This document shows positions 1-64,000 of a stretch of 64,000 nt of DNA, one piece after another. Position numbers and translations under genes: made by a program. Each line of letters begins with the position of its first letter. Position 1 is the first letter of the stretch. Below the pieces are notes generated by a model. That model was not told the DNA's origin, searched no databases, and saw only the letters and a program-made list of their open reading frames with translations. The stretch is from Nitrospinaceae bacterium (GTDB taxonomy: Bacteria; Nitrospinota; Nitrospinia; Nitrospinales; VA-1), in assembly GCA_021604505.1 (NCBI GenBank), contig BQJC01000004.1, positions 234,278 through 298,277 on the forward strand, in the 5' to 3' direction.

Positions 1-993
1 ACCATGGCCCGGACCATTGCTAAGATCGACGCCCTGTTTTCCTTTGCTGAAACGGCCCATCAATACAACTATTGCCGCCCCACCCTGCTTGAAGACCCCA
101 CACTCTGCCTTAAAAACGGCAGACATCCGCTGGTTGAAAAAATCGATCCCCTCAATCAGTTCATTCCCAACGACACCGTTCTGGACTCCACCGACAACCA
201 GATCATGATCATCACCGGCCCCAACATGGCCGGCAAATCGACTTTCCTGCGCCAGGTCGCCCTGATCACCCTGATGGCCCAGATAGGAAGTTTTGTTCCC
301 GCGGATGAAGCCCGGATCGGAGTGGTCGACCGGATTTTTTCGCGCGTCGGAGCCCAGGACCACCTATTGAAAGGGCAATCCACCTTCATGGTGGAAATGA
401 ACGAAGCCGCCAATATCTTAAACAACGCCACCGCCAGAAGCCTGATCATTCTCGATGAAATCGGCCGGGGGACCAGCACCTTCGACGGGATCAGCATCGC
501 CTGGTCCATCGTCGAATACCTGCATGCTTTAAATGGCGAACAAGGCGGACCCAAAACTCTGTTTGCAACGCATTACCATGAACTGACGGACCTGGCTCTG
601 GTTCTTCCTGGAGTCAATAATTTCAACGTTCAGGTCAAGGAATGGAACGACGAGATTATATTTTTACGAAAAATTGTCTCAGGCGGCGCCGACAAAAGCT
701 ATGGGATTCAGGTCGCCCGTCTTGCGGGTCTTCCGGAAAAAGTGTTGAAGCGGGCTTTGGAAGTTCTCGACAATCTGGAAAAAAGTGAATTCGATGAATC
801 GGGACGTCCCAAAATTTCACATAGCGAAGAAGCGCCAGCGAATTTAGGTCCCCAGCAGTTGACGATGTTTGGTGAGGACTTTTCTCCTCTCCTTAAAAAG
901 CTGGACGATCTGAATCCCGATGACTTGACTCCCCGTCAGGCTCTGGATCTTCTTTTCGAGTTCAAGGATCTAAGAAAAAAACCAAAAATGTGA
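1..993 (+). CDS. mutS: DNA mismatch repair protein MutS, C-terminal part (5' end outside window)
   Basis: This is the ATPase end of MutS, the mismatch-recognition protein that recruits MutL. The visible 330 or so residues carry the P-loop GPNMAGKST (about residues 72-80 counted from the ATG at 4), the Walker B/signature stretch LIILDEIGRGTSTFDG and the switch motif FATHYHEL, all intact. They end in the usual C-terminal tail with a helix-turn-helix-like dimerisation segment. Full MutS is about 850-900 residues, and the frame stays open to base 1, so the mismatch-binding, connector and lever domains lie upstream of the window. The ATG at 4 is an internal methionine, not the real start. No clear terminator follows the stop. 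Confidence 0.97.
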   Translation, partial: TMARTIAKIDALFSFAETAHQYNYCRPTLLEDPTLCLKNGRHPLVEKIDPLNQFIPNDTVLDSTDNQIMIITGPNMAGKSTFLRQVALITLMAQIGSFVPADEARIGVVDRIFSRVGAQDHLLKGQSTFMVEMNEAANILNNATARSLIILDEIGRGTSTFDGISIAWSIVEYLHALNGEQGGPKTLFATHYHELTDLALVLPGVNNFNVQVKEWNDEIIFLRKIVSGGADKSYGIQVARLAGLPEKVLKRALEVLDNLEKSEFDESGRPKISHSEEAPANLGPQQLTMFGEDFSPLLKKLDDLNPDDLTPRQALDLLFEFKDLRKKPKM

Positions 994-1375
994 GGACGAA
1001 ATCCCAGAGATTAAAAACTCTATCGGCCAACCGAAAACATAATCGCCTTCCCGAAATTTATTTCTTTAACATTCTCAATGGGTTGGCCCACACTTTCCTT
1101 TTACCCGATGGGATTGAAGCGCGAAAACCTATGGGATTTCAAGGCTAAGTGTACTGTTTTATTGACTTTACAATAGCTTCGAAATGGGGTATCTTAAGAT
1201 GCCTGACAAACGGGGCGTTGCTTGCGAATTGCAACGATTTGGCGAGAATCCGAAAAAGGAGACATTCGGAAAAATACGTTCCCGGAAGGCCCCGACAAAG
1301 ATTATTGTTTTGCCAATCGGTAATTGTTCCTGAAAAACAGGTTTATTTCGCCCTGTACCCGGAGGAGAGGCTGGA
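994..1375. other. Intergenic region between mutS and the DUF4390 gene
   Basis: This 382-base stretch has no credible gene. It holds the sigma-70-like promoter listed separately (1167-1195) and a long leader of about 170 bases before the TTG start at 1376. I see no strong hairpin or riboswitch-like structure in it. Confidence 0.5.
1167..1195 (+). promoter_or_regulatory. Probable sigma-70 promoter for the DUF4390-ntrY pair
   Basis: TTTACA (1167-1172) and TATCTT (1190-1195) are separated by exactly 17 bases, upstream of the DUF4390 gene. The match is by eye only; no start site is known. Confidence 0.45.
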
Positions 1376-2074
1376 TTGAACCTTTCGACCTTATTTAATC
1401 GAAAAACCACGCTGTGGATCAACCTGGCGGCGGCATTTTGGGTTGTTTCGTGGGTGCTTGCATCTATGGCATGGGCCGCTTCGCCGTCGATCGTCAACGT
1501 TGGAGTGGCAACAAAAGAGAATTACATCACGATGGATGCCCTCCTCACGGATGCGATTGATGGGAAAATTCTTGAGGCCATCGAAAGCGGAGTCCCAATG
1601 ACGATCACCTTCCAGGTCGAATTGCGAAAGCAAGTCGCCCTGTGGAACGATACTCTGGTCAGAGCCAATGAGGTGAGTCACACGGTTCAATATGACTCGC
1701 TGAAAAAAGCCTACCGGTTTTCAGAGGTTGGAAAAAACGTAAAACGAAAAATCATCACCCGCAAAAAAGATAGCTATCAGAAGCTGATGGCGACCCTGAA
1801 AAACATTCCCATCGCCCCCATATACCAGTTGGATCCGGGGGAAAAATATTATGTGCGGGTGAAAGCCGATCTCGAAATGGATCGGTTCTGGTTCCCCTTC
1901 AACTACCTTTTTTTCTTTGTTCCTTTCAATGACTTTGAAACCTCCTGGGTCAAAACGTCCCCCCTCACCATCGACCAGGAATTTCTCAATTCAGCGAAAG
2001 CGTTCAACGAGCAATCGAAAAAAGGTAAAAATTCGAGGGGTTTGAGTCATGTCATCCGCTCCTTCAATAAGTAA
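1376..2074 (+). CDS. DUF4390 domain protein, secreted or membrane-anchored
   Basis: A 232-residue protein with one hydrophobic N-terminal segment (about residues 12-34) ending in a cleavable-looking AWAAS site, so it is probably exported to the periplasm. The rest matches the DUF4390 pattern: a stretch around ESGVPMTITFQVEL, a conserved middle with YDSLKKAYRFSE, and a late YYVRVKADLEMDRFWFPF segment. The molecular function of DUF4390 is unknown. The start is TTG at 1376, chosen because a strong GGAGGAGAG ribosome-binding site lies just ahead at 1361-1369. It overlaps the following histidine kinase by 26 bases. DUF4390 genes commonly precede NtrY-like kinases, so a shared envelope-sensing role is likely but unproven. 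Confidence 0.8.
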   Translation: MNLSTLFNRKTTLWINLAAAFWVVSWVLASMAWAASPSIVNVGVATKENYITMDALLTDAIDGKILEAIESGVPMTITFQVELRKQVALWNDTLVRANEVSHTVQYDSLKKAYRFSEVGKNVKRKIITRKKDSYQKLMATLKNIPIAPIYQLDPGEKYYVRVKADLEMDRFWFPFNYLFFFVPFNDFETSWVKTSPLTIDQEFLNSAKAFNEQSKKGKNSRGLSHVIRSFNK

Positions 2075-4364
2075 GCGCCAGTTTTCCCAACCCTCCGAAG
2101 AGCAAGCACGCAGGAAAAAGAAACGCACACAACGAATCATCGCCGCCATCGTATTATCCCTGGTCGGCCTGACCGCGATTGAAAACTATTTCCTCGAACA
2201 GCAGACCACCGCCCCGATCGCGAACAATATAGCCATTCTGGCGGTTTTTAACATCATCCTGATCCTGCTGTTTGTCCTGATCGTACTCATCACCAGAAAT
2301 CTGGTCAAACTCTACAACGAGCGCAAAAGTAAAATCATCGGGTCTAAGTTTCAGACCAAGCTTATCATCGCCTTTTTAATTCTTGCCCTGGTGCCGTCGA
2401 CCCTGCTTTTCATGACCGCCAGCAAACTGTTCACGTACAGCATCGGTAGCTGGTTTAACCTGCAGGTGGAACAAACCCTTCAGCGGTCCATGGACGTTGC
2501 CAGGGACTATTATTCCCATTTGGAGAAGGGCGCCCTGGCCCGCGCCCAGAAAATCGAAAATTTCATCACCCGAAACGAACTGTTTCTACAAAAAAACCGT
2601 GCTCAGTTAGAAGCGCTGGCGAAGGAAAAAGTAGAGGAATACGATCTTAACGGCCTGATCGTTTATGACAACCAGAAAAAGATCGTGGTTTCCGTATTTA
2701 ACCAAAAAATCAATCCTCAGGCCCGCGCCAGCTATCAGGATTTGCTCAAGGAAAGTGTCGGTGGCGAAGGGGTGTCCGAGATTCGTTCCACCAACCAGGG
2801 AACCTTTCTTGTGGTCATGGACCCCCTCAAACAACTCCTGGACGGAAAAATTTCGGTCTGGGGCTATATTCTCACCCTGACCCCGATTCCCCAAAATTCC
2901 CTGGGCAGGATCGAAGCCATTCGCAGCACCTTCGAGGATTACAAACAGCAAAGTTTTTTAAAATTACCGGTCAGCGCCAGCTATTACATCACTTTCTTTT
3001 TAATCACCTTGCTGATATTGTTTTCGGCGATCTGGCTGGGCTTTTATATGGCCCGCGGCATCACTATCCCTATTCAAGAGTTGGCGGAAGGAACACGGAG
3101 AATCGCCGAAGGCGACCTGAGTTTTAAAATTGGAGTCCACGCCAGTGATGAAATCGGTATCCTGGTGGATTCGTTCAATAAAATGACCAATCAACTCAAC
3201 GAAAGTCAAATAAGCATCCAACACGCTCATGAGGATTTAAAAGTCACGAACCTGGAATTGGAACAGAGGCGCTACTACATCGAAACGATTCTGGAAAACA
3301 TCGGTGCCGGGGTGGTTTCGGTGGATAAAAAAGGACATATCACGACCTTCAACAAAGCCGCCGAAAAAATTCTTGGTGTACAAGCAGAGGATGTTTTTGG
3401 CAGCAGCTACAAAGAAGCTTTCGGTCCCTCCTTTCATGAACCCATCCGCAAAATGACAAAACGCATGGACCAGCAGCAAAAAGGGTCCATGAAAGAACAT
3501 ATTGACCTCAGAGTGGGTGAAGACAATCTGACCCTGTTAGTCAATATCCAGGTGTTAAAGGACACCGACGAGAAATACCTGGGGTTGGTCATCGTGTTCG
3601 AGGATTTGACTCAGTTAATAAAAACCGAAAAAATTGCCGCCTGGAAGGAAGTCGCTCAGGGCATCGCCCACGAAATTAAAAATCCCCTGACTCCGATTCA
3701 ACTCAACACCCAGCGGTTGCAGAAGAAATATCACGAAGATAAGAAGGATTTCGCCAGGGTTTTTGAGGAAAGCATCGCTATCATCTGCCAGGAAGTCGAA
3801 GGCATGAAAGACATGCTGAATGAATTTCAACGCTTCTCCCGGATGCCCGCTCCCAACCCCAAACCTGCATCGCTTCACAAAATCATCGATGACGTTTCCA
3901 TCTTATATTCTGATTACGAGAAAAAGGTTACCATTAACAAACAGTTTGATCAGGACATTGGTTTCATAAAAGTGGACGCGGAACAGATGCGGCGGGTGTT
4001 TATCAATCTGTTTGAAAATGCCCTGGACGCCATGGAACAAGATGGCAAAATAGACATCATCACCCGCTTGAACCAGAAAGAAAAGCAAGTGCAGATCGAC
4101 TTTTCGGACAATGGCAGTGGAATCGCGCCGGAAGACATGAATAAATTGTTCCTGCCGCATTTCACCACCAAGAAACGCGGCTCAGGGTTGGGGTTGGCCA
4201 TCGTCAACCGAATCATTGTCGACCACAACGGAACCATTCTGGTCAAGGAAAACTCCCCGAAAGGCAGCCGCTTTGTAATCGACCTCCCCTACTCCCTGGT
4301 CTCCATGAAAACGGCTTCTCCTTCAACAAAAATTTCACCCCAGGCATCCAGTTCGGCATCCTGA
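2049..4364 (+). CDS. NtrY-like membrane sensor histidine kinase
   Basis: A 771-residue sensor kinase. Two membrane segments lie near residues 27-45 and 57-80 and a further pair flanks a periplasmic or sensory loop (about 100-120 and 315-335). These are followed by HAMP (about 335-390), PAS (about 415-525), HisKA with the phospho-acceptor His541 in the motif AHEIKNPLTPIQ, and a HATPase domain with the N box NALDAM, G1 DNGSGI and G2 GSGLGLAIV. The order TM-HAMP-PAS-HisKA-HATPase is that of NtrY. No NtrX-like response regulator follows, so the partner must be encoded elsewhere. It is translationally coupled to the DUF4390 gene (overlap 2049-2074; GAGGGG precedes the ATG). The signal sensed is not visible; nitrogen control is only a family association. 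Confidence 0.88.
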   Translation: MSSAPSISKRQFSQPSEEQARRKKKRTQRIIAAIVLSLVGLTAIENYFLEQQTTAPIANNIAILAVFNIILILLFVLIVLITRNLVKLYNERKSKIIGSKFQTKLIIAFLILALVPSTLLFMTASKLFTYSIGSWFNLQVEQTLQRSMDVARDYYSHLEKGALARAQKIENFITRNELFLQKNRAQLEALAKEKVEEYDLNGLIVYDNQKKIVVSVFNQKINPQARASYQDLLKESVGGEGVSEIRSTNQGTFLVVMDPLKQLLDGKISVWGYILTLTPIPQNSLGRIEAIRSTFEDYKQQSFLKLPVSASYYITFFLITLLILFSAIWLGFYMARGITIPIQELAEGTRRIAEGDLSFKIGVHASDEIGILVDSFNKMTNQLNESQISIQHAHEDLKVTNLELEQRRYYIETILENIGAGVVSVDKKGHITTFNKAAEKILGVQAEDVFGSSYKEAFGPSFHEPIRKMTKRMDQQQKGSMKEHIDLRVGEDNLTLLVNIQVLKDTDEKYLGLVIVFEDLTQLIKTEKIAAWKEVAQGIAHEIKNPLTPIQLNTQRLQKKYHEDKKDFARVFEESIAIICQEVEGMKDMLNEFQRFSRMPAPNPKPASLHKIIDDVSILYSDYEKKVTINKQFDQDIGFIKVDAEQMRRVFINLFENALDAMEQDGKIDIITRLNQKEKQVQIDFSDNGSGIAPEDMNKLFLPHFTTKKRGSGLGLAIVNRIIVDHNGTILVKENSPKGSRFVIDLPYSLVSMKTASPSTKISPQASSSAS

Positions 4365-4466
4365 ACTTTTCAAGCCCCGGCAAAGTCTTTTCATCCACAG
4401 GAAATTGGTTTAAACTATCCCTATATTCAAAAGAAATTCCTTAGCATTATTTCATTCCCAACACTC

Positions 4467-4700
4467 ATGCCAAAGAAACTGATCCTTGATCTGGATGAAA
4501 AAGTTTATCAGCGTCTTCTGACCCATTGCCAGGGTGATGAAAACGCTCTCAAGGAGTATGCCGCTGAAATTCTGGCAAAACACAGTCAGGAGGACGAGAA
4601 AGATGCGGAGTCGGATAAAACCAAAAAAGGGTTGGAGGACTATTTAAAAAAAGGAACCAGCGGGTCCCGATCCTACGGAATCAAGGGACAGGGTTGGTGA
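4467..4700 (+). CDS. Small hypothetical protein with ribbon-helix-helix-like N-terminus
   Basis: A 77-residue, highly charged, soluble protein. The first 45 residues (KLILDLDEKVYQRL, then two helices) resemble a ribbon-helix-helix fold. The tail is a charged linker ending in the distinctive SRSYGIKGQGW. I do not recognise a named family. The ribosome-binding site is weak. It lies 100 bases after the kinase gene and 45 bases before the DUF1566 gene on the same strand, so it may be co-transcribed. No toxin-like partner is adjacent, so an antitoxin role is not supported. Confidence 0.6.
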   Translation: MPKKLILDLDEKVYQRLLTHCQGDENALKEYAAEILAKHSQEDEKDAESDKTKKGLEDYLKKGTSGSRSYGIKGQGW

Positions 4701-4745
4701 TCCATCCATCTGGCACACAATTAAAAAAGAACGCAATCATACCCC

Positions 4746-5168
4746 ATGTCTGATAACGAACGATTCAAAGATAACGGAAACGGAACCATCACCGACAGCA
4801 AAATGAACGTGATGTGGAAAAAAACCGATTCCTTCCAGGACCACAAAAAATGGCTCAACTGGTTCAAAGGCCAGGATTATGTAGAAATCGCCAATCTCGA
4901 AAGGACTGCCGGACATGAAGACTGGCGTTTCCCCACAGAAGAAGAAGCGTGGAGTCTGTTTGAACTGGACAAAACCAACACCGACAAATACGGCGACGAT
5001 ATTTACCTGGACCCCGTATTTGAACCGGGCAGCGCCGGAACCACTTGGACTCTGGAAGAAAAAGATTCCTCCGCCCTGATCATCCAGTACGAAGACGGCC
5101 AAAAAGTCTGGCCGTCCAAATACGCCAATATGAATATGGCCTACCGTATGGTTCGAAAAATTTCCTGA
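4746..5168 (+). CDS. DUF1566 (Lcl C-terminal-like) domain protein
   Basis: A 140-residue protein without signal peptide. It shows the typical DUF1566 features: an opening RFKDNGNGTITDSKMNVMW (the usual NGTVTDxxTGLMW pattern), then GHEDWRFPTEEEAWSLF, and a closing AYRMVRKIS in place of the usual VRCVR. DUF1566 domains are fibrobacter/Lcl-type modules of unknown biochemical function, often surface-exposed in other bacteria; here there is no export signal. It ends three bases before the convergent gene that starts at 6788. The call as DUF1566 is firm; the role is unknown. Confidence 0.8.
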   Translation: MSDNERFKDNGNGTITDSKMNVMWKKTDSFQDHKKWLNWFKGQDYVEIANLERTAGHEDWRFPTEEEAWSLFELDKTNTDKYGDDIYLDPVFEPGSAGTTWTLEEKDSSALIIQYEDGQKVWPSKYANMNMAYRMVRKIS

Positions 5169-5171
5169 GCA

Positions 5172-6788
5172 TCAGTTCATATCTTTATATGCTGCACGGA
5201 AAGGATAAATGACCCGGATATCCGGCTGCTCCGGTCCCAGGTAGTTGAACCCGGGTTGAACCACAAATGCGATTTTCGCGATTTCAGAATTAAACGTGTC
5301 GAATCGTTTGGGGTGCATGCGGCTGACCCCCAACTCGATGATCAGGTTTCGTCCCTCTGGCAATACAAATTTCTTTTCGGCAGTGGCCTGAAGATCGATT
5401 TTGACCGCACCGTTTCCTCCTTCGCTCAGAACCAGATTTCCCGCGGCAACGGGTTTCGCGCCTGTCCCTTCCGCAAATAATCTCCAAACGTACTTGGTAT
5501 TGAAGCCACGGGCGTGAGCCACTCTGAGAACAGAATCGAGAAACTGCACAACATCCCGGCCTTCCTCCCTGAAAAAATAAGCGTTGGCAGGAACCCAATT
5601 TACCAGGTTTTTGCGAAAATTATTTTTGCTGATGCGAAAGCATTTCTCGTTCTTTAAAAACTTTTCCGCCGGGACGCGCTTATTGCGAACCAGGTGTTTC
5701 CGCAATTCCAAAGCCGCTGGGTCACGAAGCAAACAACTGGCCAGACTCAATTGCAGGTCTTTGGTTTTGTCCAACGTGGCGGAATCAATCTCTTCACGCA
5801 AGCGGCGGGTCATTTCGGATTCCAGTTTAGGATAATGTCCGCGGCTCACTTCAGCGATGATCCGAGTCACCCCCTGCCAGTCCATTTTTTTAATCGCTTC
5901 CTCAAAATCGGCAAGAACTTTATCATTAAAGCTGAGATTCTTATTGTCTGAGAGAAAATATTCTTTACCTTCAAAAACCCGTTCCTTAAGAAATTTATAC
6001 CTTGCGGGATGGCTGTACCTAAAGTACGGGTAATTGATATAAGCCGCCACCGAATTGGCAAAATCCTCCTGAAGGTTCTGCCTGGAATAAGTCGGCAGAT
6101 GACGAAGCGATACCGGAGCGTAATTGTCCACTGTCGAATCGTTCAAAAAAGTGTAAAGAAAATCGCTGTCGGGTTTTCCGTCCAAAGCCGGAAGATTCAG
6201 GATGCGAAAGTTTGCGATGGCCAGCCACTCTGGGGAAAAACTTGGGAACCCATGCGTCATATCAAACAGGTGCGCCATTTCATGGTGAACGATGTTACTA
6301 AAAACCGTTTTATCCTCATAAAATAGCGGGTTGTAAAACTCCACCCGCGGGTCCTGGTTTTCCACCAAAGCCTGGTAAGATTGCAACTCAAAATTAAATA
6401 CGGTCATGATTGCCGGCAAAGTGGCCGCAGGGATATCATCCACGGGAATCTGGCCGGGCCCGACCATGATTCGACTCAATCGATAGAGACCCTTAACGCC
6501 CGGCATTCTATGAAACTTCGGAGGAAGATTTAAAAACGCAGCATGCAGCTTTTCGATTTGATCGGTCCTCCACGCTTCACCAAATTCGACCAACTCATAA
6601 CCGAACGCCTCCTTGAATTTATCCATCAACTTTTGCACTTCTTCCCCGTAATTACCGGGGTACTCATAAAATTTTCTTTTTTCGGGACCTCCTTCCGGTG
6701 CGGCTGGTTGGTCAACGGGCTGAAATTGGAAACCCAATAAAACCGGAATCAAGCACAAAAGGGCAATCACTTTAAAAGTTTTTTTCAT
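5172..6788 (-). CDS. Secreted putative zinc metallopeptidase (HEXXH), unknown family
   Basis: A 538-residue exported protein. Residues 1-19 form a signal peptide (MKKTF, a hydrophobic core, then GFQ). A zincin motif HEMAH lies at residues 169-173 within VHHEMAHLFDMTHG, preceded by an alpha/beta region. A following segment, ENLQEDFANSVAAYINYP-like (about residues 255-275), is a candidate for the downstream glutamate ligand found in gluzincins. The C-terminal 200 residues have no motif I know. The arrangement is that of a periplasmic or surface metalloprotease, but substrate and family are unknown. It stands alone, convergent with the DUF1566 gene, and no operon partner is evident. Confidence 0.65.
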   Translation of the reverse strand: MKKTFKVIALLCLIPVLLGFQFQPVDQPAAPEGGPEKRKFYEYPGNYGEEVQKLMDKFKEAFGYELVEFGEAWRTDQIEKLHAAFLNLPPKFHRMPGVKGLYRLSRIMVGPGQIPVDDIPAATLPAIMTVFNFELQSYQALVENQDPRVEFYNPLFYEDKTVFSNIVHHEMAHLFDMTHGFPSFSPEWLAIANFRILNLPALDGKPDSDFLYTFLNDSTVDNYAPVSLRHLPTYSRQNLQEDFANSVAAYINYPYFRYSHPARYKFLKERVFEGKEYFLSDNKNLSFNDKVLADFEEAIKKMDWQGVTRIIAEVSRGHYPKLESEMTRRLREEIDSATLDKTKDLQLSLASCLLRDPAALELRKHLVRNKRVPAEKFLKNEKCFRISKNNFRKNLVNWVPANAYFFREEGRDVVQFLDSVLRVAHARGFNTKYVWRLFAEGTGAKPVAAGNLVLSEGGNGAVKIDLQATAEKKFVLPEGRNLIIELGVSRMHPKRFDTFNSEIAKIAFVVQPGFNYLGPEQPDIRVIYPFRAAYKDMN

Positions 6789-6899
6789 GGATGCATGCTC
6801 CGCAAATCGGGGAAATGATGTTTCATTTAGACTACCAAATGGTGACTGTAAAAGCGATAAATTGTATTACCCTTTTAAAATCAATATATTCTCGATGCC

Positions 6900-6930
6900 T
6901 TGGGACCTCGGGATTTTTTTATGGTATATT
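6900..6930 (+). promoter_or_regulatory. Possible extended -10 promoter for the redoxin gene
   Basis: TGGTATATT (6922-6930) is an extended -10 element (TGn followed by TATATT). A TTGGGA lies at 6900-6905 with a rather long 19-base spacer. The redoxin ATG follows about 70 bases later behind AAAAGGAGA. Confidence 0.35.
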
Positions 6931-6998
6931 TGCAACTTTGATAAATTCCGCTCATCTTAAGAGCATCAATAATTGCCCAATAAAAGGAGACTATTTAT

Positions 6999-7472
6999 AT
7001 GGCGAAGTTGCCAGGTATCGATGAAAAATTGATTAAGTTGAACCCGGATTGGACCGTGGAAAATGCCGGATCCACCCCGCTCGAAAAAGAAGTGTCTGTG
7101 AACGATTTCAAAGGCAAACGGTTGGTTGTGACTTTACCCGGAGCCGGCGGATTCTGTAATAAGGAGTTTGACCTTATTAAAGATAATATGGACAAATTCA
7201 AAGCCGCCGGAGCGGATGAAGTGGTCGTCGTGGTCGGAACCGATATTTTAAGCAATGCCGGACGGGGATTGCCGAACCTCCTGCAAGACCCGGATCAGGC
7301 TTTCGCCAAAGCCAACAAGCTGAATCTGGAAGGGGTCAGAAGCCGGTATTTGCAACGCTCCGCAATTGCGGTTGACGCCAATGGCGAACAGGTCGCCCGA
7401 GAAGATGCGGAATTGCTCGGCTGCCGGACGGTGGATGGATTAGTGGGAGTCGCAAAAAAGGCGTTCTCTTAG
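6999..7472 (+). CDS. Peroxiredoxin-5-like redoxin with atypical active site
   Basis: A 157-residue cytosolic thioredoxin-fold protein of the AhpC/Prx5 type: an N-terminal strand region, KRLVVTLPGAGGFC (Cys53 as the candidate peroxidatic cysteine), and GADEVVVVVGTDI resembling the Prx5 DEV segment. A second cysteine, Cys142, lies near the C-terminus. In Prx5 the active site reads PGAFTPxC; here PGA is followed by GGFC, so the loop is one residue shorter and the conserved threonine is missing. Peroxidase activity is therefore doubtful or mechanistically altered. It is monocistronic: a good ribosome-binding site (GGAGA) precedes it and a strong terminator follows. Confidence 0.75.
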   Translation: MAKLPGIDEKLIKLNPDWTVENAGSTPLEKEVSVNDFKGKRLVVTLPGAGGFCNKEFDLIKDNMDKFKAAGADEVVVVVGTDILSNAGRGLPNLLQDPDQAFAKANKLNLEGVRSRYLQRSAIAVDANGEQVAREDAELLGCRTVDGLVGVAKKAFS

Positions 7473-7484
7473 TTTTTGTCCAAT

Positions 7485-7520
7485 AAACCTCCCTGATAGG
7501 TTCAGGGAGGTTTTATTTTT
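7485..7520 (+). terminator. Rho-independent terminator after the redoxin gene
   Basis: A perfect 12-bp stem (7485-7496 with 7502-7513, core ACCTCCCTGA) with a 5-base loop is followed by TATTTTTT. It lies just after the redoxin stop and could also act, more weakly, on the convergent glycosyltransferase gene. Confidence 0.9.
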
Positions 7521-7527
7521 TGCACAC

Positions 7528-8751
7528 TCACCGGTCAGGGGTGCGAGGTTTTGGAGCCTCTGGCTTCCAGGGCGGCAGGCGCCTGGCCGTGGGAACCACC
7601 CTTCCCTTCCAGACCGTCCCCCCTCTGAATAAAGCCCCCGTCAAACCCGTCGCCACCATGGCGATAAAAAACAGGTAGGAAAACGGTATCAAAAGCCAAT
7701 CTCCAACAGCTTTTAGAAAACGACCGCTCTTCATCCACAGAGTGCAAAATACGGCGAGGAGTTGCAGGAACCCTGTGAGCGCCTGTGAGCTGTTGTTTTT
7801 TTCCATTCCGTCAAGCCAGGTCAACCAGGGAACCACCCAGAAAAATAAAAATCCGACCGTCAGCAAAATCAGCGTCAAAGTTCCCAGACGCTTTCCTAAA
7901 GCCGTCCAGATGCCATTGACCAGGCTCCGCGACCATCCCGCAAAAGCCTGCCGCATGGAAGAGTACATCGTGGTATGAAAGTCCTCCCCCGCATTGATTC
8001 CCAGGGTGAGAAAGCCTTTTAATTTGGCGAGATACCCCAGCGACACATCGGTGCTGGAATATTCGCGCAGGGCTTCATGGGTTCCCACCACTTCATAGGC
8101 TTCGCGGGCAATCAGGACGTATTGCCCGTTCACCAGGCTCTGCCGCGATCTGGGATTGGCAAAGCCTTTGCGATCGCTCACCATAAAAATATAGGAAAAA
8201 ACCGCCAGATTGATCAGGGCCACGCCAAAGCCCGGATTTTCCTGTTCGCCGGCCACCGTCGCCAAGGAAGCGTTGCAGGACAGCACCTGACCCATGACTT
8301 TGGAAAGTAAACCGGGCTCATGATGCGTGTCGGCATCGGTAAACAGCAGCCAGTCTCCCCTCGCCTGCCGGTAGCCCTGACTCAAGGCGTGCGCCTTTCC
8401 CATCCAACCTTCAGGAAGCGGTTTTCCTTGAATCACCTGCAACCGGGAGTCGGTCTTAGCAAGCGCAGATAAAATTTCGCCGGTGGCATCCTCCGAACAG
8501 TCATCCACTGCGATGACTTCCAAACGTGGGTAATCCTGCGACAGCAGAGAACGAACACATTTCTCAATGGATTGTGCTTCATTGCGGGCCGGGACGATGA
8601 CGGAAACCAACGGAGGATGGACGGGCAGGTTCGGTTTTTCTTCCGGCAATTCCGGCATCGCGCCGCTGCATTGGCGGCTCCAGCGATGCCAGACGATCGC
8701 CCAAAAGATCAGGATCGCACATCCATCTAACAGGGTTAGCTGATCAAACAA
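7528..8751 (-). CDS. Family 2 glycosyltransferase, HpnB-like, membrane-bound
   Basis: A 407-residue inverting glycosyltransferase of family GT2. An N-terminal membrane segment (about residues 5-22) is followed by the nucleotide-sugar fold: VSVIVPARNEAQSIE, AVDDCSEDATGEI, and the metal-binding TDADTHHEPG. The segment GWMGKAHALSQG is typical of the HpnB/CrtQ-type GT2 branch. Three or more C-terminal membrane helices (about 295-375) follow, and the protein ends GGTVWKGRVV and a basic Pro-rich tail. Relatives act on lipids such as hopanoids or carotenoids, but no hopanoid or carotenoid gene is nearby, so the acceptor is unknown. It runs in the same direction as the TonB receptor 38 bases upstream. 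Confidence 0.85.
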   Translation of the reverse strand: MFDQLTLLDGCAILIFWAIVWHRWSRQCSGAMPELPEEKPNLPVHPPLVSVIVPARNEAQSIEKCVRSLLSQDYPRLEVIAVDDCSEDATGEILSALAKTDSRLQVIQGKPLPEGWMGKAHALSQGYRQARGDWLLFTDADTHHEPGLLSKVMGQVLSCNASLATVAGEQENPGFGVALINLAVFSYIFMVSDRKGFANPRSRQSLVNGQYVLIAREAYEVVGTHEALREYSSTDVSLGYLAKLKGFLTLGINAGEDFHTTMYSSMRQAFAGWSRSLVNGIWTALGKRLGTLTLILLTVGFLFFWVVPWLTWLDGMEKNNSSQALTGFLQLLAVFCTLWMKSGRFLKAVGDWLLIPFSYLFFIAMVATGLTGALFRGGTVWKGRVVPTARRLPPWKPEAPKPRTPDR

Positions 8752-8789
8752 TAGCGTTTCCTTTTTTTCAGGAGACCGGCGTCAAAATT

Positions 8790-10979
8790 TCATGACCGCA
8801 GTCCTTCATTCAACAGAAGGGGTGAATAGGAAATAGAAATTCCCCCGTAAACATTGAATGGAGATGCGGGCTCAAAAAATCTGCCGCCTCCGGCATTGAT
8901 CCTCGTATTGGCATTATAGTTTTGATCGAGCAGATTGTTCAATCCCAGAAAAATTGACCAGAGAAAGGGGCCCGCCTCCCCTTCTTTACCAAGCACCAGA
9001 CTGGTGGAGGTGTAGGAAGCATTGCGAGTGGTGTTTTCATTGTCGACAAAAAATTCTCCGACCGTTTGAAATTCGAACCTGCCAAAATACCCTCCCCCAG
9101 AGGTGGCGCTCAGGGTTCCCGCAATTCGGTGTTCAGGAATCCCCGGGATCCGGTTTCCGGCAACATCGGTTCCATTTGACGTGAACTCGGTGAACTTGAA
9201 ATCAGAAAAGGTGTACGACAGGGAACCACTCACCCGCTTCGCCGGCTGAAAATGAAGTTTGGCTTCCAGCCCCTTTCTTTCGGATTCTCCGGCATTGCGA
9301 AAAAAGTTGCGTCCCGGAGAGCCAGGCAATTCGAACGGGACTAACTCATCGGTCGATTCGATTAAAAAAAACGCCAGATCGTATCGCAAGACCTTCTGCA
9401 ATTCGCCCTTCACCCCCACTTCATAGCTCACGGACTTTTGAGCTTCCAGACCGGGATTGAACCCCGGCCCGCCGGAAGGATTCACGATCAGCTCCGTCGT
9501 GGTCGGGACTTCAAACGCCGTGGCCACGTTGCCGTATAAATGCAGGGTTTCATTCACATGAATCACCGCTCCCAACATTCCGCTGAATTCCGAGAGATTG
9601 CGGGAGTCCGACTGGTCTCCATCCATCAAAAAAACGTCCTGCAGTTCAAACCGCACCCAGTCATAGCGCACGCCCGCCGCCAGATCCAGCCAGGGAAAAG
9701 GCTTGAGTTCATTCCGCAGATAGGGACCCACCGTGAAAACGTTTTCTATCTGATCCAGGGTTTGGCTGCCTTTTTGGCCGAGATTGTTGTCGAACCGTTT
9801 TCGGTCGTCGCGCTGATAGAAAAAATCGACCCCCGAAACCAGCCGGTTGGTCAATCCCAACGGTTGAGTGTCCCAAATCGTTTTCAGCCCGATCCCCGGA
9901 GCCAGCCGTTCAAACTCGACGGTCCCGCCGCTGGTGAAGGGGAGTTTATTAGAAAAATTCCGGTGGTTTAGATGCAGTGTAAAAACCCCTTCCAACCGAT
10001 CCGTCAAATTTCGTTTGTAAACCGAACCCAGGTTTTGCTCCGTCACCCTTTCGCCTGCCGAAAACAGCAGATTATTGGCGTTGGCCCGCTCCGGGTTGGC
10101 GTCGGCCTGCGCTTTCGTCAAGGCTCCCGGGTCTTCGGCCAAAGGCGAATTGAATTGCGAAACGGAAAACGTCCAGTCCGAGGCTTCATCCGGATAAACC
10201 CTGAATTTCCCCGACAGCAAGGTGTTTTCCGTGGCGCTGTTTTGACGGAATCCATCCGACTGCAGATGCGAAGTGTAGAAATTATAGTTCATCGAATCGG
10301 TCTGTCCGCCGACCTTCATTTGCAACTTTTTGAATCCGAATTCCCCTGCCGTGAAGCGCGGATTGAACTCAAGGGGAGTGTCCGGCCCCTCCTCGGTAAC
10401 TATTGAGATAACCCCTCCGGAAGCGTTGCCAAAGAGGGACGACGAAGGGCCGCGGATCACTTCAATGGAATCGATGATTCCCGGATCGATGGAATCCAGC
10501 TGAGTCTGGCCGTCAGGCATGGTATACGGGATGCCATCGACCAGCACCTTGACCCCGCGCACGCCAAAGGGGGAACGCGCTCCAAACCCGCGAATAGAAA
10601 TCCGAAGATCCTGAGCAAAATTCGATTGATTTTGAAAAAACAGGCCCGGCAGGGAGACCAATGGTTCATCCAGGGTCAAAGACGGTCGTCCCCGCTGAAC
10701 ATCGGGTCCTGTTACTTTATCGACGGCGGCAGGAATGTTGACGGATTTTTTCCGCGACCGGACAGCGGTGATATCGATAGGTGGCAACTCTTCATAAGGT
10801 GGTTCTAACTTTCCCGCAAGGTTGCCGCCCTGAGCAAAACCGTCCTCAACGGGAAGCATCAATATTAAAAAAGAAAAAACAAAAAGTTTAAAAAAGATTA
10901 AAAACGGAGGGAGCGAATTTTCAGGGGGTAAAACAACGAGTGGCAAAAAAGTATAGCGCTGGCACGGGATGGTCCGCAT
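8790..10979 (-). CDS. TonB-dependent outer-membrane receptor
   Basis: A 729-residue ligand-gated outer-membrane channel. A hydrophobic signal region (roughly residues 25-50, ending DGFAQ) is followed by a TonB-box-like PPIDITAVRSRK. The plug domain carries RISIRGFGARSPFGVRGVKV, VDGIPYTMPDGQTQ and IEVIRGPSSSLFGNASGGVI, and then about 550 residues of beta-barrel with alternating aromatic strands run to the C-terminus. Signal and start are slightly uncertain: the leader before the hydrophobic core is long, so a later start is possible. Homologues import ferric siderophores, haem or other scarce nutrients; the ligand cannot be read from the sequence and no siderophore genes adjoin it. Confidence 0.9.
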   Translation of the reverse strand: MRTIPCQRYTFLPLVVLPPENSLPPFLIFFKLFVFSFLILMLPVEDGFAQGGNLAGKLEPPYEELPPIDITAVRSRKKSVNIPAAVDKVTGPDVQRGRPSLTLDEPLVSLPGLFFQNQSNFAQDLRISIRGFGARSPFGVRGVKVLVDGIPYTMPDGQTQLDSIDPGIIDSIEVIRGPSSSLFGNASGGVISIVTEEGPDTPLEFNPRFTAGEFGFKKLQMKVGGQTDSMNYNFYTSHLQSDGFRQNSATENTLLSGKFRVYPDEASDWTFSVSQFNSPLAEDPGALTKAQADANPERANANNLLFSAGERVTEQNLGSVYKRNLTDRLEGVFTLHLNHRNFSNKLPFTSGGTVEFERLAPGIGLKTIWDTQPLGLTNRLVSGVDFFYQRDDRKRFDNNLGQKGSQTLDQIENVFTVGPYLRNELKPFPWLDLAAGVRYDWVRFELQDVFLMDGDQSDSRNLSEFSGMLGAVIHVNETLHLYGNVATAFEVPTTTELIVNPSGGPGFNPGLEAQKSVSYEVGVKGELQKVLRYDLAFFLIESTDELVPFELPGSPGRNFFRNAGESERKGLEAKLHFQPAKRVSGSLSYTFSDFKFTEFTSNGTDVAGNRIPGIPEHRIAGTLSATSGGGYFGRFEFQTVGEFFVDNENTTRNASYTSTSLVLGKEGEAGPFLWSIFLGLNNLLDQNYNANTRINAGGGRFFEPASPFNVYGGISISYSPLLLNEGLRS

Positions 10980-11038
10980 TTCTTGCGCGCCCCATTGCGA
11001 TCGGGACTAAAAAACAGGATACGAAAAATTAATAAAGG

Positions 11039-11401
11039 TCAGGGTTTGTTATGATCCAGTATGTTTAGAATGGCTTCCAGGTCCCCTTTGATTTGACCTT
11101 TTAAGGCTAGAAACTTCTGCTGGTCATCCGCCATTTCTTCGGGCGAGCCCTTCTTTTTATACTGTTTCAGTTTCATTTTTGCGCCGGCAATGGTAAATTT
11201 TTCCCCATACAGCAGGCGTTTGATTTCCAGCACCAGTTCGACATCCTTTTTCTGGTACAGCCTTTGACCGGACCGGTTTTTATCTGGTTTCAGCATGTCG
11301 AATTCATCTTCCCAATAACGCAGGACATGCTGTTCCACCGCGGCGATCTCAGCCACTTCGCCGATCTTCAAAAACAATTTATCAGGAATGGTGCCATCCA
11401 T
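11039..11401 (-). CDS. MerR-family transcriptional regulator
   Basis: A 120-residue DNA-binding protein. The winged helix-turn-helix [25 protein letters not shown] occupies residues 10-34, with the wing [23 protein letters not shown] after it. The C-terminal helix lacks the cysteines of metal-responding MerR members, so it belongs to the small MerR group often found beside IHF-alpha genes. That association is seen here: the IHF-alpha-like gene lies 680 bases upstream on the same strand. GGGGTC precedes the ATG as ribosome-binding site. Effector and targets are unknown. Confidence 0.88.
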
Positions 11402-11459
11402 TTCAACGACCCCTAGAATGATCGATCTTAAGAATATATCAACCGCAACTTTGGCCTTT

Positions 11460-11984
11460 TCAGGGCCTGCCTCCCCGGGCTTTGGCTCTTTCCAGATCCT
11501 TGATTCTGTCGCGCTCCCGGATTTCCCTTCGAGCCCTTTCCCTTTCCAGGTCTTTGATTCTATCCTTTTCCTGGGTTTGCCATTGGGTTCTTTCTCTTTC
11601 CAGACTTTTAATTCTTTCCTGTTCCTCGGCCTCCCACCGCGCCCAGTCTCGTTCCGCTTCCTTGCCCCTGTCTTTGTTCTGGATTTCTCTCCGCTCCCTG
11701 GCCCGTTCCCGATCCTTGAGTCTTTCTTGCTGTCGGGTGCTTTTTACAGACTGAGATCTGGACTCCGGCTGCCTGCCTGAGCTGTCCTCGGAATGCCAGT
11801 GACGTCGGTAGAAATGAACATCCCGTGGAGGTTCATAGTCCTCAATAACATCGATGGAACCATCGGGAAATTTTAATTCATGATCTGCCGATGCCGGATT
11901 GACGATCACAAAAAACACCCAAAGCAAAACAAATACCAACAACCCCTCGCGAATACCCGGCCTCTTGCCAGAAAATAGATCCAT
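11460..11984 (-). CDS. Exported, highly charged coiled-coil protein with internal repeats
   Basis: A 174-residue protein. Residues 12-33 form a signal or anchor helix ending ASAD. A short acidic and histidine-rich segment follows, then from about residue 80 a continuous Arg/Glu/Lys helix. The last 60 residues consist of about three 18-residue repeats with the core [11 protein letters not shown] / [11 protein letters not shown] / [11 protein letters not shown]. This predicts a long single alpha helix or coiled coil in the periplasm. No catalytic motif is visible and I recognise no family. The ATG lies within a 9-bp inverted repeat (see findings). It sits between the IHF-alpha-like gene and merR on the same strand. 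Confidence 0.7.
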
Positions 11985-12080
11985 CCTTGTTTCCTCACTA
12001 CTTTTTTAGCTGTAGCTTACCACAACAAGGATTCACTTCAGATTTTAATGGCACGTTGGATTTCTCTGAGCCTGACCCTG

Positions 12081-12416
12081 TCAAAAATTATCGGCATTCC
12101 TAAAGGGCGCACCCGTTGACGTCAATAAATGTTTGCTGGGCTTAAAGGTCAGAACTGTCCTGGAGCGAATGAGAATGGGTTGTCCGGTTTGTGGATTGCG
12201 CGCGTTCCTGGCTTTTTTTTGTTTCAAATTAAACGTAGCAAATCCGGCAATGCGAACGCTCTCCCCATTCGCCAACTCTGTCTTTATTTCTTTAAATAAA
12301 ATATCAACCGCTTCTTCCGCTTCCTGGCGCGTAAAACCCACCCTCCTGTATACCCGCTCCACCAGATCGGATTTTACAATATTGGACTTGGTCTCAAGAA
12401 TACTCACGATCAACAT
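12081..12416 (-). CDS. ihfA: Integration host factor alpha-like / HU-family DNA-bending protein
   Basis: A 111-residue HU/IHF protein. It shows the dimerising helices (KSDLVERVYRRVGFTRQEAEEAVDILF), the strand IAGFATFNLKQKKARNARNPQTG with the DNA-intercalating RNPQTG arm (proline at the tip), and RTVLTFKPSKHL near the end. An N-terminal extension of about 10 residues precedes the usual start, so an internal start is possible. It follows the EF-G paralogue by 45 bases on the same strand. The alpha assignment rests on likeness to IhfA and the nearby merR gene; a generic HU is the alternative. Confidence 0.85.
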   Translation of the reverse strand: MLIVSILETKSNIVKSDLVERVYRRVGFTRQEAEEAVDILFKEIKTELANGESVRIAGFATFNLKQKKARNARNPQTGQPILIRSRTVLTFKPSKHLLTSTGAPFRNADNF

Positions 12417-12461
12417 CCTTCAAAATAAAATAAGAACGTGTTCCCTACGATGGGGTTAAGG

Positions 12462-14555
12462 TCATTCCTTGCTTTTTTCATAATCCAGATTCGCCTGTTC
12501 AATGATCTTCTTGGACAGGTGTTCCGGCACGTCATCATAATGATCGAACTCCATCACGAACATTCCCCTGCCGCTGGTCAGCGACCGGAGGTCCGCCGCA
12601 TAATTTAAAATCTCCGCCATGGGAACGTGAACGCGAATGGTCTGCATATCGTCGTCCGCATCGATTCCCTGAATTTTCCCCCGTTTGGAATTGAGGTCGC
12701 CCATAATGTCTCCTACATAATCACTGGGAATCACCACCTGCATATTCATGATGGGTTCCAGGAGGATGGGCCGGCAATCGACCACTCCTTTTTTGAACCC
12801 TAATGAGCCCGCGATTTTAAACGCCATTTCAGACGAATCCACATTGTGATAAGATCCGTCGTAAAGCTTGACCCGCACATCGACCATGGGGTAATGCGCG
12901 ATCACCCCCTGGGTCATCGCCTCCTGGATTCCCTTTTCCACAGCAGGAATATAGGTTTTTGGTATCGCGCCGCCAACGATTTTATCTTCAAAAACAAATC
13001 CACCACCCTTTTCAAGAGGGGAGATCTCCAGCCAGGTATCCCCAAACTGTCCACGGCCTCCGGTCTGCTTTTTGTACTTTCCCTGAATCTTGGTGCTTCC
13101 GCGAATGGTTTCCAGATAAGGCACCTTGGGCGGCTTGGTGTCCACCTCCACCCCGAACCGTTGTTTCAAACGTTCGATGATCACATCCAGATGAAGCTGG
13201 CCCATTCCCGAAACAAGAAGCTCGTGGGTCTGGGCATTGCGTTCCACCTTGAGCGTCGGGTCTTCCTCGGTAACACGATGCAGGGCGGCGCTGATTTTTT
13301 CCTCGTCTGCGCGCGTCTTGGGCAAAATTGCCTGGGAAAACACCGGAACAGGAAATTGAATGGCGTCAAAAACGATGGCCTTCGCCGGGTCCGCCAGGGA
13401 GTCGCCGGTGGTGGTCACTTTTAGTTTGGCCACGGCTCCGATATCTCCCGCCGAAATTTCTGAAACGGGAATTTGCTTTTTTCCCTGGAGCAAATATATT
13501 TGTCCGATCCTTTCGTTGTTCTCCTTGGATGCGTTGAACACGCTGGAATCCGCTTTGATCGATCCGGAATACACGCGAAACAAAGTCAATTTGCCCGAAT
13601 AGGGATCGGCGACCGTCTTAAACACCAAAGAGGAAAACGGTTCCGCGGGGTCGGCTTTCCGTTCAGTTTCCGAACCATCTTTCGGTGATTTACCAGTCAC
13701 CGGATTCCGCTTGTCCGGAGAAGGCAGGTAATCGATAACCGCTTTTAACAAAAGGTCGATTCCCATATTTTGCACTCCCGATCCACACAGCACCGGAATC
13801 AACTGTCCGTTTTCTATTCCGCTTTTTAACCCCTTGTGAAATTCTTCGTCGGTCAGCTCTCCCTTTTCCAGATAAACCTCAATCAGTTCGTCATCGACCT
13901 CCGCCACAGCTTCCGTGAGTTCTGCTCGTGCATTTTCAACGCTATCAGCTAGATCGGCAGGAATCTCGATAACTTTACCTTTCCCCTTCCCTTCTTTTTC
14001 ATAAGAGTAATATTTATTTTCCACCAGGTCGACAACGCCGGTGAAGCTGTCCCCCTGGCCAACCGGCATTTGCAAAAACACCGGGGTCTTCTTAAATTTC
14101 TTCTTTAAATTTTCTAAAATGGGAGGGATATTGGCCCGTTCATGGTCCAGCTTGTTCAAAAAAACGATCCGCGATAATTCCTGATCGTCCGCCCATTGCC
14201 AAACCTTTTCGGTATAAAACTGGATCCCGTCATCTGCTCCGATTACAACGACGGCATCTTCTATCACCCGAATGCACGCCGGGGTATCGGCGATGAAATT
14301 GTTATCGCCGGGGGTATCGAGGATATTGATCTTGTGTTTATCCCATTCACAATAGGCCAGAGATGCGCTGATCGTATGCCCGCGTTTTATTTCATCCGCA
14401 TCGTAATCCATCATGGATGAGGTGTCGCCCGCCTTTCCCAGCCTGTCGGCAACCCCGGAGGTATAAAGGATCGCTTCGGCAATCGAGGTTTTTCCAGAGG
14501 ACCCATGACCAATGAGTCCGACATTCCTTATTTCTTGAAGCTTATACTGATTCAT
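12462..14555 (-). CDS. Elongation factor G-like GTPase (EF-G2 type)
   Basis: A 697-residue translational GTPase with the EF-G layout: G domain (1-280), domain II (about 310-390) and domains III-V ending with the usual beta-sheet (GRGMFVMEFDHYDDVP). G1 is GHGSSGKTS, G4 is NKLDHERAN. G3 reads DTPGDNNF where canonical EF-G has DTPGHVDF, so the catalytic-type histidine is replaced by aspartate. This divergence and the overall pattern place it with EF-G paralogues rather than the main translocase. EF-G2 proteins have been linked to ribosome-associated or slow-GTPase roles, but none is assigned here. It is followed by the IHF-alpha gene. Confidence 0.88.
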   Translation of the reverse strand: MNQYKLQEIRNVGLIGHGSSGKTSIAEAILYTSGVADRLGKAGDTSSMMDYDADEIKRGHTISASLAYCEWDKHKINILDTPGDNNFIADTPACIRVIEDAVVVIGADDGIQFYTEKVWQWADDQELSRIVFLNKLDHERANIPPILENLKKKFKKTPVFLQMPVGQGDSFTGVVDLVENKYYSYEKEGKGKGKVIEIPADLADSVENARAELTEAVAEVDDELIEVYLEKGELTDEEFHKGLKSGIENGQLIPVLCGSGVQNMGIDLLLKAVIDYLPSPDKRNPVTGKSPKDGSETERKADPAEPFSSLVFKTVADPYSGKLTLFRVYSGSIKADSSVFNASKENNERIGQIYLLQGKKQIPVSEISAGDIGAVAKLKVTTTGDSLADPAKAIVFDAIQFPVPVFSQAILPKTRADEEKISAALHRVTEEDPTLKVERNAQTHELLVSGMGQLHLDVIIERLKQRFGVEVDTKPPKVPYLETIRGSTKIQGKYKKQTGGRGQFGDTWLEISPLEKGGGFVFEDKIVGGAIPKTYIPAVEKGIQEAMTQGVIAHYPMVDVRVKLYDGSYHNVDSSEMAFKIAGSLGFKKGVVDCRPILLEPIMNMQVVIPSDYVGDIMGDLNSKRGKIQGIDADDDMQTIRVHVPMAEILNYAADLRSLTSGRGMFVMEFDHYDDVPEHLSKKIIEQANLDYEKSKE

Positions 14556-14943
14556 TTGAAACCTCTGGGAAATTGGGAGCCATGCTTTATTACATAATGT
14601 CTGTTAACCTGCCGGGGTTATACGTTTACAAATGGGTCATTCTTCTGGTTCGTTTCAATTGTATACACATCATTGAATTTTTCCAGAGCAAAAACCGCAT
14701 TTCCGAACCATGCCCTGTCTCATAAGCCCAAGACGACATCCGCCAAAGGCCCAGAGAACCTGCATGGAAACTGGGTTCTTCCTGTTTTGAGAAATTTTAA
14801 CCTTTTATACAACTTACCAGCGACTCGAAGCAAGGCTAAAGGTAATTTTTCCCGACTAGAGAGCCAGTATCAGGGGAGAATGACAAAATAACGAGGATAT
14901 TTCCTTCCGGTGGTAAAAATCCTGGCACCTTCCCAGGGCGGTA
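14556..14943. other. Intergenic region between der and the EF-G-like gene
   Basis: A 388-base stretch without a credible gene, promoter or strong hairpin that I can support. A weak inverted pair, AGAACC and GGTTCT near 14755-14779, is the only structure noticed. Confidence 0.4.
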
Positions 14944-16266
14944 TCATTCCCCTTTTTTCCGGCCCGAAAACAACAAACGCACCGGAGTTCCGGAAAAACC
15001 AAAACCCTTGCGCAAACTATTTGTCAAATAACGCCGGTAAGAAAAGTGAATCCCCTCAGGGTAATTTACAAAACACCGGAACGTGGGAGGGCAACTCTTG
15101 ACTTGCGTGGTGTATAACAATTTTAAAAATTTTCCGCGGTAACTGGCCATCGGATTTTTCAGGATGGCTCGCTCGAAACATTCATTCAACCTGGCGGTAG
15201 AAATATTCCTGGAATACTCGCGATACACTTTTCCAAAAGCCGAAAGCAACTTGTTCAACCCCTGCCCGGTTATTGCGGAAACCGTTAGTAAAGGGGCGAA
15301 CTCCAGAAACTTAAACTTATCCCGGACCTGTTCTTCAAATTTTGGAAAAGATTTTTTGGGTTCCTTGATCAAGTCCCATTTATTGGCCACGATGATGCAG
15401 CCTTTCCCCCGGTCAAAGGCATAGCCTGCGATGGTGGCGTCCTGCTCTGTCACACCCTCAGCCGCATCCAAAACAAGGACGGCAATATCGCATCGGTCCA
15501 GCGCCTTCAAAGCCATGATGACACTGTACTTGTCGAGAACCTCGCGGGTCTTGCCCTTGCGGCGGATTCCTGCCGTATCGATCAAGAGAAGGTTGCGGCC
15601 TTCCACCTGTAAAACCGTGTCGATGGCATCGCGTGTGGTTCCCGGAACCGGAGACACGATGCATCGTTCGGATTGCAATAATTTGTTGACCAGTGAGGAT
15701 TTCCCGGCATTGGGTTTGCCCACGATAGCAATTCGGATGGCGTCGGGCTCCGGTTCTTCAGGGACGGCCTCAGGAAAGGCCGCAACCAGATCCTCCATCA
15801 TCTCCAGCACTCCGGGGCCGTGCTCTGCGGAAATGGGAAAAGTGGCTTTTATCCCCAATTGTGAAAATTCATAAACCTGTTTTTCGTGAAGAGGAACATC
15901 GACTTTGTTGACGGCCAGCCAGAAAGGCTTGCCGGTCTTCCTCACCCGATTGATGATGTCCCGGTCTTGTGCCGTGAGCCCCTGCTGGCTGTCAACCACT
16001 AGAACAATAAAGTCGGCTTCGTTTTGCGCGATCCAGACTTGTTCTTTAACCTGGAGTTCGATTTCGTTCTCGTTATCGATATCGAGACCTCCGGTATCGA
16101 CCACAATGACCGGACGGCCCATCCACTCGGTTCGCCCAAACAGACGGTCCCTGGTGACCCCGGGAGTGTCGTTGACGATCGCGGTTCTTTTCTGGGTGAG
16201 TTTATTGAAGAGGGTGGATTTTCCTACGTTGGCCCTGCCAATGATAACGACCACAGGAACGGACAT
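14944..16266 (-). CDS. der: Ribosome-assembly GTPase Der (EngA)
   Basis: A 440-residue protein with the diagnostic tandem GTPase domains. The first has G1 GRANVGKSTLF, G3 DTGG and G4 NKVD; the second, from about residue 178, has G1 GKPNAGKSSLV, G3 DTAG and G4 NKWD. A C-terminal KH-like domain (about 355-440) ends with GTPVRLLFSGRKKGE. Der is needed for maturation of the 50S subunit. It lies 12 bases downstream of the amidase gene on the same strand, so the two are very likely co-transcribed. Confidence 0.97.
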   Translation of the reverse strand: MSVPVVVIIGRANVGKSTLFNKLTQKRTAIVNDTPGVTRDRLFGRTEWMGRPVIVVDTGGLDIDNENEIELQVKEQVWIAQNEADFIVLVVDSQQGLTAQDRDIINRVRKTGKPFWLAVNKVDVPLHEKQVYEFSQLGIKATFPISAEHGPGVLEMMEDLVAAFPEAVPEEPEPDAIRIAIVGKPNAGKSSLVNKLLQSERCIVSPVPGTTRDAIDTVLQVEGRNLLLIDTAGIRRKGKTREVLDKYSVIMALKALDRCDIAVLVLDAAEGVTEQDATIAGYAFDRGKGCIIVANKWDLIKEPKKSFPKFEEQVRDKFKFLEFAPLLTVSAITGQGLNKLLSAFGKVYREYSRNISTARLNECFERAILKNPMASYRGKFLKLLYTTQVKSCPPTFRCFVNYPEGIHFSYRRYLTNSLRKGFGFSGTPVRLLFSGRKKGE

Positions 16267-16278
16267 GGTTGAACCTCG

Positions 16279-18018
16279 CTATATGGTGGGTCCCCTGTCC
16301 TTTTTGAATTCATGAACACCTTGGGCAATCGCCGAGGCCAACCGGTGCAAATAATCCGATTGTCTCAACCTTCGCTCTTCGCGGGAATTCGTGACGAAAC
16401 CTACCTCCACAAGAATACTCGGCATGTTGGTGTCGTGAAGCACAAAGAAGGGGCCTTCTTTAACTCCAAGGTCCTTCACTCCTGAGTATTTCTTTCGTAC
16501 CGTGCTGTGGAGACGTTCCTGGACGTGGCCTGCCAATAAGGCAGAATCATTGATTTTTGTCGTGCTGATGAGACTGGCTAAAATCTGCTGGACTTGGTCA
16601 TCCTTCACCGAATGAACCAATTCCCCGTTTTCTCTGGCGGCGGTTTCCTGGGCCTGTTCGCTATTGGCCACCCCCAGATAGTAAGTTTCAATTCCATGCG
16701 CAGACCGTCGTTTCGCGGCATTCGCGTGAATGGAAACAAATAAATCCGCATGCTTTTCGTTGGCGACCTCCCCCCTTTCATCCAGAGGAATGAAGGTATC
16801 GTCCGTCCGGGTCAGAATCACCCGGTAACCGTAACGGGTCTCCAGAATTTTTTTCACACGTTTGGAAATATCCAGATTGAGATTTTTCTCGAGCAAACCC
16901 TTTGAACTGGTAGCGCCATGATCTTTCCCGCCGTGTCCCGGATCAATGACAATCAAAGGAACCCGGTCTTTGACGACGGCTTTATGCCTGGGTGCCACCG
17001 CAACGGGAACCGCTTTGAGGTTGGCAACCGGTTGGGTTTTCTGAGTCAAAATCGGCTTGGCCTTTTGAGCTGAAACCGGTTGGCTTTTTTTGGTCAGGAT
17101 CAGCTTTTCATCCGGGGTCGAAAGATCGATCACCACTTTGGAATCATCCTGGAAGGTCGCTATTTTAACCTTCTTGTTTGCCGGGATGTCCAAAACCAGA
17201 CGGCTGGTGGTTTTGTCGAACTGGCTGACGCGCAAGCGCGTGAGAACCTTATTGCCTACCTGAATATCCCGTCGAATGCTCTTATCCAACTTCGTATTAT
17301 AGAAGTTAAAATACACCCGTTTGGGGTCGATCAATTGATTTTTGGAAATTTTCGCGGCGCCTCCGGTATGGATCACGATGCGCGTGGAATCGGATCTCTG
17401 GCTAAGATCCAGCTTTTTAATGTGCACATAGGGAGAACCTTGCCTGGATGCGGCTTTGGCTTTTTGCACACTCGGCGCCGGCACGTAGGCGGCCGTGGCC
17501 GCTTTTAATTTTCTGGCTTTGCCCGCCTGATCGCCGCGCGGGTAGTCTTTAAGAATTTTTTCAAATACGGACAAGGCTTCCGGGTAATTTTTCTTCTCCA
17601 GGTAAATTTTTCCCTGATGCAATAACGCGTCATCCGTCAACCGTCCATCCCTGAACTCAGACACCACCTTGTAATAAAAATGACTGGCTCGGTTGCGATC
17701 GTCGGCATTTTTCGTCACCTCGTACAATTGATGGTAAAGGCGGGCGACCGTAAAAGTCGCGTTGTATGCCTCCGGGCTTGACGGATAGTTATCATAGACG
17801 GCAAGAAATTTTTTGATGCAAGCCACCCATTGGTGACGAAATGCGCGATTCTTCTTGGAACTCTTCAAAAGGTAATAGTTTCGTTGCGCCTTCTGATAAA
17901 GAGCCCCGGACGAATTTCCTTTGGAGTCCCTGGCCTGGGACTCCTGAATGTTGCCACAGATAAAAAAGACGACGATTAGAAAGCAGGAGATTGTTTTTTT
18001 AACAGTAGAAAAAGACAT
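16279..18018 (-). CDS. N-acetylmuramoyl-L-alanine amidase with TPR and AMIN domains
   Basis: A 579-residue periplasmic peptidoglycan hydrolase that cuts the amide between MurNAc and L-alanine, releasing peptide during cell separation. A signal peptide (1-29, ending SQA) is followed by a TPR-like helical region (about 35-165), an AMIN domain (about 190-300) that targets the septum, a Gln/Ala/Pro-rich linker (305-345), and an Amidase_3 catalytic domain (about 350-575). The zinc and catalytic motifs are present: DPGHGGKDHGA, the Glu in LLEKNLNLDIS, SIHANA, and EVGFVTN. It is AmiC-like but with an added TPR region. It heads the operon with der. Confidence 0.93.
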   Translation of the reverse strand: MSFSTVKKTISCFLIVVFFICGNIQESQARDSKGNSSGALYQKAQRNYYLLKSSKKNRAFRHQWVACIKKFLAVYDNYPSSPEAYNATFTVARLYHQLYEVTKNADDRNRASHFYYKVVSEFRDGRLTDDALLHQGKIYLEKKNYPEALSVFEKILKDYPRGDQAGKARKLKAATAAYVPAPSVQKAKAASRQGSPYVHIKKLDLSQRSDSTRIVIHTGGAAKISKNQLIDPKRVYFNFYNTKLDKSIRRDIQVGNKVLTRLRVSQFDKTTSRLVLDIPANKKVKIATFQDDSKVVIDLSTPDEKLILTKKSQPVSAQKAKPILTQKTQPVANLKAVPVAVAPRHKAVVKDRVPLIVIDPGHGGKDHGATSSKGLLEKNLNLDISKRVKKILETRYGYRVILTRTDDTFIPLDERGEVANEKHADLFVSIHANAAKRRSAHGIETYYLGVANSEQAQETAARENGELVHSVKDDQVQQILASLISTTKINDSALLAGHVQERLHSTVRKKYSGVKDLGVKEGPFFVLHDTNMPSILVEVGFVTNSREERRLRQSDYLHRLASAIAQGVHEFKKDRGPTI

Positions 18019-18191
18019 TCAAGGGGTTCCGCTAATACAGAAAGGAAAAATTTATTAAACGGCAGATAAAAACAAAAACTTCGCAACACTCCCTACCGCA
18101 ACCTCCATAACCACTTAATTTCATTGCAGTTGTAAACTATAACACTTTTTAAAAATAGCGTCAAGATTTTGAGAGCCGGAAAATCAACAAC

Positions 18192-18920
18192 TTACCTGCC
18201 CTCTCCCAAACGTTTCGCGAGTGGCGATGGAAGGCCATTGTCGAGAATTTTCTTTTGCGTTGGTGCGAAGTCGTATTCGTAGCGCTGAAACCCAACGGTT
18301 GCCGTATCGGAATCATAGATCACAAAACAAGGCTTTGGATTGCCGTCACGCGGCTGGCCCAAGCTTCCGACATTAATGATATATCGGCACTTTGCTTGAA
18401 ACTTTAAAGACGATGGAGCATATTCTCTCACCTTCCCTCCCCGCCCCATTTCGAGAATCACCGGCAAATGAGAATGTCCCAGAAAACAGAGCGGCGTCGA
18501 AAAGTGATCGAAATTGATTTTTCCATCCCTGGCCGAAACCACATAATGCCATTGGTCCGGTTCAAAGGGCGATGAGTGGACCCAGAAAATACCATCTTCC
18601 TCGATTGCACATGGAAGCGTCTCCAGAAAATCCCTGTTCTTTTTGGACAACTCCTGACGGGTCCAGAGGCAAGCCTGGTAAGCATGGGAGTTAAAATAAG
18701 CCGGGTCGGTTTTCCCCACCACCGCGTAGTCGTGATTGCCGCCGAGAACGATATCCACATGCTTTCGCACCCACTTCACACAGGCATTGGGGTCGGCGCA
18801 ATAGCCTACCAGATCTCCCAAAAACACCTTTTTATCGTGCTCAATCGTCTCGGTGATTTTGCAAAAGGCCTGCAATGATTCCAGATTGCTGTGGAGGTCG
18901 GAAAAAATGAGGTACTTCAT
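18192..18920 (-). CDS. Metallophosphoesterase (YfcE/PrpE-type calcineurin-like phosphatase)
   Basis: A 242-residue cytosolic phosphoesterase. The dimetal motifs are in order: FSDLHSN (residues 6-12), GDLVGYCADP, GGNHDYAV, HSSP, and GHSHLP, with a late NVGSLGQPRDGNPKPCF that is typical of this subfamily. Relatives hydrolyse phosphodiesters or phosphoprotein substrates, but the substrate here is unknown. The start lies 19 bases after nusB on the same strand, so it is probably the last gene of the rib-nusB transcript. Confidence 0.9.
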   Translation of the reverse strand: MKYLIFSDLHSNLESLQAFCKITETIEHDKKVFLGDLVGYCADPNACVKWVRKHVDIVLGGNHDYAVVGKTDPAYFNSHAYQACLWTRQELSKKNRDFLETLPCAIEEDGIFWVHSSPFEPDQWHYVVSARDGKINFDHFSTPLCFLGHSHLPVILEMGRGGKVREYAPSSLKFQAKCRYIINVGSLGQPRDGNPKPCFVIYDSDTATVGFQRYEYDFAPTQKKILDNGLPSPLAKRLGEGR

Positions 18921-18939
18921 TGGGAAGTCAAAGTTCAGA

Positions 18940-19371
18940 TCACCCGATGGATGACGGCGCCATTCCCTGGGTCATTTCCTTGAAGATTTTGTCGAGAATG
19001 CCGTTGATGAAATCCGGGGACTCTTCACTGCCGTATTTTTTAGCGATTTCAACCGCTTCATTGATGACCACCTTGGGCGGGATGGTCTGACTGTAGGTCA
19101 ATTCACAGACGCCCAGCCTCAAAAGATTGCGGTCGATCACCGTCATGCGATCCAGAGCCCAGTGCTCGCTGTATTTTTTGAGAATGTCGTCGATCTCTTC
19201 GATGTGGTCGAGAACCTTGGAAACCAATTCCTCCATGAAGGTTTTCACCTCATCCTTGCAGGAAAGCCTTTCCTCGAACGAGGCCATCTGATCCTTAAAT
19301 CCCGCTTCATTAAATTCAAACTGGTAAAGAAATTTCAATGCCAGCTCTCTGGAAAACCTTCGTTTACCCAT
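18940..19371 (-). CDS. nusB: Transcription antitermination factor NusB
   Basis: A 143-residue all-helical RNA-binding protein. The N-terminal [17 protein letters not shown] and the later segment [20 protein letters not shown] with [27 protein letters not shown] are typical. NusB with NusE/S10 binds boxA RNA and supports rRNA antitermination. It follows ribH, as in many bacteria where ribH and nusB form one operon. Length agrees with the family (about 140). A structured 154-base gap separates it from ribH. Confidence 0.96.
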
Positions 19372-19430
19372 GCCTTAGTATTCGCTCGATTAAAGGGATT
19401 TTAAAAAGTTGATACTTTTAAATTTTGCAA

Positions 19431-19510
19431 CCAGCGTATCGCTGGAGGAATTTTTACGTGCGTTGGGGAAGTACCGCACGGCGAATAGTAACTCGCCCTC
19501 CGCGAAGGAG
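19431..19510 (-). repeat. Hairpin-rich segment with a repeat core between ribH and nusB
   Basis: This gap holds several short hairpins: CCAGCG-TAT-CGCTGG (19431-19445), GGCGA...TCGCC (about 19480-19496) and CTCC...GGAG (19498-19510). The 21 bases at 19490-19510 recur with two mismatches at 35229-35249. Both copies lie just after a minus-strand stop codon. No T-run follows, so these are not classical terminators. They could be a short dispersed repeat or an mRNA-processing site. Confidence 0.45.
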
Positions 19511-19525
19511 ACAGCGTCCCGCTGG

Positions 19526-19990
19526 TTAGATTTTCTTGTACAAATTAACCATTTCAATAGCCGCAAGCGCGGTTTCCCAACCCTTGTTTCCCGACTTCGC
19601 ACCCGCGCGTTCAATCGCCTGCTCCAGGTTTTCAGTGGTCAACACGCCAAACAACACCGGAATGGAGGATTCCAGCGCCACACTGCCCACTCCCTTTGCC
19701 GCTTCCCCCGCGACATAATTAAAATGCGGCGTCGCCCCGCGGATGACGGCTCCCAGACAGAGAACCGCATCGTATTTTTTAGCCGCGGCCATTTTTTTGG
19801 CCGCCATGGGAATCTCAAAAGCGCCGGGGACTTTCACCACATCGATCTGTTTTTCCACCGCCCCATGCCGGATCAAGGCATCCAGCGCCCCGTCTACCAA
19901 ACGGCTGGTGATGAAATCGTTGAACCGGCTGACCACGATGCCAAATTTTAGTCCCTTGGCATCGAGCTCGCCTTCAATAGGAGTGACCAT
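19526..19990 (-). CDS. ribH: 6,7-dimethyl-8-ribityllumazine synthase
   Basis: A 154-residue lumazine synthase, which condenses 5-amino-6-ribitylamino-uracil with 3,4-dihydroxy-2-butanone-4-phosphate in the penultimate step of riboflavin synthesis. Visible motifs are [33 protein letters not shown], and the substrate-binding [16 protein letters not shown], with the active-site region complete. It lies 18 bases downstream of ribBA and upstream of nusB in a five- or six-gene operon. Confidence 0.97.
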
Positions 19991-20008
19991 TCATTTCCTT
20001 CCGGCAGT

Positions 20009-21220
20009 TTAAGATATGTTCTTGATCAAATGACCCATCTTTTGCCGCTTGGTCTCAAGGTATTTGATATTATCTTTTCTCGGCTGCACTTCGATGGGAA
20101 CCCGTTCCACCATGCTCAACCCATAGCCTTCCAAGCCGACGATCTTTCTGGGGTTGTTGGTCATCAGGCGGATCTTTCCCAAACCGAGCTTGTGAAGGAT
20201 CTGCGCCCCGATGCCGTATTCCCGCAAATCGGGTTTGAAACCAAGCGCTTCATTGGCCTGCACGGTGTCTTTTCCCTGATCCTGCAAGGCATAGGCTTTC
20301 AGTTTGTTGACGATCCCGATCCCGCGCCCCTCCTGATACAAATACAGCAGGACCCCATTGCCTTCCTGACTGATCATTTCCATCGACTTTTTCAATTGAT
20401 CGCCACAATCACAGCGAAACGACCCGAACACATCCCCCGTCAGGCACTGGGAATGCACGCGAACCAGCGTAGGCACATCGGGCTTAATCTCGCCTTTCAC
20501 CAAGGCAATATGAATCTGATCGATCAAAACGTTTCTAAAAGTAACCGCATTGAATTCGCCGAATTCTGTCGGCAAAATCGTTGCCACCTCCTCCTCGACA
20601 AGGGTTTCCCGTTGCAGACGGTATTCCGCCAGGTCCTTGGTAGTGATCATTTTGAGATCGTGTTTTTTTGCGAACTCCGTCAATTGCGGCACCCTGGCCA
20701 TCGTGCCATCCTCATCCATAATTTCACAGATGACACCAAAAGGCGCTATCCCGGCAAGCCGCGATATATCCACCGAGGCCTCCGTTTGCCCCATGCGAAC
20801 CAGAACCCCGCCATCTCGTGCACGCAATGGAAAAATATGGCCCGGCTTGACCAGATCCTTTTTCTGGGTTTCAGGGTCGATGGCCACCAGAATGGTTTTT
20901 GCCCGGTCGGCGGCGGAGATTCCCGTAGTCACTCCATCCCGGGCATCGATGGAAATAGTAAAGGGCGTTTCAAAAGGCGATTGATTGTCCTCGACCATCA
21001 TCGCCAAACCCAGTTCCCGGGTCCGTTCCTCGGTGAGGGCCAGACAGATCAAACCGCGCCCGTATTTGGCCATGAAGTTGATGGCTTCGGGAGTCACCTT
21101 CTCGGCGGCGATCATCAGATCGCCCTCGTTTTCCCGGTCTTCATCGTCGACGATGATGATCATCCTGCCTTGTTTGACATCTTCCAAAGCTTCATCAATC
21201 GTGCTGAACGGATCGCTCAT
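20009..21220 (-). CDS. ribBA: Bifunctional DHBP synthase / GTP cyclohydrolase II
   Basis: A 403-residue fusion. The N-terminal half (about 1-205) is 3,4-dihydroxy-2-butanone-4-phosphate synthase, with [10 protein letters not shown] and the [17 protein letters not shown] segment. The C-terminal half (about 210-403) is GTP cyclohydrolase II, with the zinc-binding [28 protein letters not shown] and a late LMTNNPRK. Together they supply the two precursors used by RibH and the deaminase/reductase. Both domains look intact. It is 27 bases downstream of ribE. Confidence 0.97.
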
Positions 21221-21247
21221 GCGTTCTTTCCTTTGCCAGAATCTGTA

Positions 21248-21907
21248 TTACAAAAATCCCTGTTGCCGGAGCAGGTCCAGGGACAATTTCTTTTCCGGTT
21301 GAGTGGAGCCAAAAAGCGTTTCACACGCTCTAAAAACATATTTTCCAATCATATCACATTCGATGTTCACCCGGTCACCGATTTTGCGGGTGCCCAGATT
21401 GGTATGTGTATGAGTGAAGGGAATGATGGATACGGAGAACCGATTTTCCCTGCACGAAAAAACCGTGAGACTGATTCCATCGACGGCAATCGAGCCCTTT
21501 TCAATTATAAAAGGGGCCAGCTCCGGGGGATATTCGAACCGCATCAGCACTTCCCCGGTTTTTTTTTCCAGTTCGACCAACGTGCCCACCTGATCGACGT
21601 GACCGGAAACAAAATGCCCGCTGATTTTTTGCGATGGGGTGAGCGAACGCTCCAGATTAACTCGTGCGCGTTCCGCAATTTCTTTAAATCCCGTACGGTT
21701 TAAAGTCTCCGTGCTCAAATCCGCAACAAAAAAATGATCGCCCGGTTCCCGGACGGTGAGGCAAACGCCGTTGACGGCGATACTTTCACCCAGTTCAAAA
21801 TCATTAAAATTCGATTCCGTGCGGATCACCATCTCCGCTTTCTCATCCGAACGCGTGATCTTCTCTACCGTTCCGAGACTCTGAATGATTCCGCTGAACA
21901 TAACCAA
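21248..21907 (-). CDS. ribE: Riboflavin synthase, alpha subunit
   Basis: A 219-residue enzyme made of two similar lumazine-binding barrels (about 1-97 and 98-200). The first starts [13 protein letters not shown] and contains [12 protein letters not shown]; the second has [12 protein letters not shown] and [12 protein letters not shown]. It dismutates two lumazines to riboflavin, and the short C-terminal tail is as in the family. The start MVMFSGI is probably MFSGI, two codons later. It is 45 bases downstream of ribD. Confidence 0.96.
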
Positions 21908-21952
21908 TGCTTCCTTATCCGTTAGTCAACAAATTGTTCCTGCCCGATGTAT

Positions 21953-23068
21953 TTAAAGATACCCTTCCAGCAACCAGTCGTTGCCGACAGGACTCACGGT
22001 CAGGTTTTTTAATTTAAAAGCCTCCGCAAGGCGCGATATTCCCTCGCCACCGACTGGACCTGGAGCATGGCGTCCGCCAATAAAAATAGGCGCGACAAAA
22101 ACCAAAACCTTATCGACCAACCCGGCCCCCAAAGCGCTGGCATTCACTTCGGCTCCGCCTTCAATCAATACAGAGGTCAGCCCTCGCTCACCCAGAACCT
22201 GCATCAGGTGCGACAAATCCACCCCGCTTTTTTTTTCCTTAAGGAGGAGAATTTCAACGCCTTTTTCGATCAGAGCCGTCTTCCGGGAAACGGGGAGGGT
22301 TTTACCGGCGGCGTAAAGCACACGCTCGGAATCTACATTCTGGAAAACTCTTGCGTTTAAAGGGACTAGGGCTTCATTGTCCAGAATAACACGAACCGGA
22401 TGTTTGACGGCAGACTTCTTTTTCAACCGGGCGGTCAGCAAAGGATCGTCCTTCACGATGGTCCCTGCCCCAGCCAGAATAACATCGACCTCATTACGAA
22501 TTTGATGCACCCGCTCCCTGGCTTTCTCGCCCGTGATCCATTGCGACTGGCCCGAACGCGTGGCAATCTTTCCATCCAGAGAAACGGCGGTCTTTAATAT
22601 CACAAAGGGCCTGGAAGTCCGAATAAATTTGATGAAGACTTCGTTCAGCCGTTCACATTCCTTGGTAAGCACCCCAGCCACCACCTCGATTCCCTGACGC
22701 CGCAACTGCCGGAACCCCTTCCCACTCACCAGGGGATTGGGGTCACGCATGCCGGCCACAACCTTGCGGATTCCTGCTGCAACAACGGCCTCGACACAGG
22801 GCGGGGTTTTTCCAAAATGACAACAGGGTTCGAGATTGACATAAAGCACAGCGCCTTTTGCCTGGCGCCCGGCTTTTTTAAGGGCCGCGATTTCCCCATG
22901 CGCAGACCCAGCTTTTTTATGATAGCCCTCCCCCACCACGCGGCCATTTTTGACGATCACGGCGCCCACCATCGGGTTGGGAGAAGTTCTTCCCGCTCCT
23001 TTCCGGGCCAGTTCTAAAACCCGGTGCATATAGGTTTCTGCAGTATTTTTAGCCAAAATCGTTGCCAT
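21953..23068 (-). CDS. ribD: Riboflavin biosynthesis deaminase/reductase RibD
   Basis: A 371-residue bifunctional enzyme. Residues 1-145 are the pyrimidine deaminase with zinc ligands in SAHGEIAAL and PCCHFGKTPPC (the usual HAE reads HGE). Residues 150-371 are the reductase with FVILKTAVSLDGKIA, SQWITGEKARERVH and VLIEGGAEVNASAL. It deaminates and then reduces the early pyrimidine intermediate. It is the first gene of the rib cluster. The 90 bases upstream are too short for an FMN riboswitch and show none of its conserved elements. Confidence 0.96.
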   Translation of the reverse strand: MATILAKNTAETYMHRVLELARKGAGRTSPNPMVGAVIVKNGRVVGEGYHKKAGSAHGEIAALKKAGRQAKGAVLYVNLEPCCHFGKTPPCVEAVVAAGIRKVVAGMRDPNPLVSGKGFRQLRRQGIEVVAGVLTKECERLNEVFIKFIRTSRPFVILKTAVSLDGKIATRSGQSQWITGEKARERVHQIRNEVDVILAGAGTIVKDDPLLTARLKKKSAVKHPVRVILDNEALVPLNARVFQNVDSERVLYAAGKTLPVSRKTALIEKGVEILLLKEKKSGVDLSHLMQVLGERGLTSVLIEGGAEVNASALGAGLVDKVLVFVAPIFIGGRHAPGPVGGEGISRLAEAFKLKNLTVSPVGNDWLLEGYL

Positions 23069-23158
23069 GAAAACCCTTTCAGGTTTCCATTGTCTTCTAT
23101 TTATAATTAAAAAGAAATCGTGAGGAAGGATTATAGCAAACCCATCGCCTGTGAGGAG

Positions 23159-23971
23159 TTATCCACGCCGCCTCAAAACGTCCACCATTTGCTTGCGGAT
23201 ACTCCCCCGCTGGTACACGATCTCGATCCTGCGATTGGCGGCCCTGTTTTTGGCATTGATATTGGGTAATTTAGGCCGAAATTCAGCCAATCCTTCGATG
23301 GAAAGGTTTTCGGGAGAAAAACCCGATTCGACGAACAAACGCGCCACATCAGCGGCCCGGGAGGCGGAAAGTTCCCAGTTGGAAGGAAATCTTGCGGTTC
23401 GTATGGGAGTATCGTCGGTGTGACCTTCAATTTTCACATCGTAATGAAATTGGTTGAGAAGGTCAAAAACCTGGTGGATAACTTTAGTTCCCTTCGGGCT
23501 GATACGAGCTTGTCCGGGCGGGAACAAAACCACATCTGAAATAGTGATCACCGCTCCCCGTTCGTCGGAGGAAACCTCAACCTGGCCAGACAGCTTGTTT
23601 TTATAAACGAATTCTTCCACTTCAGAGGCGATTTCTTCAATTTCCTTGGCGACCATCGCCCCGACTTCATCGATGGCATTGATGCTTTCCTCATTGATAT
23701 TCATCGAAATGACATCGAGTCCCTGACGGGTTCCCGCTTCCGGAAGAACATCCGTACCCAGAGCGCTCTTGAGGGATTCCTTAATCAACCGCCACTTCTC
23801 ATCCTCAATAGACCCCATCGCGAATAAAAGGATGAAGAACACCATGAGCAGTGTGACGAGATCCGCAAAGGTCATGACCCACGCCGGCGCTCCTCCCCCC
23901 TCCTCTTCCTCCTCCTCTTCCTCCTCAGCGGGGTCGGGCTCTTTTTTTTTCTTTTCTTCTTCTTCAGCCAT
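23159..23971 (-). CDS. motB: Flagellar motor stator protein MotB
   Basis: A 270-residue stator protein. The first 25 residues are an unusual run of Glu/Lys, broken by GGG. A single membrane helix (about 30-51) then carries the proton/ion-binding aspartate at residue 37 in WVMTFADLVTLLMVFF. The periplasmic OmpA/MotB domain (about 140-265) has the peptidoglycan-binding EGHTDDTPI, NWELSASRAADVARLF and NRRIEIV. It follows motA by 6 bases. The long acidic N-terminal tract is greater than in typical MotB. Confidence 0.95.
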   Translation of the reverse strand: MAEEEEKKKKEPDPAEEEEEEEEEGGGAPAWVMTFADLVTLLMVFFILLFAMGSIEDEKWRLIKESLKSALGTDVLPEAGTRQGLDVISMNINEESINAIDEVGAMVAKEIEEIASEVEEFVYKNKLSGQVEVSSDERGAVITISDVVLFPPGQARISPKGTKVIHQVFDLLNQFHYDVKIEGHTDDTPIRTARFPSNWELSASRAADVARLFVESGFSPENLSIEGLAEFRPKLPNINAKNRAANRRIEIVYQRGSIRKQMVDVLRRRG

Positions 23972-23977
23972 AATCAG

Positions 23978-24778
23978 TTATTTCTTGGCGGGTTGTTTGC
24001 CGCCCTTGTCGTCTTCCTTGTTGGCTTTTTTCCCATGATACGAATCGAGGAAGTTTTCCAGAACCTCTTTCATAAACCTGGGGTTCACACCCTTTCGGAT
24101 GTATGAAATCCCCTCCAGAACAAGGTTCATTTCCAGGGTTTCCGTGGCACTTCTGCGTTTCAGTTTAACGGTCATGGGAATGAAAAACAGATTCGCCATC
24201 ACCGCCCCGTAAAACGTGGTGATCAAGGCGATCGCCATTTTCGGACCGACGGAGTTCACGTCGGACAAGTCGGCCAGCATCTGGATCAAACCGATCAAGG
24301 TTCCCACCATGCCGAACGCCGGGGCAAAGGCTCCCATTTGGTTGAAAATTTCCCAACCATCCTTATGAGATTTTTGAATCTGCTTGATTTCCCTTTTGAG
24401 CAGGGCGTTCACCGTGGCTTCATCTTTTCCATCCACGGTCATTTCCAATCCTTTTTTCAGAAATTCGTTGTCGATATCTTTAAGTTTCGACTCGATCGCC
24501 AGAACGCCGCCCTTCCTGGCAACATTACAAACATCCACCATGGACTCGATGAGCACGTAATGGTCCGATTTCCGCACCAGAAACACCCGCACGAAAAGGC
24601 CCATCACCTTCAGGACTTCGTTCATTGGGAAGGCGATAAATATGGCGGCAAGGGTTCCGCCGATTACGATCATGGCCGAGGGAGCACTCCAGAACAGCCC
24701 AAGGCCGCTGTTCATCAGGATAGATGAAAGAACCAGCCCTATTCCCGCAATAATTCCCGCTAAAGTGGCTATATCCAT
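23978..24778 (-). CDS. motA: Flagellar motor stator protein MotA (PomA-like)
   Basis: A 266-residue inner-membrane protein with four predicted helices (about 5-22, 30-50, 147-170, 183-205) and the large cytoplasmic loop that contacts FliG. The conserved GTLIGLIQMLADLSDV and the helix ALITTFYGAVMANLFFIPM are present. With MotB it makes the ion channel that drives flagellar rotation; likeness to PomA makes sodium coupling possible but it is not decided here. It lies 3 bases after the upstream REC/HD-GYP gene, suggesting tight co-expression. Confidence 0.95.
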   Translation of the reverse strand: MDIATLAGIIAGIGLVLSSILMNSGLGLFWSAPSAMIVIGGTLAAIFIAFPMNEVLKVMGLFVRVFLVRKSDHYVLIESMVDVCNVARKGGVLAIESKLKDIDNEFLKKGLEMTVDGKDEATVNALLKREIKQIQKSHKDGWEIFNQMGAFAPAFGMVGTLIGLIQMLADLSDVNSVGPKMAIALITTFYGAVMANLFFIPMTVKLKRRSATETLEMNLVLEGISYIRKGVNPRFMKEVLENFLDSYHGKKANKEDDKGGKQPAKK

Positions 24779-24781
24779 AGT

Positions 24782-26119
24782 CTAATTGGGTTGTTTAATT
24801 TTAATGGCGCCGGCAATGGGATCGACGGCGTGAAACTTTAAAACCTTATTGAGAATATCTCCGTTCAGAACCGTTCCCTTCATTAGAATGTTGATTCCCG
24901 ATTCTGAATATATATTGGAAGCCAGTTCCATCCCTTCAACCAAAGCAAACACAGAGCAGTCCAGGGTCTTGGTCTCATCCGATGTCATTTGGGTCTCAAC
25001 ATACTCGTCAAGATAATTCAGGACGTTTTCATCAAAAAATTTTCCGCGTTGCTGATCTGTAACGGCAAAGGTGGATGCCGGACTGGAATCGGGATTTAAT
25101 ATCCTGCAATGATCAAAATAACTGGCGAGGGAAACGATTCTTGAACCAATGGGAATCCGGTCTCCATACAGCTTGTCGGGAAATCCGGACCCATCGACAT
25201 TTTCATGCAAATGCCGAATGATGTTGGCGATCAACTCGAACCCAGGGAAACCTTTGAGAAGCATCTCTCCCACAAGGGTGTGATGCGTGCGCGACCGGCT
25301 TTTTCCCTCGTCCAGCGCTTCTACCCGCTTCTCCTCAGAGGGCAGGGCCACGATCCCCAGTTCGTGCAGGCGCGCCGCGGATTTGATGTTGCGCACCTGG
25401 TAATCGGTGAGATTCATTTTCTCGGCGATAAACGTGGAAATTTCCGCCACCCGCTCCGAATGCCCGCGATGGTTGGCCTGATGCATCTCAATGATGCTGG
25501 CGAGGAGAGCCTCGGTTGAATCAAACCGGCGGCCGATTTCATCGACCATGGAGGAAATCTGCAGATTTTTTTCCTCCAACTGGTGATTCAATTCCGTCAC
25601 TTCCTGGAGATTGCTCCCCAAACGCCGCTTGTCAACCTGAAGCTCGATGTTCAAGTCGGCGACCTTTTTATGAAACGTCTTGAGCTGACCTAGGGCCTCC
25701 TCCAATTGCTGGTTCTTTTCGTAAATGGCGTTTTCCTGCTGAACCGCGCGTAAAACGGAATGCACTGCAAAAAGAAATTCGCCCTGCTTGATGGGTTTGG
25801 AAAGAAAAGTTTCCGCCCCGGCTTCTTTGGCTTTAAGAGCCGTGTCGGACTCCGGCTGGTAGGGAGACATTAAAATGACGGCGCATTGCGGATGACTCTT
25901 GCGGATTGCCCGGCAGATTTCGAACCCGGTTATTCCCTGCAGTTCGACATTGCAAAGAACGATATCCATAGGAGTTTGTTTCATTCGGTCGAGCCCCTGC
26001 TCACCCGTCGATGAATGGAACACCTCCACTTCGCTGGCGTCAAAGGAATGATTGATGATTTCCCTCACTCGTCCGGCTAAAGCGGGATCATCGTCAATAC
26101 AAAGAATTTTTTTTGCCAT
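24782..26119 (-). CDS. Degenerate REC / HD-GYP-like regulator upstream of motAB
   Basis: A protein of 445 residues from the chosen start MAKKILCIDDD (an upstream ATG at 26149 would add ten residues). The domains are a receiver (about 1-125), a coiled coil (130-205) and an HD-GYP-like domain (210-340), then a C-terminal extension. The acidic pair IDDD and a conserved lysine in FLSKP are present, but the receiver's phospho-acceptor position reads Asn57 in IVLCNVEL. In the HD-GYP part, HD reads HE (LHELG), and HHExxDGxGYP reads LHENVDGSGFP. Both catalytic signatures are therefore altered. It is the first gene of a unit with motA and motB, behind a good promoter, so it probably modulates motility rather than simply hydrolysing c-di-GMP. 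Confidence 0.8.
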   Translation of the reverse strand: MAKKILCIDDDPALAGRVREIINHSFDASEVEVFHSSTGEQGLDRMKQTPMDIVLCNVELQGITGFEICRAIRKSHPQCAVILMSPYQPESDTALKAKEAGAETFLSKPIKQGEFLFAVHSVLRAVQQENAIYEKNQQLEEALGQLKTFHKKVADLNIELQVDKRRLGSNLQEVTELNHQLEEKNLQISSMVDEIGRRFDSTEALLASIIEMHQANHRGHSERVAEISTFIAEKMNLTDYQVRNIKSAARLHELGIVALPSEEKRVEALDEGKSRSRTHHTLVGEMLLKGFPGFELIANIIRHLHENVDGSGFPDKLYGDRIPIGSRIVSLASYFDHCRILNPDSSPASTFAVTDQQRGKFFDENVLNYLDEYVETQMTSDETKTLDCSVFALVEGMELASNIYSESGINILMKGTVLNGDILNKVLKFHAVDPIAGAIKIKQPN

Positions 26120-26300
26120 TCCCCTGATATTCAAATTCCATCGCTCCAAAGGACTTCCGATAAAAATTTAAAAAGCTTCGCACAAATAAAGATCCATCAA
26201 AGGGTAAATGTAATTGAGGAAAGGAACACAACACTCCCCAAAAAAATCCCGGAAACGGAAGCTTTTCGAACCGCTCAAATGCTGTTAACTTATTGATTTT

Positions 26301-26329
26301 AGGATAAATACTACCATTTCGAGAGTCAA
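26301..26329 (-). promoter_or_regulatory. Sigma-70 promoter of the REC/HD-GYP-motA-motB unit
   Basis: On the minus strand, TTGACT (26329-26324) and TATCCT (26306-26301) are separated by 17 bases. This is the best -35/-10 match in the region and lies about 180 bases upstream of the first gene of the unit. Confidence 0.6.
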
Positions 26330-26330
26330 G

Positions 26331-26354
26331 AAAAACTTTACCCCAGGTGGGGTA
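26331..26354 (-). terminator. Terminator-like hairpin below the NACHT gene
   Basis: The 6-bp arms TACCCC/GGGGTA (26339-26344 and 26349-26354) with a 4-base loop are followed, reading on the minus strand, by AAG and then TTTTT. It lies about 105 bases after the NACHT-gene stop and directly abuts the motAB promoter. A protein-binding operator is the alternative. Confidence 0.4.
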
Positions 26355-26460
26355 CGGGCAAAAAGCGGGCGGTTTTTCAACGATTATTAGAAGGGATATT
26401 TTATCGGCATGTGGAAATCTATGCGGACAAGTGGGGGAAAATTAACAGGAATCGCCGGTT

Positions 26461-28881
26461 TCAGTAATCATCCTCGTCATATTCTTCAATTTCCGTGAAC
26501 CGGGGGCCTTCAACGCATCGGAACCCAACGGTGAGGTGGCGCTCGGAAGGATCGAAGGAATTGCGGAACTTGCATTTGGAATGCACCAGATAATTGAGCC
26601 AGGACCCGCCGCGGACGATCTTCTGGGTGGTGTGTTTGGACGCGTAGTGCTGAACGCACCACTCCCAGACATTGCCGGCCATGTCAAAACAGCCGTAGGG
26701 GGAGAGTCCATGCTCGAACTCTTCCACGGCGTTGGTGCGTCCGATCATATAATCGCAGGTATTGTTGTAGCCGGTTTGATAACCCACCGCCTCTCCCCAG
26801 GGATAATCGCGGCCATCGGTTCCGCGCGAGGCTTTCTCCCATTCCTTTTCGATGGGCAATCGTCTTCCCAGCCAGATGCAGAACACCAGTGCTTCGTAGT
26901 AGTTGATACCGATCACCGGCTGGTCGCTCTCATGGGAATATTGCGGGAAGCGCAGTCGATGGTTGGGGTCGAACTCCCGGTACAGGGCGTTGGTCACCGG
27001 GAACTTCATGATGGCGTATTCCTTGAGATTGATCTGGTCCTCTTCGTCCTTTTCCTCCTGATAGATGAATTTTCCCGCCGGAACGGTGACCATTTCCCCC
27101 CATCTTTTTATGATAGGAAGTTTCACCTGTTCCGGGTCTTTGCATTCGGCCAGAAAACCTTCCAGTTCTTTGATGCCGCCAAGGGGTTCAAAATCCTGAG
27201 TATCCACCAGTTCGTGCAGATCTATTTCATAGAGCGCCAACAGCAGTTCCAGCGTCGCGAATAAAATCCGGCTGTCCCGTTTCTCACGCTTCAGCAGATC
27301 GGTCATCTTCTTTAAAAGGACTTCCCGGTCGACCGCCTCCACCACTTCGCTGGTTTTGATCGCCCGGAAGCGCGCAAACTGCGGCAGGGTTTCCTTGCAC
27401 TGGTACTTCAGCAAATGACCGGTGAGAAGCGATTTTTCCTTGGAAAGATCCTTCGCTTCGCTCAAACAGTTTCCCGCCAAAAACACCGCGCCCTCTTCCA
27501 AAAGAATCTCGAACAGATCATCGCCGGGCACCCTGGCCGCCAGAAACCGGATGACCTCTTCCCAGGGTTCCTCGCGGCAATGTTCGCGCACGACTTCCTG
27601 CCATTCCGCCTGCGCCGCAAGGTGCCGGGCGGCTAAATATTCCTGAAAGGAAGGATGCCGGTATTCAAAACGCGTGGCTGTCTCTTGAAATACCTCGTCC
27701 AGCCCTTTCGGAAAAGTCACCTCTTCATCTTTACCATTCAGAATTTTCAGCGCTTCCCCTGAGTTATCCAGGACCTGCTTGGAAAACCCCAGCTCGACGT
27801 CCTCAAAGCGTTGCACCCGGCCTTTATTTATCAACTCGAAGGAGATTTTCATCAGCCATTGCATGGGACTTTCGGTGCTGGTTTCTTGATTTTCTTCAGC
27901 AGATTCCGCCAGAATGCGATCGAAAAAAGCGGAGTAAATTTCATCCCGCGAGGTCGGCGCTTCCAGGGGTTCCTTTTCCTCCAAATTGCGGATCATTTGC
28001 AATAAAACAGGGATCTCTCCAAGCTCAGGAAAGTTCCCGAAAATTTTCTTTAACCTATTGTTTTTATTAACATCACCAAGAAAAAAATTGCGGTCTTTTT
28101 CATCGATTCCCTGCATTTCAATCTGGAAGGCGGAGTCCTGGCCTTTGCGGATCAGCGAGTCGGTGGCCAGCGGACCCAGATTGAACTTTCGAGTCGCCAG
28201 CACCACGAAACTGCTGTTGAAGGCATTGTCATCGACAAAGGTCTCGAAATAGACGTGGAAGCGGTCTTCCGGGTCCAGTTCATCCAATCCATCAAGAAGA
28301 AACTGGATCTTCCCGGTTTTGAAGATCAATTCGATGGTTCTCAAGAGAATATCTTCATCCAGTTCCAGACCCTCGACTTCCTCCTGCTCCAGCACAACCA
28401 CCTTGAGAATTTCCTGGTAAACCGATTCGTAAAATTTCGCGAATCCCGTCCCTTCGGGAAGGATTCCCAGATGAAAATACAAAGGCAGCGGATAAACCGG
28501 ATGCGCTCCCTCCTGAAGCCTCTGCTCCTGATAGCCTTTAAGATAAGTGGTTTTCCCCATGCCGGAGCCCGTCTGGATCATGACCTTCAGGCTGTTGAGC
28601 TCCAGCAGATCCTCGTGGATGGCACGGGGTGCGGGAAACACCTGCTCCTGCAAACTTTGCCGGTGATGAATGGGATTGGTGTCGAGTAGCATCTGGGGGA
28701 TCACATGCTTCCGCCCCCTGCCCTCGCCCAGCCTTTCATCCAGCCAGGCCGACACCGCATTGAGCTGGTGCTTTCTGTAAGTCTCGATCACCCAGTCCTG
28801 GGATTCCTCCAGCTTCGGTTGGGCAACGGGAAGTTCGTCGCCGGAAGGCCGGGGGACCGGCAAATCATTTGTTTCGCTCAT
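26461..28881 (-). CDS. NACHT-family STAND NTPase fused to a formylglycine-generating-enzyme-like domain
   Basis: An 806-residue soluble protein. An N-terminal region (1-95) of unknown type is followed by a NACHT NTPase: P-loop TGSGMGKTT (104-112), Walker B FLLDGLDEL (194-202), and the NACHT-associated RHPSFQEYLAARH (408-420). A helical region (about 430-590) links it to an FGE-sulfatase/SUMF1 domain (about 595-790) with VTVPAGKF, LGRRLPIEKEWEKASRG, GCFDMAGNVWEWC, VRGGSW and VGFRCV. In active FGE a pair of cysteines follows RGGS. Here only the second is present (Cys770) and the first position is Asn763, so the domain is more likely a binding module than an enzyme. STAND proteins with such modules are linked to signalling and anti-phage defence. 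It lies alone, upstream of the rhomboid gene and divergent from it. Confidence 0.85.
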   Translation of the reverse strand: MSETNDLPVPRPSGDELPVAQPKLEESQDWVIETYRKHQLNAVSAWLDERLGEGRGRKHVIPQMLLDTNPIHHRQSLQEQVFPAPRAIHEDLLELNSLKVMIQTGSGMGKTTYLKGYQEQRLQEGAHPVYPLPLYFHLGILPEGTGFAKFYESVYQEILKVVVLEQEEVEGLELDEDILLRTIELIFKTGKIQFLLDGLDELDPEDRFHVYFETFVDDNAFNSSFVVLATRKFNLGPLATDSLIRKGQDSAFQIEMQGIDEKDRNFFLGDVNKNNRLKKIFGNFPELGEIPVLLQMIRNLEEKEPLEAPTSRDEIYSAFFDRILAESAEENQETSTESPMQWLMKISFELINKGRVQRFEDVELGFSKQVLDNSGEALKILNGKDEEVTFPKGLDEVFQETATRFEYRHPSFQEYLAARHLAAQAEWQEVVREHCREEPWEEVIRFLAARVPGDDLFEILLEEGAVFLAGNCLSEAKDLSKEKSLLTGHLLKYQCKETLPQFARFRAIKTSEVVEAVDREVLLKKMTDLLKREKRDSRILFATLELLLALYEIDLHELVDTQDFEPLGGIKELEGFLAECKDPEQVKLPIIKRWGEMVTVPAGKFIYQEEKDEEDQINLKEYAIMKFPVTNALYREFDPNHRLRFPQYSHESDQPVIGINYYEALVFCIWLGRRLPIEKEWEKASRGTDGRDYPWGEAVGYQTGYNNTCDYMIGRTNAVEEFEHGLSPYGCFDMAGNVWEWCVQHYASKHTTQKIVRGGSWLNYLVHSKCKFRNSFDPSERHLTVGFRCVEGPRFTEIEEYDEDDY

Positions 28882-29069
28882 AGGGAAGGTTCTTTATAAT
28901 CAAAGTGTATGTCAAGAGACACTCTTACAATTGATATTTTTCGACTTGGACAATCGCCAAACCCATTTTTTAGGGGTTTGGCTCATATTTCAAGTTGAGT
29001 TTTTCCAGGAACTCTAAAAATTTTATCACACTGAATCCGCTTTCCCCGCATCAATAACCAAATTATCCC

Positions 29070-29717
29070 ATGATTCCCCTGAGCGACGACATTCCCACCC
29101 GAAGCTTCCCGATCGTCACCGTGATAGCCATCGGGATCAATGTTTTCATCTATTTTCAGACCTTTTTCCGCCTTCCCTTTCCGCCGGATATGGTGTTCAA
29201 CGAATACGGCCTCGTGCCCTATTCCCTGGTCCGTTCCCCGGTTGCGAATTATCCGACCATCTATTATTCCATGTTCCTGCACGCCGGCTTCTGGCACCTG
29301 GCCGGAAACATGCTCTACCTGTGGATCTTCGGCAACAACATAGAAGACGTTCTGGGGAAATTCCGCTTCATCCTGTTTTACCTGGTCTGCGGGACGATTG
29401 CCGCCCTCGGGCACGTCGCCACCGATTTCAATTCGCAGATTCCCATGGTCGGGGCCAGCGGCGCGGTGTCCGGAGTGTTGGGAGCCTACCTCGTGCTATT
29501 CCCATTCGCCAGAGTGAAGACCCTCATATTCATCGTCATCTTCATCACCGTCATCCGCATCCCGGCGCTGGTGCTTCTCGGTTTGTGGATTCTGATGCAA
29601 GTCGCCAATGGCATGGCGCAAGGGGGCGGCGGCGCGGGGGTGGCCTGGTTCGCCCACATCGGCGGGTTTCTGGCTGGCATGCTCCTCATCATGCCGTTTC
29701 GCGGGATGCGAACTTGA
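29070..29717 (+). CDS. Rhomboid-family intramembrane serine protease
   Basis: A 215-residue inner-membrane protease with six predicted helices. The catalytic Ser130 lies in GASGAVSG and the catalytic His196 in AHIGGF, and HAGFWHLAGN (71-80) supplies the conserved asparagine-helix motif. It cleaves transmembrane substrates within the membrane. The fold and both catalytic residues are intact. It is divergent from the NACHT gene (188-base gap) and separated from the OLD-nuclease gene by 282 bases, so a functional link to either is not shown. Confidence 0.92.
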   Translation: MIPLSDDIPTRSFPIVTVIAIGINVFIYFQTFFRLPFPPDMVFNEYGLVPYSLVRSPVANYPTIYYSMFLHAGFWHLAGNMLYLWIFGNNIEDVLGKFRFILFYLVCGTIAALGHVATDFNSQIPMVGASGAVSGVLGAYLVLFPFARVKTLIFIVIFITVIRIPALVLLGLWILMQVANGMAQGGGGAGVAWFAHIGGFLAGMLLIMPFRGMRT

Positions 29718-29800
29718 AAATCCAAAATCCCCTAAATCACTTACCTTTAAGTTTAGTTTAGCCATGCCCACAAAAATCATTATAAGGGAACTTTCAACTG

Positions 29801-29829
29801 TTGGCCCATATTGTCAAAAATGTTATAAT
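29801..29829 (+). promoter_or_regulatory. Probable sigma-70 promoter of the OLD nuclease-helicase unit
   Basis: TTGGCC (29801-29806) and a perfect TATAAT (29824-29829) are separated by 17 bases, about 170 bases upstream of the OLD-family gene and following it in orientation. The remaining 170 bases are an A/T-rich leader. Confidence 0.5.
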
Positions 29830-29999
29830 AGTTGATATGTCCACAGCCTAATGCCCTTTTAGCCGTAAGCTTTATAGTGCGTTGGATTAAAGGTGAAAAA
29901 CTCAAATTTTGTGTGGAACAGTTGCAATGGAAAAGCAGGCGTTTAGTTTTACTTCGATCGCAATTTCTAGAAATCGAAAACTATTGAGGAACAAAAAAG

Positions 30000-31568
30000 T
30001 TGGTAAAATTCATTAAAAAACTAAAGCTTCATAACTTCAGGCGTTTTCGCGATCTTACTATCGATTTCGATGAACACATGAACTTACTCATCGGGGACAA
30101 CGAGTCTGGAAAAAGCTCAATTCTCCAATCGCTCGATCTGGTAATGAGCGGAAGCCGAAGCAAGGTGGAAACCTTAGGTCTAGAGAACCTAATCAATACT
30201 GACACAGTCAATGAGTTTCTTGCGAGCAACAAGTCCTACAAAGACCTTCCTGTGATGTGGGTTGAGGTTTATCTGAACGAACAAAATAATCCTGATCTTA
30301 ATGGACGAAATAACACCAAAAAACTTGATATTGATGGCTTAAAACTTATTTGTGAGCCTATAGATGACTACGGAAAGGAAATCGAAGATATCCTGAAGGA
30401 GGAGGAACCCAATTTTCCTTTCGATTACTACTCGATCAAATTCAAGACATTTTCGGATGAGCCCTACACAGGATATCGTCGATTCATAAAGCACCTGTTG
30501 CTAGATGGATCACAGATTAACAATGAATACGCAACGCGTGAATACGTAAAAGAAATGTATCGGGCAAAAGTAAAAGCTAAAGAAAAAAATAAGCACCAAC
30601 ATGAATACAGAAGCCACAAAATAAAATTCCGGGACAATGTTTTGTTTGATTTGAACGACCAACTCCAAAGTTATAAGTTTTCGGTTGCGACCAATACTAA
30701 ATCCAATTTAGAAACTGATTTAACGATCATCGAGGAGGACATACCAATCGAAAACAAAGGGAAAGGTCGCCAGTGTTTCATTAAGACTGAATTCGCCCTT
30801 CAACGGAGCAGTGCTATAAATCCACTTGATGTTCTACTCCTTGAAGAACCGGAAAATCACTTAAGCCACACAAATATGAAAAATCTGGTCAATATGATTG
30901 CGGAGGCAAAGGATAAACAGGTAATTGTGACCACACATAACAGCCTGATATGTACGAGACTGGATCTTAGAAAGGCGATCATGCTAAATAGCTCAGGGGG
31001 TAAATCCGCAACGCTAGGCCAACTTTCGAAGAGAACAGCCAGTTTCTTCATTAAAGCACCTGACAACAATGTCCTCGAATTCATCCTTTCAGAAAAGGTT
31101 ATTCTTGTTGAGGGGGATGCAGAATACATCCTGATGGAAGCGTTATTCAAGAACACTACCGGAAAAGAGCTTGACAGTTCAAACTTTCATGTAATTTCAG
31201 TGGGAGGTACAAGCTTCAAAAGATACCTTGAACTCGGGAAGTTATTGAACATCAAAACAGCCGTCATCCGTGATAACGATGGTGATTTTCAAAAGAACTG
31301 CGTCGATCGCTACAAGGAATATGATTCGGAAAATGTAAAGGTTTTCTCTGAGAGCGATGACACGCTGAAAACTTTCGAGATTTGTATGTACAAAAAAAAT
31401 AAAATTGTGTGCGATAAACTGTTTGCCACTAAGGACATCAAATCGTCACCACAGGAATTTATGCTAAACAACAAAGCTGAGGCTGCGTTTCGACTACTGG
31501 AATCCGATTCAGCTGAATTGATTGCACCTGAATACATAAGGAATGCGATTGAGTGGATAATCGAGTGA
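30000..31568 (+). CDS. OLD-family ATPase/TOPRIM nuclease, GajA-like
   Basis: A 522-residue protein. An ABC/SMC-type ATPase comes first: P-loop GDNESGKSS (32-40), the GKGRQ signature (about 254-258), and Walker B VLLLEEPENHLS (278-289) with TTHNS afterwards. A C-terminal TOPRIM nuclease domain (about 360-440) has LVEGDAE (acid Glu371) and RDNDGD (Asp425 and Asp427). This is the arrangement of OLD nucleases and of GajA, the DNA-cutting subunit of the Gabija defence system. The start is TTG at 30000, with AGGA a few bases upstream. Codon and base use are visibly A/T-rich compared with the neighbours, as in transferred genes (24 of 60 bases G/C at 31201-31260). The helicase gene overlaps its 3' end by 16 bases. 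Confidence 0.87.
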   Translation: MVKFIKKLKLHNFRRFRDLTIDFDEHMNLLIGDNESGKSSILQSLDLVMSGSRSKVETLGLENLINTDTVNEFLASNKSYKDLPVMWVEVYLNEQNNPDLNGRNNTKKLDIDGLKLICEPIDDYGKEIEDILKEEEPNFPFDYYSIKFKTFSDEPYTGYRRFIKHLLLDGSQINNEYATREYVKEMYRAKVKAKEKNKHQHEYRSHKIKFRDNVLFDLNDQLQSYKFSVATNTKSNLETDLTIIEEDIPIENKGKGRQCFIKTEFALQRSSAINPLDVLLLEEPENHLSHTNMKNLVNMIAEAKDKQVIVTTHNSLICTRLDLRKAIMLNSSGGKSATLGQLSKRTASFFIKAPDNNVLEFILSEKVILVEGDAEYILMEALFKNTTGKELDSSNFHVISVGGTSFKRYLELGKLLNIKTAVIRDNDGDFQKNCVDRYKEYDSENVKVFSESDDTLKTFEICMYKKNKIVCDKLFATKDIKSSPQEFMLNNKAEAAFRLLESDSAELIAPEYIRNAIEWIIE

Positions 31569-32584
31569 TACTGGCCGTGGCTGGGTCTGGGAAAACCTCG
31601 CACATCATAGACTCACTAAAATCCTCAGGGCGATCATTGGTGGTGACGTATACGGAGAATAACTATAAGAGCCTTCGTAATCGGATAACCGCTAAATACG
31701 ATGGTATGCCAGGGCGTGTTCGCCTGTATACCTACTTTTCGTTTCTTTATACGTTCTGTTTGAGGCCTTTTTTGGGTGATGAATTGGGATTACGCGGAAT
31801 CAATTTGAATGAGCCACCAAAGCATACCCGTACAACCAAAAGAACTGAAATTTCCTATTATTTGGATAAAAACCAAAGGCTGTACTACAACAGAATGGCA
31901 CTATTGCTAAACAAAAAGGAATTGATTCCAGATGTTAAGCATAGACTAACAAAGTACTTCGATAGTTTTTTTGTCGATGAGATTCAGGATTTTGCAGGGC
32001 ACGACTTCAACTTCTTGTCAGATATTGCCTTAGCAGACGTATGCACATTGCTGGTAGGTGATTTTTATCAGCACACTTATAACACCAGTTGTGACGGCAA
32101 CGTCAATAAGAATCTATACAATGATCTGTCGACCTACAAGAACAGGTTAAAAAGACAAAGATGTGACATTGACGAAACGTCACTCAGTAAAAGCTACCGG
32201 TGCAGTCCAACCGTTTGCGATTTTGTAAGTCAGAAAATTGGAATAGAAATCGACAGCCACCGGGACGATGAAACAATATTTGAGTATGTCGATAGTCAGG
32301 CTCGGGCTGATCAACTGTTTTATAAAGCCGACATCGTTAAACTGTTTTATCAATCGCACCAGAAGTATCCTTGTTATTCGGACAACTGGGGAGCATCAAA
32401 GGGCATAAATAGCTATGGTAGCGTTTGCGTAGTATTGAATAACAATACCGACAAGCTTTACAAAAATGCCCAACTGGCATCGCTTGCCCCCATGACAAAA
32501 AATAAACTATACGTTGCATGCACACGATCAAGGGGGGATCTTTATTTGGTACCAGAAAAGTACTATCGCAAATATAAAACTTAA
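31553..32584 (+). CDS. Short UvrD-like SF1 helicase, GajB-like
   Basis: A 343-residue helicase starting GTG at 31553. It carries the SF1 motifs in order: Walker A AVAGSGKTS (about 8-16), motif II VDEIQD (141-146), motif III-like VGDFYQHTY (168-176), motif IV SYRCSP (214-219), motif V-like SKG (about 282-284) and motif VI YVACTRSRGDLYLV (320-333). It overlaps the OLD-nuclease gene by 16 bases, the arrangement of gajA-gajB. GajB proteins are usually about 490 residues, so this one seems to lack most of the extra 1B and 2B domains. It is not obviously truncated, since all core motifs and a normal stop are present. Unwinding activity is therefore uncertain. Confidence 0.8.
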   Translation: MDNRVILAVAGSGKTSHIIDSLKSSGRSLVVTYTENNYKSLRNRITAKYDGMPGRVRLYTYFSFLYTFCLRPFLGDELGLRGINLNEPPKHTRTTKRTEISYYLDKNQRLYYNRMALLLNKKELIPDVKHRLTKYFDSFFVDEIQDFAGHDFNFLSDIALADVCTLLVGDFYQHTYNTSCDGNVNKNLYNDLSTYKNRLKRQRCDIDETSLSKSYRCSPTVCDFVSQKIGIEIDSHRDDETIFEYVDSQARADQLFYKADIVKLFYQSHQKYPCYSDNWGASKGINSYGSVCVVLNNNTDKLYKNAQLASLAPMTKNKLYVACTRSRGDLYLVPEKYYRKYKT

Positions 32585-32698
32585 TGCTGTTTTAGTATTT
32601 CGGTAAAAATTCAACCGTCCGCTTTTGTCCAACAGCAGACTTTTTTAAGCGTCTGCGGTGCATTCTTCTGCGCAGGTCTCATTTCTGAGAGGTGCCCC

Positions 32699-34024
32699 AT
32701 GTTGAGAATCCATATTTTTAGATCCCTGTTTGCCAGCGCAATGCTATTGCTTGCGTCGAGTGTTGCTTCTGGGTCTTCGATCCAATCGGACATTGCAGGC
32801 GATTATGGGTATTTGAAAGATTTTTATACGGATCTGCACCGACATCCCGAACTTTCCTTCCATGAAAACCGAACCGCTGAAAAAATTGCTGATGAACTTC
32901 GATCCTCAGGGTTCGAAGTCACTCACCCGGTCGGAGGCACCGGGCTGGTCGGCGTTCTGAAAAATGGCAAGGGTCCGACGGTGATGCTTCGCACCGATCT
33001 CGACGCGCTTCCGGTGAAAGAGCAAACGGGACTGCCTTACGCCAGCACCCGGCAAGTGATCGACGACCTGGGAAAAACCGTCGACGTCATGCATGCCTGC
33101 GGGCACGACGTTCACATGACCGTGTTCGTGGGCACGGCCCGCCAACTGGTGCGCTTGAAGGACCGGTGGCAGGGCACCTTGATTCTGGTGGGGCAGCCCG
33201 CTGAAGAGCGCGGCGCGGGAGCGCGGATGATGCTGGAGGACGGCCTGTTTGATCGTTTTCCCCGGCCCGATTTTAATTTGGCCCTGCATGTGTCTCCGGA
33301 CCTGCCCGTGGGGACGGTCGGCTACACCAAGGGCTATGCCTTCGCCAATGTGGACTCGGTCGATATCGCCGTCCACGGGATCGGCGGGCACGGCGCCTAT
33401 CCGCATAGAACCAAAGACCCTGTGGTGCTGGCGGCTAAAATCGTCCTGTCCCTGCAGACGCTGGTTTCCCGCGAAGTGTCGCCTCTCGACCCGGCAGTGG
33501 TCACCGTGGGGTCGATCCACGGCGGCACCAAACACAATATTATCAGCGACCGGGTCGATCTCCAGCTCACCGTAAGATCGTATTCCAACGAAGTTAAAAC
33601 CCAGCTGTTGGAGGGAATCAAACGCATTGCCCTTGCGGAAGCCCGCGCTTACGGCCTGCCGGATTCGCTGTTGCCGACGGTGAAAATAAAAAACGAAGCC
33701 ACCCCCTCGTTATACAATGACCCCCAGTTCACATCGCGGATGGTGGATGTCTTTGAGCGGACGTTTGGAAAGGAGCGGGTCACGGCAATGCCGCCGGTGA
33801 TGGGCGGTGAGGATTTTGCGCGCTATGGGCGGGTGGAACCCAAAATCCCGAGCCTGATGTTCCGGCTGGGTGCGGTTGACAGCGCCCGGTTGGCGAAAGC
33901 AAAAGAGAAGGGAGAGCAATTGCCTTCCCTCCACTCGCCGTTTTTTGCGCCCGTGCCCGAACCGACGATTAAAACCGGGGTCCTGGCGATGACTTCCGCC
34001 GCTCTCGAATTGTTGGCAAAATAG
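32699..34024 (+). CDS. Secreted M20-family amidohydrolase
   Basis: A 441-residue hydrolase of the M20D group (N-acyl-amino-acid or hippurate amidohydrolase type). It has a signal peptide (about 1-25, ending ASGS), then LHRHPELSFHE, the dimetal motifs DLDALPV, HACGHDVH, PAEERGAGARMM and GGEDFARYG, and a dimerisation segment with GGHGAYPH. It removes acyl groups from N-acylated amino acids or related amides; the substrate is unknown. Export to the periplasm is less usual for this family. It starts 114 bases after the helicase stop, where base composition returns to G/C-rich (37 of 60 at 33001-33060), so it is probably not part of that unit. Confidence 0.88.
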   Translation: MLRIHIFRSLFASAMLLLASSVASGSSIQSDIAGDYGYLKDFYTDLHRHPELSFHENRTAEKIADELRSSGFEVTHPVGGTGLVGVLKNGKGPTVMLRTDLDALPVKEQTGLPYASTRQVIDDLGKTVDVMHACGHDVHMTVFVGTARQLVRLKDRWQGTLILVGQPAEERGAGARMMLEDGLFDRFPRPDFNLALHVSPDLPVGTVGYTKGYAFANVDSVDIAVHGIGGHGAYPHRTKDPVVLAAKIVLSLQTLVSREVSPLDPAVVTVGSIHGGTKHNIISDRVDLQLTVRSYSNEVKTQLLEGIKRIALAEARAYGLPDSLLPTVKIKNEATPSLYNDPQFTSRMVDVFERTFGKERVTAMPPVMGGEDFARYGRVEPKIPSLMFRLGAVDSARLAKAKEKGEQLPSLHSPFFAPVPEPTIKTGVLAMTSAALELLAK

Positions 34025-34101
34025 CAGGACATCCCACGCGGATTCACCCGAATAAATGAATTCCCGTTAAATAAGTGAATTCACCCGGCGTTTTTGGGAG
34101 C

Positions 34102-34791
34102 TTACCGCACTTTCGGTTCCAGTTTATCTGTTCCAGCTTTTTGAAGGGGGATCGTTTTTAACATTTCGTTCACCTCTTTTTTGCAAGGGTAAACTATTAT
34201 CGAAATCAAAGATGTTATTTGGCCCGCCTGTATGACTCTCAAATGGGTTCGGTGCACCTTTTGACCCAGCATTTCCGTCCAGTTTTTTCCACGAAACGAA
34301 ATCGTTTTTCCGCGGACTTTCACGGCAAATTTCTGCGGTTCATCGACTTCTACGGTAAACGGTTTCTTCAGGTTATTAGCGTCGATATGATAGGTTTGGA
34401 AGGCGCACATTTTGAGATCGTCATAAGAATCCACCAGAAACGACCTTAAATATTCCGTCAGGGATTTGACTTGAGAATCGGAAAATTGACTGAAAGCTGG
34501 CATGGCGGTTCCTTGTAAACCTTCATGGATAGCCTGTTCCATGCGAATGGTGGGCATCCGTTTCATCTCTTCATAATCTTTAAAGTCGCGGGGCTTATTT
34601 TTTAGTCCGCTGGCAAGAGGACCGTCACCTTTACCCTTGTCCCCATGGCACACGGCGCAACCATTTTCTTGATACAGCTTTTTGCCCTCCTTAACTAATA
34701 TTGGAGTCGGCAGGTATGTATATTTTTCCTTTTGGGTTGCCGCAAAAGCGATGGAGGGAATGAAAAGCAAAATAAAAATAAATTTGATCAT
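34102..34791 (-). CDS. Periplasmic cytochrome c with an extra C-terminal domain
   Basis: A 229-residue exported protein. A signal peptide (1-18, AFA) precedes a monohaem cytochrome c domain (about 30-120) with CAVCHGDKGKGDG as the haem-binding motif and MPAF supplying the axial methionine. The remaining 110 residues have no haem motif. They look like a small beta-rich domain with SFRGKNW, KVHRTHLRV and a single cysteine in YPCKKE, and I do not recognise them. The cytochrome part resembles the cytochrome-c domains of the right-edge gene (both have PRDF/PRNF after CxxCH). It lies alone, so the electron partner is unknown. Confidence 0.85.
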   Translation of the reverse strand: MIKFIFILLFIPSIAFAATQKEKYTYLPTPILVKEGKKLYQENGCAVCHGDKGKGDGPLASGLKNKPRDFKDYEEMKRMPTIRMEQAIHEGLQGTAMPAFSQFSDSQVKSLTEYLRSFLVDSYDDLKMCAFQTYHIDANNLKKPFTVEVDEPQKFAVKVRGKTISFRGKNWTEMLGQKVHRTHLRVIQAGQITSLISIIVYPCKKEVNEMLKTIPLQKAGTDKLEPKVR

Positions 34792-35249
34792 TAATGGTTC
34801 CTTTTTGGGGTTCAGGTTATGGAATTTGTGGAAAGCCTTGTTGACGCATAGGATTGCTATGACAACGTATTCCCCTATGGAATTGTCCCAGGGTTAATTT
34901 TATGAGAATCCCTCATACACTTTTTTATGCAATTTCCGTTGTGGTGAGCCACTGATCGGAAAATCGCTTATTCTTTTGTGTGTTTGGGGTTAAATCAGGA
35001 CTTTAAGAAAGGGAGGAAAAGCAAAAAAGATTCCAAATGTATTGGATTGATTTTCGGACAGTTCTTTGAAGACCAATAATATCAGTATACCTTACTTATT
35101 TAAAATTTGCAGTGTTTTCTTTCCTCAAAAAGTGGACCGATTGAGGGAGGTAAAAAGCAAAGAGATGCTTTCTGCTAAACTTTCCTGCTGATATTGTCCG
35201 ACAGCCAGCCTTTGTCGCGTCTTCGGAGAATTCGCCCTCCGCGCAGGAG
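34792..35249. other. Intergenic region with a repeat core
   Basis: 458 bases with no credible gene. The left part is A/T-rich and probably contains the promoter of the cytochrome gene, which I cannot pin down. The right end carries the second copy of the 21-base repeat core (35229-35249). Confidence 0.4.
35229..35249 (-). repeat. Second copy of the 21-base repeat core
   Basis: AATTCGCCCTCCGCGCAGGA plus one G matches 19490-19510 at 19 of 21 positions. It lies directly after the minus-strand stop of the zinc-ribbon gene, as the first copy lies close behind ribH. Confidence 0.45.
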
Positions 35250-35453
35250 TCAATCCTGGAAAGTGAACATGGAGACCAGCAACGCCACGACCAGCGTGAT
35301 GAATAAAATCCCGATCACGTTCATGACCCAGCCACTGCCACCGAAGGTCGGGTAATTGGGGGTCTCCGGGTCGGTCGGCGTCCCGCAATGCGGACATTTT
35401 TTCAATTCTTCAGAAATCTCTTTTCCGCATTCACGGCACTCTGAACCACTCAT
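35250..35453 (-). CDS. Small zinc-ribbon membrane protein
   Basis: A 67-residue protein. A treble/zinc ribbon ECRECGKEI...KCPHCGTP (two CxxC pairs, about residues 5-25) is followed by a linker and one membrane helix (about 42-62). The start is placed at the ATG at 35453 because GGAGA lies seven bases upstream; the longer reading frame to 35489 has no such site. Small zinc-ribbon, single-helix proteins are common and of unknown function. It is followed by the repeat core. Confidence 0.7.
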   Translation of the reverse strand: MSGSECRECGKEISEELKKCPHCGTPTDPETPNYPTFGGSGWVMNVIGILFITLVVALLVSMFTFQD

Positions 35454-35512
35454 AAAACTTTCTCCAAATTCACTGGCTGTTGCCCACAAGACCTTTGCGC
35501 AAGTTCAATTTC

Positions 35513-35580
35513 CCCTCATCCCAGCGAAGAGAAGGGTTTCTTCCTCTCCTCTCAGAGGAGAGGATTGAGGTGAGGAGGAG
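35513..35580. repeat. Palindromic CCTCTCC/GGAGAGG intergenic repeat
   Basis: A perfect 10-bp hairpin CCTCTCCTCT-C-AGAGGAGAGG (35543-35563) is flanked by CCCCTCATCCC on the left and GATTGAGGTGAGG on the right. The overall pattern is that of the widespread CCTCACCC/GGGTGAGG intergenic repeats seen between genes in many bacteria. It fills the gap between the zinc-ribbon and CBS genes. Confidence 0.5.
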
Positions 35581-35581
35581 T

Positions 35582-35977
35582 TTAAAAATCCGTTTTTTTG
35601 TGCAGTTGCAGATAATACTTTTCCAGATCTTTGACGGAAAACATCCCCACAATCTTTTTATCCTTCGTCACGGGAAGGTGGCGGATATGATTTTTTTCCA
35701 TGATGACGCAGGCTTCGGCGACGGTCTGCCCGCCATCAATCGTATATCGCAGTTCTGTCATCACCGCCGAAACCACGATCGCTTTGGGGTCGTTCTCGCC
35801 CCTCAAAACCAGAAGCATCCAGTCGGTTTTGGTAAACATTCCGACATAGTCTTCACCTTCCTTGACCAAAAGCGCACCGATATTGTTGTTGTACATTTTT
35901 GAGACGGCTTCATGGGCGTATTCACCAGGGCTGACCGAATAAAGCGTGGTACTCATGTGATCACCGACTTTGTTCAT
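35582..35977 (-). CDS. CBS-domain pair protein
   Basis: A 131-residue cytosolic protein consisting only of two CBS domains: SVSPGEYAHEAVSKMYNNNIGALLV (about 14-38) and YTIDGGQTVAEACVIMEKNHIRHLPV (about 78-103), each followed by the VGMF motif. CBS pairs usually bind adenosine nucleotides and act as energy or ion sensors. Here there is no enzyme attached, so it is a stand-alone regulator of unknown target. A strong AAGGAG ribosome-binding site precedes the ATG. It lies downstream of the SIMPL-domain gene on the same strand, 28 bases away. Confidence 0.88.
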   Translation of the reverse strand: MNKVGDHMSTTLYSVSPGEYAHEAVSKMYNNNIGALLVKEGEDYVGMFTKTDWMLLVLRGENDPKAIVVSAVMTELRYTIDGGQTVAEACVIMEKNHIRHLPVTKDKKIVGMFSVKDLEKYYLQLHKKTDF

Positions 35978-36005
35978 TTAAAAACTCCTTTTTCATAGAT
36001 CCACT

Positions 36006-36722
36006 TCAATCCGAAAGATAATACTCAACTGTAGAAACCACACGGATCTTCTTGATGTGCGGGTTGTGCCGGTCGCGGGCCGATATGGAGAACTGGCCTT
36101 GCGTGGCCCGCTTGATCTTCCCCAAAAAACTGTTGGAGTCTTTCGCGAATTTTTCCGCCACCTCACGGGCTTTCATCGTCGCTTCTTCCACCATCTCAGG
36201 CTTGACCTTGTTGAGCCGGGTGAAAATATACTCGGTGGTGCGGTACCCTCCCTCGGTGAAAACGATGCCCTGCTTGCCAAGTTTCGCCAGTTGGTTGATG
36301 ATTCCACGAACCTGCTTTACCTTTTGCGAGTAAACGGTGATCGCTTGCTGGGCCGTATAACGAAATTTCACTTTTTGCGGATTGCCGTAACGTTGCGCCA
36401 GTTTGTCGGTGATCGTCGGCGGGGACACGGTGATTTCCGCATCCTCGATCCCGGAATCTTTCAGGAAACCGCGAATCTTCCCGGCTTTATCGTCCAGCGA
36501 GACATACATTTCCGATAAATCATTGCCTGCTTCGGTGAACTGGATGGGCCACAATACGATGTCCGCCGGGTATTCCTTTTCGGACAACCCCTTCACCCGC
36601 ACCGTCCGCTCATATTCCTTAAAGCGGATGGCGCTTTGCCCCAGCAGGTAGCCTAAAACCGTCAACCCAAGAAACACGAACAGGCCCAAAATGAAACTGC
36701 TGGAGAATCTTGAGCTATCCAA
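36006..36722 (-). CDS. SIMPL (DUF541) domain protein, membrane-anchored
   Basis: A 238-residue protein with an N-terminal signal-anchor helix (about 9-28) and a SIMPL/DUF541 domain (about 38-238) showing VRVKGLSEKEYPADIV, the middle FRYTAQQAITV, and ATMKAREVAEKFAKDS. Start is TTG at 36722, with GGAGG eight bases upstream. SIMPL proteins are periplasmic or outer-membrane associated and of uncertain role, linked to envelope stress in some bacteria. It precedes the CBS gene on the same strand. Confidence 0.85.
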   Translation of the reverse strand: MDSSRFSSSFILGLFVFLGLTVLGYLLGQSAIRFKEYERTVRVKGLSEKEYPADIVLWPIQFTEAGNDLSEMYVSLDDKAGKIRGFLKDSGIEDAEITVSPPTITDKLAQRYGNPQKVKFRYTAQQAITVYSQKVKQVRGIINQLAKLGKQGIVFTEGGYRTTEYIFTRLNKVKPEMVEEATMKAREVAEKFAKDSNSFLGKIKRATQGQFSISARDRHNPHIKKIRVVSTVEYYLSD

Positions 36723-36790
36723 AATGCGTTCCTCCGAATCCGGTTGGCTAAAACTGACGTGCCCAACTTAACAAAGGCGGCACGGAATTT

Positions 36791-37516
36791 CTATTTATAA
36801 GATGACTGCCTGTCCATCACCCCTCTCCAGAGGAACCAAGTCCATGTGGCGATGATGCCGACCCATCCAACGAACCGGGTCTTGGCGGCAATGGCCGTGT
36901 CCTGCTCGATCAGGCCAAACCGGAAGAAAAGATTGCGCCAGTCATGGCCATCTTCTCCCATTCCGCCGATCAAGGGCAGAACCAAAGCCCGGGAATCGGC
37001 CATATAGACGGCGATATCAAGCAGGTTTTCAAAACACCAGAACAGTCCGAAGGCGAACCCCACGGCGTCCCTTTTAGCCCAAAAAGCGGCGGCAACCATG
37101 GCCGGGACCAGAACCTGATTCAGACTCCCCCCGAAAATGGCCAATATTCGATTTCCGAAAACTCCGAATATCCAATGGCCCGCTTCATGGAACACCAGGT
37201 TCACATTGTGCACAAAATACAATATCGTGGAGTCGGAGCCCATCACATTTTTGCTGGCCAGCAAATAAACCATGATGGCAAACCCAGCGGATAGAGCCGC
37301 CATCGCCGGAGTCGAAACCGGTTGCCAGGGAAGAGACCCGAGTTGACGTATTCTGCCGAAAACCGTTTCTGATGTTTCTTTTAAAGGTTCATTGCTATGG
37401 TCAACCTGGCTCTTGGCCTTTCTGTTCTGGATCTCGTAATATTTGGAAAAAACGATTCCGCACTGAATACAGGTTGGATTGGAAGTTTGCTCATGACCAC
37501 ACTTTGGACATTTCAT
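36791..37516 (-). CDS. Zinc-ribbon membrane protein with HEXXH motif
   Basis: A 241-residue integral membrane protein. It begins with a zinc ribbon MKCPKCGHEQTSNPTCIQCGIVF, followed by five or six hydrophobic segments. HEAGH occurs in LVFHEAGHWIFGVFG (about residue 122), a zinc-protease-type motif within a membrane helix, as in site-2-type (M50) proteases. A second acidic site is not obvious, so peptidase activity is a guess. The start is at the ATG at 37516, with GAAGGTGG upstream, giving an 11-base gap after cinA. The longer frame back to 37642 would overlap cinA and lacks support. It lies downstream of cinA. Confidence 0.75.
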   Translation of the reverse strand: MKCPKCGHEQTSNPTCIQCGIVFSKYYEIQNRKAKSQVDHSNEPLKETSETVFGRIRQLGSLPWQPVSTPAMAALSAGFAIMVYLLASKNVMGSDSTILYFVHNVNLVFHEAGHWIFGVFGNRILAIFGGSLNQVLVPAMVAAAFWAKRDAVGFAFGLFWCFENLLDIAVYMADSRALVLPLIGGMGEDGHDWRNLFFRFGLIEQDTAIAAKTRFVGWVGIIATWTWFLWRGVMDRQSSYK

Positions 37517-37527
37517 TGGTGCCACCT

Positions 37528-38802
37528 TCAACTGATTTTCTTTTGACCTTTCATGAGATGACGACGCAGAAGATCGAGAGCGGCCTGGGCGGCCCGCTCT
37601 TTGTTGCGGCCACGATCCTGATGAAAAATAAATTTTAGGCATTCGGAATGGTCCGCATCGCTCACCGCAATGAACGTCAGTCCCACCGGCTTGTCTTGCG
37701 TGCCTCCCGTGGGGCCTGCGATCCCGGTGACAGACAGCCCAAAATCCGTCCCGGCGCTTTTGCGAATGCCTTCGGCCATGGCCAGCGCCACTTCCTGGCT
37801 CACCGCGCCATGTTTTTCCAAAAGATCCTCCCCAACGCCCAACCGTTTATGCTTAGCTTCGTTGCTGTAAGTAACGGCCCCTTCAAGAAAATATTCCGAG
37901 CTTCCGGAAACCTGCGTCAATCGATGTCCGATCAATCCCCCCGTGCACGATTCGGCGACCGCCAGAGTCTTTTTATTCTGCTTTAGAAGGTTGCCAACGT
38001 TTTCTTCCAGAGTTTCACTCCCGGTACCAAAAATATACTTTGCCACTTTTGCCCTCACCAGAATTTCCGCCTCGTCCAGACGGCCCCTGGCGTCTCCATC
38101 GCTTTTAGCCAAAACGGACAACCGAATGCGGACTCCCATATGAGACGGAAGCGAAGCCACCGTCACCCATTGCTCCAATGGTTTCACGGAACCGATCAGG
38201 GACCAGAGATCCGATTCGGAAATCCCCGTCGTGAGGAGGACCCGATGCCAGATTTTTAACGCCTCCTGAGACGACAACTGCGGTTTGAGATATTTATCAA
38301 ACAAATGTTCCATCTCCAACGGGACTCCAGGGAGCGCATAAAGCTTTTTGCCTTCTTTCTCGAACAATAACCCTGGCGCCGTTCCCTTTTCATTGTACAA
38401 AACCGCCGCCCGGTCGGGGACGTTGTACTGGCTTTCCATACTGGCGGACATTTTCCGTCCTCTGGCCTTAAAAAACCCTTCGAGCATTTGGGCCACCTTT
38501 TCATCTTTTTTGAATCCGCTCTGGAATAGTTCCGCGAGCACGGTTTTAGTGATGTCATCATGAGTCGAACCAAGCCCTCCGGTGACGACGACCACACCCA
38601 CCCGTTTAAGCGCTTCCTGCACCACCTCCTGAATGACTGGTTTATCATCGCCCACAACGGTGATTCTGGAAACAGCCACTCCGACCGTCTGCAACCGTTC
38701 ACTCAAAAACCGCGAATTGCTGTCCTGGATCAGTCCGCTGACCACTTCATTGCCGATGGCGATGATTTCCGCCTGTCGTACTCCCGATTCCCTAGGAAAC
38801 AC
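37528..38802 (-). CDS. cinA: CinA-like nicotinamide-nucleotide amidase / competence-damage protein
   Basis: A 424-residue protein in two domains. The N-terminal MoCF/MoaB-like part (about 8-180) has the start AEIIAIGNEVVSG, VVVVTGGLGSTHDDIT and the region YALPGVPLEME. The C-terminal CinA/PncC amidase part (about 265-410) has VAESCTGGLIGHRLTQVSGSS and VTGIAGPTGGTQDKPVGL. It deamidates nicotinamide mononucleotide and is often induced with competence or DNA damage. GGAGAAAA precedes the start. It is upstream of the zinc-ribbon HEXXH gene on the same strand. Confidence 0.93.
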   Translation of the reverse strand: MFPRESGVRQAEIIAIGNEVVSGLIQDSNSRFLSERLQTVGVAVSRITVVGDDKPVIQEVVQEALKRVGVVVVTGGLGSTHDDITKTVLAELFQSGFKKDEKVAQMLEGFFKARGRKMSASMESQYNVPDRAAVLYNEKGTAPGLLFEKEGKKLYALPGVPLEMEHLFDKYLKPQLSSQEALKIWHRVLLTTGISESDLWSLIGSVKPLEQWVTVASLPSHMGVRIRLSVLAKSDGDARGRLDEAEILVRAKVAKYIFGTGSETLEENVGNLLKQNKKTLAVAESCTGGLIGHRLTQVSGSSEYFLEGAVTYSNEAKHKRLGVGEDLLEKHGAVSQEVALAMAEGIRKSAGTDFGLSVTGIAGPTGGTQDKPVGLTFIAVSDADHSECLKFIFHQDRGRNKERAAQAALDLLRRHLMKGQKKIS

Positions 38803-38962
38803 GTTTTCTCCTTTTTTCCAGAAAAATCAACTAATTCGCCCATCCAGTTTGCCAAGTCCACACCATTTGATTTAATATAATCGCTAACCGATTGAATCCC
38901 AAAAAAATTCGTTATTTCGGAACCTTTTCCAGCAAATCAACAAAAGGACTCCTTTGAAAAAT

Positions 38963-39427
38963 ATGCATGACCCACAACAGTTATTGATCGATCTGAAAAG
39001 TCCGAATCCTGACACCCGCAATCACGCGACTCAGGAACTCTGGTTGATGTGGTACCGGGAAGCCGGAGACGAGGCGGAAGAAGAACTCAACCGCGGCACC
39101 CGGCTCATGGGTGAAAACCACATGGACCAGGCCCAACAGGTTTTCAACCATCTCATCACAAACTTTCCCGATTTCGCCGAAGCCCATAACAAGCTGGCCA
39201 CCCTGTTATTTTTAATGGAAAAATATGAGGATTCGGTATTTGAATGCGAACAGACTTTAAAATTGAACCCAAACCATTTCGGCGCTCTTCATGGGCTGGG
39301 AATGTGCCAGTATAAACTCGCACGCTACGACCAGGCTCTGAAAAGTTTTGAGAGAGCCCTGGAAATCCAGCCTTACGCAGACGCCAACCGGGGATATATC
39401 GCCCGTTGCCGGGGAAAATTAAATTGA
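38963..39427 (+). CDS. TPR-repeat protein
   Basis: A 154-residue soluble protein with three to four TPR-like repeats (about 45-145): GENHMDQAQQVFNHLITNFPDFAEAHNKLA, then KYEDSVFECEQTLKLNPNHFGALHGLG, then RYDQALKSFERALEIQPYADA. TPRs mediate protein-protein contact; no other function is visible. The start is uncertain: the ATG at 38963 is preferred, but a TTG at 38954 with AGGACT upstream is possible. A perfect TATAAT lies upstream at 38876-38881 without a good -35. The MFS gene follows by 10 bases. Confidence 0.8.
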   Translation: MHDPQQLLIDLKSPNPDTRNHATQELWLMWYREAGDEAEEELNRGTRLMGENHMDQAQQVFNHLITNFPDFAEAHNKLATLLFLMEKYEDSVFECEQTLKLNPNHFGALHGLGMCQYKLARYDQALKSFERALEIQPYADANRGYIARCRGKLN

Positions 39428-39437
39428 AGCTGGTATT

Positions 39438-40664
39438 TTGAACGACTACTCAACGCTCTCCAAAGCAGAAATCACCGGAAAAACCTACAAATGCGACCTG
39501 GCGCGCGGCGGGTTCGAAGGGATGCTGGCCGCCGGCTCGCAGACCTTTTGTCTCTTCATCGCCATTCGGTATTTTAACGCCGACGAGACCATCAAATCCC
39601 TGATCGCAGCCGCTCCCTTCATGGGGATGTTTTTATCCCTCATCCTCGTTCACTACGCTGAAGGCACGGGATTGCGTAAATCCCTTCTGGGTGCACTGCC
39701 TTCCGTCATGACCGGGCTGTGCCTGATCATTGCCGCCTGGTCCAAAACGGTGGAAGTGTACGCCTTGTTCATCATCATCGGATACATCGGACGCAGCGCA
39801 TTACTGCCATTTTTGACAGATATTTACGGCGACAATTACCCGCCCGAGAAGCGCGGCAACTTTTTTTCCATACCTCTCATTCTGACGGTCGGAATATCGG
39901 CGGCGTTCGGCTACCTGGGTTCCTCGCTGCTGGAAGTCGATATCGAATACTTCACCTGGTTGTTCACCCTGCTCGGTTTCAGTGCCCTGGCCAAAGCCTG
40001 GGCGATCTATTGCATGCCCACCAAAAACATCGAAGCAAATACGCACTGGCATCCCCTGGCCAACTTCAAATACATGTTTCAGGACCGCGCCTTCGGGTAT
40101 GTCCTGCTGACCTGGTTCATCATGGGGTTTGCCAATCTGTGGACGCTTCCTTTAAGAGTGGATTACGTCACCTCTGCTGAATTCGGCATCGAAGGCTCCG
40201 CAATCTTCGTGGCGATGATCATCACCGTCATTCCCGATACCATCCGCATGCTTTTCATCCCCTTCTGGGCCAGAATGTTCGACCGCATGAATTTTGTGAC
40301 CCTAAGAATCATTCTCAATCTTCTGTTCGCCGTGGGAGTGGGAGCGTTTTTCATATCGAAAAACCCCTGGGTTATCGGCATCGGTTCGGGATTGATCGGC
40401 TTAGCCTTTGCCGGAGGAAGCATCGCCTGGAGCCTGTGGGTGACGAAATACGCGCCTCCCGGAAAAACCGCGGCTTACATGTCCGTTCATGTCAGCCTGA
40501 CGGGGATACGGGGAACCATTGGGCCCATGATCGGCTACTGGGCTTATGAAAAAATTGGCGTGGTCAATGTCGGTCTGCTTTCGACGGCCATGATGGTGGT
40601 CGCCAGTCTGATGCTCATTCCCGAAATCAAACATGGAAGAAGAGCTAAAAACGAAGGGAGATGA
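39438..40664 (+). CDS. Major facilitator superfamily transporter
   Basis: A 408-residue inner-membrane protein with about 12 hydrophobic segments and a central loop near residue 190-210 (HWHPLANFKYMF). The motif GYIGRSALLPFLTDIYGDNYPPEKRGNFFS contains an MFS-type loop 2-3 pattern (DxxPPxxRG), and a second appears late (KYAPPGKTAAYMS). Substrate is unknown. The start is TTG at 39438; it lies 10 bases after the TPR gene and is probably cotranscribed with it. Confidence 0.85.
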   Translation: MNDYSTLSKAEITGKTYKCDLARGGFEGMLAAGSQTFCLFIAIRYFNADETIKSLIAAAPFMGMFLSLILVHYAEGTGLRKSLLGALPSVMTGLCLIIAAWSKTVEVYALFIIIGYIGRSALLPFLTDIYGDNYPPEKRGNFFSIPLILTVGISAAFGYLGSSLLEVDIEYFTWLFTLLGFSALAKAWAIYCMPTKNIEANTHWHPLANFKYMFQDRAFGYVLLTWFIMGFANLWTLPLRVDYVTSAEFGIEGSAIFVAMIITVIPDTIRMLFIPFWARMFDRMNFVTLRIILNLLFAVGVGAFFISKNPWVIGIGSGLIGLAFAGGSIAWSLWVTKYAPPGKTAAYMSVHVSLTGIRGTIGPMIGYWAYEKIGVVNVGLLSTAMMVVASLMLIPEIKHGRRAKNEGR

Positions 40665-40700
40665 CCTTATTTTTTCGCGAGGAGGGTTTTGAGGCTAAAA

Positions 40701-41075
40701 TTAATCAGTCACCGCTTTTATAATCTTGTATGGCAGGTTTGCGTTGTTTAATTCGCCTTTGTCCAGGTAATCGAAGGCGCCTTTTTTAATCAGTTCCGAA
40801 GCCAGCTCATCGTCCCCATAACCGGTCAGGACGATAAACGGAACTTTAACGCCGGCTTCACGGGATTGTTTTAGAACTTCCAGGCCCGTCACACCAGGAA
40901 TCACATAATCAATCAAGACACAGTCGTAGGCGTTGGATTTTAATTTATCCAACCCGGAGGATGCGGAATCGGCCTCTTCAATTTCGACCTGCAATTCCGA
41001 TTTCTCCAGCAGATCCTTAATAATAAGCCGATCTTCGGCATCATCTTCCACCAGAAGAATCTTTATAGATTTCAT
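40701..41075 (-). CDS. Single-domain response regulator (CheY/Rcp1-like)
   Basis: A 124-residue receiver domain and nothing else. The acidic pair VEDD (about 9-12), phospho-acceptor Asp56 in DCVLIDYVIPG, conserved Thr in IVLTGYG and Lys in LDKGELNN are all present, so it should be phosphorylated normally. It has no output domain, so it acts by contact with a target protein. The cognate kinase is not adjacent. It lies convergent with the MFS gene. Confidence 0.9.
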   Translation of the reverse strand: MKSIKILLVEDDAEDRLIIKDLLEKSELQVEIEEADSASSGLDKLKSNAYDCVLIDYVIPGVTGLEVLKQSREAGVKVPFIVLTGYGDDELASELIKKGAFDYLDKGELNNANLPYKIIKAVTD

Positions 41076-41409
41076 GTATGCCCATGAGAAAAATCAAACT
41101 ATGCGGATATTTCTAAAAAAAAGAACTTTACCACGAACTTAACATTACACAATAGAAAAATGTTTCAATACATTACAGGAGGGACTATAAAGTTATTTTT
41201 TAAAGAGAAGCCTTTTCAGGTAAAGGTTTTTCTTAATAGCACCCCCCTTTTGTTTTCTGGAATACGAATAACCAAACATTTCACCCATTGTTGCCCAGCA
41301 AGCCCACTGAAAGTCCCTTCTTGATCCCTTCGAAAAAACTTGCTATAAAATCAGTTTCACCCCTGCCTCTGGGTATTAAATAATCAATGAAAATAGGAGA
41401 CTCTCCAGT
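41076..41409. other. Intergenic region upstream of purE
   Basis: A 334-base region. It contains the purE promoter listed separately. A weak hairpin AGCCTTT/AAAGGTT followed by TTTTCTT (about 41208-41234) is also present; no gene of matching strand lies before it. Confidence 0.4.
41321..41349 (+). promoter_or_regulatory. Probable sigma-70 promoter of the purE-tsaC-acpS unit
   Basis: TTGATC (41321-41326) and TATAAA (41344-41349), spacing 17 bases, lie about 60 bases upstream of the purE start codon. I see no PurR-type operator. Confidence 0.5.
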
Positions 41410-41928
41410 TTGAGCAAACCACTAGTCGGCATCATCATGGGCAGTGATTCAGATTTTCCTGTCATGGAAGAAACCAGCAACATTCTGAAACAATTCAACG
41501 TGGATCATGAAATCCTTGTGGCATCGGCACACAGGTCCCCGGCGCGGACCAGGAATTACGTCAAAAAGGCGGAAAAAAACGGCATTAAAATCCTGATCGC
41601 AGGCGCAGGCGCCGCGGCTCATCTCGCGGGAACCATCGCGGCGGAGAGCATCCTGCCTGTCATCGGCGTACCACTCGATTCCAGCCCGCACAAAGGTCTG
41701 GACGCTCTGTTATCCACGTCGCAAATGCCGGGCGGCGTTCCGGTGGCGACCATGGGCATCGGAAAATCCGGAGCCAGAAACGCGGGCCTCTTGGCAGTGC
41801 AGATCCTGGCTCTGGAAGACAGCAAATTGCACTCAAAGCTCCTGCAATACAAAAAATATCAGGCCAAAGAGGTCGAACTCAAAAGCCGTAAGGTTCAAAC
41901 CGCTCATGCCCGAAACAATAAAGATTGA
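41410..41928 (+). CDS. purE: N5-carboxyaminoimidazole ribonucleotide mutase PurE
   Basis: A 172-residue enzyme for the PurE (class I) step of purine synthesis. It shows VGIIMGSDSDFPVM (residues 6-19), ASAHRSPART and AGAGAAAHLAGTIAA as conserved signatures. It begins TTG at 41410, with GGAGACTC just upstream. tsaC starts 23 bases before purE ends, so the two are translationally coupled. Confidence 0.95.
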   Translation: MSKPLVGIIMGSDSDFPVMEETSNILKQFNVDHEILVASAHRSPARTRNYVKKAEKNGIKILIAGAGAAAHLAGTIAAESILPVIGVPLDSSPHKGLDALLSTSQMPGGVPVATMGIGKSGARNAGLLAVQILALEDSKLHSKLLQYKKYQAKEVELKSRKVQTAHARNNKD

Positions 41929-42565
41929 TTTTGACGACGAAGCCAGTTTCAGGACCCAGATCGTAAGAATCAAGCGGGTTCTCAATCTCGGCGGGGTGGT
42001 GGCTTTTCCAACGGACACGTTTTACGGACTTGGAGCCAACCCCTTCCATCAAAAGGCCGTTTCCCGGATTTTTGAAATCAAGCAACGGCCGGAAAACAAA
42101 CCCCTCTTGGTGTTGATTGATTCACCCCATCAAATAAATTCCCTGGCCGAAGAAATAAACCCGACCGCGGAAATTTTAATGGAAAAACTCTGGCCGGGTC
42201 CGTTGACACTCTTGTTGAACGCCCACCGGCATTTGCTTCCACAATTGACAGGAAACACGGGAAAAATCGGTATTCGCCAACCGGGGAACGATCGGGCCCG
42301 CCAATTTCTTTCAGGCATTGGATTTCCTCTAACGGCAACCAGCGCCAACATCAGCGGGTCCAATAACGCCGTGACCGCCGAAGAAGTCGAGGAATCTCTA
42401 GGGTCCCGGGTTGATCTGATTGTGGATGGAGGTTCCGCCCCCGGTGAAAAAGAATCCACGGTTATTGATGTGACCCTGTCGCCGCCCCTGATCGTCCGTG
42501 AAGGCGCGGTGTCCAAGGAAGAAATCGAAACGGTTCTGGAAATGCCCTGCATCTCCGTTCCCTGA
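41906..42565 (+). CDS. tsaC: Threonylcarbamoyl-AMP synthase (TsaC/YrdC/Sua5 family)
   Basis: A 219-residue enzyme that makes threonylcarbamoyl-adenylate for t6A37 tRNA modification. The core GGVVAFPTDTFYGLGANPF, KQRPENKPLLVLI, WPGPLTLLL and the late PLTATSANISGS are present. It is longer than the short TsaC form but lacks the Sua5 C-terminal domain. It starts within purE (overlap of 23 bases). acpS follows three bases after its stop. Confidence 0.92.
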   Translation: MPETIKIDFDDEASFRTQIVRIKRVLNLGGVVAFPTDTFYGLGANPFHQKAVSRIFEIKQRPENKPLLVLIDSPHQINSLAEEINPTAEILMEKLWPGPLTLLLNAHRHLLPQLTGNTGKIGIRQPGNDRARQFLSGIGFPLTATSANISGSNNAVTAEEVEESLGSRVDLIVDGGSAPGEKESTVIDVTLSPPLIVREGAVSKEEIETVLEMPCISVP

Positions 42566-42568
42566 GTT

Positions 42569-42946
42569 ATGATCGTTGGAACAGGCGTGGACATCGTCGA
42601 AGTCGCCCGGATCAATAAGTCCCTGGAAAAATATTCCCCCCGGTTTGAGGAAAAAATTTTCACCGCCGACGAAATTGGTTACTGCCGCTCCAAAGCCAAA
42701 CCGGACATCCATTTTGCCGCGCGATTTGCCGCTAAAGAGGCCGTGATGAAATGCATGGGAGTGGGAATGGACCAGCAAATCGCTTTCAAAGACATTGAGA
42801 TCACTAATTTAAAAACCGGAAAACCCCAGGTCAACCTGTCTGGAAAAGGTAAGGAACTTTTTATACTGTTAAAAATCAAAACCATCCACATATCCCTGTC
42901 GCATGACAAGAATTACGCCGTCGCTCAAGCCATCGCCGAAAGTTAA
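42569..42946 (+). CDS. acpS: Holo-[acyl-carrier-protein] synthase AcpS
   Basis: A 125-residue phosphopantetheinyl transferase that activates acyl carrier protein. It has VGTGVDIVEVARI (3-15), FAARFAAKEAVMKCMG, and the late HISLSHDKNYAVA, including the metal-binding Asp and Glu. It is the third gene of the purE-tsaC-acpS unit and starts three bases after tsaC. Confidence 0.95.
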   Translation: MIVGTGVDIVEVARINKSLEKYSPRFEEKIFTADEIGYCRSKAKPDIHFAARFAAKEAVMKCMGVGMDQQIAFKDIEITNLKTGKPQVNLSGKGKELFILLKIKTIHISLSHDKNYAVAQAIAES

Positions 42947-43043
42947 TAAAACGTTTCAACTCGCATGATTTGCTAACCGCTTGCGTTTTATCCATTGAAA
43001 ATCAGGGCGGACCGTTAGCCTTTGCCCAACATCTCAACCGACC

Positions 43044-43985
43044 ATGCCCAGGAAAAAAACTTTCTTCACAAAACCCAGGCATATTCTGGAATATAGCGGC
43101 ATACAATTGCTCTCCCTGATGATCCGCCCTCTTTCCAGCCGCCAGGTGTACCGCATCGGTCAGGTGACAGGCAGGTGGTTCCACGCTTTATCCAAAAGGC
43201 GAGTTCAAATCGCCGCGGCCAATCTCGACATCGCATTTGGAGATTCCAAATCGCCGCAGGAAAAAAACCGGATCATCCGGCAATCCTTCATACAAATGAC
43301 CGTATCCACCCTGCAGTGCCTGTGGCTTCAATACGATTCGGAAAAACGCGTCAACCAATTGTTCCCGGAAAAACCCAAAGCGCTCAACATTTTGATAGAT
43401 TGCCTGGAAAAGAAACGAGGTGCGTTTATCCTCATGGCCCATTACGGCAACTGGGAAGCGATGGCGATGTACAACGGGTACCTGGGGGTCATGCACCTTT
43501 ATTCCATCGTCAGACCCCTGGACAACCCCTATCTCGAAAAAACCACCCGCGCTTTTAGGACCCGCTCCGGCAACGGCATATTTTTTCGCGACGATTCGCC
43601 CCTCAAGATCGTCCGCGCTTTAAAAAACAATTCCTGCGTCGCCGTGATGATGGATCAAAACACCGCGGTCGGAGGCATTTTTGTCGATTTTTTTGGGAAA
43701 AAAGCCGCCACCCCCCGTTCCGTCGCCCTGTTGAGCTACAAAATGAACACCCCTATCCTTCCCATCTTTGTTCATCCTGACAACAATGGAACCTACACCA
43801 TCGAAATCCAACCGGAGCTGAAACTGGAGAAAACCGGGAATAAAAAGGAGGATGTTTTAAGCTGGACCCAGGAATGCCAAAAGGCCATCGAAGCCGTGGT
43901 AAGAAAACACCCGGAGAATTGGATGTGGGTCCACCGCCGCTGGAAAACCCGGCCTCCGGAGGAAAGTGGAAATAAAATCTATTGA
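43044..43985 (+). CDS. LpxL/HtrB-family lysophospholipid acyltransferase
   Basis: A 313-residue membrane-associated acyltransferase. An N-terminal amphipathic or membrane segment (about 15-40) precedes the fold with the catalytic HYGNWE (about 133-138, HxxxxE), then RPLDNPYLEK and MMDQNTAVGGIFVDFFGKKAATPRS. It resembles LpxL-type lipid A secondary acyltransferases; a role in lipid A or another lipid is inferred from that. It is followed 14 bases on by the convergent DoxX gene. Confidence 0.87.
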   Translation: MPRKKTFFTKPRHILEYSGIQLLSLMIRPLSSRQVYRIGQVTGRWFHALSKRRVQIAAANLDIAFGDSKSPQEKNRIIRQSFIQMTVSTLQCLWLQYDSEKRVNQLFPEKPKALNILIDCLEKKRGAFILMAHYGNWEAMAMYNGYLGVMHLYSIVRPLDNPYLEKTTRAFRTRSGNGIFFRDDSPLKIVRALKNNSCVAVMMDQNTAVGGIFVDFFGKKAATPRSVALLSYKMNTPILPIFVHPDNNGTYTIEIQPELKLEKTGNKKEDVLSWTQECQKAIEAVVRKHPENWMWVHRRWKTRPPEESGNKIY

Positions 43986-43990
43986 TTCGG

Positions 43991-44009
43991 TGAAAGAGTT
44001 ACTCTTTCA
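43991..44009. other. Hairpin at the convergent acyltransferase/DoxX ends
   Basis: TGAAAGAG-TTA-CTCTTTCA is a perfect 8-bp stem with a 3-base loop, spanning the end of the DoxX gene just after the acyltransferase stop. There is no T-run on either strand, so it is not a standard terminator; it may still protect or separate the two convergent transcripts. Confidence 0.35.
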
Positions 44010-44412
44010 AACACCATTTATCGCTTCTTTGTAAAGCCATCGAAATCAGGGCGGCGATAAGCACGAAGTTGTATTCGGCCCCGCCGTTGACGATATTGAA
44101 GCCATTCTTGCCCGTAGCCGTGGCGATCGCCACGATCATGGTAAAAATTAAGGGAATGGCCGCCAATCGCACCCACAGACCGGCAATCAGCGCCAACCCG
44201 CAAAAAAACTCGGCGCCTGCCGCCATATAGGCGTTGATCTCGGGAAAGGGGATTCCCAGCGATTGCAGATAGCCCGTGAATCCTTTAATGCCCGGTCCGC
44301 CAAAAGCGCCGAAAAGCTTCTGGCCTCCGTGATACACAAAAACCACTCCCACCATGACCCGTAAAATCAAAGCAGACAGGCCCGGATACGAGAAGTTGAG
44401 TTTGATGAACAT
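43999..44412 (-). CDS. DoxX-family membrane protein
   Basis: A 137-residue inner-membrane protein with four predicted helices (about 12-30, 52-75, 77-97, 108-127). It has the DoxX opening ALILRVMVGVVFVYHGGQKLFG and the later MAAGAEFFCGLALIAGLWVRLAAI. DoxX proteins are linked to redox and thiol stress in some bacteria, but many have no assigned task. It lies convergent to the acyltransferase gene. Confidence 0.88.
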   Translation of the reverse strand: MFIKLNFSYPGLSALILRVMVGVVFVYHGGQKLFGAFGGPGIKGFTGYLQSLGIPFPEINAYMAAGAEFFCGLALIAGLWVRLAAIPLIFTMIVAIATATGKNGFNIVNGGAEYNFVLIAALISMALQRSDKWCLKE

Positions 44413-44476
44413 GATCTAATCCCTTAGATAAGTTGAGACAAATGCCCCTGAAGTGTGGAGTTTTTGAAACCGCCGG

Positions 44477-45274
44477 TTACATTTCTTCGGCGATGATTGC
44501 TTTGAGCTTGGTTCTGAGGCGGAATACAGCTTTGGAATGAATTTGTGATACCCGGGATTCGGTGATACTTAAAACTTCGCCAATCTCCCGCATGGTGAGT
44601 TCTTCATAATAGTATAGCGAAATCATCAATTTTTCTTTTTCAGGAAGCTGGTCGATGGCCTTGGCAATGATTTCTTTCAGCTCAGTGAGCCTGAGTTGCG
44701 TCTGCGGGTCGGTGTCTCCTTTTCCGGCCAGGCAGTCTAAAAGACTCTGCTGTTCGCCGGTATCCTTGGCAATCCCAAGATCTTCGAGACTCAATACCGG
44801 CATGCTCCTCGTCTCGTTTAAAACATCGAAATAATCATCCATATCCATACCCATCTCGGCGGCAATTTCATCGTCTTCAGGGGGACGGCCCAGCTTGCTC
44901 TGCATCTTTTGCACGACGGCATCCAGGGAAGCGGCTTTTTGCCGGACCGACCGGGGCACCCAGTCCATGGAACGCAGTTCATCGAGAATCGCACCCCGAA
45001 CCCTGAATTCTGCGTAGGTTTTAAACTTCGCGCCACGTCCGGGATCGTACTTCTGAATCGCATCGATCAGACCCAGCACCCCGACGCTGATTAAATCATC
45101 GACTTCGATATGGGGAGGCAGGCGCATGGCGATGCGGTTGGCAACGTACTTGATCATGGGGCCGTACTCCCGGATAACTTCATCCCGGTTCTCAGAGGAA
45201 ATCTCGATTTCCGAAAACCCCTTCGGTTTTTCCGATCCACGTTGTTTGGCGATCACTTGTGATTTTTCAGCCAT
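44477..45274 (-). CDS. fliA: Flagellar sigma factor FliA (sigma-28)
   Basis: A 265-residue sigma factor with regions 2, 3 and 4 (about 30-100, 110-175, 200-262). Region 2 has REYGPMIKYVANRIAMRLPPHIEVDDLISVGVLGLIDAI; region 4 has YYYEELTMREIGEVLSITESRVSQIHSKA as the helix-turn-helix. It directs late flagellar and chemotaxis genes. It is the last gene of the flagellar cluster, with the 83-aa membrane protein and flhG upstream. Confidence 0.95.
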   Translation of the reverse strand: MAEKSQVIAKQRGSEKPKGFSEIEISSENRDEVIREYGPMIKYVANRIAMRLPPHIEVDDLISVGVLGLIDAIQKYDPGRGAKFKTYAEFRVRGAILDELRSMDWVPRSVRQKAASLDAVVQKMQSKLGRPPEDDEIAAEMGMDMDDYFDVLNETRSMPVLSLEDLGIAKDTGEQQSLLDCLAGKGDTDPQTQLRLTELKEIIAKAIDQLPEKEKLMISLYYYEELTMREIGEVLSITESRVSQIHSKAVFRLRTKLKAIIAEEM

Positions 45275-45295
45275 GCAAAAATTCTTTCATTACGT

Positions 45296-45547
45296 TCAAA
45301 CCGTTTCATCCAGAGGAGTTTCCTGCGACGAGGCTTCTTCTTCCTCTTTTACAGGTTCTTCCCCGGCTTTATCCATGATCAAAGAACCCAGCCCCCAGGC
45401 GATCGCGCCAAAGAGCAACGCGGCTTCGATTCCCCGGATGAATGCAGTGGTCATTCGCGACCCCGTCAGCAAACTGCCAAACATAAGAATTGCAAAGGAA
45501 AAAAGAGAAAAGGACACTGCCATTTTTTTGATTTGAAACTGCGTCAT
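45296..45547 (-). CDS. Small membrane protein in the flagellar cluster
   Basis: An 83-residue protein with two predicted helices (about 9-27 and 36-56) and an acidic tail (KEEEEASSQETPLDE). It overlaps the start region of the next gene by four bases with flhG upstream and lies 21 bases from fliA. No family is recognised. Its place suggests a role linked to flagellar placement or regulation, but this is only context. Confidence 0.65.
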   Translation of the reverse strand: MTQFQIKKMAVSFSLFSFAILMFGSLLTGSRMTTAFIRGIEAALLFGAIAWGLGSLIMDKAGEEPVKEEEEASSQETPLDETV

Positions 45548-46410
45548 TGGATTTGGAATGCACTTTTCCAGAAGAAGGGGCGGTCGCCCTCTCCCGTTTC
45601 CAGCCCTCTCTCATATTCGATTTTTTCCGATAGCTTCTGGATGCACTGGCTGAATTTGGAATAGGGGTACAAATCCATCACCGCCTTTTGCTGGCGAACT
45701 GCTTTGGGAACATCGGGGTCGGACAAAATAAAACCAAGGTACTCCAGGGAAATGTTTCTCAAAAACTTATCCGTCACCGCGGAAAGATTGCGGAATACCG
45801 CTTGCGCTTCTTTTTCCGAATTCACGGCGTTGATGATGAGCCGGAAATGTTTTTGAGCGTGCTTCTGGTGCAAAATTTTAATCAGAGCATACACATCCGT
45901 CAGGGAAGTGGGCTCTGTGGTGGCGACCAGGACGATTTCATGAGCGGCGCTGCAAAAATACGTGACATTGGCGGATATGCCCGCGCCGGTATCGAAAAGC
46001 AAAAAGTCATACCCAAGGCTGACCTTATCCAGCTCATCCATGAGTAACATCTTCTTTTCGCTTTCCAGCTGGGTCAGTTCCTGCAGGCCGTCGCCAGCAG
46101 GCAGAACCGATAGGTCCGCGGGCCCCTTGACCAGAATATCATCGATACTTTTTTCACCCGACAGGACATGGCCGATATGAAACTTGGGATACAGGCCGAG
46201 AAGAATGTCGATATTGTTCAGCCCCAGGTCGGCGTCGATGACTAACACCTTCTTACCTCTTTTTGAAAGTGCGTAAGCCAGGTTGGCGACAATGTTGGTC
46301 TTTCCAACACCTCCCTTACCGCTACTCACGGCCATCACCCTGAGTGCCGAATTTCTCATTTCATTCTGTGCAATTTTTTTTAACGTGGATGCCTGATCTC
46401 CAAAAGCCAA
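45544..46410 (-). CDS. flhG: MinD/ParA-like ATPase FlhG (YlxH)
   Basis: A 288-residue deviant-Walker-A ATPase: VSSGKGGVGKTNIVANLAYALS (about 29-50), VLVIDADLGLNNIDILLGL, and DTGAGIS. FlhG counts and places flagella with FlhF. The start has an N-terminal extension ahead of the P-loop, including the DQASTLKK segment used in FlhG to stimulate FlhF. It sits 27 bases downstream of flhF. Confidence 0.93.
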   Translation of the reverse strand: MAFGDQASTLKKIAQNEMRNSALRVMAVSSGKGGVGKTNIVANLAYALSKRGKKVLVIDADLGLNNIDILLGLYPKFHIGHVLSGEKSIDDILVKGPADLSVLPAGDGLQELTQLESEKKMLLMDELDKVSLGYDFLLFDTGAGISANVTYFCSAAHEIVLVATTEPTSLTDVYALIKILHQKHAQKHFRLIINAVNSEKEAQAVFRNLSAVTDKFLRNISLEYLGFILSDPDVPKAVRQQKAVMDLYPYSKFSQCIQKLSEKIEYERGLETGEGDRPFFWKSAFQIQ

Positions 46411-46437
46411 TTTTTCGCTCCTTAATCTAACTTGAAA

Positions 46438-47529
46438 TTAATTAAAAATCAATTTAATTACCTTCTCTTTATTGGCGACTTCGATGTCCTCCGGAACTTT
46501 TTGCCCGACAGCAAAATAAGAAAAAGGAATCCGCGTTCGCAAAGAAAAATTAATTAACGAACCAAAACTCACCGCTTCATCCATTTTAGTAAACAGGACC
46601 CGGTCGATTCCCAGCAGTGAAAACTGTTTCACCGCCTCCTGAAGAATTTTTTCCTGAGTTGTGAGGCTCAGCACCAGTTGCGTTTCCACACTTCCCAACG
46701 CATTGAGCATCACTTTTAATTGCCCGGAATAGGATTTGTCTTTATGGTTTCTCCCCATGGTGTCGATCAACAAAAGATCTTTGTCCTGGTGTTTGCGAAC
46801 GATGGCCTGCAGTTCTTTGCGGTTGCTCGCCGATTCAACCGGCACGCCCATGATTTCCCCATAAATTCTCAATTGATCGATCGCCCCGATCCGGTAGGTG
46901 TCGAGCGTCATCATCGCCACCTTTTTCTTTTGCCGCAGGGCATAATCGGCGGCCAGTTTTGCGATGGTGGTGGTTTTCCCGGCTCCCGTGGGCCCGACAA
47001 ACATCACCTTTTTGGTTCTTTTTCCGTCCAGCTTGATTGCTCCATCACAACGCAGAACGCGCTTCATCAGATCGACGATGGTTTGCCGCTCCGTCTGCGG
47101 ATCGCGAATTTCTTCAGGATTCTTTTTATTCGCCGTCTCAACGATTTTAGACGCCAGACGCTCGTTCAATCCCTCTTCCACCAGTCGGGAATACGTTTCC
47201 AACTGGTGGCTTTTCAGCCCCATGGATTGAGCCTTCTCGGTGCGGGTCAAAAGCGAAAATATCAGGCGCTTTAAATCAAGGTCATCCTCTTTTAATGAAA
47301 GAGGCGTTTCCTCTTGCCAGGGTGCGCCATTTATTATTGCCGGTTCTTTTTTCTCCGAGGGTTCAAAAGCCGCGGTGATTTCCACTTTGGCAACATTTTT
47401 CCCCTGCCCCAAAATCTCACCGGGACTTAAAGAGCGGGTGCTTAAAACCAGAGCATCCTCTCCAAGTTCTTTCTTCACCGTGGTCAAAGCCTCGGAATAG
47501 CTGGGCGCAAGGAATTTTCTAATTCGCAT
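46438..47529 (-). CDS. flhF: Flagellar biosynthesis GTPase FlhF (SRP family)
   Basis: A 363-residue SRP-type GTPase. A basic N-terminal region (about 1-110) is followed by an N/helical segment and the NG domain with G1 VGPTGAGKTTTIAKLAADYA (about 177-196), G3 DTMGRNHKD and G4-like TKMDEAVSFGS. It recruits early flagellar parts to the pole with FlhG. It overlaps flhA by 11 bases. Confidence 0.94.
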   Translation of the reverse strand: MRIRKFLAPSYSEALTTVKKELGEDALVLSTRSLSPGEILGQGKNVAKVEITAAFEPSEKKEPAIINGAPWQEETPLSLKEDDLDLKRLIFSLLTRTEKAQSMGLKSHQLETYSRLVEEGLNERLASKIVETANKKNPEEIRDPQTERQTIVDLMKRVLRCDGAIKLDGKRTKKVMFVGPTGAGKTTTIAKLAADYALRQKKKVAMMTLDTYRIGAIDQLRIYGEIMGVPVESASNRKELQAIVRKHQDKDLLLIDTMGRNHKDKSYSGQLKVMLNALGSVETQLVLSLTTQEKILQEAVKQFSLLGIDRVLFTKMDEAVSFGSLINFSLRTRIPFSYFAVGQKVPEDIEVANKEKVIKLIFN

Positions 47530-49606
47530 TGATATTCACCACCTGCAACGTTTTGATCTGAACCGACGGGGTCACTTCGCTGTGCGAGAGCACCACCAGA
47601 TCGGGTAAAAATCTTTCCGTGAATCGCCTGACATGCATACGAATGGCCGGAGAAGCCAACAGCACCGGGGACGATTCCAGTTTCGGCGCCAGAGTTTCCA
47701 TGGCTTCCTTCAACCGCGCCAGCAGTTTCTCGGCAATTCCCGGTTCCAGCGCCAGATAGGACGCCGTTTCCGTCCTCTGTATGGACCCTTCTATGATGTC
47801 CTCGACGCCGCGGTCCAGCGTCATGACCGCTAAAGTTCCGTCCTTCGCCTGATATTGTTTGGTGATGGGGCGCGCCAGCGCCTGGCGGACAAATTCGGTC
47901 AACAGATCCGTGTCCTGGGTCGAGGGAGCAAAATCCGCCAACTGCTCTAGGATGGTGCGAAGGTCCCTTATGGAAATTTGTTCTTTCAAAAGATTCTGCA
48001 ATACTTTCTGCACCTTGCCCAGAGTGAGTACATTGGGAATAAGCTCCTCCACCACCTTGGGGTTCGATTCCTTGAATTTATCCACGAGGGCCTGAGTTTC
48101 CTGACGGCCCAGCAGTTCGTGGCCATGCCTTTTGATCGTCTCCTTGATATGCGTGGTGATCACCGTGGCCGGGTCGACCACCGTGTACCCGGCCATCTGC
48201 GCTTCCTGCTTGGCGCTGACGGGAATCCACACCGCCGGCAGACCAAACGTCGGCTCTTGCGTTTTGATGCCTTCGATTTCCTTGTCTGTCGTCCCAGGGT
48301 TCATGGCCAAAAGGCGGCCCATCATGACGGCTCCACTCGCGACCTCCACTCCCTTGAGCACAATGGCGTAATCATTGGATTTCAATTGCAGATTATCGCG
48401 AATGTGCAAAGGAGGAACGATGAACCCCATCTCCAGGGCAAACTGCCTGCGGATGGATTTGATGCGCTCCAACAGCTCGCCATTGCGGTCCGCATCGACC
48501 AGGGGAATCAATTCATAACCCACTTCGAGCTCCATAACATCCAAAGGCAAGATGGACTCCACCCGCTCGGGAACGGGAGCCCGGGCTTCCTCGTCTATTT
48601 TTTTCAGTTTTTGCGTTTCCTTCGTCTGGATTTCCTTTAACCGGACAAATGCAATCGTCCCGGTAACCAGACTCAACAGAAAAAACGGAAAAGTTGGCAG
48701 TCCGGGAATCAAACCGAAAATAAACAAACATACGGACGCGATCACAAAAGCGTAGGGCTGATTGAGCAACTGCCCCATGAGTTCGAAAGGCAGGTTTTTG
48801 TCGGAAACCGCGCGCGTCACCACAAGGCCCGCCGCCGTCGAAATCACCAATGCCGGCAATTGCGAAACCAGACCGTCGCCAATGGTCAGAAGCGTGTAGT
48901 TCTGGGCCGCTTCCGCCACGCCCATACCGTTTTGAAGTACGCCGATACTGAACCCGCCGATGATATTGATCAGGGTGATCAATATTCCAGCAATAGCGTC
49001 TCCGCGAACGAACCGGATGGCACCGTCCATGGACCCGTAAAAATCGGCCTCCCTTTCCAAAGTCTGCCTGCGGTTGCGGGCATCCTGCTCGGTAATGATT
49101 CCTGCGTTCAAATCCGCATCGATGCTCATCTGTTTTCCGGGAATCGCATCGAGAGTAAAACGCGCCGCGACTTCCGATGTCCTGACCGAACCCTTGGTGA
49201 TGACGATGAAATTGATCATGACCAGGATGATAAAGATAACCGTCCCGACCACATAGTTCCCACCCACCACAAAGGAGCCGAAGGACTCGATGACCTGCCC
49301 CGCCGCATCTGGGCCCTCACTCCCATGCAATAAAATAACCCGGGTGGTGGCCACGTTGAGCGACAACCGTAACAGGGTCACGATCAGCAGAAGAGAGGGG
49401 AATATGGAAAACTCCAAAGGCGCCAACATGAAAATCGAGACCAGCAAAATGATGATGGCGAATGTAAGACTGAAGGAAAGCAGAATATCCAGGAAAAAAG
49501 TTGGAATCGGCATGACCATGACTGCCAGAATTCCCACCACCCCAACCGCGACGACCAATTCCTGCGGTCTCTCCTTGAATAGATTAAATGGATTTGACTG
49601 TGCCAT
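47519..49606 (-). CDS. flhA: Flagellar type III export apparatus protein FlhA
   Basis: A 695-residue inner-membrane protein: about eight hydrophobic segments (20-330), including the conserved FHIPEP-like core region SFTLDAIPGKQMSIDADLNAG (about 145-165), then a large cytoplasmic domain (from about 360) that forms the nonameric docking ring. It ends with FLPDLVVLSHSEVTPSVQIKTL. It is the export gate. It lies 57 bases downstream of flhB and overlaps flhF. Confidence 0.96.
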   Translation of the reverse strand: MAQSNPFNLFKERPQELVVAVGVVGILAVMVMPIPTFFLDILLSFSLTFAIIILLVSIFMLAPLEFSIFPSLLLIVTLLRLSLNVATTRVILLHGSEGPDAAGQVIESFGSFVVGGNYVVGTVIFIILVMINFIVITKGSVRTSEVAARFTLDAIPGKQMSIDADLNAGIITEQDARNRRQTLEREADFYGSMDGAIRFVRGDAIAGILITLINIIGGFSIGVLQNGMGVAEAAQNYTLLTIGDGLVSQLPALVISTAAGLVVTRAVSDKNLPFELMGQLLNQPYAFVIASVCLFIFGLIPGLPTFPFFLLSLVTGTIAFVRLKEIQTKETQKLKKIDEEARAPVPERVESILPLDVMELEVGYELIPLVDADRNGELLERIKSIRRQFALEMGFIVPPLHIRDNLQLKSNDYAIVLKGVEVASGAVMMGRLLAMNPGTTDKEIEGIKTQEPTFGLPAVWIPVSAKQEAQMAGYTVVDPATVITTHIKETIKRHGHELLGRQETQALVDKFKESNPKVVEELIPNVLTLGKVQKVLQNLLKEQISIRDLRTILEQLADFAPSTQDTDLLTEFVRQALARPITKQYQAKDGTLAVMTLDRGVEDIIEGSIQRTETASYLALEPGIAEKLLARLKEAMETLAPKLESSPVLLASPAIRMHVRRFTERFLPDLVVLSHSEVTPSVQIKTLQVVNINAN

Positions 49607-49663
49607 GCGTTAAATTTCCATATTCAGGTTAAGTGGTCTTAAATCCCAAAGAATCATCCGCCT

Positions 49664-50737
49664 TTACGGGGCGTTTTTTCCTTTCAAGCGGTACACATAG
49701 GCCAGGATTTCCGCCACCGCCTTGTACAGGCTGGCCGGAATCAATTGCCCGACTTCCACCGTACGGTGAAGAACTTGAGCCAGGGGTTTGTCTTCCACAA
49801 TGGGAACGTCGTTTTCCTCGGCGATGGTTCGAATTTTCTGGGCAATGGCTCCGGCCCCTTTCGCCACCAGAATGGGTGCCGCGTACTTATCGATATCGTA
49901 CTTGATGGCGATGGCAAGGTGCGTCGGGTTGGTCACCACCACATCCGCTTCCGGCACGGCGGACATCATCCGCCGGCGGGTCATTTCCATCTGAACCGTA
50001 CGGATTCTCTGTTTAACCTGTGGATTCCCATCCGTCTCTTTTCGTTCATCCTTGACCTCCTGCTTGGTCATGCGGAGGTTTTCCAAATAGGTGAACCTTT
50101 GAAACAGATAATCTATCAGAGCCAGGAAGATCATCACCAGCAGCACCTTGATCATGATTTCCAAAGACACTTGTCCCATGAACACCAGCGTTTGGCCCAC
50201 ATCGAAATGCACTAAAGGCGGAATCTCGTCCCAATGACTTTTTATGGTCTGATAGGAGATAATCGACACAATGGTGATCTTAAAAAGCGATTTGAAAAGC
50301 TCCATCAATGAGTTTTTCGAGAAAATTCTTCCAAACCCCTTGAGCGGGTTCAATTTATTAAATTTCGGGATCAAGGGATGCGTTGAAAATTTCAGTCCCC
50401 GGGTTTGAATGAGGTTGGAAATGATTCCCGCGATCATTATGGTAAAAAGAATCGGACTCAGAATGAAAAATGTGCTTTTCATGACCAGAACCAGGGCGTT
50501 GAACAATTCCTCCGTGGTCAATCGAAAGACGTGCGCCTCAGACAAGAGTCCGCGCCAGAGAGCCATCATTTTCAGCGGCCCCTGTTGCCCGACGGCATAA
50601 AGGGAAAGCACAGCGGCCAGCAGAATGAAAGACGAGGTCATTTCCTTGCTGAGGGCAAAGTTTCCCTTCTCTTCCGAATCCGCGATGCGTTTGGACGACG
50701 CTTCTTCTGTTTTCTGGTCTTTGTTTTCTTCGGCCAC
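49664..50737 (-). CDS. flhB: Flagellar export switch protein FlhB
   Basis: A 357-residue protein with four membrane helices (about 35-205) and a cytoplasmic domain containing the autocleavage site NPTH in VVTNPTHLAIAIKY (about 267-280). The N-terminal stretch EDQKTEEASSKRIADSEEKG and GFGRIFSKNSLMELFKSLFK are typical. It switches export from rod-hook to filament subunits. It is 25 bases downstream of fliR. Confidence 0.96.
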   Translation of the reverse strand: MAEENKDQKTEEASSKRIADSEEKGNFALSKEMTSSFILLAAVLSLYAVGQQGPLKMMALWRGLLSEAHVFRLTTEELFNALVLVMKSTFFILSPILFTIMIAGIISNLIQTRGLKFSTHPLIPKFNKLNPLKGFGRIFSKNSLMELFKSLFKITIVSIISYQTIKSHWDEIPPLVHFDVGQTLVFMGQVSLEIMIKVLLVMIFLALIDYLFQRFTYLENLRMTKQEVKDERKETDGNPQVKQRIRTVQMEMTRRRMMSAVPEADVVVTNPTHLAIAIKYDIDKYAAPILVAKGAGAIAQKIRTIAEENDVPIVEDKPLAQVLHRTVEVGQLIPASLYKAVAEILAYVYRLKGKNAP

Positions 50738-50762
50738 GTTTCTTTTTTATATTTAGAAAACG

Positions 50763-51539
50763 TTAAAAAGTCTGCATCAGCCCGGCCAATCGGGCAGGCA
50801 ACTGGGCGATCTGGTTTTGCAAAACCACGCTGAAAAACGGCATGGCCAACGCCACCATGACCAGTCCCACGCCGATTTGCAGGGGAAATCCAACAATAAA
50901 AACGTTCATCTGCGGTACGGTTCGCGCCACCAGCCCCAGCCCCACGCTCAGGAAAAACAAAATAGCCATGATGGGAGCCGCGATTTTAACCGCAACCAGA
51001 AACATCGATGAAAACGTTCGCAGAATAAACTCGGGAGTCACATTGGAAAAATCAACCTGGGACGGGTTGATCAAATCAAAACTCTGCACCACCGCGCCAA
51101 TAATAAAATGATGGGCATCGGTGGCCAAAAAAATCAGGATAGCGAGAATATTCTGAAATTGTGCGGTGACGGACACCTGTGCCTGAGTTTGCGGATCGAT
51201 CACGTTGACCACCCCGAATCCCATTTGAAAATCCACCACGGTTCCCGCCACCTGCACGGCGGTGAATATGAGCCGGACCGCAAACGCCAGCGAAAGACCG
51301 ATCGCCGCATCGGTCGCCAGATGAATCGCAAGATCGAACAATCCCCTGGGTTCCGCCAGGGGTTGGAATTTCACCATCGGAAAAATCAGGATGCTGAAAA
51401 CCAGAGCCAACCCGACTTTAAACCGCGACGGAACCTGAGGGCTCCCCAAAATGGGAGCAAACACAATGATCGCCATGACCCTGGAAAATACGAACAAAAA
51501 GGATTCAAGCTGAGAATAGTTGAAATTCAGGATGTCCAT
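50763..51539 (-). CDS. fliR: Flagellar export protein FliR
   Basis: A 258-residue membrane protein with about six helices and the FliR signature QVAGTVVDFQMGFGVVNVIDP (about 113-133). It forms the FliPQR export core with FliP and FliQ. The start abuts fliQ by one base (shared), so the two are coupled. Confidence 0.95.
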   Translation of the reverse strand: MDILNFNYSQLESFLFVFSRVMAIIVFAPILGSPQVPSRFKVGLALVFSILIFPMVKFQPLAEPRGLFDLAIHLATDAAIGLSLAFAVRLIFTAVQVAGTVVDFQMGFGVVNVIDPQTQAQVSVTAQFQNILAILIFLATDAHHFIIGAVVQSFDLINPSQVDFSNVTPEFILRTFSSMFLVAVKIAAPIMAILFFLSVGLGLVARTVPQMNVFIVGFPLQIGVGLVMVALAMPFFSVVLQNQIAQLPARLAGLMQTF

Positions 51540-51808
51540 TACTGGATAAATTCAGGGAAATTGATCAGAATATTCGACGTGAAGCTCATCATGGTCTGCA
51601 ACAGCCAGGGGAAGAAAAGGATCATCGCCAGAAACACCGCGAGGATCTTCGGGATAAAGGTCAGGGTCAATTCCTGAATGGAGGTGACTGCCTGAAAGAT
51701 GGACACCAAAAGACCCGTCACCAGACCAAAGCCCAGCATGGGAGCGGACAGCAACAAGGTGGTTTTCATGCTGTCCATCGCAAAATCGATGATGAATGCC
51801 TGGGTCAT
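51539..51808 (-). CDS. fliQ: Flagellar export protein FliQ
   Basis: An 89-residue protein with two membrane helices (about 15-37 and 50-73), with LVTGLLVSIFQAVTSIQELTLTFIPKI between and across them. It packs with FliP and FliR in the export gate. Its 3' end meets fliR, and fliP ends ten bases upstream. Confidence 0.95.
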   Translation of the reverse strand: MTQAFIIDFAMDSMKTTLLLSAPMLGFGLVTGLLVSIFQAVTSIQELTLTFIPKILAVFLAMILFFPWLLQTMMSFTSNILINFPEFIQ

Positions 51809-51818
51809 GTTTGCCTTT

Positions 51819-52583
51819 CTAGCCGAAACTTTTCATTAAAGATCCCACCGTCAAATACCAGCCGTCCACCATGACAAACAGCATCAGTTTGAACGGCAGG
51901 GATATCAACACCGGAGGGAGCATCATCATACCCATGGACAGTAAAATACTGGCGACCACCATATCCAGGATAAGAAACGGAATATAGATGAGAAACCCGA
52001 TCTGAAACGCGGTTTTTAATTCGCTGATGATAAAAGCCGGAATCAAAGTACTCATGGAAACATCCTCGGTGGTTTCCGGCCGGGTGCCGTCAACGAGATT
52101 GACGAACAGGGACAAATCTTTTTCCCGCGTTTGTTTGATCATGAACTTTTTCAGAGGAATCTCCGCCTGTTTTAGGGCATCTATCTGCGACATTTCCTCC
52201 GCAAGGAACGGTTGCAGGGCACGGGAATTGATTTCCGACCAAATGGGACTCATCACGAATAGCGTCAAAAACAATCCGAGGCCGATCAACACCTGTGTGG
52301 GCGGAGTTTGCTGGGTGCCCATGGCTTGCCGAAGGAAACTGAGCACAATGATGATTCTCGAAAATGCGGTTGTCATGATTAATATGGAAGGAGCAAGGGC
52401 TAAAACGGTGAGCAGGATTAGAATCTGAAGGGCGCTGGATATTTTTGAAGGTTCATCCACATCATCGATTCCCAGCTGAATGCTGGGAAACGGGATGGCC
52501 CACGCGTTAGAAACCGGCCACGCAAGTGTAAGCCCCAGAACAACGGCCAGTAAAAAAATAAACCACCGGTTTCTTTTTTTCAT
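51819..52583 (-). CDS. fliP: Flagellar export protein FliP
   Basis: A 254-residue protein with a signal peptide (about 1-27) and membrane helices at about 48-70, 89-110, 195-215 and 220-245. It shows TAFSRIIIVLSFLRQAMGTQQTPPTQVLIG and the late VASILLSMGMMMLPPVLISLPFKLMLFVMVDGW that mark FliP. It forms the export gate core. It overlaps fliO by four bases. Confidence 0.96.
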   Translation of the reverse strand: MKKRNRWFIFLLAVVLGLTLAWPVSNAWAIPFPSIQLGIDDVDEPSKISSALQILILLTVLALAPSILIMTTAFSRIIIVLSFLRQAMGTQQTPPTQVLIGLGLFLTLFVMSPIWSEINSRALQPFLAEEMSQIDALKQAEIPLKKFMIKQTREKDLSLFVNLVDGTRPETTEDVSMSTLIPAFIISELKTAFQIGFLIYIPFLILDMVVASILLSMGMMMLPPVLISLPFKLMLFVMVDGWYLTVGSLMKSFG

Positions 52584-53746
52584 AGCGTTTTGAGTTTTCC
52601 AAGGTTTTTCCGGATCATATCGGTCACCTCCTCAACCGTCTTTTCTTTTTCCGTAGGGGGGGATGAAAATTGTTTGAGATAGTTGGAAAAAGCGCCGCGC
52701 ATCGCAGAGGACTGGATTTGAGGTTCGGGATCATCGGTTTTGGGTGGTTTCCAGAACTTTCCCGCGTTGGCTTCCTTGCCGTTCGCTTTGATCTTTTCAA
52801 TTTTTTCCGGGTCCTGAATATGAGTGAGCAGGGTAATGTTGTCGTTTGAAATTCCCAATACCAGAATCTCGCCGGCCACTTCCACCAGGACAATATTTTT
52901 CTTCGGCCCCAAAAACCCCGTGCCCAATACCCGCACAAACTTTTCATTGCCTCCAAAAATAGAATTTTTCAGGACAAACTTTTTGAACAAATAAAAAATC
53001 AGAAACATGAGCGCTAAAACCAGCGCAAACATGCTGAACGTTTTCACAGTGACGGAAACCAGATCCAGGGGTCCCTCTGAACGACGGTCCTTGTTTTCTT
53101 CAAAACGAATGGAAGGGGTTGAGGCCATGTTTTGCTCAGCGGGTTCCAAAGGCTCTGGCGATTCGACAGCAACTTTGTCCAGGGTAAATGCCTGATGGTT
53201 TTCCTCCAGCAAACCGGGAGCGTTTGTCAGGACATTTTCATCAGGCAAGGAAGGGATCGGCTCTTCCTCTTCTTCGGGAAGATCCACCTTGCTTTTTGCC
53301 CTGGCCAGAAACTCACTGAGCACGTCCTCTTCCCTTTTGAAAATATGAAACACTAAGGATTTCCCCTGATCTTCCACCTGAAAATTTTCACGAAGATTAG
53401 GAAGTTTTTCACCCAGCACGAACTGCAAGCTGAGAGAGTCCCCGTTGACTTGCGATACATAAATTTGAGGAACCCGGGAATCTCCGGTGTAATAAAAACG
53501 TTTGGTGGGCCGGACAGAGGCTTTCGAGACCTCCAGTCGAACGGACTTGCTGTCGAAAACAGGTTTTCCAGGCTTTAAAACCGGTTTGTCAAATTCAAAC
53601 CGCACGGTCAATCCGCTTTCACTCACATCAGAGGAAACATCCTGCAATAAATTTTCTGCGGGAAAAGCCGCAAAGGTCACGCCCGGTAAAAAAGATGAAA
53701 TAAGGAAGACAAAACCCAACTTTAAATTTTTGAATTTTTCTTGCAT
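52580..53746 (-). CDS. fliO: FliO-type flagellar assembly protein with long periplasmic region
   Basis: A 388-residue protein. A signal peptide (about 1-26) is followed by a beta-rich AMIN-like periplasmic domain (about 35-155), a linker rich in Glu/Pro (160-225), one membrane helix (about 230-253) and the cytoplasmic FliO domain (255-315) with EKFVRVLGTGFLGPKKNIVLVEVAGEILVLGISND. Ordinary FliO is about 100-150 residues, so this form is large because of the N-terminal domain. It helps FliP assemble. It overlaps fliP by four bases; a 403-base gap separates it from fliN. Confidence 0.85.
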   Translation of the reverse strand: MQEKFKNLKLGFVFLISSFLPGVTFAAFPAENLLQDVSSDVSESGLTVRFEFDKPVLKPGKPVFDSKSVRLEVSKASVRPTKRFYYTGDSRVPQIYVSQVNGDSLSLQFVLGEKLPNLRENFQVEDQGKSLVFHIFKREEDVLSEFLARAKSKVDLPEEEEEPIPSLPDENVLTNAPGLLEENHQAFTLDKVAVESPEPLEPAEQNMASTPSIRFEENKDRRSEGPLDLVSVTVKTFSMFALVLALMFLIFYLFKKFVLKNSIFGGNEKFVRVLGTGFLGPKKNIVLVEVAGEILVLGISNDNITLLTHIQDPEKIEKIKANGKEANAGKFWKPPKTDDPEPQIQSSAMRGAFSNYLKQFSSPPTEKEKTVEEVTDMIRKNLGKLKTL

Positions 53747-53774
53747 GACCGGATGGCTATTGGCTTCAATAGAA

Positions 53775-53803
53775 TTGCAGTGTCAAAAAAACCTCGCTAA
53801 ACT
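53775..53803 (+). promoter_or_regulatory. Promoter-like sequence, orphan plus strand
   Basis: TTGCAG (53775-53780) and TAAACT (53798-53803) with a 17-base spacer, on the strand opposite to the flagellar genes. It ends about 50 bases before a terminator-like hairpin. Confidence 0.25.
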
Positions 53804-53810
53804 CCTGAAA

Positions 53811-53877
53811 TGTTTTAATTGCAAGGCTTATACCGAATGGATAGCGAAACGCGGGAGCGTCTGCGACGCTATTTTTT
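53811..53877 (+). ncRNA. Possible small RNA between promoter-like and terminator-like sites
   Basis: The interval from just after the promoter-like pair to the T-run is about 67 bases and codes for no protein. It is called only because both ends are present; expression is not shown. Confidence 0.2.
53856..53877 (+). terminator. Terminator-like hairpin, orphan plus strand
   Basis: AGCGTC-TGC-GACGCT (53856-53870) is a perfect 6-bp stem with a 3-base loop, followed by ATTTTTT. ATAGCG at 53841-53846 can alternatively pair with CGCTAT at the stem end. No plus-strand gene precedes it. Confidence 0.4.
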
Positions 53878-54149
53878 AGACTTAATTAGATCAAAAAAAT
53901 CAGATAGTTTTAGAAAAAGAAAGGTAAAGAAGAATTTTTCCTTGCCAATATCCCGGTTGCGAAAAATCTTTATTTCACAATAAAAAGGACGGGATTATGA
54001 CAGGCGCCAAAAAATAGGGCTATCTGTCGCTGGATATTGACTTTTAAGGAATCCCGTGGGCACGGGGAGGAAGGAAGAATGCAGGAATTGCAGGTATAGG
54101 AAAGCGGAACGAAACAGCGCGGAAATAAAATCACAGGCGTGGAATCGGC

Positions 54150-54533
54150 TCAACCGAGCGACTGCACTCTTTCCATGGGAGATATAATGTCGGTCAGGCG
54201 GACTCCGAATTTTTCATTGACGACCACCACCTCACCGCGGGCCACCAGTTTTTGATTGATCAGAACTTCAAGGGGTTCACCAACCAGCTTGGTCAATTCT
54301 ATCACTGAGCCCTGTCCCAATTGCAGGAAATCATTGATCAACATTTTACTGCGGCCCAACTCGACAGTAACGGTAAGAGGAATATCGAGGATCAAATCCA
54401 GGCTTTTGGGCTCGCCTTTTTCCTCTCCTTCAAGACCTTCCCCCGCGTCATCCCCATCGGCAGGTTGAACCCCCTCGGAACCTTCCTGATCTTTTACGGA
54501 ACTTGCTTCACCCTTTTCCGGATCATCTGCCAT
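54150..54533 (-). CDS. fliN: Flagellar motor switch protein FliN
   Basis: A 127-residue protein: an acidic unstructured N-terminus (about 1-43), then the SpoA/C-ring domain with LDLILDIPLTVTVELGRSKMLINDFLQLGQGSVIEL and GEVVVVNEKFGVRLTDII. It forms the bottom of the switch ring with FliM. It is four bases downstream of fliM. Confidence 0.95.
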   Translation of the reverse strand: MADDPEKGEASSVKDQEGSEGVQPADGDDAGEGLEGEEKGEPKSLDLILDIPLTVTVELGRSKMLINDFLQLGQGSVIELTKLVGEPLEVLINQKLVARGEVVVVNEKFGVRLTDIISPMERVQSLG

Positions 54534-54537
54534 TTGG

Positions 54538-55524
54538 TCAAATCTCCCTTTTTATGATTTCCTCTACCTGAATCGCCTTATTCCCCCTGTAGACACCAGG
54601 GAATCCCCTTAGTTTTGGAATCCCTTCCACTTTTAATGTCAAAGGTTCGGAAACGTCCGCCGTCAGCATCAGGGTATCCCCAATTTTAAAACCGAGCAAC
54701 TCGGCGGGTGTGATTTCAGTGATTCCCAATTCGGCAACGGTTTCAACTTCTGTTTGCAATAATTCCGAACGCAACCGCTTGACCCAAAACTGGTCGACCT
54801 CCATCTCTTCACTCTGAAACTGAGCCTTGAGCTTTGGCAGAATGGGTTCAATCGAAGCATAAGGGAGACAGACCGTCAAGGCCCCTGAAAAGGTCTCCAA
54901 TTCTATATCAAAAAGCAACACCAGAACCATATCGGACGGAGGGACAATGGCGGCAAACTGCGGATTCACCTCCGACCGGACATAGGTTGTGGTCACTGGA
55001 TGAACCGGCTTCCAGGCTTTTTCCAAATCCTCCAGAGCGCTCAGCACCACATTCTTGATCATACGGATTTCGATGGTGCTGAAATCCCGGCCGGTGATTT
55101 TTGCTTCGTTGGACCCGGTCCCGCCAAAAAAGTTATCCACCACCGAAAAGACCAGTTTACTTTCAACCACCAGCAACCCGTGTCCCCTAAAGGGTTCCAT
55201 ACGAAAAATATGCAGGCTCGATGGAACCGGAAGGGACCTCAGGAAATCTCCAAATTTAAGAGTATCGGTGGAAGTGACGCTCACATCCACGGATTTCCTC
55301 ATGAGAGAGGCGAATGTGGACCGGAACAAACGCGAAAACATCTGGTTGATGATGTCCAGGGTGGGAAGACGGCCACGAAGGATTTTTTCCTGACTGGTCA
55401 GATCGTAAGGCACAATGCCGGAGCCTTCTTCCTCCGGCGGCTGATCGGTTTCCGTCTCGACTTCGCCGCCCCCAACGCCCCGCAACAGGGCATCCACTTC
55501 GTTTTGTGATAGGACTTCGCTCAT
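54538..55524 (-). CDS. fliM: Flagellar motor switch protein FliM
   Basis: A 328-residue switch protein. It begins SEVLSQNEVDALLRGVGGG, the N-terminal CheY-binding motif region, followed by YDLTSQEKILRGRLPTLDIINQMFSRLFR, the middle CheC-like domain and the C-terminal SpoA domain (about 245-320). It binds phospho-CheY to change rotation. It lies 35 bases downstream of fliL. Confidence 0.96.
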   Translation of the reverse strand: MSEVLSQNEVDALLRGVGGGEVETETDQPPEEEGSGIVPYDLTSQEKILRGRLPTLDIINQMFSRLFRSTFASLMRKSVDVSVTSTDTLKFGDFLRSLPVPSSLHIFRMEPFRGHGLLVVESKLVFSVVDNFFGGTGSNEAKITGRDFSTIEIRMIKNVVLSALEDLEKAWKPVHPVTTTYVRSEVNPQFAAIVPPSDMVLVLLFDIELETFSGALTVCLPYASIEPILPKLKAQFQSEEMEVDQFWVKRLRSELLQTEVETVAELGITEITPAELLGFKIGDTLMLTADVSEPLTLKVEGIPKLRGFPGVYRGNKAIQVEEIIKREI

Positions 55525-55559
55525 GATTTGCGTGAATTATTCAAATTAGGATCAAACAT

Positions 55560-56072
55560 TTATTGAATGATGAATTCGGTGAAATATGCCTCCCTGATAT
55601 GACCGAGAACCAGGAACCGGTTCACTCTGGTCGTAATTTCGTCTTTCAGTTTGAATTTTCCCTGCACCGAGTAAACATCTTCAAAGTTCTTGCTGCTCAA
55701 CAGAACAAGCACCGAATCGGTAATTTTTTGAAGGTTTTCCTTAACCTCCGCATGCAACTCCGGAGCGCTCAATTCAAGTGAAACCGTGACTTTCAGAAAC
55801 CGCTTCCCTTGGCTTCCCGCCAGGTTGACGACGAAAGGGTCCAGGGGGAACATGATCCCAAGAGTAGGCGCCTCTTCAAGCGCGGTATCTCCGGAAGCTC
55901 CCTCCGCCGGTGCCTGTTCTTTAAAATAAGTGATATACGCATAATAACCGCCTCCTCCAAGCGCCGACAAAACGATCAGCAAAATCAGGATCATTTTGAA
56001 GGGGGATTTTTTTGCCGGAGCCGGATCTTCTATTTCGACTTCGTCTAGAACATCTTCTTGCTCTTCAGCCAC
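55560..56072 (-). CDS. fliL: Flagellar basal body-associated protein FliL
   Basis: A 170-residue single-pass protein: cytoplasmic tail (1-25), one helix (about 26-47), and a periplasmic domain with PLDPFVVNLAGSQGKRFLKVTVSLEL. FliL surrounds the stator and modulates its torque. It is preceded by GGAGGAGAAA and begins this flagellar transcript, with fliM and fliN downstream. Confidence 0.93.
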   Translation of the reverse strand: MAEEQEDVLDEVEIEDPAPAKKSPFKMILILLIVLSALGGGGYYAYITYFKEQAPAEGASGDTALEEAPTLGIMFPLDPFVVNLAGSQGKRFLKVTVSLELSAPELHAEVKENLQKITDSVLVLLSSKNFEDVYSVQGKFKLKDEITTRVNRFLVLGHIREAYFTEFIIQ

Positions 56073-56741
56073 TTAGTTTTCTCCTCCGGCCACTGGGACA
56101 GACCGGAATCTGGTTTTAAAGCCGTTATCCGCGCACGTTGGAAATTCCGTATCAGTATCTGTCATTTCCGTTGCCATTCTTCTGGATTGCAGTTAAAACC
56201 CCTCCGCCTCGCTGATTTTTGATGTGTAAGGATTCAAAATACATAAAACCTCAAGCTACCCGCCTGCTGGTTTATCGGAGCAAAGAATGTGCCAATTTTG
56301 CGGCAACTTCCATCGAACAAAATAACACTTTGATTTTTAACCCGTTAGTTTTGGAGCGGAAGGAAGGTTTTCCTTTGTCGGTGGAACTGGCATTATTTGG
56401 CAGTCATAAATTTGACAAGGGATTTTAACATATTCAGAGAACCGATAAAGGCTTAATTCGAAGTTTTTAACCCAACCCTTTAGCTCATCGGTGATCTGTT
56501 TAATTATTGTGCATTTGCAGATTGCCCATGCCCGGTTTCACAGCATAAAACCTATTTAAAAAACCACCCCTGCCCGGCGATGAAAACCCCTTCAATAAAA
56601 TAACATTTTTAAAATTAAAAGGTTACAAAAATTTTCTGAAAAAAAGTTACCCGTTCACAACTTGGTATGAGAATTGAAAACTATCATTCTCGTTAAAGAA
56701 CACCATTTGGGTTCAATCTGAAATAAGGGAGGCCGCGTTTC
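56073..56741. other. Divergent intergenic region between fliL and amt
   Basis: A 669-base stretch that separates the divergent flagellar and amt transcripts. It holds the sigma-54-like amt promoter (listed separately). The reading frame at 56219-56428 has no recognisable motif or ribosome-binding site and is not called. I could not place the fliL promoter with confidence. Confidence 0.5.
56663..56678 (+). promoter_or_regulatory. Sigma-54-like promoter of amt
   Basis: TGGTATGAGAATTGAA (56663-56678) matches the -24/-12 pattern TGGYAYRN4TTGCW, with the right spacing between GG and TTG. The one deviation is A instead of C after TTG. It lies about 65 bases before the amt start and fits nitrogen-regulated expression through NtrC-type activators. 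Confidence 0.45.
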
Positions 56742-58037
56742 ATGAAAATCAAACACCAAGGGCAAAGGATAGCCATCGCTTTATTCATTCTGATGGCATG
56801 TTCTCCAGTTTCCATGGCGGGAGCCGAAGAAGCGGCGAAAATCAGTTACGCGGACACGGCATGGATCCTGGTTTCCTCAGCCCTCGTGATGCTCATGCTT
56901 CCGGGACTGGCGCTTTTCTATGGGGGGATGGTCCGAAGAAAAAATGTACTGGGTACCTTGATGCATAGTTTCGTGCCTCTCGGAGTGATAACCGTTCAAT
57001 GGGTCGTCATTGGATATTCCTTGTCTTTTGGAGAAGACATTGGGAAATTTGTCGGCAACCTGGATAAGGCTTTTTTAAACGGCATCACTTATACAGACCT
57101 CAATGGAACCATTCCGGATTATCTATTTTGCATGTTTCAATTGATGTTCGCGATCATCACCGCGGCTCTCATCAGCGGTGGGATGGCTGAGCGTGTCAAA
57201 TTCAAAGCCTACGTTTTATTTCTTTTTGTGTGGTCGACCCTTGTTTACGACCCGATTTGCCATTGGGTCTGGGGCGGCGGCTGGTTAGGCGAACTGGGAG
57301 CTCTGGATTTTGCCGGGGGGACGGTAGTCCATATCTCTTCTGGGGTTGCAGGCCTGGCCGCCGCTCTGGTTCTTAAAAAACGGCGTGGATTTCCAGGAAG
57401 CCTGATGATCCCTCACAGCCTGCCATTGACGCTTCTCGGTGCAGGGCTTCTTTGGTTCGGATGGTTTGGTTTCAATGCCGGAAGCGCTTTGGCCGCTAAT
57501 GAAACCGCCGTCCTGGCATTCACCAACACGCAAGTTGCAACGGGCGCAGGTATGCTCGGCTGGGTGGCCATGGAGTTTTACAAAATGGGTAAAGCCAGTG
57601 CTCTGGGAGCGGCATCGGGCATTGTCGCCGGTTTAGTGGCCATCACTCCCGCAGCTGGGTTTGTCGAACCGCTATGGGCCATGGTCATCGGATTTGCCGC
57701 GGGGATCATTTGCTACGGAGCAGTAGTTATGAAAGTCAAACTGGGCTATGACGATTCCCTCGATGCTTTTGGGATTCATGGGGTTGGCGGAGCCTGGGGC
57801 GCCCTGGCCACGGGGTTATTTGTCACGGTCGGGGGAACGGGACTTTTGGCCGGAAACCTGAAGCAGGTTGGCATCCAGATCATAGGAATCTTAGCGGCGG
57901 CGTCCTATTCCTTTGCAGTCACTTACGGAATCGTTACCGTGATCGATAAAACCATCGGATTTCGTGTCGATGACGAAGAGGAAGAAATGGGGCTCGATAC
58001 CACCCAACATGGAGAAACCGGTTACAACCTGGTTTGA
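56742..58037 (+). CDS. amt: Ammonium transporter (Amt/MEP family)
   Basis: A 431-residue transporter. A signal peptide (about 1-28) precedes roughly 11 membrane helices. The motifs DTAWILVSSALVMLMLPGLALFYGGMVR, DPICHWVWGGGWLGELGALDFAGGTVVHISSG (with the first pore-histidine region), and LDAFGIHGVGGAWGALATGLF (second histidine) are present. It brings ammonium/ammonia across the inner membrane. No glnK/glnB gene adjoins, which is the usual partner in many bacteria. The ribosome-binding site is GGGAGG. Confidence 0.95.
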   Translation: MKIKHQGQRIAIALFILMACSPVSMAGAEEAAKISYADTAWILVSSALVMLMLPGLALFYGGMVRRKNVLGTLMHSFVPLGVITVQWVVIGYSLSFGEDIGKFVGNLDKAFLNGITYTDLNGTIPDYLFCMFQLMFAIITAALISGGMAERVKFKAYVLFLFVWSTLVYDPICHWVWGGGWLGELGALDFAGGTVVHISSGVAGLAAALVLKKRRGFPGSLMIPHSLPLTLLGAGLLWFGWFGFNAGSALAANETAVLAFTNTQVATGAGMLGWVAMEFYKMGKASALGAASGIVAGLVAITPAAGFVEPLWAMVIGFAAGIICYGAVVMKVKLGYDDSLDAFGIHGVGGAWGALATGLFVTVGGTGLLAGNLKQVGIQIIGILAAASYSFAVTYGIVTVIDKTIGFRVDDEEEEMGLDTTQHGETGYNLV

Positions 58038-58138
58038 TTTTTGAGAATCCCTTCACTGGTTAACTAACCGGAGCCCTAACTCTGACTATCGGCATGAAGA
58101 AAAAAAAGGATAAAATATTGGCAAACCAAACTTTTTGA

Positions 58139-58167
58139 TTGACATTTTATCCGATAAAAAATATTGT
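58139..58167 (+). promoter_or_regulatory. Sigma-70 promoter of the porin gene
   Basis: TTGACA (58139-58144) and TATTGT (58162-58167) with a 17-base spacer lie about 60 bases upstream of the ATG. A perfect -35 and near-perfect spacing make this the best promoter in the window. Confidence 0.6.
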
Positions 58168-58223
58168 CACCGTTCACCAACCAATTCGAAAAAATCATTT
58201 CGATCTGATCATAGGAGGAGGGG

Positions 58224-59393
58224 ATGAAAAGATTTGTCAGTAGATGTATTTTGCTCTTGCTTGCTTTTGCGGTCCTGGCCAGTTCCGCCCAAGCCGCAGA
58301 AGTGAATCTAAAAGTATTGGACGGAGTTGAAATTCATGGTTTTGCCTCCTCATCATACACTTTTAATTTTAACCAGCCCACTCAGCGTGCGCCCAACTCT
58401 GCAACCAACAACAACCGGATTTTTGACACGGATCATAACAGTTTCAAATTCGACGTGGGGGAACTGGTCGTATTAAAAGAGACGCCTAATGCAGGCGACA
58501 TTGGGTTTCGAACCGACATCGTTTACGGTTTCAGCGTTCCCGAGGTCACTCAGTCCACAGCCGATACCGGAGATACGCAATCGCATCAATTTGACATTCA
58601 ACAGGGTTATGTCTCCTATAATGCGCCCATTGGGACCGGTCTGCAGATCGATATGGGAAAATTCATCACCCATATCGGCGCGGAGGTGATTGAAGGCTAC
58701 GATGGTTGGAACTATAACTTTTCCCGGTCGTTTTTATTTGGGCTGGCCATCCCCTTCACCCATACCGGTATTCGCGCTTCTTACGCGATCAACAATAGGG
58801 TCAGCGTCATGGGCATGGTGGCAAACGGCTGGGACATCACGGTGGACAACAACGACGGTAAAACCCTGGGAGCGCAGATCGCCATCACTCCCATTGACAG
58901 TGTTTCATTATTGCTGAATTGGGCCGGAGGACAAGAAGCGATCGGAAACCAGGTGGCATTTTCAAACAACACCACAAACATCTTTGACGTCGTCCTCGAC
59001 ATCGCCCTGACCGACAGCACGTTGGTCCAGTTTAACTATGATTACGGACACCAGGAAAATGGCGCCGTTTCGGGACAAAATGCCACATGGTGGGGAGTCG
59101 CCGGCATCATTCGTCACAACTACAACAAGTGGTTCTCAATCAACCTGAGAGGTGAATTCTTTAACGACGAGGAAGGAACCCGGGCCACCTCCGCCACAAC
59201 CCTCGCTACGGATCAGGGGCAGGAACTCTGGGAAATCACCGTGACTCCGGAGATCCGCATCAATCAAAATATGGTCGTGCGATTTGAATATCGTCATGAT
59301 GAGTCTAATGAAAAAGCCTTTTTTGATAGCGGCGCAGGGGACACGCAAAAAACTCAGGACACGGTTGCTGTCAACGCCCTGTTCTATTTTTAG
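58224..59393 (+). CDS. Outer-membrane beta-barrel porin (OmpL/BBP2-like)
   Basis: A 389-residue outer-membrane protein. A signal peptide (about 1-25, ending AQAAE) is followed by a barrel with repeated amphipathic strands: EIHGFASSSYTFNF, FKFDVGELVVLKE, GQLQIDMGKFITHIGAEVIEGYDGWNYNFSRSF-like region, and a terminal aromatic VAVNALFYF. The GKFITHIGAEVIEGYDGWNYNFSRS segment is typical of the BBP2/OmpL-like family. It allows passage of small solutes; specificity is unknown. Its strong promoter and terminator suggest high, independent expression. Confidence 0.85.
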   Translation: MKRFVSRCILLLLAFAVLASSAQAAEVNLKVLDGVEIHGFASSSYTFNFNQPTQRAPNSATNNNRIFDTDHNSFKFDVGELVVLKETPNAGDIGFRTDIVYGFSVPEVTQSTADTGDTQSHQFDIQQGYVSYNAPIGTGLQIDMGKFITHIGAEVIEGYDGWNYNFSRSFLFGLAIPFTHTGIRASYAINNRVSVMGMVANGWDITVDNNDGKTLGAQIAITPIDSVSLLLNWAGGQEAIGNQVAFSNNTTNIFDVVLDIALTDSTLVQFNYDYGHQENGAVSGQNATWWGVAGIIRHNYNKWFSINLRGEFFNDEEGTRATSATTLATDQGQELWEITVTPEIRINQNMVVRFEYRHDESNEKAFFDSGAGDTQKTQDTVAVNALFYF

Positions 59394-59430
59394 GTTGTAC
59401 AACGCTTAAATAAGCACTCCAAAGAAGATG

Positions 59431-59464
59431 GGGCCAGGCGGTTTTCCGTCTGGCCCTTTTCTTA
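59431..59464 (+). terminator. Rho-independent terminator after the porin gene
   Basis: An 11-bp stem, GGGCCAGGCGG (59431-59441) with CCGTCTGGCCC (59446-59456) including one G-U pair, a TTTT loop, and then TTTTCTTAT. It lies about 37 bases after the porin stop. Confidence 0.9.
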
Positions 59465-59589
59465 TCCCCTGCCCTGCTTCTTACTTCTCTGACTGAAATC
59501 TACGCTCTGAGTTTCTCCTCTGGCATTTGGGTTTAACCTGCCGCTCAAACCCGGTAAAATGTTTAATAAAATTAAACTTCAAAAACCTC

Positions 59590-59943
59590 ATGCTCACTCA
59601 AGACCAAAACACCATCATCTATCTCATGTTCCTGAACGGAATTCTTTTTTTGGGCTTGAATTTCATTGCCCATTCTCTGGTGTTTCCAGGTCCCAAGGGA
59701 TCCAAAAGAATCGGTTATGTTTTGATCGCCGCCGCGGTTCTGGCCTTCGCCACGCAACTGGAATATCGGGCGCTCCTGTTGTTTGATTTCGAACCGGGCC
59801 ACGTGCAAAAGATTCTTTTGTTTGGAATGATATTTCCCGTATTCTTAGTCTCGATCGTTTATTACCGGATAAAAAGAAACCGTCTGGAAAATAAGAATCG
59901 CTCGATAACCCAACTGCATCAGGAAAAAAATGAAACCGATTGA
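59590..59943 (+). CDS. Small membrane protein of unknown function
   Basis: A 117-residue protein with three predicted helices (about 9-27, 39-56 and 72-92) and a basic/polar C-terminus. The start is taken at the ATG at 59590; the frame upstream (59527) lacks a ribosome-binding site. It overlaps the start of the threonine aldolase gene by 14 bases and so may be coupled to it. I do not recognise the family. Confidence 0.55.
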   Translation: MLTQDQNTIIYLMFLNGILFLGLNFIAHSLVFPGPKGSKRIGYVLIAAAVLAFATQLEYRALLLFDFEPGHVQKILLFGMIFPVFLVSIVYYRIKRNRLENKNRSITQLHQEKNETD

Positions 59944-60964
59944 CTTGAGAAGCGATACGGTGACCCAGCCGACAAAGGCCATGCGGGAAGCCATGGCCGG
60001 AGCGGATGTGGGCGACGACGTTTTCGGCGAAGACCCCACAATCAACCAACTGGAACAAAAGGCCGCTCAAAAAACCGGCAAAGAAGCGGCGTTATTTGTC
60101 CCCAGTGGAACGATGGGCAACTTGATATCCGTCCTTTCGCACTGCGCCCGTGGGGATGAAATCATTCTCGGCGACCGCAGTCATATTTTTCTGAATGAGG
60201 CGGGAGGCATCTCAGCCTTGGGAGGGGCCCATCCTCATACCATTCCTAACAACGAGGACGGAACCCTGCCCCTCGATAAAATGGAAAAAGCGGTCAGGCA
60301 TGCCGACCTTCACTATCCCCCTACCCGTCTGATCTGCCTGGAAAATACGCACAACTATTGCCAGGGGTCGCCATTGACTCCCGAATACATGAAAACAGTG
60401 GCTGAATTAGCGGCCCGGCACTCTTTAAAAATTCATCTGGACGGCGCTAGAATCTTTAATGCCGCGGTGGCGTTAAACCTCGATGTGTCGGCATTGACCC
60501 GCGATGTGGATTCGGTGACCTTCTGCCTTTCTAAGGGACTCTCTGCCCCTGTAGGGTCTTTAGTGTGTGGCACTGCGGACTTTGTACAAATAGCCAGAAA
60601 AATGCGAAAAATGGTCGGTGGAGGGATGCGGCAAGCCGGTCATCTGGCCGCCGCCGGAATGGTCGCTCTGGAAAATCAAATCGAAACTTTAAAGAAAGAT
60701 CATCAACTCACACAGGATCTTGCGAAGGGTTTGGCAGGCATCCAGGGAATTGGTTTGAATCTGCAACAGATTAAAACCAACATTGTATTTTTCAGCTTGA
60801 ACCATCCCAAAATCAGTGCTGAAAACCTATTGGGCCAACTTGAGTCCAAAGGCATCAAACTTCTGCTGATTGAACCGGGCATCTTTCGCGCCGTCCTTCA
60901 CAGGGAAATCCTACCGGCTCAGATAGAACACGTTCTAAAAACCTTCCAAGGTCTCCTCGATTGA
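59930..60964 (+). CDS. ltaE: Low-specificity L-threonine aldolase
   Basis: A 344-residue PLP enzyme that splits L-threonine or allo-threonine to glycine and acetaldehyde. It has IDLRSDTVTQPTKAMREAM, DDVFGEDPTINQLE, LHLDGARIFNAAVAL-like KIHLDGARIFNA, and the PLP-lysine in VTFCLSKGLSAPVGSLV. Active-site features are complete. It overlaps the small membrane protein gene by 14 bases. Confidence 0.94.
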   Translation: MKPIDLRSDTVTQPTKAMREAMAGADVGDDVFGEDPTINQLEQKAAQKTGKEAALFVPSGTMGNLISVLSHCARGDEIILGDRSHIFLNEAGGISALGGAHPHTIPNNEDGTLPLDKMEKAVRHADLHYPPTRLICLENTHNYCQGSPLTPEYMKTVAELAARHSLKIHLDGARIFNAAVALNLDVSALTRDVDSVTFCLSKGLSAPVGSLVCGTADFVQIARKMRKMVGGGMRQAGHLAAAGMVALENQIETLKKDHQLTQDLAKGLAGIQGIGLNLQQIKTNIVFFSLNHPKISAENLLGQLESKGIKLLLIEPGIFRAVLHREILPAQIEHVLKTFQGLLD

Positions 60965-61064
60965 TGAACGGTCACGATTTAGGACTTAGGGTTTGACACC
61001 GCAGCCACAAAACCCTAGAATGTGATGTTGGACAAAACCACAATCTTAAACTTGGGAGATTTCA

Positions 61065-61304
61065 GTGATAGGAATGGATTTTCAGGAAAATAATGAATTG
61101 ACCCGGCAAGCGCTGGATGTGGTGAAAAGCCGCTTTCTTTTATGCATCCTGGTCTCGCAGAGAATTCATCAACTCGAAAAAGGCGCGCAACCCGCTATTG
61201 AAGTAGATCAAGCCGAATATGCTTCGCAAAAAACCTACTTCTCCCTGGCTCTCAGAGAAATTATCGAAGGGAATATGGACCTGGAACAAATAGACGAAGA
61301 ATAG
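61065..61304 (+). CDS. rpoZ: RNA polymerase omega subunit
   Basis: A 79-residue omega subunit, shown by SRFLLCILVSQRIHQLEKGAQPAIE and ALREIIEGNM. It promotes assembly of RNA polymerase. The start is GTG at 61065 with GGGAG a few bases upstream; the ATG three codons later is an alternative. It is 100 bases downstream of ltaE and followed by a bidirectional terminator. Confidence 0.88.
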   Translation: MIGMDFQENNELTRQALDVVKSRFLLCILVSQRIHQLEKGAQPAIEVDQAEYASQKTYFSLALREIIEGNMDLEQIDEE

Positions 61305-61392
61305 AATCTTCTAATTTCCCCTTCCCAACCCCAGGACCACTTCCCTGGATGATCCCTCCTCAGCAAACTCTTAAAAGGTAATAAATTAAACC

Positions 61393-61422
61393 AAAAAAAA
61401 GCCCGCCTTTCGGCGGGCTTTT
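61393..61422. terminator. Bidirectional terminator between rpoZ and the cytochrome genes
   Basis: GCCCGCC-TTTC-GGCGGGC (61401-61418) is a perfect 7-bp G/C stem, flanked by AAAAAAAA on the left and TTTT on the right, so it can end both the rpoZ and the minus-strand cytochrome transcript. It lies about 29 bases past the cytochrome stop. Confidence 0.92.
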
Positions 61423-61446
61423 CATATTGCTTGCTTTCACGACATA

Positions 61447-63168
61447 TTATTTAGGAATAATATCTCGTATAACTTTACCCTCATCGTACATCTTGCGGGT
61501 CCGCTTGGTCATCCATACCAACCAACCTTGCAGGCCGATAAATACAACGGCCATGATCGGAGGCATGTAGTACAGAGACTTGGGAAGCGGCGGCTCCAAA
61601 ATGGTGTAATACCAGGTTGAAATGGCCATGTGCTCATCTTTTTCCTTATCACGGCCCGACCACTGCAAGAATGAAACAGGAATGAAACTCTCAGTTGGAA
61701 TCTGGACGTCCATCTCCCCTTCGGTAGCCAAGGACCGTTTCAGCATGACCTTGACGCGTCCCTGCTTGAAGATAGAATCCACGATTTCAACCTGACCACC
61801 TTCTTTTTTCTCTAAGGCATCAAAACCATGACCAACGATTTCCTCAACACTGCCTTTCAGGGCATACCCTTTATCGTTAGGCGCGTTGGTGGCGTTGTAG
61901 TCTTGAACCAATAGGTTGGCTTTCCAGATATCAACCGGCTTCTTGGAATCCCCCATAATAAAGTAGGGCTTTTCCGCTCCAAAGAGATCCTGGAGTTTAG
62001 CCGGCCACTGCATGGCCACCGCATCCGGATATTCGGGATCGGTGGACATAAAGCGGAGGTGATATTCGAGCAGATAATAAACCGCGTTATCCTCGGCGCT
62101 CCACCTGGAAGAAACCCAAAGGTTGTCCGTTTGAGGATCGAAATTTCTCTTTCCCCGGGTGATCTGGCCCGCCATGGCGATGTAATGCTTTTTGGGATTG
62201 TCCTTAAACTCTTCATCCCAGGGTTTGATCTTCGGATCATCATCCGGAATGTGCCAGGAAGGATCATCGATCTTCGGAACAACTTTCCCTTCCGTGTACT
62301 TGGAACTGATGAGGAAGTCCGGAACCGGCTTGTTGGTCAATTTGTCGATCTTCTTCCTGGGACAAAGAGAGTTAACGAAAGCCGCCAGTTTCCACCGGTC
62401 TTCAATGGTGATCTGATCCTTAAAGTTCGGCATCGGCGTTCCGTTCAACCCGGTGGAAATCGTCCGAACCACATTGAAGGGATCAAAATGGTGCCTGCGG
62501 CTACCGCGGAAATTCCAGCACTGTTGCCAATCGGCGGCAACAATGGGAAACCCCCAATCGTCTTTCATCGTCGGGTTACCGTCACCACGGCCTTCGCCTC
62601 CATGACACTCAAAGCATTTATTCTTAATGAAGACTTCTTTGCCCTGGTCGATGGCTTCCTGGGGAATTCCCAGATGGTAAGGCTCTTTGGTGCCCCAGGG
62701 ATTGCTTCCAAAATCCTGGACGTTCACGGTATCGTCCTCATCGTCAAAACTTCGATCTTGAATCAATGTTTTGACAAAGTTCACCACCGCCACGATTTCA
62801 CCTTCCGACAAAAACTCACCCCAGGGCGGCATTGCAGAACCCGGAAGACCGTTTTTGACTGTACGAATCAAATCCTCCTCCAAAGGAAGCTCACCTGAGT
62901 CCGTCTGGCGAATCTTGAACGTTCCCTGGATAAAGTTTCGAGGACGGGTGGCCAGACGGTCCGCAGAAGGGCCGTCACCGCCGCCTTCAACGCCGTGACA
63001 CCAGACACAGCGTTTGAAATAAACTTTTTTACCTTTTTCCAGCAGATCTTTCTTAACCGGGTCCGCCGGCTGCTCTGCCGCCGCAACCGGAGATGCCAAC
63101 AGGCAGAATGCCATAAGCAGCACTCCTGTTAACAATCGGCTGATTTTTAATTTTCCTATCTTATTCAT
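61447..63168 (-). CDS. Membrane-anchored dihaem cytochrome c with EB-dh-type haem domain, NxrC-like
   Basis: A 573-residue protein. After the signal peptide (about 1-31) it has two cytochrome c domains with CVWCHG (Cys54, His58; Met113 as likely axial ligand) and CFECHG (Cys185, His189; Met246). A third domain (about 325-515) resembles the ethylbenzene-dehydrogenase/DMSO-reductase-family gamma subunit haem-b domain, with AGQITRGKR, VSSRWSAEDNAVYYLLEY, AMQWP and IMGDSKKPVDIWKANL. One membrane helix (about 533-553) anchors it. The layout matches putative gamma subunits of nitrite oxidoreductase in Nitrospinota, which pass electrons from the NxrAB pair. NxrA and NxrB are not in the window. The identification as NxrC is inference; a generic respiratory EB-dh cytochrome is the alternative. 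A terminator follows. Confidence 0.8.
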   Translation of the reverse strand: MNKIGKLKISRLLTGVLLMAFCLLASPVAAAEQPADPVKKDLLEKGKKVYFKRCVWCHGVEGGGDGPSADRLATRPRNFIQGTFKIRQTDSGELPLEEDLIRTVKNGLPGSAMPPWGEFLSEGEIVAVVNFVKTLIQDRSFDDEDDTVNVQDFGSNPWGTKEPYHLGIPQEAIDQGKEVFIKNKCFECHGGEGRGDGNPTMKDDWGFPIVAADWQQCWNFRGSRRHHFDPFNVVRTISTGLNGTPMPNFKDQITIEDRWKLAAFVNSLCPRKKIDKLTNKPVPDFLISSKYTEGKVVPKIDDPSWHIPDDDPKIKPWDEEFKDNPKKHYIAMAGQITRGKRNFDPQTDNLWVSSRWSAEDNAVYYLLEYHLRFMSTDPEYPDAVAMQWPAKLQDLFGAEKPYFIMGDSKKPVDIWKANLLVQDYNATNAPNDKGYALKGSVEEIVGHGFDALEKKEGGQVEIVDSIFKQGRVKVMLKRSLATEGEMDVQIPTESFIPVSFLQWSGRDKEKDEHMAISTWYYTILEPPLPKSLYYMPPIMAVVFIGLQGWLVWMTKRTRKMYDEGKVIRDIIPK

Positions 63169-63237
63169 AACACTCGATTCCCTCTGGTTGAAGGTTGTTT
63201 GTGTTTATTAACTTGTCAAATAGCCCTTACGGACGGA

Positions 63238-64000
63238 TTAGTGGGCGCCTGCCGGCTTACCCTCTTTCTCCCATTGGCCGACATAGGACTCTTCCGTATC
63301 AAACGTTCTTGGATGCCATCCTGTGTACCAATATTCAAACAGGATAACCTTCCACATTTCCTCCGTCGTCAAATGCTCTTCCCAGGGAGGCATTGCCGAC
63401 GACCAGGGGGTTGACTCATTTGGAAGCCCAGGGCCACCTTTTGAAACCCTCCAGAACAGAAAGGATTCTCTCAGCATGGCAATCGTACCGGGATCAATGA
63501 AGTTAGCCGGTGTGGGGTTGAACACGTGAGAAAACATTCCCAGCCCGTTGAGCTGATCCCCGTGGCAAAAATGGCAGTTCTCAAAGAACACCGTTCCGCC
63601 TTCGGTAACGTTTTTCATGTACTCATGCTTGTCCACATCCAGAAAAGGAAAACTGTCCTTGTAGTTATCCTGTTCATCGATCCGGAACGGGTTCCTGGCT
63701 GTTTCCAGGGTGTAGGATTTACCATGCACCTTGGTCGTGGCCGGAGGCGCGGGATGAACCGTTCTCAACTCAACCGGCTCCTGGAATGTTGGGAAAATAG
63801 CTTGATAGGTTCCCCAACCCACCAGACACGGTAAGGCGATGAAAACAACGATCCGGGCTATTTTGTAATCACCGACAATGGTTTTCACAATCGGCTTCCT
63901 GAATTCCCGGAAAGTTTCTGCATCTTGACTGATGTACAGAAAAGTTCCGATCGACCACAGCATCATATAAGTAATGAAAAGGGTCCAGGGAATCGGGGGA
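63238..64000 (-). CDS. Membrane-anchored monohaem cytochrome c, 5' end outside window
   Basis: From the internal ATG at 63966 it codes 242 residues: a membrane segment at about 1-14, a second (about 37-58), then one haem site CHFCHG (Cys131, Cys134, His135) with a late SAMPPWEE that could supply the methionine. The frame stays open upstream of 63966 to the window edge, reading PPIPWTLFITYMMLW. The true start therefore lies beyond 64000 and the first helix is longer than shown. It resembles the first cytochrome domain of the adjacent dihaem protein (both have ANFIDP/RNFIQG and MPPW), and the two are probably co-transcribed, 69 bases apart. Confidence 0.82.
   Translation of the reverse strand, partial: PPIPWTLFITYMMLWSIGTFLYISQDAETFREFRKPIVKTIVGDYKIARIVVFIALPCLVGWGTYQAIFPTFQEPVELRTVHPAPPATTKVHGKSYTLETARNPFRIDEQDNYKDSFPFLDVDKHEYMKNVTEGGTVFFENCHFCHGDQLNGLGMFSHVFNPTPANFIDPGTIAMLRESFLFWRVSKGGPGLPNESTPWSSAMPPWEEHLTTEEMWKVILFEYWYTGWHPRTFDTEESYVGQWEKEGKPAGAH

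Follow-up and report, generated by a model that had tools for sequence, protein, structure and literature searches.

The window, the whole 64,000-nucleotide stretch of Nitrospinaceae contig BQJC01000004.1 that we analysed, carries two genes which, as the original prediction described them, encode an OLD-family ATPase/TOPRIM protein and a UvrD-like helicase and overlap by 16 bases. We annotated the following features at the locus:

30000–31568, + strand: gajA-type gene, 522 aa, OLD-family ABC ATPase plus TOPRIM nuclease (PADLOC, Pfam, AF2, Foldseek)
31553–32584, + strand: gajB-type gene, 343 aa, putative minimal SF1 helicase/translocase with 1A, 1B and 2A and no 2B (PADLOC, AF2, motif spacing)
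31553–31568, + strand: 16-base gene overlap, read in two frames as GajA ...WIxE-stop and GajB MDxRVI
29740–35250, no strand: genus-variable cargo interval, between a conserved rhomboid gene and the conserved segment leading to cinA, which holds the pair in the window genome
29801–29829, + strand: promoter-like site 171 bases ahead of gajA, TTGGCC-17-TATAAT with TG (a match to the consensus only, such matches being not above the number expected from shuffles)

The gajA-type open-reading frame spans 522 codons from a TTG start with GAGG just 5' of it, the gajB-type frame spans 343 codons from a GTG start, and both are free of internal stops. Gabija families ranked first in PADLOC for both proteins, which agrees with the expectation that Gabija is their nearest kin: GajA matched PDLC00102 over residues 4–519 (E = 5.2e-111) and GajB matched PDLC00148 (model length 369) over residues 1–333 (E = 9.6e-49), whilst Pfam detected AAA_15 and OLD-like_TOPRIM in GajA, and Viral_helicase1 (best) or UvrD in GajB. 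GajA contains Walker A (GDNESGKS), EEPENHL, TTH and the TOPRIM residues E371, D425/D427 and K492, all invariant across 67 relatives. In GajB we identified motifs I (AVAGSGKT), Ia (VTYTENN), II (FVDEIQD), III (VGDFYQHTY), IV (SLSKSYRCS), V (NWGASKG) and VI (LYVACTRSRG), with Walker A, DExQD and motifs III–VI nearly invariant among relatives. The claim that all ATPase, TOPRIM and SF1 motifs are visible therefore holds for GajA and for helicase motifs I–VI, but not for the Q motif, as GajB begins only nine residues ahead of the Walker A lysine motif and so has no counterpart of the Q-motif segment at the N-terminus of UvrD/PcrA.

Both proteins are shorter than those of the founding system of B. 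cereus VD045, as had been noted (helicase 343 vs. 494 aa, nuclease 522 vs. 578 aa). The AF2 model of GajA has a mean pLDDT of 89.8, and in a Foldseek search of solved structures the B. cereus GajA chains were its top matches (8sm3_A, E = 5.8e-18; TsOLD, 3.2e-16), a match of fold with a TM of ~0.5, a large rmsd and no detailed superposition behind it. TOPRIM E371 and K492 lie 121 aa apart, in a range of 116–128 aa in 67 short-clade sequences vs. 156–165 aa in seven long pairs (L118–L124), which belong to another PADLOC Gabija group (PDLC04168/04173) and represent long GajB rather than the founding system. By this spacing and the models, ~40 residues, most of the helical insert that other class 2 OLD proteins have in TOPRIM, appear to be gone from the window GajA.

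The GajB model, built from a 77-sequence alignment, is complete (mean pLDDT 94.2) and has the full 1A–2A core on which the original prediction depended; in Foldseek a Gabija complex chain ranked third, level with PcrA. In B. cereus GajB the subdomains Nacc (1B) and Cacc (2B) occupy residues 73–155 and 314–416 (PMC10681800). In the window model, a helical insert (residues 61–137) follows the third strand and precedes Walker B; it matches the B. cereus 1B in place and size, but at the position of 2B there are only ~10 residues between strands. Spacing follows the same pattern: the motif IV arginine and motif V lysine are 67 aa apart (66–72 in the short clade) vs. 222–242 in the seven long GajB, and Walker A and Walker B are 127 aa apart vs. 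104–110. Taken from AlphaFold models and motif spacing rather than superposition, this suggests that GajB retains 1A, 1B and 2A without 2B.

Linkage was assessed in 97 loci, consisting of the window, 8 loci from plasmids and one phage record, and 88 from genome and viral scans. A search for the short helicase beside OLD nucleases, as originally proposed, found the two together in all 97, the gajA relative adjoining gajB on its upstream side each time. At ~47% protein identity, the overlap is exactly 16 bases in 92 of the 97 loci; the five exceptions are an overlap of 14 bases (Xanthomonas), two of 19, in one of which the helicase is broken, and two loci with a split gajA. The overlap encodes GajA ...A-x-W-I-x-E-stop and, in the −1 frame, GajB M-D-K-R-V-I, and all 92 loci have an ATG, GTG or TTG start in the same position. 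An overlap of this kind had been described as typical of gajA-gajB, which is borne out in the short clade (92/97 loci) but not in the four long-GajB pairs with clear starts, where the genes overlap by 8 or 11 bases or are separated by a 9-base gap; by these junctions, a 16-base overlap is not characteristic of Gabija as a whole. Its constancy would point to a dual-coding constraint and translational coupling. Chance overlap was ruled out, since the overlap is common to 92 of the 97 loci, as was the occurrence of the two genes apart, given their pairing in every locus. GajA and GajB distance matrices are correlated (r = 0.79 over 65 loci; the highest value in 1000 permutations was 0.14, none reaching the observed r), indicating that the gene pair travels as one unit.

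Relatives of the pair are widespread. In PLSDB a helicase relative was present in 1,810 plasmid records, in 1,751 of which the match spanned at least 80% of the helicase (best identity ~44%), and many of the carriers are typed conjugative. A scan of 84,980 species genomes recovered at least 80 loci with relatives; the matches listed include Proteobacteria, Bacteroidota, Clostridia, Acidobacteria, Nitrospirota, Spirochaetes, one planctomycete, Cloacimonadota, Ignavibacteriae and candidate phyla, the nearest among them being a deltaproteobacterial MAG (68%) and a Gallionella MAG (67%). In viral contigs, an alignment-based scan found eight relatives and a single-sequence scan found none. We used a copy of the pair from an E. 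coli plasmid to search 5,426 complete E. coli genomes at the DNA level, and 769 (~14%) matched, 732 of these over at least 80% of the pair, at 780 places on plasmids and 10 on chromosomes. The helicase measures 325–360 aa in 85 relatives. A Xanthomonas plasmid pair matched the sister models PDLC00098 and PDLC00140 at 1e-298 and 8e-193, a search with PDLC00078 brought back mostly the same short clade, and 50 genomes searched with the intermediate GajB model PDLC00120 gave no match.

Among 141 immediate neighbours of these relatives, in a qualitative scan without a control set, PADLOC (1e-20) identified type I and III restriction, HamA (Hachiman), JetD, Cas13-like ApeA, QatD, pPIWI and several predicted defence candidates, and Pfam identified integrases and resolvases. 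In the Listeria locus, a phage record (L025, 2029–7119), the short gajA-gajB has a CBASS cyclase and a 2TM effector on one side and, directly upstream, a second, long GajB-like helicase of 793 aa, such that two GajB types adjoin. On five enterobacterial plasmids (L022, L024, L027, L028, L029) vapBC lies ~73 bases upstream of the pair; at a coverage of at least 80%, a vapBC-plus-pair query recovered 1,581 records and the pair alone 1,585, a co-occurrence that is only suggestive, 78% of the longer query being the pair itself.

In the window genome the pair is A/T-rich, as the original prediction stated, with a G+C content of 40.2% vs. 49.5% in the rest of the window, below 99.4% of same-size windows. 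Its third-position G+C is 45% vs. 58–78% in most neighbours, a nearby cytochrome c gene also having 46.5%. The 60 relatives searched yielded no close helicase, and the other 76 genomes of the phylum no close GajA; a search of the phylum with the long GajA model gave no match either. One family member (G062, locus L126) encodes a 552-aa GajA, 31% identical, at a contig end where the partner gene is cut off, and another encodes a still more distant OLD protein. The flanks are conserved across the genus, with NACHT-rhomboid genes on the upstream side and, downstream, the region that leads to cinA. Two congeners hold other genes in the rhomboid–cinA interval, among which G001 has a probable toxin-antitoxin pair together with a reverse-transcriptase-like fragment, and a third (G003) has unrelated genes after the rhomboid gene, a contrast that covers the rhomboid side. 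The pair is absent from this site in the three congeners examined, each of which has other cargo, so no exact empty site was drawn. The 73 bases at 29862–29934, just upstream of gajA, are 76% identical to G001 cargo-site DNA near the reverse-transcriptase-like fragment, and are possibly the relic of an older insertion. Low G+C, absence from the relatives searched, the variable cargo site and the presence of relatives on conjugative plasmids support the probable horizontal acquisition that had been proposed for the pair.

We are fairly confident that the pair is a horizontally acquired, two-gene antiviral system of Gabija type, in a short form that is widespread and so far undescribed. Its phage protection, complex formation, DNA target and trigger we infer, and the mechanism we propose is modelled on relatives. 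An OLD-type GajA oligomer would supply the TOPRIM nuclease, which its ABC ATPase domain would gate; the short GajB would be an ATP-driven single-strand translocase or end sensor, which may dock on GajA through the retained 1B and license GajA to cut at exposed phage DNA ends. In UvrD/Rep-type motors 2B is a regulatory subdomain, and its loss would leave GajB without a brake of its own, with activation left to contact with GajA. In B. cereus, GajA docks on the 1B of GajB, a contact needed for defence (PMC10781630), and in vitro GajB shows no activity as a helicase (PMC10681800). Once 2B is removed, Rep unwinds as a monomer, an indication that 2B is autoinhibitory (PMC6158625), and PA14 Gabija attacks phage genome ends unoccupied by RecBCD (PMC12407980).

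Alternatively, a solitary class 1-like OLD nuclease and an unrelated minimal SF1 helicase may have been assembled convergently, into a pair that shares the workings of Gabija but not its descent. GajA is class-1-like in size and without the class 2 TOPRIM insert, Viral_helicase1 is the best Pfam match of the helicase, and there is no sequence-level link to the B. cereus proteins, whose chains were not reached in sequence searches of the PDB. However, several long GajA models score 110–114 bits vs. 81 bits for the PADLOC Old model, long GajB models outscore other SF1 helicases (PDLC00120, 66.7 bits; NCBIfam HelD, 21.6; UvrD, 19.5), and the top structural matches of the GajA model are Gabija GajA chains, such that we regard convergence as unlikely.

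We consider it distinctly unlikely that the pair is a competition or maintenance module of mobile elements, mainly attacking incoming plasmids or stabilising the element that carries it, with phage defence as a secondary role at most. Such a role would fit the E. coli distribution (780 plasmid vs. 10 chromosomal places), the many PLSDB carriers typed conjugative and the position of the pair ~73 bases downstream of vapBC on five enterobacterial plasmids, yet phage defence is itself commonly plasmid-borne, the window copy and most of the at least 80 genome-collection loci are in ordinary genome assemblies, and several of these loci lie near restriction, CBASS or other phage-defence genes. That an ordinary Gabija has been truncated and is decaying, to which the reduced length of both proteins could be attributed, is scarcely credible given the intact catalytic residues, open frames, complete high-confidence models and equal helicase length in 85 relatives; the last rules out truncation of the pair, and the original view of a minimal rather than truncated GajB stands.

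A short Gabija-type system being the preferred reading, its rank within Gabija can be considered. As the 2B subdomain and TOPRIM insert of the founding system were not found, the pair is a variant of Gabija, not a standard member. We suggest tentatively, with rather less than even confidence, that it is a distinct subtype, in which the GajB 2B and GajA TOPRIM insert were lost together, the 16-base overlap is constrained and the motor is regulated by contact with GajA rather than by its own 2B. The subtype envisaged originally has a basis in anatomy (no 2B, short TOPRIM, fixed overlap), but databases already contain the short form: it is frequent on plasmids, and the two top-scoring PADLOC GajB models are only 365–369 positions long, placing it, unnamed, inside the Gabija model set. 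In the searchable literature, a coverage outside which most subscription journals fall, we found no description of a 2B-less GajB and no short-clade member tested against phage. RefSeq labels the pair only as ‘ATP-dependent nuclease’ and ‘helicase UvrD’. A natural and very common GajB without 2B but with the GajA-docking 1B narrows what the helicase must do, and the short pair offers a smaller complex for study; if it is indeed a distinct subtype, it would allow activation of GajA by GajB to be tested in a natural system free of 2B. Related copies, mostly plasmid-borne, in ~14% of complete E. coli genomes mean that this form could matter for phage sensitivity there.

Compared with known systems, the window pair has the gene order of B. 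cereus VD045 Gabija (GajA 578 aa, GajB 494 aa; PDB 8SM3), an OLD ATPase-TOPRIM protein and then an SF1 helicase, with profile matches to Gabija over most of both proteins. It shares the TOPRIM E/K residues, the predicted GajA fold, the GajB motifs and the retained 1B. Unlike B. cereus GajB, with its four subdomains (1A, 1B, 2A, 2B), the window GajB appears to have no counterpart of 2B (B. cereus residues 314–416). In B. cereus GajA the TOPRIM residues are E379 and K541 (PMC8136825), 162 aa apart vs. 121 aa here, ~40 aa less, and the helical insert of ~50 aa reported as a conserved feature of class 2 OLD proteins (PMC10568477) appears to be missing, as judged from spacing rather than superposition. 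The solitary class 1 OLD protein of T. scotoductus (PDB 6P74) has the domain plan and size of the window GajA, but no helicase partner, and is a weaker structural match than Gabija GajA. The PADLOC models for GajA (PDLC00102/PDLC00098) and GajB (PDLC00148/PDLC00140) match near full-length at similar lengths; they are labelled simply Gabija, and no subtype or domain-loss description was found. Finally, the enterobacterial IncF-type plasmid pair (e.g. NZ_CP107129.1, annotated as AAA family ATPase and DNA helicase UvrD) has the same genes, the same lengths and the exact 16-base overlap at 43–48% protein identity, and is plasmid-borne downstream of vapBC, whereas the window copy occupies a genomic cargo site.
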